A DNA stretch of 21,039 nucleotides from a virus. The notes below the pieces were generated by a model. That model made no database searches and was not told where the DNA came from. It saw only the letters and a list, made by a program, of their open reading frames with translations. The stretch lies in IMG/VR virus record IMGVR_UViG_3300030389_002233, positions 1-21,039 of that record; one strand, written 5' to 3'. A program made the position numbers and the translations under genes. Numbering within the stretch: the stretch's first letter is position 1; each line of letters begins with the position of its first letter. Positions 1 through 21,039 of this stretch are shown here, one piece after another.

Positions 1-218
1 ATGCCGCATGTCCAGCCCACGAAAGGACGCCACCCAGCGACAAAGATGCTGCGGTGCTGTGCTTCAGCCTTGTTGATTTCAAGCTGGCCCTTCGCCAACT
101 CCTGGGCGTGGTTCTGGGCCATCGTGGCGACCTCATGCGCCAGCCGCGCCTTTTGGTCTTTGTCCTCAATGAATTTGTCCAGCAGGCCAGTCACCGGCCC
201 AATAAGCGCCTGAATCAT
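1..218 (-). CDS. Holin_3TM-type holin, partial (3' end beyond left edge)
   Basis: Reading leftwards from the ATG at 218, the first 72 codons run open to the window edge. The visible protein starts MIQALIGPVTGLLDKFIEDK, continues through a charged helical stretch with QLEINKAEAQHRS, and reaches FVAGWRPFVGWTCG at the edge. The pattern of an N-terminal amphipathic helix followed by EINKxEAxHRSxFVAGWRPFxGW is the recognisable signature of the Holin_3TM family, first described for release of gene transfer agents in alphaproteobacteria. Its later transmembrane helices would lie off the window. The ATG overlaps the stop of the EF-hand membrane protein gene as ATGA, so translation is probably coupled. 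Expected role: permeabilising the inner membrane at lysis. The family call is strong; the lysis role is inferred from the family and from the neighbouring membrane proteins. Confidence 0.87.
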   Translation of the reverse strand, partial: MIQALIGPVTGLLDKFIEDKDQKARLAHEVATMAQNHAQELAKGQLEINKAEAQHRSIFVAGWRPFVGWTCG

Positions 219-535
219 TTTTTATCTCCCATTTGCGTGAAGCCCATGTAGGCACCCACCACCCCGCTCAGTGAGATGTACAGCAATGGGCTAATCTCAC
301 TTAGTAGCTTGATGCGGCTGTCGGGTATGAACGGCATGAAGAGCAGGATCGTGTAGACGCCCATGCCGATGAGCGCGTAACGTGCCAGCCGGAGCTGCGC
401 CAAATGCTTGCGGCTCTTGTCTTCCGTCTCTCGGATTTCGCGCGCGCGCTCTATCTCTGCGTCAGTGACCACGCCATCATCATCAAGATCGTAGCGCTCG
501 AACTCGCTAGACCTTTCCAGTTTTTTCTGTGTCAC
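215..535 (-). CDS. EF-hand two-pass membrane protein, possible calcium-responsive holin-like protein
   Basis: A 106-residue protein. Residues 16-27 (DLDDDGVVTDAE) form a textbook EF-hand loop: Asp at loop positions 1, 3 and 5, Gly at 6, a hydrophobic residue at 8 and Glu at 12. A basic/acidic helix follows, then two hydrophobic segments at about residues 52-70 and 80-98, and a short charged tail. Small EF-hand plus two-helix proteins of this kind occur in marine phages, usually without assigned function. The start is GTG at 535, overlapping the upstream stop as GTGA, with a Shine-Dalgarno-like AAGGAA about nine bases upstream; no ATG is available nearby. Its place directly before a holin gene suggests a lysis role, possibly calcium-tuned membrane disruption. 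The calcium loop is seen in the sequence; its function is inference. An alternative is an unrelated membrane modulator. Confidence 0.8.
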   Translation of the reverse strand: MTQKKLERSSEFERYDLDDDGVVTDAEIERAREIRETEDKSRKHLAQLRLARYALIGMGVYTILLFMPFIPDSRIKLLSEISPLLYISLSGVVGAYMGFTQMGDKK

Positions 536-1236
536 TGGAGCGCTTCCTTGATGGCGTCGAGCGTTTCTCGCAGCGTCAGCGGCTTCTTCTTGTTGGGATT
601 ATATTTGCATTGATACTCTGACGGCGTGTATTCGCCTGGCATGAAGGTCATGCTTTCCTGCGTGTTGTTCGCGCCTAGATACAAACAAACCTTTTGGTCA
701 AAGACATATTCGCAGGCGGCTTTGCGGCAGGTCACATATTCTGGTTCAGCTTGCGCAGTGTGCGATTTGAGCAGCATGGCAAACCCGATCAGGACAGCCA
801 GGCAAGCACCGATAGTTATTGTCCATGCAATGTACTCGATGATTTTCTGCCGGCGCTGTTGAGCGGCATAGATCGCTTCCTGGCGTTGCTTCCTAATCTT
901 GCCCTCCAGGGCTATAAGCTCGTTCCACGCTGCCACGCCCCTGGTCAGTTGGATCATTTGTTTGAGTTGATACCGTTGATCCTGAAGCTGCTTTTTCGCC
1001 GTGAAGGCTTCCAGGGCAAGGCTCTCAATGCTCTTGCCCTTGGTGAGCTTTAGAAACAGGCTCGGGTTCTTGGCGCTCTTTTCCAGGTGATCGACATCCG
1101 AGACAGCCGACATCCACCGCGAAAGGTCTTGCGTCATCTGCTCCAGCTCACGACCAGCAGCAAAACCTTTTTGCAGCACTTTGAAAGCGCTAGACGCCAC
1201 CGACACGGCCGCGCCGATGGTGGCCGGATCAAGCAT
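532..1236 (-). CDS. Single-pass membrane protein with long N-terminal helical domain and Cys-containing C-terminal domain
   Basis: A 234-residue protein beginning MLDPATIGAAVSVASSAFKV. Residues 1-130 are helical, charged and probably coiled coil (SRWMSAVSDVDHLEKSAKNP, then KIRKQRQEAIYAAQQRRQ). One transmembrane segment lies at about residues 136-156. The C-terminal part of about 75 residues has Cys at 170, 175, 184 and 210. The basic stretch before the membrane segment predicts a cytoplasmic N-terminus and a periplasmic, possibly disulfide-bonded C-terminus. I recognise the general type as a conserved hypothetical protein of marine phages but know no established function. Setting within a run of four membrane proteins suggests lysis or envelope modification; an inner-membrane spanin subunit is one possibility, but no outer-membrane lipoprotein partner is visible. 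The stop is shared as GTGA with the next gene. Confidence 0.72.
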   Translation of the reverse strand: MLDPATIGAAVSVASSAFKVLQKGFAAGRELEQMTQDLSRWMSAVSDVDHLEKSAKNPSLFLKLTKGKSIESLALEAFTAKKQLQDQRYQLKQMIQLTRGVAAWNELIALEGKIRKQRQEAIYAAQQRRQKIIEYIAWTITIGACLAVLIGFAMLLKSHTAQAEPEYVTCRKAACEYVFDQKVCLYLGANNTQESMTFMPGEYTPSEYQCKYNPNKKKPLTLRETLDAIKEALQ

Positions 1237-1245
1237 TGCGTTACC

Positions 1246-1416
1246 TTATTTTGAGAGCAACACGCCGATGAGGAGGACGATGGTAGTGCCAGCAGAGCCC
1301 ACCATAATTGTCTCAAGTCGCTTGACGCGGCTGAGAAGCTCGACAAAGCGCTCCTGGCTTAAAACTGAAAGCGTGTCCAGCTCGGCCTTGACGGATGTTA
1401 CTGTTGGTTTGCTCAT
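1246..1416 (-). CDS. Small XhlA-like coiled-coil and C-terminal membrane anchor protein (56 aa)
   Basis: A 56-codon reading frame from ATG at 1416 to TAA at 1246, fitting exactly between the second tail paralogue (TGA, one base, ATG) and the 234-residue membrane protein (nine bases downstream). The translation starts MSKPTVTSVKAELDTLSVLS, continues with an amphipathic helix (QERFVELLSRVKRLE), and ends with one hydrophobic segment of about 20 residues followed by LLSK. A short heptad-like helix followed by one C-terminal transmembrane segment is the architecture of haemolysin XhlA and similar phage lysis accessory proteins. The gap-filling position, co-directional start and clean topology argue that it is real. 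The XhlA comparison rests on architecture rather than clear sequence identity. Probable location: inner membrane, N-terminus cytoplasmic. Confidence 0.7.
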   Translation of the reverse strand: MSKPTVTSVKAELDTLSVLSQERFVELLSRVKRLETIMVGSAGTTIVLLIGVLLSK

Positions 1417-1417
1417 C

Positions 1418-2227
1418 TCAGTTCTCTATGAACAGCCCAACATTGTCGTCTTTGTCATCACCTGTATCACTAGCAAACACCCCAAGATTATAAGCAAAAA
1501 CAAATTTGTGCGCTGTGTTTGTTGCAAGACTCACAGTGAATTTCAGATAAATAAATTCATTGATAGCCAAACCAGTTGCCTCTGTACCTAAGTAATTTGT
1601 GCTGCTGACTTGTGCGATAATTTCTTCACCAGCATTAGGCAATGGATTGGATGTGCTTTGGAAAGTTGTTGCAATTGAATCTGCTGCACCTGTTTCATTG
1701 CTAGAGGTTGAGCTTCTTGAACGCCAATTGACACTACCAGTTCCCAGCGGATTGAAAGCGGTGCTAAATGTTCCCACTCCTCCCGCAGCAGGCAATGGAT
1801 CAACAGTTGGATCATTGCTAGGGGTATGATCGGGGGTCGTTGTAAATATACTTGTGTCTTCAGCGCCACCAGCGAAAACCACTGCGCTGGCTGTGTGAAT
1901 TTGTATTGCCCCAACACACAGATCATTATGAAAGGTACTGGTGTTATTTTGGCCTTTTACTGCGAGATAAAAAGTATGAGAAGCATTACTGCCAGAAGTG
2001 AATAGAATATCTTTCACCGAATAATTTTCGGTATTATCGTTGACCCCAAACATGGATAAATAATGTATGTTTGGGATCATAAACAGGGTGTTCAAACTAG
2101 ACATAGTATGCACATGATCACTATCAGATGTGCCAGACCGACTTACGCCAGCACCACCACCTCCACCACCGCCTGTAGCAGCAATTATTTTGCGAGGTGA
2201 TTTTAATTTTCCAACAGATAGCAACAT
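1418..2227 (-). CDS. Polyglycine tail/adhesin-like protein, paralogue 2
   Basis: A 269-residue protein. It has a short N-terminal segment (MLLSVGKLKSPRKIIAATG), then a glycine run (seven Gly, Ala, Gly at residues 19-27), then SRSGTSDSDHVHTMSSLNT and a Ser/Thr/Asn-rich beta-type body. It is clearly paralogous to the gene immediately upstream: shared blocks lie at about residues 28-54, 68-91, 101-119, 179-200 and 233-269, the last ending DTGDDKDDNVGLFIEN. The core at about 120-178 is divergent. The start ATG overlaps the upstream paralogue's stop as TAATG. Location just after the tail fibre suggests a virion surface protein, possibly a receptor-binding tip; I do not recognise a named family. 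The gene is visibly AT-richer than the head and ejection genes. The paralogy is certain; the role is inferred. Confidence 0.72.
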   Translation of the reverse strand: MLLSVGKLKSPRKIIAATGGGGGGGAGVSRSGTSDSDHVHTMSSLNTLFMIPNIHYLSMFGVNDNTENYSVKDILFTSGSNASHTFYLAVKGQNNTSTFHNDLCVGAIQIHTASAVVFAGGAEDTSIFTTTPDHTPSNDPTVDPLPAAGGVGTFSTAFNPLGTGSVNWRSRSSTSSNETGAADSIATTFQSTSNPLPNAGEEIIAQVSSTNYLGTEATGLAINEFIYLKFTVSLATNTAHKFVFAYNLGVFASDTGDDKDDNVGLFIEN

Positions 2228-3042
2228 TAGTTTTCTATGTACAATCCGACATTGTCGTCTTTGTCATCGCCAGTATCAGTTGACCTCACTCCAAAATTGT
2301 AAGCAAAAACAAACTTATGGGCTGCATTTGTTGCAAGGTCTGCAACAATCTTGAGGTATAGAAAATCATTCAACGACATAGGAGAACTAGTTTCAGTAAA
2401 TAAAAAATCTGTATCAGTGACTTGCGGAATAATTCCATCACCAGCCTCTGGCAATGGATTTGCAGTATTTTGAAAATCTGTAGATATAGAATCAGCAGCC
2501 CCGGTACGAGAGCTTGCAGTGCTACTTGCTATTTTCCATGTAGAAGCGCCAGTTGCTTGAGCTAAAGTTGTGTAAGTCTGTGAAGTTGGATCAGTAGAAG
2601 CAGTCTGTTCACTTGTACTAATGGCCGTGCCGTCAACCGTTGTAGTACTTGACCCAATTGCAAATAGTACCGCACTGCTTGAATGAATCTGTATTGCGCC
2701 AACACACAGATCATTATTAAAACTTGAAGGGTTAGGTTTTGCTTTTACAAAAAGATAGAACGTATGTGTAGCGTTACTACCAGATGTAAAATTAATATCT
2801 TTTACTGAATAATTTTCTAAATTGTCGTTAAAACCTGGCGATGTGCTAGAGGCTGGGTGATTTATATAAACTATATTTGGAATCATAAACAAAGTGTTCA
2901 AACTAGACATAGTATGAACATGGTTGCTGTCAGATGTTCCAGAGCGACTTATGCCACCGCCACCGCCACCACCGCCGCCAGCAGCAGCAATTACACGCCG
3001 TCGAGCGCTTAATATGCCTACGTTTCCAGGTCCTGCAAGCAT
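2227..3042 (-). CDS. Polyglycine tail/adhesin-like protein, paralogue 1
   Basis: A 271-residue protein starting MLAGPGNVGILSARRRVIAA, followed by nine consecutive glycines at residues 22-30 and then ISRSGTSDSNHVHTMSSLNT. The glycines use mixed GGC/GGT codons, so the run is held at protein level and is not a simple DNA slippage tract. The body is Ser/Thr/Asn-rich and ends DTGDDKDDNVGLYIEN. The ATG at 3042 was chosen because it overlaps the upstream TGA as TGATG, like other junctions here, and gives the same ML start as its paralogue; a TTG three bases earlier is less likely. Conserved flanks bracket a divergent core at about residues 129-179. By position it is probably a tail-tip or receptor-interacting protein. 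No catalytic motif is seen. Confidence 0.72.
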   Translation of the reverse strand: MLAGPGNVGILSARRRVIAAAGGGGGGGGGISRSGTSDSNHVHTMSSLNTLFMIPNIVYINHPASSTSPGFNDNLENYSVKDINFTSGSNATHTFYLFVKAKPNPSSFNNDLCVGAIQIHSSSAVLFAIGSSTTTVDGTAISTSEQTASTDPTSQTYTTLAQATGASTWKIASSTASSRTGAADSISTDFQNTANPLPEAGDGIIPQVTDTDFLFTETSSPMSLNDFLYLKIVADLATNAAHKFVFAYNFGVRSTDTGDDKDDNVGLYIEN

Positions 3043-3356
3043 CAAGACATCTCTGTCACAAAGACTGTGCCAGCTTCAGAGCTTTGAATAGCGGCGCATT
3101 TTTCACCAGCGGTTACTTTGAAATACTCCACTTGATTGGCTGGCATGAAGGGCAGTGAGGTTGTGGCTGTCGGCGCAGCCGCAAAGGTGATGTGACAATC
3201 TTTAGTTGCCACAATGCGAACCACTGTTGTGCCAGTTGCGAACGCATTGCTTGTGGCTGCGCTCGAGCCACTGGTCGTAATCGTTTGCGTTGTTCCAGGT
3301 GCAAGCGCCTGAATCGGGTGAAAGTTATCGCTGTCTATAGCAAGTGCGGTTGCCAT
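3042..3356 (-). CDS. Small beta-rich virion-associated protein, function unknown
   Basis: A 104-residue protein rich in Thr, Ala and Val, with phrases such as IQALAPGTTQTITTSGSSAA, VVRIVATKDCHITFAAAP and LPFMPANQVEYFKVTAGEKC. The alternating hydrophobic/polar pattern suggests a small beta-sandwich. I recognise this as a type of short protein seen among structural genes of marine phages, but not with a proven role. A good Shine-Dalgarno (AGGAG) lies about six bases before the ATG and overlaps the TAG stop of the tail-fibre gene. The stop overlaps the next gene's start as TGATG. Position between the tail fibre and the polyglycine paralogues makes a tail or decoration component plausible. No membrane segment or signal peptide is visible. 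Confidence 0.6.
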   Translation of the reverse strand: MATALAIDSDNFHPIQALAPGTTQTITTSGSSAATSNAFATGTTVVRIVATKDCHITFAAAPTATTSLPFMPANQVEYFKVTAGEKCAAIQSSEAGTVFVTEMS

Positions 3357-3365
3357 GATTTACTC

Positions 3366-4718
3366 CTATGTTTTGATAATGTAGTTCAAGATGATAGTCG
3401 GCTGCATATTATTGACAGCCGTGCCGGAGCCAGTAGAGCCTGATGTGCCTGTGACCGTGTAGGTTTGCGTAGTTGTGTTGTCACCATCATTATTTGAGGG
3501 ACGAGAGACAGTGTTATCGCCAGAATTAGTTGTCAATTTTGTAAAGGATGCTACGTAGGTTCCTGCACCATGCGAGTGTGACGGCAGGTGCGTGATTTGT
3601 AGGTCTTGCACCTCATCACCACCAGTATCGCCAAGCGTGGCTCCGGTAATCGGGTCATCAGAATTTGACTGCGACGAGGTGATTCTACTCGCCGCTGAAC
3701 CACCCATGTCATCCTTGCCGGCGGCTACACGGCCACGCAAGTCAGGCAGATTGAATGTGCTTGATCCATCCCCGGAGCCGTAGGTTGTCCCGATCGCTGT
3801 GAACAAACTAGAATAGGTGCTGCGCGAAACTGCTTGGCCGTATGCCAAGAGCCAGCCCGTTGGAGCAGATGTGCCTGCGAAGGGCATCACCATGCCAGAT
3901 GTAAAAGCTGCGTCCGAGCTTAGTTTCGCAGCGGTCACGGCTGAATCGGCGATCTGATCTGTCCCGACCGCGTTGTTCGCAATCGCCGCCTGCACCACCG
4001 CGTCGTCCGCAATTTGAGCTGAACCTACAGCATCATCAGCAATTTGCGCTGTGCCAACAGCATCGTCTGCAATCTTAGCTTGGTTCACAGCATCGTCTGC
4101 TAGGTCTGCCGTGGCTATGGTGCCATCGACAATTTTTGCCGATGTAACCGAGTTAGCAGCCAGCTTTGCAGATGTGACCGCCGAATCAACCAGGTTGCCG
4201 GTGTCTATGTCACCTGGGGATGTGCCGGTTGAGGACAGCACCGCGACCTCGCCGGATGATCCAAATCCTAAGAACTTGTTCGCGCGCGTGACAGAGTTGG
4301 GGATAGTCGTGGCCGCTGTGTCCGTATCAGGAAAAACTATAGACCGACCGATTTGCTCAGTTTGTTGCTGGGCGATCATCGTCAGCCGGTCAAGCGCATC
4401 TTCGTGGCTTGCGGCAGGAAACGGGTCGTTTGCCACGTAGTCCGTCGATTGTGTCACAGCAAGCTCACGCTTAATGACCACCGTCTCGCCGGCGGCCGGC
4501 GTGTTCCCGGTCGTAAATGTGACATTGCCACCAGAAGACGATCCAGCGCCGGAAACTGTGTAGTGTGTCGTCAGCGTCTTTGTCGTCTCAGTGCCGTCCG
4601 CAGCTCGGATGATGACCGTCAGATCCGCGTCAGCAAAAATCTTGAAGTTATAGGCGAAGACGGTCGTGCTGCCATTCGCACTAAAGCTGACCTTGTTACT
4701 GGTGGTGGATACTGTCAT
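3366..4718 (-). CDS. Tail fibre protein with T7-type N-terminal anchor, decapeptide repeats and tail-collar domain
   Basis: A 450-residue modular tail fibre. Residues 1-125 resemble the T7 gp17 N-terminal domain that attaches fibres to the tail (FSANGSTTVFAYNFKIF, then VIKRELAVTQSTDYVANDPF and SHEDALDRLTMIAQQQTEQI). Residues 178-267 are a shaft of nine ten-residue repeats with consensus DDAVGTAQIA. Residues 273-330 form a phage tail-collar domain (PFAGTSAPTGWLLAYGQ through STFNLPDLRGR). The end has an HSH metal-site-like motif (THLPSHSHG, residues 377-384) and the usual terminal phrase NNMQPTIILNYIIKT. It should form trimers and contribute to host attachment. Its start overlaps the stop of the 1032-residue ejection protein as ATGA. 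Confident for fibre; receptor specificity cannot be read. Confidence 0.9.
   Translation of the reverse strand: MTVSTTSNKVSFSANGSTTVFAYNFKIFADADLTVIIRAADGTETTKTLTTHYTVSGAGSSSGGNVTFTTGNTPAAGETVVIKRELAVTQSTDYVANDPFPAASHEDALDRLTMIAQQQTEQIGRSIVFPDTDTAATTIPNSVTRANKFLGFGSSGEVAVLSSTGTSPGDIDTGNLVDSAVTSAKLAANSVTSAKIVDGTIATADLADDAVNQAKIADDAVGTAQIADDAVGSAQIADDAVVQAAIANNAVGTDQIADSAVTAAKLSSDAAFTSGMVMPFAGTSAPTGWLLAYGQAVSRSTYSSLFTAIGTTYGSGDGSSTFNLPDLRGRVAAGKDDMGGSAASRITSSQSNSDDPITGATLGDTGGDEVQDLQITHLPSHSHGAGTYVASFTKLTTNSGDNTVSRPSNNDGDNTTTQTYTVTGTSGSTGSGTAVNNMQPTIILNYIIKT
3915..4187. repeat. Nine tandem 30-bp (10-residue) repeats in the tail-fibre shaft
   Basis: Within the tail-fibre gene, residues 178-267 repeat every ten residues without slippage: DSAVTSAKLA, ANSVTSAKIV, DGTIATADLA, DDAVNQAKIA, DDAVGTAQIA, DDAVGSAQIA, DDAVVQAAIA, NNAVGTDQIA, DSAVTAAKLS. 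At DNA level this is a degenerate 30-base repeat, with GCATCGTCTGC and GCAATTTG-like words recurring on the plus strand. Such repeats typically form a trimeric shaft, and copy number can change by recombination. Confidence 0.9.
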
Positions 4719-7700
4719 CGCATCATATCCCTTATGGTGTCGTTCTTCTGCTGCATGAGCTGGATGTAGTCCTCAGATGCGCTTTCGATCTCAGGCCCAA
4801 AGGTCGGATCGTTGAAGAGATCCTTGCGAGCCTGCTGCCTGGCAGCCGTCACTGCGCTCTGCAGCATGTCGATGCAGAGCTCTCGAGCCTCCTGGGCGTT
4901 GGTGCTTGGTGTCAGTGTCTTGTCGGCAACCTGGACATCCATGAGCGTTGTTGGCTGGCTGACCTCGTCATTCCAGATCTTAAATAGACGCTGGAAGTTA
5001 TCGTTCTCGACCACTTGCTCGATGTACTCGAGCGACCTGGCGCCGGCGTAGATATGAAACTGCTCGATCTCCTTGGGCTTGAGTCCGACCTTGATGCCGT
5101 TCTGTGAGTAGACATCTGGATGCTTGCCAGGGCCCCAGCGCAGCGTGATGAACATCTGATCGAGATCAAAAGCTCGCTGAGCTGCGTTCTCACCCTCGGC
5201 CGCGGGATTTGGCCCGATGGTGCTTGTGTAGATTGGACTTAGAAAGTCCGGCCCCAGGGCCGGTGACAGCATGACCTTTTGGCCCCAGAAGTTGCGCTTG
5301 GCTGGCAGCGTGTTGCTAAGCCAGGGCACCTGGCTCTTGAGTTGATCGATGACAGACCTAGCATCACGCACCAGCGGGTCTTGCAATTTCTCAGTCTGCG
5401 CCAAGACCCGTGGAACTAGCGAGCGCTGGAAGCTCTCTATCGTGCCGTTGGCGTATCGGCCAGGATCGTTGACGGTTGAGACTAAGTTTGCAAAACCCTG
5501 GAGAAACGTCTTGTTCGTCATGTTGTAAGACACGGCTCCGGTCGCTGCCATGAGCGCGCGCTCCCAGCTGGCGCCATCTAGGCTCGAGCTCATACCGAGC
5601 TCAGCTGCGTCAGCTGCCAGGCCAAGCACAGATGAAAACGGCTCAGCTCCTGCATAGCTCACATATTGGTCACCGACTCGGATCGAGTAAGGCTGCCAGC
5701 CAGTGCGGCGCAGAGCGGCCTTGAGCTCGGGGTCAGCTGGTCCGGCGCCGGTAATCTGACCGTTTGCCGCCATCATGCCGACCGTCATCATGGTCGCGCT
5801 GCCGACATAGATCCTGGTGCGCGCCATATCAGCTGCAGCCTTGTCAGCTGGTGATGCGCCAGGAGCCTTGCCACGTTTGATCGCTCTTGCGCTTTCTCCG
5901 TAGTAGAGGCCCAGCGGTGAGCGCTCGACCATCGCGTACTTCGCCGCGTTGTATGGTGTTTTAAAGAAGGGCAGAAAATATCTGACCAATGGGATCTTGC
6001 GGACCCCGTTCAGTGCTTTGCCGGCTGCATCCAGGTCAGTTTGTAAAGTCACATATTTAGCGTGAGCGTCAGCCTCTTTCAGAGCTGATGCCGGCGGGTC
6101 ATAGACAAACTCCGCGATCCTCGAGCTCAGCGCATCACCTGTCAGGCCCTCGCCCCTGGCTGTGCGATAGGCTTGCTGGTATAGGCTCATGCGCTGCGCA
6201 ACCACCTTGAAGAAGGTGTCTTCGAACTCAAGCATCTTGGTGGGAGCCCGGCCCAGGGTAAACACGTTGCCCAAGAAATCAGCCGTCACGCCAGCCATGC
6301 CCTGAGCCTCGAAGCCCTCAGCTGAGAAAGCTCTGACCGGGCGTGTCCCGCGCTGTCCGTCTATCTTCGATCCCAGGATAGGCGCCTCGCCTGTAGCAAA
6401 AGCCTTGCCTGATGCCGACCAGGCATCCTGCATGGCCATCATGGCGCCGAAGAGTTGGGCCTGGACCTCGCCAAAATAGACGCCGCCCTCGCCGCCCATA
6501 GCGCGCCTGGCGGTGCCTACGGTGGCAGCCATGCCTGTCTCGGCGACATGCGCGCCCATGATGAGGATGTTGCCGGCGTTGTTTTTAATATGCGTGATAG
6601 GGCTGCTGAGCAGGATGTTGATCCAGGCCTCGTAAAAAGCATCAGTGAATTTTTTGAACTTGCTGCCGGCCCTGGTAATCGCAGCGCGGTCTGCAACCGA
6701 GCCAGCCTCGAGATAGGCCTTGGCCATGAGCCGGACATCCTCAGAGCCACCATATTCCTCGAGCAGCGTCGTGATGTCAGCCGACCTGGTCTCTGCAGCA
6801 GCGCCAGCCTGGCCACCCCTGGCCGGGATCCGAAACTGACCAAGCGCCCTGGCAATCTCTGTCTGTGAGCCTTTGATCTGCAGCTGCAGCTGGGTGACCA
6901 GCTCGAGCTGCTCGCGGAAGCGCAGCGCGTCCTCGTCTGTGCCGGTCTCTGCCTTCTTGGCCAGCTCGTCCAGGTATTTGATCTCTGTGACTAGCAGATC
7001 CCTCGAGGCCAGCATCGTCTCTGCCAGGCCCAGGGGCTGCCCGTTGGGCCCTGTCATCTGAATGACCTGGCCACGCTTGCGGCCCAGAATGGCCTTCGAG
7101 AGCTTGTTGGCGTCCATCCCCAGGATGTCAGCCATCTGCCTGGTAGCCTCGGTGGTGATCTCGCCGCGCTTGGCCTCGTTAATCTGGCCCGAGTAAGTCG
7201 AGCTGATCGCCTGGATGGTGCTTAGCACCCGGCCCTCGTCAGGAATCTTTTCATCGCCCCTGGATCCGACAGCTCGGAAGTCGTCCAGCATCCCGTCTGG
7301 CTGGATCTCGACCTCACGGTCCACGCCCTCGATGACCATTTGAGCGCGCTCTTCATCTGCCAGCTTGGGCTTGTCGAATCTAAGGTTGGGCATCTCGCCC
7401 TCGGCCCTGAGATTTGGCAGGACGCTGCCTCGCTCATACGGCGCATAGACGCCGTCCTCGAAGGTCAGCTGCTCGCCCTCGACATCCGTGCGGCCACTGG
7501 TGTCCAGGTTGCCCCGGTTGGCCTGCATGTCATCGATCTTCTTGGCAGCTCCAGCAAAGGTGCCACTAAAGTCAAAGCCAATGGCACGCGCCAGGGCTTT
7601 GCTAATAGGCCCAGACATAGCCAGCTGGATCTCGTCCTGCTCGACCGTTTTGATAGGGGCTATGAGATCGAACTCACTGTCGGGGTCTTGGCTAAAATCA

Positions 7701-7813
7701 AAAGCGCTGGGATCAGGTTGCGTGAGCTCGGCGCCTGTTAGTGGCTCAAGGAGCCCACCCGCCAAGCCGACCTGATTCGCCAGCGCCTCTGGAGCGTTGG
7801 GATCAATCGACAT
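4715..7813 (-). CDS. Large internal virion / DNA-ejection protein with LPD38-like region
   Basis: A 1032-residue protein. The N-terminal third is acidic and helical. At residues 398-416 it has the phrase NILLSSPITHIKNNAGN followed by small-residue-rich, membrane-prone helices. At about residues 605-725 it carries the pattern I recognise as LPD38 of large polyvalent phage proteins: LVRYFLPFFKTPYNAAKYA, ERSPLGL, then RRTGWQPYSIRVGDQYVSY and EPFSSVLGLAAD. Small-residue helices at about 668-690 may insert into membrane. It lies at the T7 gp16 position, last of the ejection proteins before the fibre, so a role in forming the DNA translocation conduit is likely. No lytic transglycosylase motif is apparent, unlike T7 gp16. 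A clear Shine-Dalgarno is lacking. It is unusually rich in CAGCTG, CTCGAG and GAGCTC. Confidence 0.78.
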   Translation of the reverse strand: MSIDPNAPEALANQVGLAGGLLEPLTGAELTQPDPSAFDFSQDPDSEFDLIAPIKTVEQDEIQLAMSGPISKALARAIGFDFSGTFAGAAKKIDDMQANRGNLDTSGRTDVEGEQLTFEDGVYAPYERGSVLPNLRAEGEMPNLRFDKPKLADEERAQMVIEGVDREVEIQPDGMLDDFRAVGSRGDEKIPDEGRVLSTIQAISSTYSGQINEAKRGEITTEATRQMADILGMDANKLSKAILGRKRGQVIQMTGPNGQPLGLAETMLASRDLLVTEIKYLDELAKKAETGTDEDALRFREQLELVTQLQLQIKGSQTEIARALGQFRIPARGGQAGAAAETRSADITTLLEEYGGSEDVRLMAKAYLEAGSVADRAAITRAGSKFKKFTDAFYEAWINILLSSPITHIKNNAGNILIMGAHVAETGMAATVGTARRAMGGEGGVYFGEVQAQLFGAMMAMQDAWSASGKAFATGEAPILGSKIDGQRGTRPVRAFSAEGFEAQGMAGVTADFLGNVFTLGRAPTKMLEFEDTFFKVVAQRMSLYQQAYRTARGEGLTGDALSSRIAEFVYDPPASALKEADAHAKYVTLQTDLDAAGKALNGVRKIPLVRYFLPFFKTPYNAAKYAMVERSPLGLYYGESARAIKRGKAPGASPADKAAADMARTRIYVGSATMMTVGMMAANGQITGAGPADPELKAALRRTGWQPYSIRVGDQYVSYAGAEPFSSVLGLAADAAELGMSSSLDGASWERALMAATGAVSYNMTNKTFLQGFANLVSTVNDPGRYANGTIESFQRSLVPRVLAQTEKLQDPLVRDARSVIDQLKSQVPWLSNTLPAKRNFWGQKVMLSPALGPDFLSPIYTSTIGPNPAAEGENAAQRAFDLDQMFITLRWGPGKHPDVYSQNGIKVGLKPKEIEQFHIYAGARSLEYIEQVVENDNFQRLFKIWNDEVSQPTTLMDVQVADKTLTPSTNAQEARELCIDMLQSAVTAARQQARKDLFNDPTFGPEIESASEDYIQLMQQKNDTIRDMMR

Positions 7814-7847
7814 TTTATCTGTTAATCCTACCTTTTGGAGGCGTTCA

Positions 7848-9245
7848 TTACAAGCCAGGGACCGTCAGGTTGATCTGGTCGTAGATGGGCTGCCATATCG
7901 CTGCACCAGCTGTCAGGGCTTGAGCTGCTATGGCGTCACTCTGCTTGAGCAGATCCTGATATTTATCCTGCTGTTTTGGATCGTTTTCGATCTCACGAGC
8001 TTCTGTGTAGACCTTGTGCAGATCCTCTTTGATATTGCCGATTTCCTGGGAATAGATCTGCAGCTCGCCAGTTTTGCCGTTTGGCAGCTTGACCATCACC
8101 TTGCGGTCGAAGTAGCCGCCAGGCTTCGCATCCCAATTCTCATCAACAATCTCAAAATTATCGGCCAGCTTATCGACCAGCGCCTGGGCCTCGTCAGGAC
8201 GATCAACAGCGATGCCGGCGCGCACGATGTCGCTCAGCTGCTCAGGCGATTTGTAGCCCTTGCGCTTGACCTTCTTCTTGGCTGTCGCGGGATCCTTGAG
8301 CCCTGGATCGACAACCTTGGGCTGGTTCTCTGGTATGACTGCAGCCTCGCCCGTCTCGATGGGCCGCTCTGAAAACTCTTTGAGGAAACCGACCAGGTCG
8401 GCCTGGGCCTCATCTGCGCCTTCATAGATCTTGGTCATCAGCTGATTTGTCGGCAGCTTGTCAGCCAGGAACTGTGCGCCCTTGACGACAGATCCGCCCA
8501 GCAGCGCAGCTGTACCAGCTGCAGCGGCGGTCTGTGTGAAGTCGAGCTCGCCTTGCTGGCCAGCTCCGATCTTCACATTCTGGCGCATGACATCATCAGC
8601 AGCGCCATAGGCGGCAGCCTCAAGCGAGGCTGCCGTGCCAGCGCTACGCTTGAGGACCTCTTTGAGCCCGGCCTTGGTTGCAGTCTTTACGCCTGTACGG
8701 CCGGCAACCCCGATCCCAAAAGTCCCGAGTCCCAGGTATGTGGATGGGTCTGTCAGCACCCCTGTCCAAAAGCGGCGGGTGCCGGACCAGCTGATCTGCT
8801 TTTGATCGTAAAGCTCCATCAGCTCGAACAGGGCAAAGCGCTCCATGCCGCCCTTTTCCATCTGGCTGGCCTTATAGCTGATGGTGCCCATCTGCGGGAG
8901 GTTGTAGTTAAACCAGCCCATGAACTCCATGCCCCACTTCGCGTAATCTTCGCGGGTCTTAGGCGGTTCCTGGCCCATCATCATGCCATACTGGCGATCA
9001 GCTTTGCCCTCACCACCAAAGGCATCGAAGACAACCTTGGAGGCAGCCTGGAACTGTGGGTCAGCAATCAGCTCGTCCTCGGTCGGTCCTGATGGCCTGC
9101 CAGGATCTGTGATGTCGTTGTCGTAGACATAGTCCACGTCAATCGGCATCTCGCTGTTCATAAAGTGTATCTGCTCGAACAGAGACTTGCCGCGCTGCGA
9201 ATGACGGGCAGCGACGAAGCGCTCGATGGGATCGTTCTCCTGCAT
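7848..9245 (-). CDS. Ejection-type internal virion protein with predicted C-terminal RelA/SpoT-like domain
   Basis: A 465-residue protein. Residues 1-150 are an unassigned N-terminal region. WTGVLTDPSTYLGLGTFGIG (160-179) and an Ala/Gly-rich hydrophobic stretch (about 239-261) look like the membrane-active segments of ejected podovirus proteins. After a Pro/Lys linker (about 300-328), residues 329-418 resemble a RelA/SpoT nucleotidyltransferase fold: LSDIVRAGIAVDRPDEA (338-353), GGYFDRKVMVKLPNG (376-390), GELQIYS (393-399) and LHKVYTEARE. D339 and E394 occupy the places of the two catalytic acids of RelA-type synthetases (DIRAVRI and EIQIRT). The segment before D339 is shorter than in canonical enzymes, so the ATP-binding part may be reduced. 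It starts in a TGATG overlap with the gp15-like gene. Fold resemblance is by eye; activity and target are unknown. Confidence 0.72.
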   Translation of the reverse strand: MQENDPIERFVAARHSQRGKSLFEQIHFMNSEMPIDVDYVYDNDITDPGRPSGPTEDELIADPQFQAASKVVFDAFGGEGKADRQYGMMMGQEPPKTREDYAKWGMEFMGWFNYNLPQMGTISYKASQMEKGGMERFALFELMELYDQKQISWSGTRRFWTGVLTDPSTYLGLGTFGIGVAGRTGVKTATKAGLKEVLKRSAGTAASLEAAAYGAADDVMRQNVKIGAGQQGELDFTQTAAAAGTAALLGGSVVKGAQFLADKLPTNQLMTKIYEGADEAQADLVGFLKEFSERPIETGEAAVIPENQPKVVDPGLKDPATAKKKVKRKGYKSPEQLSDIVRAGIAVDRPDEAQALVDKLADNFEIVDENWDAKPGGYFDRKVMVKLPNGKTGELQIYSQEIGNIKEDLHKVYTEAREIENDPKQQDKYQDLLKQSDAIAAQALTAGAAIWQPIYDQINLTVPGL

Positions 9246-11083
9246 CAGCCCCGCTCCTCTATACGTTTCAAGCGATCCTGGGTTGTGCCGCCGCCTCCTC
9301 CAGTTATGTAGGACTTCAGTTTTTCGAGCAGGCTTTCATTGCTGTCTGTCTCATTAGGGCCGCCCTCGCCCCTCTCTGCGTTGGTATCTACGGCTGGCTC
9401 CAAAGCCCTTTGTCTCTCGCGCACTGCCTCCTGGATTAGCAGCAGGGTCTCGAACTCAAGAGCTTTTTGCAGCGGCGTTAGTTTATTAGATTCCGAAACA
9501 AGGATCCCGGCGTTCACGAGATCAACCTCGCTCCAGGTATTGAACTTTTTAAGTTTTTGAGCGTTGCCTGGATTGGTTTCTGCGATCAGATCCAGGACGG
9601 TTGAGCTCGGCGCCAGGAAGGTCAGCGACTGCGTTTTGGCATCGTTGAACATCCGCATCACCATTTTAAAGGCTTCTTTCGGCTCAAGAAGATCCTCCCG
9701 GCCGGTGTCATGGACGAGCTGGTGATAGGTGTCTATGGCATCAGCTCGCAGTTGCCCCATGAACTGTGGATCGAACGAGGAGCCGAAGTTGACGTCGCTG
9801 TCACCGATGGCGCTCCGCAGCAGCTTGTTGACCCGCTTGATCTCCATAGCGCGCGGGGTCTTGTCCATCAGGCCGTTGCTGTAGGCGTTGAGGCTCAGGA
9901 AGTCCTGAAGCTGGATATCGCCGTTGGGCCCGATATGGGTCAGCGCATCAGCCATCAGCTGATCGATGTCTTCCTGGTTTTCAGCCTGATCCAGCCTTGC
10001 GTAGAAGCCAGCCAGCGTGACCGTGTTTGTGGCAGCTGCGTCCTGGCCCAGGATAGCTTTCTCGAGCGCCGTCACCTGGGTATCGGTCAGGGTCCGCTTG
10101 CCCTGGTGCTCGATGACATCAAGCATAGTCGGCATCGCGGCGCCCTCGACGCCTTCACGAGATTGGCGCACCTGGGTCATCAGCTGGGCGAAGTTGGTGT
10201 CCTGTGTCTTTTTTAGCTCTCGAGCTGCTTGTGCGTCAGCCTTGGCGGCTTCTTGGTTGGCTGCGCGCCGCAGCTGGATTGCCAGGGTGTTGGTGCGGTT
10301 GATGAGCTGCTCGCGCCTTTCGGGCTTCATGTTTGGGAACTGCTTTGGATCCTGCAGCGTAATCAAAAAACTCTCAGCATCTTCTGCTGAGCGCCGGATA
10401 GCCACGCCGTTGAGGATACTCTGTGCGCCCAGGAAGTCGATGCGCTGCTCTGCAGTCTGCCTTCTCGAAGCGATGTCTGTCGCCTTGATATAGCCAGCGT
10501 CAGCCATCTCCTCGAAGATGCCAGCAACCTGGGAGCCGTCAGCTGCTGTGCCGCCAAAAAGCTCGACCCTGGCCGCATGAGCATCAGCTCGGCCACCTGT
10601 TGCGATGGTGTTGATACGTTCATCGATGCGCGTGTCGAAGCTCGCCATGTTCTGATCGATGCCGCGAAGGCGCGCATCTTTGAAGATGGTGACGCTCTTG
10701 TTGAGCGTGGCTGTGGCTGCGCTGCCCTTGAAGCGGCGCTGCACGACAGGGTCCTTGATGCCGCTGGTGATGGTTGCGATAGCGGCCGTCGTCTCTTGCT
10801 CATAGAGCCTTGGGACATCCGCAGGATTTGTATTGAGCGCCTGGATCTCGACGTTCCGTAATTTTTCAGCCAGCTGGTTTTCTGCGTTCTTGAGCTGACC
10901 GGCGCGCTCTGCTTTCAGAGACTGCTCGTACCAGGTCGAACCGACCCTCGCCGCAGTTTGCCCCAAATTGGCAAAAGCCTGGCTTTCGGCAGCCAGGGCG
11001 CCAGCATTGGCTCTGACATTCAGCTGACGTGCAGAGACCTCGGTGGTCCGCTTGCCCTGGGATTGATAGGTTGGAACCCTCAT
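9245..11083 (-). CDS. Internal virion protein, T7 gp15-like
   Basis: A 612-residue, almost wholly helical protein rich in Ala, Gln, Glu and Arg. The N-terminus (MRVPTYQSQGKRTTEVSARQ) and the following helices (ALAAESQAFANLGQTAARVG, WYEQSLKAERAGQLKNAENQ) are typical of gp15-like ejection proteins that line the internal core and enter the cell envelope during infection. Position after gp13-like and gp14-like genes and before two further large ejection proteins agrees with the T7 order. The last 45 residues are polar with a Gly run (SYITGGGGGTTQDRLKRIEE). No enzyme motif is seen. ATG at 11083 overlaps the upstream stop as ATGA. Family call rests on order, size and composition more than on specific motifs. 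Confidence 0.8.
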   Translation of the reverse strand: MRVPTYQSQGKRTTEVSARQLNVRANAGALAAESQAFANLGQTAARVGSTWYEQSLKAERAGQLKNAENQLAEKLRNVEIQALNTNPADVPRLYEQETTAAIATITSGIKDPVVQRRFKGSAATATLNKSVTIFKDARLRGIDQNMASFDTRIDERINTIATGGRADAHAARVELFGGTAADGSQVAGIFEEMADAGYIKATDIASRRQTAEQRIDFLGAQSILNGVAIRRSAEDAESFLITLQDPKQFPNMKPERREQLINRTNTLAIQLRRAANQEAAKADAQAARELKKTQDTNFAQLMTQVRQSREGVEGAAMPTMLDVIEHQGKRTLTDTQVTALEKAILGQDAAATNTVTLAGFYARLDQAENQEDIDQLMADALTHIGPNGDIQLQDFLSLNAYSNGLMDKTPRAMEIKRVNKLLRSAIGDSDVNFGSSFDPQFMGQLRADAIDTYHQLVHDTGREDLLEPKEAFKMVMRMFNDAKTQSLTFLAPSSTVLDLIAETNPGNAQKLKKFNTWSEVDLVNAGILVSESNKLTPLQKALEFETLLLIQEAVRERQRALEPAVDTNAERGEGGPNETDSNESLLEKLKSYITGGGGGTTQDRLKRIEERG

Positions 11084-11586
11084 GCCGTTGCCCTGATATA
11101 GCCGATGTTAGACGCACCAGCCAGAAGGCTGCTGCCGGCATTGATCGCCCCTGCCCGACGAGCTGCCCGGCCATACATCTGATTGAGCTGGGATGACATC
11201 CTGGACTGAACCGCGCTCTCTCGAGCCTGGGCAGCCCCGATGCTGGCGTTGTAGTCAGCTATGGCCAGCTCCTCCTCGGCCTCGGTCGCGTTTGCCAGGG
11301 CGACCTTGAGCGGGGTGCCGGTGTCAGCCATCCAGCCATTATATCGATTAGCCTGGGCGGTAGCGTCCTGCAGCCGCTGAAAGTCGTTGCGGAACTTGAT
11401 GGCCTCAAGATCTGCCGCCAGCCGGATCTGCTCAGCTTGCTGGTCAGCAGCCTTGGCGTTGCGTTCATCGATCTGGCCGTTGAAGTTGTAAGCAGCTTGC
11501 TGCGTCTTGCCGACTTGATATTGACCGTAAGCCTCGGCTGCCGTGCCGGCTGCTGCTGCTGCAAAAAGTGCTGTTTCAATGCCCAT
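11080..11586 (-). CDS. Internal virion protein, T7 gp14-like
   Basis: A 168-residue protein with a small-residue hydrophobic N-terminus (ALFAAAAAGTAAEAYGQYQV), a central helical region (YNFNGQIDERNAKAADQQAE, then AIKFRNDFQRLQDATAQANR), and a Gly/Ala-rich end (RRAGAINAGSSLLAGASNIG). This is the usual appearance of gp14-like ejection proteins, which are proposed to make a pore in the outer membrane for genome entry. Its length is slightly below T7 gp14. It overlaps the preceding gp13-like gene by 11 bases and the following gp15-like gene by an ATGA, so the three are likely made in fixed proportion from one message. Confident for role class; exact pore function is inferred from the family. Confidence 0.82.
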   Translation of the reverse strand: MGIETALFAAAAAGTAAEAYGQYQVGKTQQAAYNFNGQIDERNAKAADQQAEQIRLAADLEAIKFRNDFQRLQDATAQANRYNGWMADTGTPLKVALANATEAEEELAIADYNASIGAAQARESAVQSRMSSQLNQMYGRAARRAGAINAGSSLLAGASNIGYIRATA

Positions 11587-12022
11587 TTGGGAACCACGCT
11601 ACCCTGTAATAATCTGCGCCCTCGGGGCCATAGCGGCGCATCAGCCCCTCATTTACAAAGCCGAAAAACTCTGCAAACCGCAGAGCGCTCGGCCAGTCTG
11701 CCCTGCAAACCCCCTGGATGCGCCATAGGTCGTTTTCCAGGGCACAGCGGCGCATAGCGCCCCTGCAATATTTGATGACCTTCCTGGGCTTTCTGTGAAT
11801 ATCCTGGCTACCGATAAACCAAACCTCGCCAGTGCCAGGCCACATATCCACAATGCCTGTGCAAAACAGAACCTCGCCGTCATCAATGGCCGTAAAGGCC
11901 CAGCCAGGCTGCTCGAGACGGTGAGCATATTGCATCATATATCCGAGACGCTCTGCGCCAGCGTTGAGCTGGCCGGCCATCAGCTGCTCGAGATGAGCTG
12001 CCTCGTAATCGATAGCGTTCAT
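11576..12022 (-). CDS. T7 gp13-like internal virion protein with GNAT-like fold
   Basis: A 148-residue protein. The middle reads GWAFTAIDDGEVLFCTGIVD, then GTGEVWFIGSQDI, then a basic helix and WPSALRFAEFFGFVNEGLMR. That sequence of self/environment-sensing strands, a central strand and a late helix with FGF is characteristic of acetyltransferase-like (GNAT) folds found in gp13-type internal virion proteins of podoviruses. In T7 gp13 the protein is needed for assembly of infectious particles and no acetyltransferase activity is known. The canonical acetyl-CoA pyrophosphate loop is not evident here. It starts in an ATGA overlap with tail tubular protein B and precedes gp14- and gp15-like genes, which supports the assignment. 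An actual acetyltransferase is the less likely alternative. Confidence 0.68.
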   Translation of the reverse strand: MNAIDYEAAHLEQLMAGQLNAGAERLGYMMQYAHRLEQPGWAFTAIDDGEVLFCTGIVDMWPGTGEVWFIGSQDIHRKPRKVIKYCRGAMRRCALENDLWRIQGVCRADWPSALRFAEFFGFVNEGLMRRYGPEGADYYRVAWFPNGH

Positions 12023-14292
12023 TGGTCGAATGTTATGAGACGCGGCATGATCGAGAGGATTGTCATGGGCATCGCCTGGGACTGCTGCACAACAATAAAT
12101 CCGTCAGTATCGAAGCCGCCTCGAAACTCGACCTCCTTGTCACCTGTAAAAAGCGGCAAAGCAGAATCCATCGCATCAGATGAGGATCTGAACGGTATCC
12201 GATCGAGCTCGCTAGTCGAGCTGCCGACCTCCACGCCCACTGTGCGAAACAGCCTCAGCGTGACCTCATGGATGCGTTTGGTCTTTGCCTGGGACGTGCC
12301 TTCTGTGCCGCCGGCATCGATCCGCATGGTTTGCAGTGTCGAGGTGTAGCCAAGGCCGATGTGTACGTTGGTAGCAGAAAAGTCGAGCGTGACCTGTCCG
12401 CTGCTCACCACCTTGTCGGGGTGGGTAGCGCCATTTGCCACGATGCGGACTGTCTGCCCCTCGAGGTGATCCAGGCCGCTGATCGTCGTTGCGGCTGACC
12501 CGCTATAGGTCAGCCCCGAGTCAACAAAGTAGGCGTCAAGTTTATTGTCTCCGAAATCAAATAAATTAAAATATTCAACATATCTTTTAGTCGCTCCACC
12601 GATTGTCCTCTTCACGATCAGATAGGTTTGATCCTCATCCAGGGCGCCAGGTATCGTTGCCACGCTCTCCACATGAGCGAAGCTGTCAGATCCAAAGCTG
12701 CCGCCAAGCAAGTGCTCATGCCAGGCAATCACGTTCTCCTCGCGCCTGTAAGTCATACCGACGAACTTACCGTTCTCCAGGACGCACCAGACGACGTTGT
12801 CGGGTTCCTGCTGCAGCGCCATCGACTTGATACCGCTGGTCGTTATGTGCTCGGCCAGGAGCGTCATATCGGGCGCCTGATAGCTGTCTGTGTTCAGGTC
12901 GAAGACCAGCTCGCGCAGCTTGCGCCTGGCGCGCTGCACAAACAGCGTGACATTGGCCACTTGGACCGGCTGGATGTTGGCGGACCCATAGGTTGCCTGG
13001 CGCTTGACGACTGTGTTGGTTGGGCTCAGCGGCGCGTTTTCTGAGCTGGTGACAACAAACTCGCCGCCCGAGGTGCCGACCAGCAGAACCCGGCCGCTTT
13101 GCAGATACCGAATGACGTTCACCTGGTTTGATCCGAGCGTGTATATCAGCGCATCAGCTGCACTGACGCCGGCTGTGAAATCCTCAAAACTGCCGCCTAC
13201 TGAGAAAAATATTGTCTGCGGCTGCTCCGTTGTTGAAGCGAAAACAAGGCGCTGCTCGTAGAATGTCACTGCAGCTGGGTAGCCGGTCGTCGCAGAAAAA
13301 GCGCCAAGGGCAAAACTGCTGTCTGCCACCAGGTCGCCTGAGATCGTCACGCTCGAGCCAGCTGCCTCGTTTGTCAGATCTGCCACCGGAGACAGCAACA
13401 TCGTGTCCTCGGTGACCTGGACGATGATGGCGCCGCTCTCGTTGTTGTTACTTGTGCCGGCGCCCGAGACAGAGATCTTCATGCCGACAGCAAACCCCTC
13501 GGTCAGGAAATTGCCGGCGCTGTCCTGTATCCGGTCATTATGTTCGAGCCCTGTCGAAGACGGGTCGCCCTCATGGAAGCTCAGCGTCGTCGCTGTGTAG
13601 CTCGGCGCCAGCTCAGCCCGGCCGTCAGCTGTCTCCTGGACGGCAGCGGTGACAGATGTAGCTGAGCTGAAACTGGCAACCTTGGCAAAGCCGTGATGCA
13701 GCTTGACCAGGCGCCCGACATCTGTGCTGGCGAAGGTGCTGGCGCTTGCGGTGATGGTCACAGTGCCGGTGCGAGCTGAGGCTGTCAGCGTGGTGCTGGT
13801 CAGGTTGTCGTCCTGGAACGGGCCACGCTGAAAGTCCACAGCCGTGATCGTCCAGGCTGTATGGCTGGTGCGCGTGATCTTCCTGGGCGCATGGTTGGGA
13901 TGGACGACATACATCACGTCCGCAGATTGCGTGAACTTAATGTCCTCGAGCTCGGTGTGAAGGTAGGGCGTCGTTACCTCGACCGGGCTGCCGCTCGATA
14001 CAACCGTGCCGCCATCCTTATGGATTCTAAAATGTTGATCGCCAAACTCCAGGATGTAGGCTTGCTCGGTGTTGAACTCGAAAGGTATCAGCCGGACGTT
14101 GTGGGCGCTATTTTTGACCTCTCTTATAAATATTGTGCCTGGTCGGCGGCTTGCGCCACCATGCGGATGAACAACAAAATTCTGAAGCGTTTTGCATCCG
14201 TTAAAATATTTGGCGACATCTGTGCGCCCATCGAGGCGGGGGCTCAGCTCACCGGCCGTGAAGTTGCTAAAGCTCGGGGATGCCTTGGCCAT
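12019..14292 (-). CDS. Tail tubular protein B / tail nozzle (T7 gp12-like)
   Basis: A 757-residue protein with the standard N-terminus of podovirus nozzle proteins: SFSNFTAGELSPRLDGRTDV, YFNGCKTLQNFVVHPHGGAS, RRPGTIFIRE, then IPFEFNTEQAYILEFGDQ. Further family hallmarks are FYEQRLVFASTTEQPQTIFF and the long beta-rich C-terminal half. It should form the hexameric distal tail tube below the gp11-like adaptor. Its ATG overlaps the stop of tail tubular protein A as TGATG, and the following gp13-like gene overlaps as ATGA. Length is close to T7 gp12. No insertion with a depolymerase or carbohydrate-binding motif was recognised. Confidence 0.92.
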   Translation of the reverse strand: MAKASPSFSNFTAGELSPRLDGRTDVAKYFNGCKTLQNFVVHPHGGASRRPGTIFIREVKNSAHNVRLIPFEFNTEQAYILEFGDQHFRIHKDGGTVVSSGSPVEVTTPYLHTELEDIKFTQSADVMYVVHPNHAPRKITRTSHTAWTITAVDFQRGPFQDDNLTSTTLTASARTGTVTITASASTFASTDVGRLVKLHHGFAKVASFSSATSVTAAVQETADGRAELAPSYTATTLSFHEGDPSSTGLEHNDRIQDSAGNFLTEGFAVGMKISVSGAGTSNNNESGAIIVQVTEDTMLLSPVADLTNEAAGSSVTISGDLVADSSFALGAFSATTGYPAAVTFYEQRLVFASTTEQPQTIFFSVGGSFEDFTAGVSAADALIYTLGSNQVNVIRYLQSGRVLLVGTSGGEFVVTSSENAPLSPTNTVVKRQATYGSANIQPVQVANVTLFVQRARRKLRELVFDLNTDSYQAPDMTLLAEHITTSGIKSMALQQEPDNVVWCVLENGKFVGMTYRREENVIAWHEHLLGGSFGSDSFAHVESVATIPGALDEDQTYLIVKRTIGGATKRYVEYFNLFDFGDNKLDAYFVDSGLTYSGSAATTISGLDHLEGQTVRIVANGATHPDKVVSSGQVTLDFSATNVHIGLGYTSTLQTMRIDAGGTEGTSQAKTKRIHEVTLRLFRTVGVEVGSSTSELDRIPFRSSSDAMDSALPLFTGDKEVEFRGGFDTDGFIVVQQSQAMPMTILSIMPRLITFDQ

Positions 14293-14882
14293 CAGAGTCT
14301 CGCATTGATAAATGTATCAGCCGAGAAGTTTTGCGAGATGCTGGTGTCCGAGGTGTTGATCTGGTTGTCCTCGGTCGCATCCACGAAGCGAGCCTCCTTG
14401 AGTTTCTCCTGGTAGAACACATTCATATTGGCGCCCAGGGTGGCGCTGCCGACCAAGGGATAAGCCAGGTCAGCTGCCAGGGCGGCTGCTATGGTCTCGA
14501 TCAGCAGCGTGTCATAAGCATTGGGATCTTCGATCCGGCCGACATATTTGAGATTGATCGTGCTTTCGTCTGTCAGGATCTTGCGGCCCTCGACGCGAAA
14601 AATAATGTCGGGATCATCGAGGCTGAGGACGCGCAGACAAAATGGATCTGTCGGCAATGAAAACTGATTTGCAAACTCGAAAGCCGGCGTGGCTGTGTCT
14701 GCTGCCAGGCTGGTGCGCTGGATCAGGCTGTTCCAGGGGTGAGCTCGAAACACATAGTCGCGGATAAAGTCATAACGCTGATTGCAGATCCGCGCAGCCT
14801 TGCTGTCTTCAGTCAGGCTGATGATGTTCGACGCACCGATCTGGTTCAGCGCTGAGTTACAGATATCGACGACTGATGCCAT
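14292..14882 (-). CDS. Tail tubular protein A / head-tail adaptor (T7 gp11-like)
   Basis: A 196-residue protein beginning MASVVDICNSALNQIGASNI, followed by DSKAARICNQRYDFIRDYVF and HPWNSL. This is the typical N-terminal pattern of gp11-like adaptors that sit under the portal and bind the nozzle. The later part (YVGRIEDPNAYDTLLIETIA, then FYQEKLKEARFVDA) also fits. It is the first gene after the terminator that closes the capsid-decoration segment, and its leader contains only an AGGGG ribosome site with no visible promoter, so it probably depends on terminator read-through or a distant promoter. The stop overlaps the nozzle gene start as TGATG. Confidence 0.9.
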   Translation of the reverse strand: MASVVDICNSALNQIGASNIISLTEDSKAARICNQRYDFIRDYVFRAHPWNSLIQRTSLAADTATPAFEFANQFSLPTDPFCLRVLSLDDPDIIFRVEGRKILTDESTINLKYVGRIEDPNAYDTLLIETIAAALAADLAYPLVGSATLGANMNVFYQEKLKEARFVDATEDNQINTSDTSISQNFSADTFINARL

Positions 14883-14902
14883 TCCAAGCCCCTATGAAAG
14901 AA

Positions 14903-14924
14903 GGGGGCAGCCTGGGCTGCCCCC
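14903..14924 (-). terminator. Intrinsic terminator between head and tail modules
   Basis: A near-perfect inverted repeat: GGGGGCAGC pairs with GCTGCCCCC around a four-base loop. On the minus strand it is followed by TTCTTTC, a moderate U-rich tract. It sits seven bases after the decoration gene's stop and 20 bases before tail tubular protein A. The stem is very stable and is the only terminator-like structure I noticed within this co-directional gene run. It would lower downstream transcription relative to capsid and decoration. The inverted repeat is seen directly; termination efficiency is inferred. Confidence 0.85.
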
Positions 14925-14931
14925 TCGTCGG

Positions 14932-15396
14932 TTAGCTGATGACGTAGAGCATCGTCACGGCGATGGAGCCGGTGCCAGCGGCGCCGCCCATAGTGACCGT
15001 GACGGTCTTGCCATTCTCGTCAGCATCGACCTCCTCGCCATTCAGCAGCGCGAGCGTGGCAGCAATGTCCACAATCTGTGCCGATGTCGAAGCGGCTGCG
15101 GCCTTGTAGGCTGCGGCAGATGCAGACACGTCCGTGCCGGCTGCATTTTTGTGAGCCGCAAAACCCACAGACAGAGTAGTCGATGAACCCAGCGCATCGT
15201 GAGCCAGCTGGCCCTGGAGGATGCGAGCGCCATCAGGCAGAGTGAACATTTCGATCACGTCTCCAGATGCCAGGCTCGAAGCCTCGTAGGTGCCGTGAGC
15301 AACGCGGACTTCACCGCCCAGCTCGTTGGCTTTCACGAAATCAGAAGGGTCGTCCTGAGTCAGCGTGGTTTGCTGCGTGCTATATACAGTAGCCAT
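14932..15396 (-). CDS. Probable head decoration or minor capsid protein
   Basis: A 154-residue protein, Ala/Ser/Thr-rich and probably all-beta, with VKANELGGEVRVAHGTYEAS, DVIEMFTLPDGARILQGQ and DENGKTVTVTMGG. It is directly downstream of the major capsid gene, where decoration or capsid-stabilising proteins are usual, and the phrase SGDVIEMFTLPDGARI resembles such marine-phage structural proteins. The ribosome site is a perfect TAAGGAGG that includes the capsid stop codon and lies eight bases before the ATG, so expression is probably very high, as expected for a protein needed in capsid stoichiometry. A strong terminator follows. No catalytic or membrane feature is visible. The role is inferred from position and composition. 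Confidence 0.65.
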   Translation of the reverse strand: MATVYSTQQTTLTQDDPSDFVKANELGGEVRVAHGTYEASSLASGDVIEMFTLPDGARILQGQLAHDALGSSTTLSVGFAAHKNAAGTDVSASAAAYKAAAASTSAQIVDIAATLALLNGEEVDADENGKTVTVTMGGAAGTGSIAVTMLYVIS

Positions 15397-15404
15397 TTCT
15401 CATG

Positions 15405-15413
15405 CCCTCCTTA
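15405..15413 (-). promoter_or_regulatory. Strong Shine-Dalgarno of the decoration gene, overlapping the capsid stop
   Basis: On the minus strand TAAGGAGGG begins with the TAA stop of the capsid gene and ends eight bases before the decoration ATG at 15396. An out-of-frame ATG at 15403 lies too close to this site to be the start. The arrangement couples decoration translation to capsid termination. Confidence 0.85.
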
Positions 15414-16274
15414 TGCGCTCTCGTCACAATCGATTTGCACGACCTTAGCCTCTTCCATCCTGGTCGCACCGAAGGTGGCGCAGTAGTAGACCTGGGTGGA
15501 GTAGCTCTTGTCGGAGCGCTCATCGATGCGTGACATGACATCCTTGCCGACGGCCAGCTTGATGCCGTCCTCGGCCCATGCAAAGCATGTGCGGATATTG
15601 CCTGATTTGCCGAGGCGTGTGCTCATGTGGAACTGGAATCCCATGAACGTGTTGATCTCACCCTGAACAAGAGCCTTTACCGTGTTGAAATCGCTCGAAG
15701 TTACAGAGGTGGTGTTCAACAGCGCCTCGATTTGATCAGGCCCCACAGCGATATGCCGAGGGATCGAAGGATCCACCGAACCATTGTCGAGGATCTTCTT
15801 TGCCTGGATCAGTTTTGCCACGGTCAGGTCAGCCGAGCCGTTAGCAATCTGGTTAGCGGCCAGCATCGAGGTGCTGGTCGAACCGGACTTGCCTGTCTTG
15901 GCGGTTCCTGTTGCGGCGGTGATGATGGCATCGTCCATCGCCCGGCCCATTGCAGCAGCTGCTGCCTGAGCATAGGTTGATGTCGGATCGATGAGCATCT
16001 TGACCTTATCGACATCATCGATCAGATCAGCCCACTCATACGAATCCATCGTGACCATTCGCCTCGAATGGGGGGTCTCGACGACGGGGGTGTCCCCGTG
16101 GCGCGAGGTGCGCTTCACAGCAGCTGCGGCTCCGACCTGGTCGAAGAACGCCTTCTCGCCCGTGACGCTCTCCTCAGATACGCCGCCCCGAAGAATGGAG
16201 CCACGCTGCTGAGACAGAAGCTGGACGTTGGTCGAAAACTGCTGGGAAAACGCGGTGGTGATTTGAGCACTCAT
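15411..16274 (-). CDS. Major capsid protein
   Basis: A 287-residue protein beginning MSAQITTAFSQQFSTNVQLL, then SEESVTGEKAFFDQVGAAAA and TPVVETPHSRRMVTMDSYEW ADLIDDVDK, which is the pattern of podovirus capsid proteins in the Phage_capsid_2 type (HK97-like fold expected). Later elements include YAQAAAAAMGRAMDDAII, a Gly/Ser/Thr loop, and SRLGKSGNIRTCFAWAEDGI near the end. It follows a scaffold gene and precedes a decoration gene. Translation starts at ATG 16274 with AAAGGAG six bases upstream. It is the only gene in the window with a long, structured leader, consistent with separate control of a highly expressed protein. Confidence 0.93.
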   Translation of the reverse strand: MSAQITTAFSQQFSTNVQLLSQQRGSILRGGVSEESVTGEKAFFDQVGAAAAVKRTSRHGDTPVVETPHSRRMVTMDSYEWADLIDDVDKVKMLIDPTSTYAQAAAAAMGRAMDDAIITAATGTAKTGKSGSTSTSMLAANQIANGSADLTVAKLIQAKKILDNGSVDPSIPRHIAVGPDQIEALLNTTSVTSSDFNTVKALVQGEINTFMGFQFHMSTRLGKSGNIRTCFAWAEDGIKLAVGKDVMSRIDERSDKSYSTQVYYCATFGATRMEEAKVVQIDCDESA

Positions 16275-16280
16275 GTTGCT

Positions 16281-16287
16281 CTCCTTT
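16281..16287 (-). promoter_or_regulatory. Ribosome binding site of the major capsid gene
   Basis: On the minus strand AAAGGAG is separated by six bases from the capsid ATG at 16274. It lies five bases downstream of the last of three abutting hairpins, so it remains outside the predicted structure and accessible. Confidence 0.85.
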
Positions 16288-16292
16288 CACAC

Positions 16293-16341
16293 TAGCGTTT
16301 TGATTGCTCGCTACCCGGCGACCGCCGGACGAAAGGTTCGT
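16293..16341 (-). promoter_or_regulatory. Three abutting hairpins in the capsid leader (candidate structured RNA)
   Basis: In minus-strand order the leader contains ACGAA-CCT-TTCGT (16341-16329), then CCGGC-GGTC-GCCGG (16328-16315), one linker base, then TAGCG, an 11-base A-rich loop, and CGCTA (16313-16293). Together these fill 49 bases almost without unpaired linkers. No U-tract follows, so they are not simple terminators. They could stabilise the capsid message, mark a processing site, or affect translation. The complementarity is seen; the function is inferred. Confidence 0.55.
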
Positions 16342-16352
16342 ACAGTTTACGG

Positions 16353-16424
16353 CTGCGTCCGCCAGGGGCCTGGGGCTTATCCTGGTTTTTGTGTCTGCGT
16401 TGGCAGGGGCCGGAGCTTGTCCTG
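16353..16424. repeat. Imperfect direct repeat in the scaffold-capsid intergenic region
   Basis: On the plus strand, 16353-16384 and 16395-16424 are two copies about 42 bases apart sharing CTGCGT, CAGGGGCC, GCTT and TCCTG in the same order, with small differences and a one- to two-base length change. CTGCGT appears a third time at 16422-16427. The gap is non-coding as far as I can tell. A duplicated regulatory element or remnant of a tandem duplication are possible explanations. Confidence 0.6.
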
Positions 16425-16433
16425 CGTTACAGA

Positions 16434-17264
16434 CTAGGCAGAGATGGCTGCGATCTTCTCTTCAATCTCGAAAGCCCTTCTCACCTGGAAGTCGTGCTCT
16501 GGATGGCGATTGTCCCAATACGGGGTGCCAGGTGCGCGCAGCTGAGCCAGCTCTTCACGCATTTCGTCAGGCGTCTGTCCGCCTGTCATCTTCACCCCTT
16601 CGAGCGTGTCCTCCGACACTTTCTCATGGATGAAAGATCCGATGTTTGCCAGGAACCGGATGAAGGACGGGTGATCGCCCAGCATCGTGCCGTCCGGCAT
16701 GGGTGTCTCTGCGAAATTCAGCTCACCGAAAGTCTCGAGCGCTGCGTTGGCTAGGCCCAGCTGGTCCTCGTAGGCCTCGCCCCACTCGCGCTTGAGCTCG
16801 AGCTCGGTGTCGGCCTGGATCTGCTCGGTATGTGCCTGGTCTTGTCCGACCAGCTCGCCGAGCCGTCCGCCATAGCGATCCATAATTAGTTGCGCCTGGG
16901 TGTTGTTGAGCCCGGCCTCATGGGCCACGCCCATAAACCACTGAACCACCCCGTCGTCTGGCTGTACGCCCTCTGGAGGGGTGTAGTTGATCTGGTAGCC
17001 ACTAGGGTCCTCTGGACGCCCGAGCTTGCTATATACGGCGTTCCAATCGTCAGCGGTGGACGATTTACCTGGGAGCGCGATCTTGTCAGCGCCGATCATC
17101 GACTGCGCGTGGACAAAGCCCTTTGCCAGGCTGCCAACATCCTGGATGGTTGAAAGAGATTTGTGATCCCGGATCTCCTCGGGGATCATTGAGCGCCAGT
17201 TGTCGCTGGTGCCAGACGGGGCTACCTCCTCGGTGGAGACCTCCGCTACCTGTTCTTCACTCAT
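16434..17264 (-). CDS. Capsid scaffolding / assembly protein
   Basis: A 276-residue acidic protein beginning MSEEQVAEVSTEEVAPSGTS, with DNWRSMIPEEIRDHKSL at about 21-37, GSLAKGFVHAQSMIGADKIA at about 44-63, then a conserved-looking phrase DWNAVYSKLGRPEDPSGY. The remainder is helical and charged, and the C-terminus (GTPYWDNRHPEHDFQVRRAF) carries the YWD..HP.H motif seen near the end of many podovirus scaffolds, followed by a basic helix that could bind capsid subunits. Position directly between portal-associated genes and the major capsid gene fits. It overlaps the Bbp19-like gene by eight bases. The protein should be present in procapsids and lost on maturation. No protease motif is seen. Confidence 0.82.
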   Translation of the reverse strand: MSEEQVAEVSTEEVAPSGTSDNWRSMIPEEIRDHKSLSTIQDVGSLAKGFVHAQSMIGADKIALPGKSSTADDWNAVYSKLGRPEDPSGYQINYTPPEGVQPDDGVVQWFMGVAHEAGLNNTQAQLIMDRYGGRLGELVGQDQAHTEQIQADTELELKREWGEAYEDQLGLANAALETFGELNFAETPMPDGTMLGDHPSFIRFLANIGSFIHEKVSEDTLEGVKMTGGQTPDEMREELAQLRAPGTPYWDNRHPEHDFQVRRAFEIEEKIAAISA

Positions 17265-17481
17265 TCTGTGCCATTTCCTCTAGCTGTTTATGGTCGCGCA
17301 GCATTGACTTGATGAACAGAACCACCGTGCGCTGCCCCTCACGGTAGGCTGTCTCGTTGGGATCCACAGAGAAGGTTGAAGAATGTTCACAAAACCTCAC
17401 GCCCAGATCCTCGAGGATCCGTTCCCCTTGAACTGACGTGAAGACCTCCTTGTAGAGCTCCCTGGTATCTTCCGGCGTCAT
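17257..17481 (-). CDS. Bbp19-like small phage protein
   Basis: A 74-residue protein: YKEVFTSVQGERILEDLGVR, then FCEHSSTFSVDPNETAYREG and QRTVVLFIKSMLRDH. The pattern of a short helix ending in VLxDL, a loop with DPxxTxxREGQR, and a following hydrophobic helix matches the small Bbp19 family of podoviruses related to Bordetella phage BPP-1, encoded between portal and scaffold genes. Its function is not established; a minor head-assembly role is likely from location. It begins in an ATGA overlap with the portal stop and runs eight bases into the scaffold gene. Family assignment is from memory of the motif. Confidence 0.72.
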   Translation of the reverse strand: MTPEDTRELYKEVFTSVQGERILEDLGVRFCEHSSTFSVDPNETAYREGQRTVVLFIKSMLRDHKQLEEMAQNE

Positions 17482-19082
17482 TGCTTGGTCGCCTCAATGA
17501 ACGGCGCTGCTGCCCCAGCTGCCTGGGCTTGCTCGGTCAGCTGCTGCTGCTGAGCCTGGGCTTGCTGTGCCTGGGCGCGCTGCTGGCGCTCGAGGGTGAC
17601 TTGCTGGTCGCCCTTGATGGCTGTGGCCGGGATCCCAAGCACCTTGATGATGTGCTTCGAGACGCCGTCTGTATCGATGTAATCCATGATGGACGGGTCG
17701 AGCTGGGTGAGCGGCATCATCAGCTCGAGCAGCCTGGTCAGCGCCTGGATGTCGCCCTGGCGCTGCGCTTTGGCTAGTGGGCTCACATATTCGATCTCGA
17801 TGTTTCTGTCGCGCATGAACTCCGGTGCCGGCGCAAAAGCCTTGTTTCTGGCCAGGATGTTGTATGTCCTGCTGATCAGCGGCTGCAGCAGCTCCGCCTG
17901 CATCCTGCCCATGACCGGGCCAAGCAGTCTCATCTTCTCCTCTGTCCTTTGGACCACCTCGGTGGCCGTCATCTGCGGTCCTTGGCCGAGGATTAGCTGA
18001 TCGACATAGAAGGCCGCCCTGATTGCCTGACGGCGCTGCTCCTCCATGTTGAGGCCCAGCGGGTTGTTGGCCCCGATGTTGAGCGGCTCGATGCGGTCGC
18101 GTGTCCCGCTGCGATAGAAGTTGAGGCCGCCTGGCACGGTCCTGACCGGCAGGATGAAGCCGTCGTCTGGCACCAGGAGCGGCGGATCCACCTGTTTCTG
18201 TGCGGCGCGGATCGTCACCTCGGACATCTTGTTCAGCATTTTGATGTCAGCCAGGGCTGTCATGCTCGGGCTGCGGCCGTATCCGATCTCGAAAGAGCTC
18301 TTGAGGAACCTGGGCGCCATGTAGGGGAACTCATCAAAGCCCCCTTCGCTGATGATGATCTTCTCCTCGGGATCCAGGTAGACCGACGCGATGGGCTTGT
18401 TCTGGCTGTTGACCTTGGTTACGTCCCGCTCGTCGCGCTTATAGACGGCGTGGATCAGGGTCATCATCTGGTAAGGATCCGTGTCGGCTTTTTTCAGCAT
18501 CTTCGGGCTGACATTCTCAGCTCCGAACCTGGCCATCACGGCCCTCGCCGGCATCTTGAATTTACGATAGACGGTATCGACGCGGCCGTTCTGGTCCTCT
18601 GACAGATAGCACTCGGAGATATGCCTGGTCGAAAAGCGCAGAGAGAAATCATCGTCTGCTTCAACAAACATGACAGCCGTGCCGAATGTAATCAGATCGT
18701 GGTACAGCTCGTGGATCTGCTCCTGGAAGTTGGAGCGGTTGAAGCTGTTATACATCACGTCTTCGACAGACTGCAGCCACTCCCTGGCTTCGTCATCGCC
18801 ATCGAGCTCGCGGTCGCCAAAGCTCAGCGAGAACCAGCTGGTCGAGGCGTTGGTCAGCATCCCGTGCAGCGAGGCGCTGAGCAGCTCGGCCGCATGGATG
18901 GCAGTGCCATCGAAGATCAGCTCGGAGCGCTTGTCGCCAGGAGATCTGACTTTCGTCACGTCTGCCTTGCGCGGCACGACATAGTCAGCGATCTCCTGCC
19001 AATGGCTTTCCCAGGTTTGGCGCTGGTTTTCCAGGCTGCCAAAGCGTTTCAGCAGCATGGCTGCGTTGTCATCCACGGCCAT
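17478..19082 (-). CDS. Portal / head-to-tail connecting protein
   Basis: A 534-residue protein of the podovirus head-to-tail connector family. Hallmarks are TWESHWQEIADYVVPRKADV near the start, ELIFDGTAIHAAELLSASLH at about 54-73, GMLTNASTSWFSLSF at about 74-88, then ITFGTAVMFVEADD and STRHISECYLSEDQNGRVDT. Twelve copies should form the DNA portal and bind terminase and the gp11-like adaptor. The C-terminus is Gln/Ala-rich (AQAQQAQAQQQQLTEQAQAA), plausibly the flexible or helical barrel end inside the capsid. The ATG is preceded by AGGGAG six bases away and lies one base after the upstream gene's TAA. Length is normal for the family. Confidence 0.95.
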   Translation of the reverse strand: MAVDDNAAMLLKRFGSLENQRQTWESHWQEIADYVVPRKADVTKVRSPGDKRSELIFDGTAIHAAELLSASLHGMLTNASTSWFSLSFGDRELDGDDEAREWLQSVEDVMYNSFNRSNFQEQIHELYHDLITFGTAVMFVEADDDFSLRFSTRHISECYLSEDQNGRVDTVYRKFKMPARAVMARFGAENVSPKMLKKADTDPYQMMTLIHAVYKRDERDVTKVNSQNKPIASVYLDPEEKIIISEGGFDEFPYMAPRFLKSSFEIGYGRSPSMTALADIKMLNKMSEVTIRAAQKQVDPPLLVPDDGFILPVRTVPGGLNFYRSGTRDRIEPLNIGANNPLGLNMEEQRRQAIRAAFYVDQLILGQGPQMTATEVVQRTEEKMRLLGPVMGRMQAELLQPLISRTYNILARNKAFAPAPEFMRDRNIEIEYVSPLAKAQRQGDIQALTRLLELMMPLTQLDPSIMDYIDTDGVSKHIIKVLGIPATAIKGDQQVTLERQQRAQAQQAQAQQQQLTEQAQAAGAAAPFIEATKQ

Positions 19083-19083
19083 G

Positions 19084-19692
19084 TTAGCTCCCTAGCAGCT
19101 GTTTCTTTTCTGTCGGTGCATCGCCCAGGACGCCGCGTGAGCTTGTCAGGATGCTCCTGGTACGTCTGCCCCGCATGTAGGGGCTTGCCCTACCCCTGGT
19201 AACGGCAGCCGTCTCTCTGGCGCTTCTGACAACAGATGCGGGTCTGATTGGGTCTGCCGCCGGCGCAGCCTGGCCGGAGGAGCCTGGCGCACCACTAACG
19301 GGAGATGAGGCCGGTGGGTTTGCCGGCGGCAGAGATGGTGCAGCAGCTGGCGAGGCCGTGCTGGGCTGTTCATCACTTCTTAGATCTGGGCCACCAGGCT
19401 CGCCCGGTTTTGGTGCGTTTGGATCATAGCCAGGCCGGCCTGAATAGACCCTGGCGCCCATTTTGTTCAGATTTATAACGCCGACCACCTGGCCGCGCTC
19501 GTCCCTGACTGCTTCACCGCCGAGCTCCAGGCCTCGTATGATATTGCGGCGGTTCATGTCGCCCAGGCCGCCCATGAGGCCGCCCAACAATCCAGGCAAG
19601 CGATTTGCCTCAGCTGTGCGCTGTCTGGACTGGACCTGGGCGATGGCTGCGCGGTTATCGCGGCCGCTGTCTTCTGCTACCGGGCCGCCCAT
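19084..19692 (-). CDS. Hypothetical protein with disordered Pro/Ala/Ser linker and TSxRGVLxDAP C-terminal motif
   Basis: A 202-residue protein of unknown function. Residues 1-60 are helical and Gly-rich (RLPGLLGGLMGGLGDMNRRN). Residues 60-85 contain a short possible strand pair (GQVVGVINLNKMGARVYSG). Residues 90-155 are a low-complexity Pro/Ala/Ser/Gly linker, likely disordered. The C-terminus is basic and ends with RSILTSSRGVLGDAP (179-193) then KKQLLGS. The same motif ends the preceding small protein, so the two proteins may bind the same partner. The TGATG overlap upstream and single-base spacing to the portal gene place it in the packaging-head operon. Similar short motif proteins occur beside terminase/portal genes in other phages, without known role. 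Confidence 0.7.
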   Translation of the reverse strand: MGGPVAEDSGRDNRAAIAQVQSRQRTAEANRLPGLLGGLMGGLGDMNRRNIIRGLELGGEAVRDERGQVVGVINLNKMGARVYSGRPGYDPNAPKPGEPGGPDLRSDEQPSTASPAAAPSLPPANPPASSPVSGAPGSSGQAAPAADPIRPASVVRSARETAAVTRGRASPYMRGRRTRSILTSSRGVLGDAPTEKKQLLGS

Positions 19693-19937
19693 CAGCTGGT
19701 CTCCTTGTTTTTCGCCTTGCCCATCAGGCTGGCATATTCCAGGGGTGCATCCTCAAGAACGCCGCGCGCACTGGTCTTGATGGTCTTACGCCGGCTCACA
19801 GTCTTCGGATCCCTTGCCTTGCGCTTTACAGCCTCGCTCGGATCACTCGGGCGCACGACGGGCGCAGGAACCACAGGCGGTGGAGGCGGCGGAGGCGGCG
19901 CCGGAGGCACCGCAACCTTTGGTCTTAAAATGCTCAT
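19692..19937 (-). CDS. Small proline-rich protein with TSxRGVLxDAP motif
   Basis: An 81-residue protein: MSILRPKVAV, then a polyproline stretch with eight consecutive prolines (residues 14-21), then a basic helix (EAVKRKARDPKTVSRR) and KTIKTSARGVLEDAP (51-65). The arrangement of a short N-terminal anchor, polyproline spacer and basic I-x-T-S-x-R-G-V motif recurs in small phage proteins near terminase and portal genes; no function is established to my knowledge. The ATG overlaps the terminase stop as ATGA and the stop overlaps the next gene as TGATG. A run of eight prolines should slow ribosomes unless EF-P acts. Its position hints at a packaging accessory or minor head role, which is inference. 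Confidence 0.72.
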   Translation of the reverse strand: MSILRPKVAVPPAPPPPPPPPVVPAPVVRPSDPSEAVKRKARDPKTVSRRKTIKTSARGVLEDAPLEYASLMGKAKNKETS

Positions 19938-21039
19938 AAACTAACCCCCAGCGGGTTGTAGTTACTGTCGGCCATGATCTGCGGCGGCTTCTCTGACCAG
20001 GTGTTCTCGCGAAGACCTACCGCCAGATACCGGAAAGCATCCGCCGCATGGCTCGACCAATCGTGGACAGGCGTGTTCCTAAAGCTGCGAAGCCGCTCGT
20101 TATAGGCCCGGTGATACTGCCTGAGCGCCTCGAGCCCCGGCTTCGTGAGCTCTGAATCAAACCAGCAACGTGGTATAAGCATCTGTGCAGCATGGATGCC
20201 GTCCTCGAGCGGTAGCTTTGGAACTACCCTAAAATTTATTCCTAAATCCCAGGCAGTCTCGCGGCGGCTCTTGCCAGAGCCCAGCTCGCGGACCTCGATG
20301 TCGTGCGGCGCGTTGTGGGTGCCGTAAAAATAGTCCTTCTCCTGGAGCACCTTCGCGTAATGCGGGAGGCCCTCCCCCCTGTTCTCGTAAAAATCTATGA
20401 CGTGGATCGCCCTGCCGACAGACTGGGTGAACCAGATGGCCGTGCTGTCCCCAACACCAAGATCCCACCAGGTATCCACCCGGCAGCTCGGGTCGTAAGG
20501 GACCGATCCGATGCGGCCCTTCTCGTGAGCCTCCTGCATCTCCTTGCCGAAAACAGCCCCCGGCACATTGGCCACCCAGCTGCACTCATACTCCTGGGCA
20601 TACTGGTCAGCCGTCATCATCGACCTGGCTGCCTCGAGCTCCTCTTCGTCCAGGATGTCAGTCTCGCTCGCCCGATAGATCGCTGTGTGCCACTCAGACT
20701 GCCCCTCAGCGGCCGTGTAAAGCTCGTAGAAGGCGTTGTGGCCTCTCGGTGTACCAATGAACAGCGCCCAGCCTTTGCGGTCGCTCAGAGCCGGCCTGAT
20801 GATCTCAGGGAACAAGCTCTCTGGCATGTCTGCCATTTCGTCCAGGACAGCCCCGTCAAGGTAGATCCCCCGCAAGCTGTCAGGGTTCTCAGCACCCAGG
20901 AGCTGGATCCTTGCACCATTCGGCAGATCCGCTCGCAGCTCGGTCTCGTGAAACCGCACCATAGGCACCGCACCAGCAAACTGCTTGAGATAATCCCAAG
21001 CTACAGCCTTGGCCTGCCGATAAGTGGGCGCAATGTACG
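19934..21039 (-). CDS. terL: Terminase large subunit, partial (5' end beyond right edge)
   Basis: The frame is open to the right edge, so the gene continues upstream of the window; the visible first residues YIAPTYRQAKAVAWDYLKQF lie before the first internal GTG and ATG codons, which are therefore not the true start. The visible part includes the ATPase Walker B region (GIYLDGAVLDEMADMPE, Asp-Glu at 20842-20837), the coupling motif FIGTPRGHNAFY, and the RNase H-like nuclease domain: first acidic site in VDTWWDLGVGDSTAIWF (Asp at about 20464) and last Asp in SSHAADAFRYLAVGL. Walker A is off the window. The enzyme cuts and translocates phage DNA into the procapsid through the portal. The stop overlaps the next start as ATGA. 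Confidence 0.96.
   Translation of the reverse strand, partial: YIAPTYRQAKAVAWDYLKQFAGAVPMVRFHETELRADLPNGARIQLLGAENPDSLRGIYLDGAVLDEMADMPESLFPEIIRPALSDRKGWALFIGTPRGHNAFYELYTAAEGQSEWHTAIYRASETDILDEEELEAARSMMTADQYAQEYECSWVANVPGAVFGKEMQEAHEKGRIGSVPYDPSCRVDTWWDLGVGDSTAIWFTQSVGRAIHVIDFYENRGEGLPHYAKVLQEKDYFYGTHNAPHDIEVRELGSGKSRRETAWDLGINFRVVPKLPLEDGIHAAQMLIPRCWFDSELTKPGLEALRQYHRAYNERLRSFRNTPVHDWSSHAADAFRYLAVGLRENTWSEKPPQIMADSNYNPLGVSL

Follow-up and report, generated by a model that had tools for sequence, protein, structure and literature searches.

EF-hand hairpin membrane proteins in phage lysis cassettes: a conserved family of putative calcium-responsive holins or holin partners

Class II holins, such as S21 of phage 21, are small membrane hairpins of two transmembrane (TM) segments with a predicted N-in/C-in topology, encoded in a lysis cassette upstream of the endolysin. 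We know of no class II holin that carries an EF-hand. The EF-hand superfamily (calmodulin-type proteins) is built on a canonical 12-residue loop, in which Glu at position 12 is the Ca2+-type choice; EF-hands usually, though not always, work in pairs, and lone single EF-hands are usually weak Ca2+ binders. Holins of the GTA_holin_3TM family (PF11351) and of PHROG 3427, 9646 and 2524 have three TM segments, with a helical part at the N-terminus. In the F1 mycobacteriophages, which infect Gram-positive hosts, the cassette encodes LysF1a/LysF1b, a 2-TM N-in/C-in protein and a single-TM protein (PMC13056207). For Methylophilales phage Melnitz, with no holin to hand, the lysis passages of its description propose the curli pore CsgGF as an analogue of a pinholin (PMC9004378).

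We analyzed a viral record of 21,039 nucleotides (the window), which carries tailed-phage portal, capsid and terminase genes and encodes a small protein that combines an EF-hand loop with a predicted 2-TM hairpin. This protein and its relatives share the cassette position with class II holins and are, like them, predicted to be small N-in/C-in hairpins; no sequence similarity to S21 was found, and the N-terminal EF-hand is a feature of the aquatic-phage protein. The endolysins inspected beside EF-hand genes have no SAR or signal segment, a further point of difference from phage 21. The 3TM holins, which adjoin the EF-hand gene in most loci of the window’s clade, have a similar arrangement of the Lys-rich tail and the two TM helices before it, with an N-terminal helical part where the family has its EF-hand. 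LysF1a/LysF1b can be compared with the EF-hand protein and its neighbor, protein P; the mycobacteriophage pair has no EF-hand, its single-TM protein differs from P in topology, and no homology has been shown. The loop itself is of the calmodulin type, and comparison of a family profile with the PDB gave calmodulins as matches (E 2.8e-10, a score summed over several hands); the phage proteins differ in having one EF-hand loop per chain, with an exit helix that runs on into a membrane helix. Melnitz itself carries a member of the family, MelnitzEXVC044M_108, which goes unmentioned in the lysis passages of the Melnitz paper (PMC9004378); CsgGF, the earlier proposal for lysis control in that phage, is an outer-membrane pore. 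We read the family as putative Ca2+-binding lysis proteins, with a predicted cytosolic EF-hand and a TM hairpin, that in many phages most likely (probability about 0.5) either are the holin or make up half of a two-component holin.

Table 1. Features of the EF-hand gene and its neighbors in the window.
Feature	Position	Strand	Evidence and remarks
Holin of the GTA_holin_3TM family, truncated at the window edge	1..218	minus	PF11351, E 1.2e-14; phrog_3427 holin, E 7e-22
ATGA overlap of the holin gene’s start and the EF-hand gene’s stop	215..218	minus	Sequence; TGA at 217..215, ATG at 218..216
EF-hand hairpin membrane protein	215..535	minus	106 aa, GTG start; family conservation and AlphaFold2
Second TM segment, about residues 81-99	239..295	minus	Hydropathy and charge; helix 72-105 in AlphaFold2, then a short Lys-rich tail
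First TM segment, about residues 49-71	323..391	minus	Hydropathy, charge, AlphaFold2; continuous with the EF-hand exit helix
EF-hand loop DLDDDGVVTDAE, residues 16-27	455..490	minus	Ligand pattern, conservation, background counts, family profile
GTGA overlap of the upstream gene’s stop and the EF-hand gene’s start	532..535	minus	Sequence; GTG at 535..533
Protein P, 234 aa: helical at the N-terminus, with a single TM segment (138-156) and an additional C-terminal part	532..1236	minus	phrog_32327, E 2.4e-5
Small protein (56 aa) with a TM segment at its C-terminal end	1246..1416	minus	Place and layout as for the 75-aa protein of Limnohabitans phage DC31

A first-pass annotation, made from the sequence, had described an EF-hand loop, two TM segments behind it and a translationally coupled Holin_3TM gene, and each of these stands. 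All ligand positions of DLDDDGVVTDAE are satisfied (D1, D3, D5, G6, V8, T9 and E12 occupy the canonical places), two hydrophobic segments follow, of which the second is the weaker by Kyte-Doolittle hydropathy, and the downstream gene encodes a holin that matches both PF11351 (GTA_holin_3TM) and the PHROG holin family 3427; the EF-hand gene shares 4 nt with each of its two neighbors. Taken alone, the window sequence matches the Pfam EF-hand with E 0.03, which falls short of the cut-off, so its relatives had to decide on the EF-hand; other members, searched one at a time, likewise stayed under the Pfam thresholds. The profile of PHROG 27150, a family of unknown function, matches the window protein at E 7e-6 and the protein of Roseobacter phage CRP-9 at E 5e-11, with weaker or no matches to other members.

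The family comprises hundreds of EF-hand membrane proteins in viral contigs together with those of named phages. When viral contigs were scanned with the window protein, the best 80 close relatives were kept, as in every scan that yielded loci. Searches with tblastn found members in Roseobacter phages CRP-1, CRP-9 and CRP-345 and, from these, in CRP-207, CRP-810, Melnitz, Pelagibacter phage HTVC008M and DC31; it is these named phages that identify the hosts as aquatic. Single linkage at 50% gave four clades, one of which we call freshwater after DC31. Many of the loci are close kin, and counts of loci are thus not counts of independent events; the clades and an alignment of 81 members carry the weight. 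A single genome scan for cellular copies returned just one contig, from a Pelagibacter MAG, and on that one scan a cellular origin of the family was rejected.

Conservation of the loop ligands in relatives was the check that the first-pass annotation had named, and the family passes it. Members were recognized by a model built only from the TM half and then scored for the loop, which was present in all 271 scorable distinct members among the matches listed (best 80 per scan). Asp1, Gly6 and Glu12 were each found in 271 of 271; D or N occurs at position 3, D, N or S at position 5, V, I or L at position 8, and T, S, D or E at position 9 apart from one Gly, while positions 2, 4, 7, 10 and 11 vary. 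Three members fall outside this set, two of them cut at contig ends and one (L283) unscored yet showing the loop DVDGDGVVTDDE. A scan with patterns taken only from the TM half recovered 68 members among the matches listed, all 68 with the loop, and the conservation is therefore no artefact of loop-based searching. In an alignment of 11 members, whose identity to the window protein ranges from 25 to 87%, Met1, loop positions 1, 6 and 12, Glu38 and Gln47 do not vary. The 81-member alignment leaves loop positions 1, 6 and 12 and Gln47 invariant; these rank as the most conserved columns of all, and loop position 2 ranks 96th. Within the window’s clade, both synonymous codons are used near-equally for the fixed Asp1 and Glu12. 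The weak single-sequence Pfam score is what could be said for a chance run of acidic residues, an explanation to which we assign next to no probability: it is ruled out by retention of the loop in every scorable member and by the background, since the other ORFs of these loci, 1.45 million residues in all, contain the loop pattern just once. Shuffling the window protein produced the pattern in 4 of 300,000 sequences. Taken together, these results are what a functional metal site would leave behind, and Ca2+ binding is predicted for it.

AlphaFold2 modeled the protein with a mean pLDDT of 79 from 81 sequences (73 from 39 sequences). The model has a short helix (11-15), the loop, a continuous helix (25-65) and a further helix (72-105), giving a helix-loop-helix around the loop at pLDDT 70-80 in which the entering helix is short. 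Since the helix at 25-65 joins the EF-hand exit helix to the first TM segment, the loop is modeled as mechanically continuous with the membrane hairpin. Fold comparison of the model with the PDB and with viral models gave no match at E ≤ 0.001, as expected for a helical hairpin. Some members of the DC31 clade (L265, L290) have long, proline-rich C-terminal tails past the second TM segment.

The linkage to lysis genes proposed in the first-pass annotation is borne out by the family’s neighbors, which were assigned by a simple script and include Rz spanins, GTA-type holins and M15, GH24, GH108 or GH19-like enzymes. In three clades, all scorable loci among those listed (82/82, 80/80 and 2/2) have an endolysin gene no more than three genes downstream, as for genes of class II holins; for the fourth clade the figures are 66 of 144 scorable loci outside the tape-measure setting and 0 of 24 within it (clade counts include one duplicate locus, L338). 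The order in the window’s clade is EF-hand gene, 3TM-type holin, then GH24 lysozyme or M15 peptidase, with the holin directly downstream in 89 of the 90 loci listed (GTA_holin_3TM in 27, phrog_9646 in 60). In the freshwater clade the order is P, EF-hand gene, Rz-like spanin and M15 endolysin, and a 3TM holin occurs in only 2 of the 81 loci listed. CRP-1 and CRP-9 have the EF-hand gene, an M15 endolysin and a protein with a lipobox and a C-terminal TM segment in the layout of a u-spanin. The largest clade is mixed: loci with P, EF-hand gene, a phrog_2524 protein and endolysin stand beside CRP-207-like loci with other neighbors and loci in the tape-measure setting. In that setting, seen in 81-83 of the loci listed, the EF-hand gene is flanked by a baseplate gene and the tape-measure gene in Pelagibacter and Methylophilales myoviruses (e.g., HTVC008M and Melnitz) and their relatives.

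Protein P recurs with the EF-hand protein. Its relatives were found in at least 152 loci, 141 of them adjoining an EF-hand gene, usually upstream and sometimes downstream, and P is likely a functional partner of the EF-hand protein. The window and DC31 have a gene order in common: a small C-terminally anchored protein, P, the EF-hand protein and then the lysis genes.

The first-pass annotation had spoken of a membrane protein beside a holin. A 3TM holin does adjoin the gene in the window, and the wording is probably too modest, as many relatives have no other recognizable holin; this absence makes the EF-hand protein itself a holin candidate. The CRP-1 cassette is one such case. Its M15 endolysin has neither a signal nor a TM segment, so that a hole is required, and the EF-hand protein, gp56, is the sole small annotated CDS with two clear TM segments, the lipobox protein aside; one other candidate, an unannotated two-TM ORF of 54 aa (658-822), was seen outside other genes. 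No other holin was recognizable in CRP-1 or CRP-9. DC31 has a few further small two-TM genes outside the cassette, HTVC008M has one other small annotated two-TM CDS and no annotated holin, and GTA_holin_3TM occurs elsewhere in the genome in only one (CRP-810) of the eight named phages. By elimination, the EF-hand protein is a good holin candidate in CRP-1, DC31, HTVC008M and Melnitz. It had no holin match above cut-off in Pfam, PHROG or NCBIfam, and differs from the GTA_holin_3TM and PHROG holins in lacking a profile match and in having two TM segments rather than three. For descent from a known holin family the signal is weak: hhalign gave 30% probability to phrog_2524 (reversed control, 1%) and, in local mode, less than 1% to the other 3TM holin families (PF11351, PHROG 3427 and 9646).

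The window’s clade also has its recognizable 3TM holin, and the EF-hand protein there may be an accessory, partner or regulator. Extended to the family, this becomes a doubtful but serious alternative, in which the protein is a Ca2+-dependent regulator (antiholin or co-holin) and the hole is made by the neighboring 3TM holin or by an unrecognized one. The near-constant 3TM-type neighbor of the window’s clade fits such a role, as does the finding that close EF-hand relatives lie beside either of two holin-like and either of two endolysin families, as a general regulator would; LysF1a/LysF1b moreover give a precedent for a holin system of two proteins, one of them 2-TM and N-in/C-in (PMC13056207). 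Against a purely regulatory role, CRP-1, CRP-9 and nearly all of the freshwater clade keep the EF-hand gene although they have no other recognizable holin. A more distant proposal takes its cue from HTVC008M, Melnitz and similar contigs, in which the gene directly precedes the tape-measure gene: the protein would belong to tail assembly or DNA ejection and insert into the host membrane, its place in lysis cassettes being incidental to late-gene order. The CRP-207 and Melnitz copies are 63% identical over 81 residues, which points to one protein type in both gene settings, and in three of the four clades every scorable locus adjoins endolysin, spanin or holin genes while the structural modules are unrelated; we therefore regard a tail or ejection role as improbable. 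The tape-measure context is nevertheless the main fact that the lysis reading leaves unexplained.

The side of the membrane on which the loop lies bears on any sensing role. Topology was called from Kyte-Doolittle hydropathy and charge, and across 275 sequences the mean number of Lys and Arg is 2.8 in the 12 residues before the first TM segment, 0.8 between the segments and 2.6 after the second, with at least as many in the tail as in the inter-TM loop in 275 of 275. By the positive-inside rule both ends, and with them the EF-hand, are predicted to be cytosolic, so that hydropathy and charge agree in predicting two TM segments with the N-in/C-in topology of class II holins. The low-calcium, cytoplasmic site that the first-pass annotation gave the loop is supported to the extent of these charge statistics. 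In an N-out/C-out protein, an EF-hand outside the inner membrane and always Ca2+-loaded would sense nothing and would only stabilize the protein or bind an envelope partner; constant millimolar Ca2+ would call for no tuning of the loop, and bacteria commonly have EF-hand proteins in the periplasm or outside the cell. A periplasmic example appears in passages of PMC13171946. With the charges pointing inward in every sequence, and with no signal sequence ahead of the loop, we consider this arrangement unlikely.

A Ca2+-responsive holin or holin partner is thus our best reading, at about even odds, from the conserved loop, the pattern of a TM hairpin and the gene context, with Ca2+ binding, pore formation and triggering all putative. 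Free Ca2+ in the bacterial cytosol is sub-µM, compared with about 10 mM in sea water and about 0.1-2 mM in fresh water, so a cytosolic EF-hand would be empty until a leak occurs and filled within moments thereafter. The EF-hand protein would accumulate Ca2+-free while cytosolic Ca2+ is low; at the first membrane leak, outside Ca2+ would fill the loops, the filled EF-hands of neighboring proteins might pair, and the attached TM hairpins would shift to an open or aggregated state. The lesion would then spread at once and the endolysin escape. This takes up the hypothesis of the first-pass annotation that the loop could sense the first lesions and trigger cooperative opening. Such Ca2+-driven positive feedback in lesion growth would be the most economical model, its main rival being an antiholin relieved by Ca2+. 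The specific form, a Ca2+-gated holin in which influx through an EF-hand fused to a pore-forming hairpin triggers or synchronizes lysis as a positive-feedback clock, is put forward only tentatively. More broadly, the family suggests that calcium helps set the moment of host-cell bursting.

EF-hands and 2-TM holins are each well known; a conserved lysis-cassette family that fuses the two appears to be undescribed. A literature search on EF-hands with holin, pelagiphage, roseophage or lysis returned no such protein, although subscription journals lay mostly outside its scope and may hold a description, and in the family libraries the fusion is absent but for the unnamed PHROG 27150. What triggers holins on time is a long-standing question, and the Ca2+ ligands, as the least variable residues of this holin-like family, offer a concrete switch, one that single residue changes should break. 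For marine phages without an annotated holin (SAR11 and OM43 myoviruses, RCA roseophages), the family provides a candidate lysis gene and, if the calcium reading is true, would tie phage burst timing to the environmental calcium of sea and lake water.

Several smaller observations concern the same loci. The EF-hand proteins of two close relatives (L001, L002) are 96% and 98% identical to that of the window, and their downstream holin families differ (GTA_holin_3TM or phrog_9646); the window’s clade likewise carries either of two endolysin families, a pattern of modular swapping at the gene boundary. In the T4-like marine myoviruses, the copies of HTVC008M (L094, 2959-3291) and Melnitz (L093, 2959-3288) lie between baseplate assembly and tape-measure genes. 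Proteins with an N-terminal lipobox and a C-terminal TM segment, the unimolecular-spanin layout, are encoded beside the endolysin at L081 2365-2739, L082 4296-4661 and L083 4710-5051. The extra part after the TM segment of protein P contains Cys in the window copy. Small C-terminally TM-anchored proteins hold the same cassette position in the window (1246-1416, minus strand) and in DC31 (L096, 2227-2454); the window protein has no Pfam or PHROG match and is XhlA-like in layout only. Beyond it on the minus strand, 1418-2227 and 2227-3045 encode adjacent related proteins (269 and 272 aa) that contain poly-Gly tracts and share a C-terminal DTGDDKDDNVGL[FY]IEN motif; they probably arose by duplication of a virion protein. 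An 81-aa protein with a proline run near its start is encoded at 19692-19937 (minus strand), where it separates the terminase and portal genes.

Follow-up and report, generated by a model that had tools for sequence, protein, structure and literature searches.

A C-terminal tag shared by two small proteins encoded ahead of the portal gene

Two neighboring genes and the question they raise

Why should two small proteins encoded side by side, directly ahead of a portal gene, end in the same short sequence? The question is raised by the virus record IMGVR_UViG_3300030389_002233, of which positions 1 to 21,039 (21,039 bases) are here called the window. The two genes, A and B, lie on the minus strand in the order TerL (cut by the edge of the window), A, B, portal, Bbp19-like protein, scaffold-position protein and major capsid protein, followed by the adaptor, nozzle, gp13-position, gp14-position and large internal virion proteins (Table 1). 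Both genes start within the end of the gene before them, A in TerL and B in A. Family matches assigned both TerL and the portal, in agreement with the first-pass annotation, which had placed A and B between terminase and portal. On its sequence matches, the tail and ejection-protein set of the window is T7-like. The portal type also matches 230 phage records, including those of epsilon15, BPP-1 and pelagiphages.

Table 1. Coordinates and family matches of the window features discussed in the text.
Feature	Position	Strand	Evidence or remark
Gene A, 81 aa	19692..19937	-	ORF; begins MSILRPKV, then poly-Pro run
Gene B, 202 aa	19084..19692	-	ORF
C-terminal tag of A, residues 51-73, KTIKTSARGVLEDAPLEYASLMG	19719..19787	-	
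C-terminal tag of B, residues 179-202, RSILTSSRGVLGDAPTEKKQLLGS	19087..19158	-	Very end of protein
Portal (head-tail connector), directly downstream of B	17478..19082	-	phrog_332 E=1.8e-158; PF12236 E=5.6e-154
Bbp19-like protein, after portal		-	PF25181
Scaffold-position protein		-	phrog_3742 and phrog_458
Major capsid protein		-	PF19821
Adaptor-type tail protein, T7 gp11 position	14292..14882	-	phrog_394 E=1.8e-50
Nozzle-type tail protein, T7 gp12 position	12019..14292	-	phrog_376 E=6.5e-227
Internal virion protein, T7 gp13 position	11576..12022	-	phrog_4177 E=9.8e-21; phrog_308 E=1.4e-10 (phrog_308 matches in T7 too)
Internal virion protein, T7 gp14 position	11080..11586	-	phrog_418 E=8.8e-7
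Large internal virion protein	4715..7813	-	phrog_6651 E=1.2e-44

A and B share a C-terminal module

The module common to A and B consists of a basic stretch followed by the pattern T-I-x-T-x-x-x-G-V-x-x-x-A-P-x5-L-h-G. The peptides from which a shared C-terminal motif had been proposed, KTIKTSARGVLEDAP in A (residues 51-65, 19743-19787) and RSILTSSRGVLGDAP in B (residues 179-193, 19114-19158), are exact in sequence and place and are preceded in both proteins by Pro-rich and basic stretches, as had been described. The likeness extends past these peptides to SLMG in A and QLLG in B, beyond which the chain continues for eight more residues in A and one more in B. The endings of the tag differ (Y-x-S/T-L-L-G in A, K-x-L-L-G in B). 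In the AlphaFold model of B (mean pLDDT 61.4), helices and strands occupy residues 9-85 of a structured portion spanning approximately residues 1-95, and disorder is predicted after about residue 100, tag included.

Pro, Ala and basic residues abound in both proteins, a composition that would favor a chance likeness between two low-complexity proteins. However, none of 20,000 shuffles (maximum 47) reached the BLOSUM62 local score of 66 obtained with the last 35 residues of A and B, and none of 5,000 (maximum 66) reached the score of 107 for the whole proteins, to which proline-rich matches contribute. Further, profile-profile comparison of 22 A-type with 20 B-type proteins returned 97.3% and E=2.1e-11, with only 33 C-terminal columns aligned. 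These tests support the shared motif and, together with the recurrence described below and the absence of any off-target ORF at E<=1, refute chance likeness, which we regard as practically excluded.

A is a phrog_831 relative and B shares its end

A scan of the whole PHROGs library matched A (E=4.8e-4) and B (E=0.11) to phrog_831, a phage family of 70 aa annotated without function. When the window DNA was searched with this family, just two places matched, A (E=9.9e-6) and B (E=2.9e-5). As a control for the E<=1 setting of the DNA search, 4 of 14 well-known genomes matched at this threshold and none at E<=0.001, so that weak phrog_831 matches mean little. The single-gene type represented by epsilon15 gp3 aligned with A over 69 columns starting at residue 1 (98.2%, E=3.6e-14) and with B over the last 27 columns only (96.3%, E=1.5e-9); alignment to phrog_831 over the whole family length was obtained for A and not for B. 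Thus, A is a whole-family relative, whereas B shares the end and is otherwise a different protein. The earlier description of the pair as otherwise different proteins has to be amended for A, a near full-length relative of a known family.

Searches of 50,697 phage records by tblastn with A and with B returned nothing at E<=10, hence the need for profiles. At the protein level, phrog_831 matched epsilon15 gp3, Carin1 gp47, Ab31 ORF03 (whose best family is phrog_4893), a 66-residue protein of Bolivar, and gp60 and gp59 of HTVC203P. Matches at the DNA level were Tyrion gp04, both Lederberg genes and BPP-1 Bbp22, the last with E=2.1e-6 (0.0086 for the protein alone). The family was absent at E<=1 from 6 of 17 records (phiVC8, ZP6, Hodr, CKB-S2, Mel-JY33 and T7), yet all of these except T7 have a portal of the window's type. 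Phages of this family (epsilon15 gp3, Tyrion gp04, Carin1 gp47) resemble the window in carrying the C-terminal module on a small basic protein whose gene lies upstream of the portal, but they have one such gene at the portal whereas the window has two, with an unrelated body in B. Similarly, Bbp22 of BPP-1 carries the tag at its very end and is encoded directly before the portal Bbp21; unlike A and B, it has a Gln-rich, coiled-coil-like body and is the only tagged gene.

The tag recurs ahead of portal genes

From 598 confirmed portal relatives in viral contigs we kept 80 loci and analyzed 72, the other 8 having little or no upstream sequence; the counts below refer to the 53 of the 72 loci that extend 1,300 bases or more upstream of the portal. 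The 6,499 six-frame ORFs of the loci and the window were searched with a model of 35 tags, taken from 28 prophage ORFs and 7 isolate-phage proteins. None of the model tags came from the clade of the window; the prophage ORFs, however, had been chosen with models that included clade members. A tagged ORF lay just upstream of the portal in all 53 loci at E<=1 and in 48 at E<=0.001, although the loci are related, some nearly identical, and do not represent 53 independent events. At E<=1 there was one tagged ORF in 13 loci, two in 39 and three in one (L035), and at E<=0.001 two tagged ORFs were detected in 23 of the 48 tag-positive loci. No other ORF among the 6,499 reached E<=1, and five reached E<=10.

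The 13 one-tag loci are of several kinds. In four (L018, L024, L074 and L077) the second gene bears a weaker tag, in three (L012, L013 and L017) the second gene retains only ILMGG, and one (L076) is cut upstream. The remaining five (L029, L034, L045, L049 and L057) have only an A-type gene, also across contigs of 10.9-30 kb, which are possibly fragments. In L035, the three tagged genes (462-1680) stand in a row ahead of the portal.

The tie to the portal is also seen from the side of the family. At E<=1e-5, phrog_831 was present in 26 of 385 genomes in the class of a Sphingomonas bin and in 1 of 369 in the class of a Caldimonas strain, the latter being the starting genome only. Regions around these 27 genomes and two more were fetched via the family alone, and 28 of the 29 contained a portal of the window's family, directly downstream and on the same strand in 21 and 1.8-5.5 kb further in 7. 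The stretch examined in the remaining region (L252) has no portal, and terminase parts adjoin the tag gene. A Sphingomonas prophage (L257) carries two tandem tagged genes ahead of the portal and provides a second case of a pair. Thus, phages and prophages of several lineages carry the motif, and the objection that it might not recur falls away.

Two copies are relocated. In vir555, the phrog_831 gene has the nozzle gene (phrog_376) on one side and the gene of an internal virion protein (phrog_418) on the other. The matching gene of Stenotrophomonas phage BUCT708 (9059-9340; phrog_831 E=5.4e-5) encodes a protein ending in NTSGQKTLLGG and also lies between the nozzle and phrog_418 genes, with one extra small gene on each side. 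A tag model named A4 does not detect it, and its N-terminal part matches phrog_418 weakly (E=4.8e-4). The vir555 protein had no relative in a scan of viral contigs. Though few, the two relocated copies point at the tail and core module, rather than the terminase or capsid, as the probable setting of the tag.

The tag is retained while B bodies change

Among 40 paired loci, 39 had B bodies of sufficient length for comparison. By blastp at E<=1e-3 these fell into nine groups with no link between them (18, 12, 2 and 2 members and five singles), some of which may be remotely related because low-complexity filtering was on. The bodies include Lys/Val-rich, Ala-rich, Pro-rich and Asp/Gly-rich forms, and the tag is retained across all nine groups. 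Such retention is what would be expected of a docking element and agrees to this extent with the docking to a common partner suggested in the first-pass annotation. Among six close relatives, pN/pS was 0.28 both in the tag and in the rest, the tag being no more constrained. Synonymous divergence (pS) in these relatives, measured over few sites, was lower in the tag than outside it in either gene, at 0.25 vs 0.44 for A and 0.29 vs 0.43 for B.

Covariation between the tags was considered as a sign of a common partner. In a partial Mantel test given portal distance, the A tag correlated with the B tag (r=0.27, p=0.005; 21 non-redundant of 41 pairs). The A tag covaried with the B body as well (r=0.32, p=0.0005), and linkage explains both correlations; covariation was therefore rejected as evidence. 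Comparison of the nozzle, gp14-type and gp13-type families over 20 records pointed to no particular partner: phages without a detected tag had lower nozzle scores, but their gp14-type scores were lower too.

Comparison with T7 and proposed function

In T7, genes 6.7 and 7.3 precede portal gene 8. According to the cryo-EM account of this phage, gp6.7 (residues 2-15, 12 copies) wraps the portal barrel, and the gp7.3 C-terminus (residues 84-98, six copies) anchors at the nozzle/adaptor junction and places K84 and K85 on the DNA end (PMC11784390). The same source describes both proteins as ejected, gp7.3 as essential for assembly and a gp6.7 mutant as ejecting less well (PMC11784390). A and B follow this layout, as small genes placed directly before the portal in a genome with T7-like adaptor, nozzle and internal virion proteins. 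A is like gp6.7 (phrog_1391; DUF5476 in some records) in gene position and, by eye, its R-P-K-V start resembles the S-P-K-I / S-P-K-x-K start of gp6.7, which unlike A has no tag by phrog_831 or A4. B is like gp7.3 (phrog_1320) in gene position and, again by eye, in the layout of basic residues followed by a C-terminal end piece, which in gp7.3 is the anchored part (PMC11784390).

Profile tests of homology to these T7 proteins were negative, and we claim no membership. With a single T7 sequence on one side, which makes such tests insensitive, profile A1 and the single-gene type gave probabilities of 0.3% and 6.8% (over 8 columns) against gp6.7, and profile A2 gave 12.5% against gp7.3 through a weak match in the body rather than the tag. 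The whole-library scan matched neither A to phrog_1391 nor B to phrog_1320. A strong match to T7 protein 6.7 was dismissed as circular because the T7 sequence itself was inside alignment A5; the comparison without it was negative. PDB searches with epsilon15 gp3, Carin1 gp47 and profiles A1 and A2 returned weak matches only (best E 0.02 to 1.5), which we took as chance, and A4 returned none at E<=10. The A2 matches included a T7 protein 7.3 chain (E=0.96, profile positions 5-82 of 119) and a phage chain named gp20 (23sg_m; E=0.8, positions 43-95), both with the tag outside the matched part.

By analogy with T7, we propose with moderate confidence that A and B, both small and largely disordered, are virion components of a T7-like machine for DNA delivery, anchored by their tags in the channel formed by portal, adaptor and nozzle. 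We infer the channel site from the gene neighborhood and from T7. The tag would hold both proteins on the inner wall of this channel, with the basic stretch ahead of it in contact with the DNA end, and the protein-specific job would fall to the variable body, which differs by lineage. A may link the portal and the ejection core, like T7 gp6.7, and B may form a lining of the tail channel and assist nozzle docking, like T7 gp7.3. The nozzle or adaptor is the candidate partner of the tag, and the portal, named earlier as one option, is a possible one. The other two partners suggested at that time, capsid and terminase, are disfavored by the position of the relocated copies between nozzle and gp14-like internal virion protein, and by the location of the T7 proteins of matching gene position on the portal barrel and at the nozzle/adaptor junction (PMC11784390).

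Anchoring in the channel is favored by the recurrence at portal loci, the portal tie seen from the family side, the relocated copies, the window's tail and core set, the gene position in T7 and the turnover of B bodies. Against it stand the lack of homology to the T7 proteins and of a PDB relative in the searches above, the 6 of 17 records without phrog_831, the several lineages with a single tagged gene, a pN/pS in the tag equal to that of the rest and a total of only two known relocated copies.

Other explanations of the shared end

Internal proteins of phage T4 carry capsid-targeting sequences, and the tag could be a head-loading signal resembling these, but C-terminal. It would bind portal or scaffold in the procapsid, causing the ejected proteins to be packaged, and would have no role in the finished tail. 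A sorting tag would indeed be expected on two or three proteins of one phage whose bodies are unlike, as is the case here, and the tagged genes do lie beside the portal. The relocated copies, however, neighbor the nozzle and an internal virion protein rather than scaffold or portal, making a head-loading signal unlikely; furthermore, the T7 gp7.3 C-terminus is seen in the finished tail (PMC11784390). The tag might also reflect plain descent, if B arose by duplication of A or by fusion to the end of A and each protein kept the tag separately, for different partners. The family-type character of A over its whole length, the restriction of B's likeness to the end and the divergence of the two tags in their last part all fit such an origin. 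Yet a partner-free relic would not be expected to outlast the wholesale change of B bodies, and we consider descent of this kind decidedly unlikely. A packaging accessory, in which the tag would bind terminase and the proteins would aid DNA packaging or its termination, fits the overlap of A with the end of TerL and the terminase genes that adjoin the tagged gene in L252 and in a prophage where the portal is distant (L258). We judge it very unlikely given that the gene lies in the cluster of nozzle and internal virion protein genes in vir555 and BUCT708 and that 21 of 29 prophage regions have the portal immediately after it.

Implications and related observations

Channel anchoring of A and B, if correct, may extend beyond the window. 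It is possible, although we put it forward only tentatively, that many lineages of short-tailed phages share a C-terminal channel-anchoring code, in which a tag of approximately 25 residues would hold a protein for early ejection while bodies are swapped, duplicated or triplicated. Phrog_831 proteins and tagged B proteins would then be the gp6.7/gp7.3 counterparts outside the T7 group, and in some lineages these or neighboring ejection proteins could be modified by a GNAT- or HlyC-type acyltransferase whose gene lies between the tagged ones. If this is true, a searchable tag would find gp6.7/gp7.3 counterparts in epsilon15-like, BPP-1-like and pelagiphage-like phages and in many alphaproteobacterial prophages, the function-less family phrog_831 would gain a testable job, and a short sequence for possibly directing proteins to the DNA channel of the virion would be at hand.

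A related proposal exists for Vibrio phage Peru-2, whose p2_32, compared here by its published description, is like A and B a small gene before the portal. In their report, the authors liken p2_32 to T7 6.7/7.3, describe its low abundance in virions by mass spectrometry and call gp6.7/gp7.3 counterparts hard to name in their phage and in ICP3 (PMC13320782). The general idea that small pre-portal ORFs act like gp6.7/gp7.3 is therefore already in print (PMC13320782). To this we add a portable C-terminal tag that two or more proteins of one phage share and that is spread over lineages, together with the turnover of the bodies fused to it and its relocated copies; a search of the open-access literature found no description of the tag.

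Several additional observations concern genes ahead of the portal. In the T7-group cyanophage P-SSP7, the protein encoded directly before the T7-like portal (L122:1905-2186) has an A-like MC..PKPP start (MCIFRAPKPPEPPAP) without the L-L-G end and perhaps provides a link. Acyltransferase-type genes lie between A and B in several lineages: a GNAT gene above the PF00583 cut-off (L039:2096-2512), two weak GNAT matches just below the cut-off (L074:3387-3878 and L080:1822-2226) and an HlyC-type lysine acyltransferase (L078:1119-1568; PF02794 E=2.1e-21). A further locus listed with genes of this type is L094 (23628-24092). In BPP-1, the GNAT gene Bbp24 is two genes ahead of Bbp22, and in SP6 an annotated acetyltransferase precedes the pre-portal gene. 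T7 gp7, at the acyltransferase place, has no Pfam match.

Elsewhere in the window, two adjoining similar proteins of 269 and 272 aa (1418-2227 and 2227-3045), encoded near the tail-fibre genes, each carry a poly-Gly run followed by SRSGTSDS(D/N)HVHTMSSLNTLFMIPNI and look like tandem paralogues. A protein of 450 aa (3366-4718) shows, by eye, IADDAVG(T/S)AQ-type repeats ahead of a collar-like C-terminal part.
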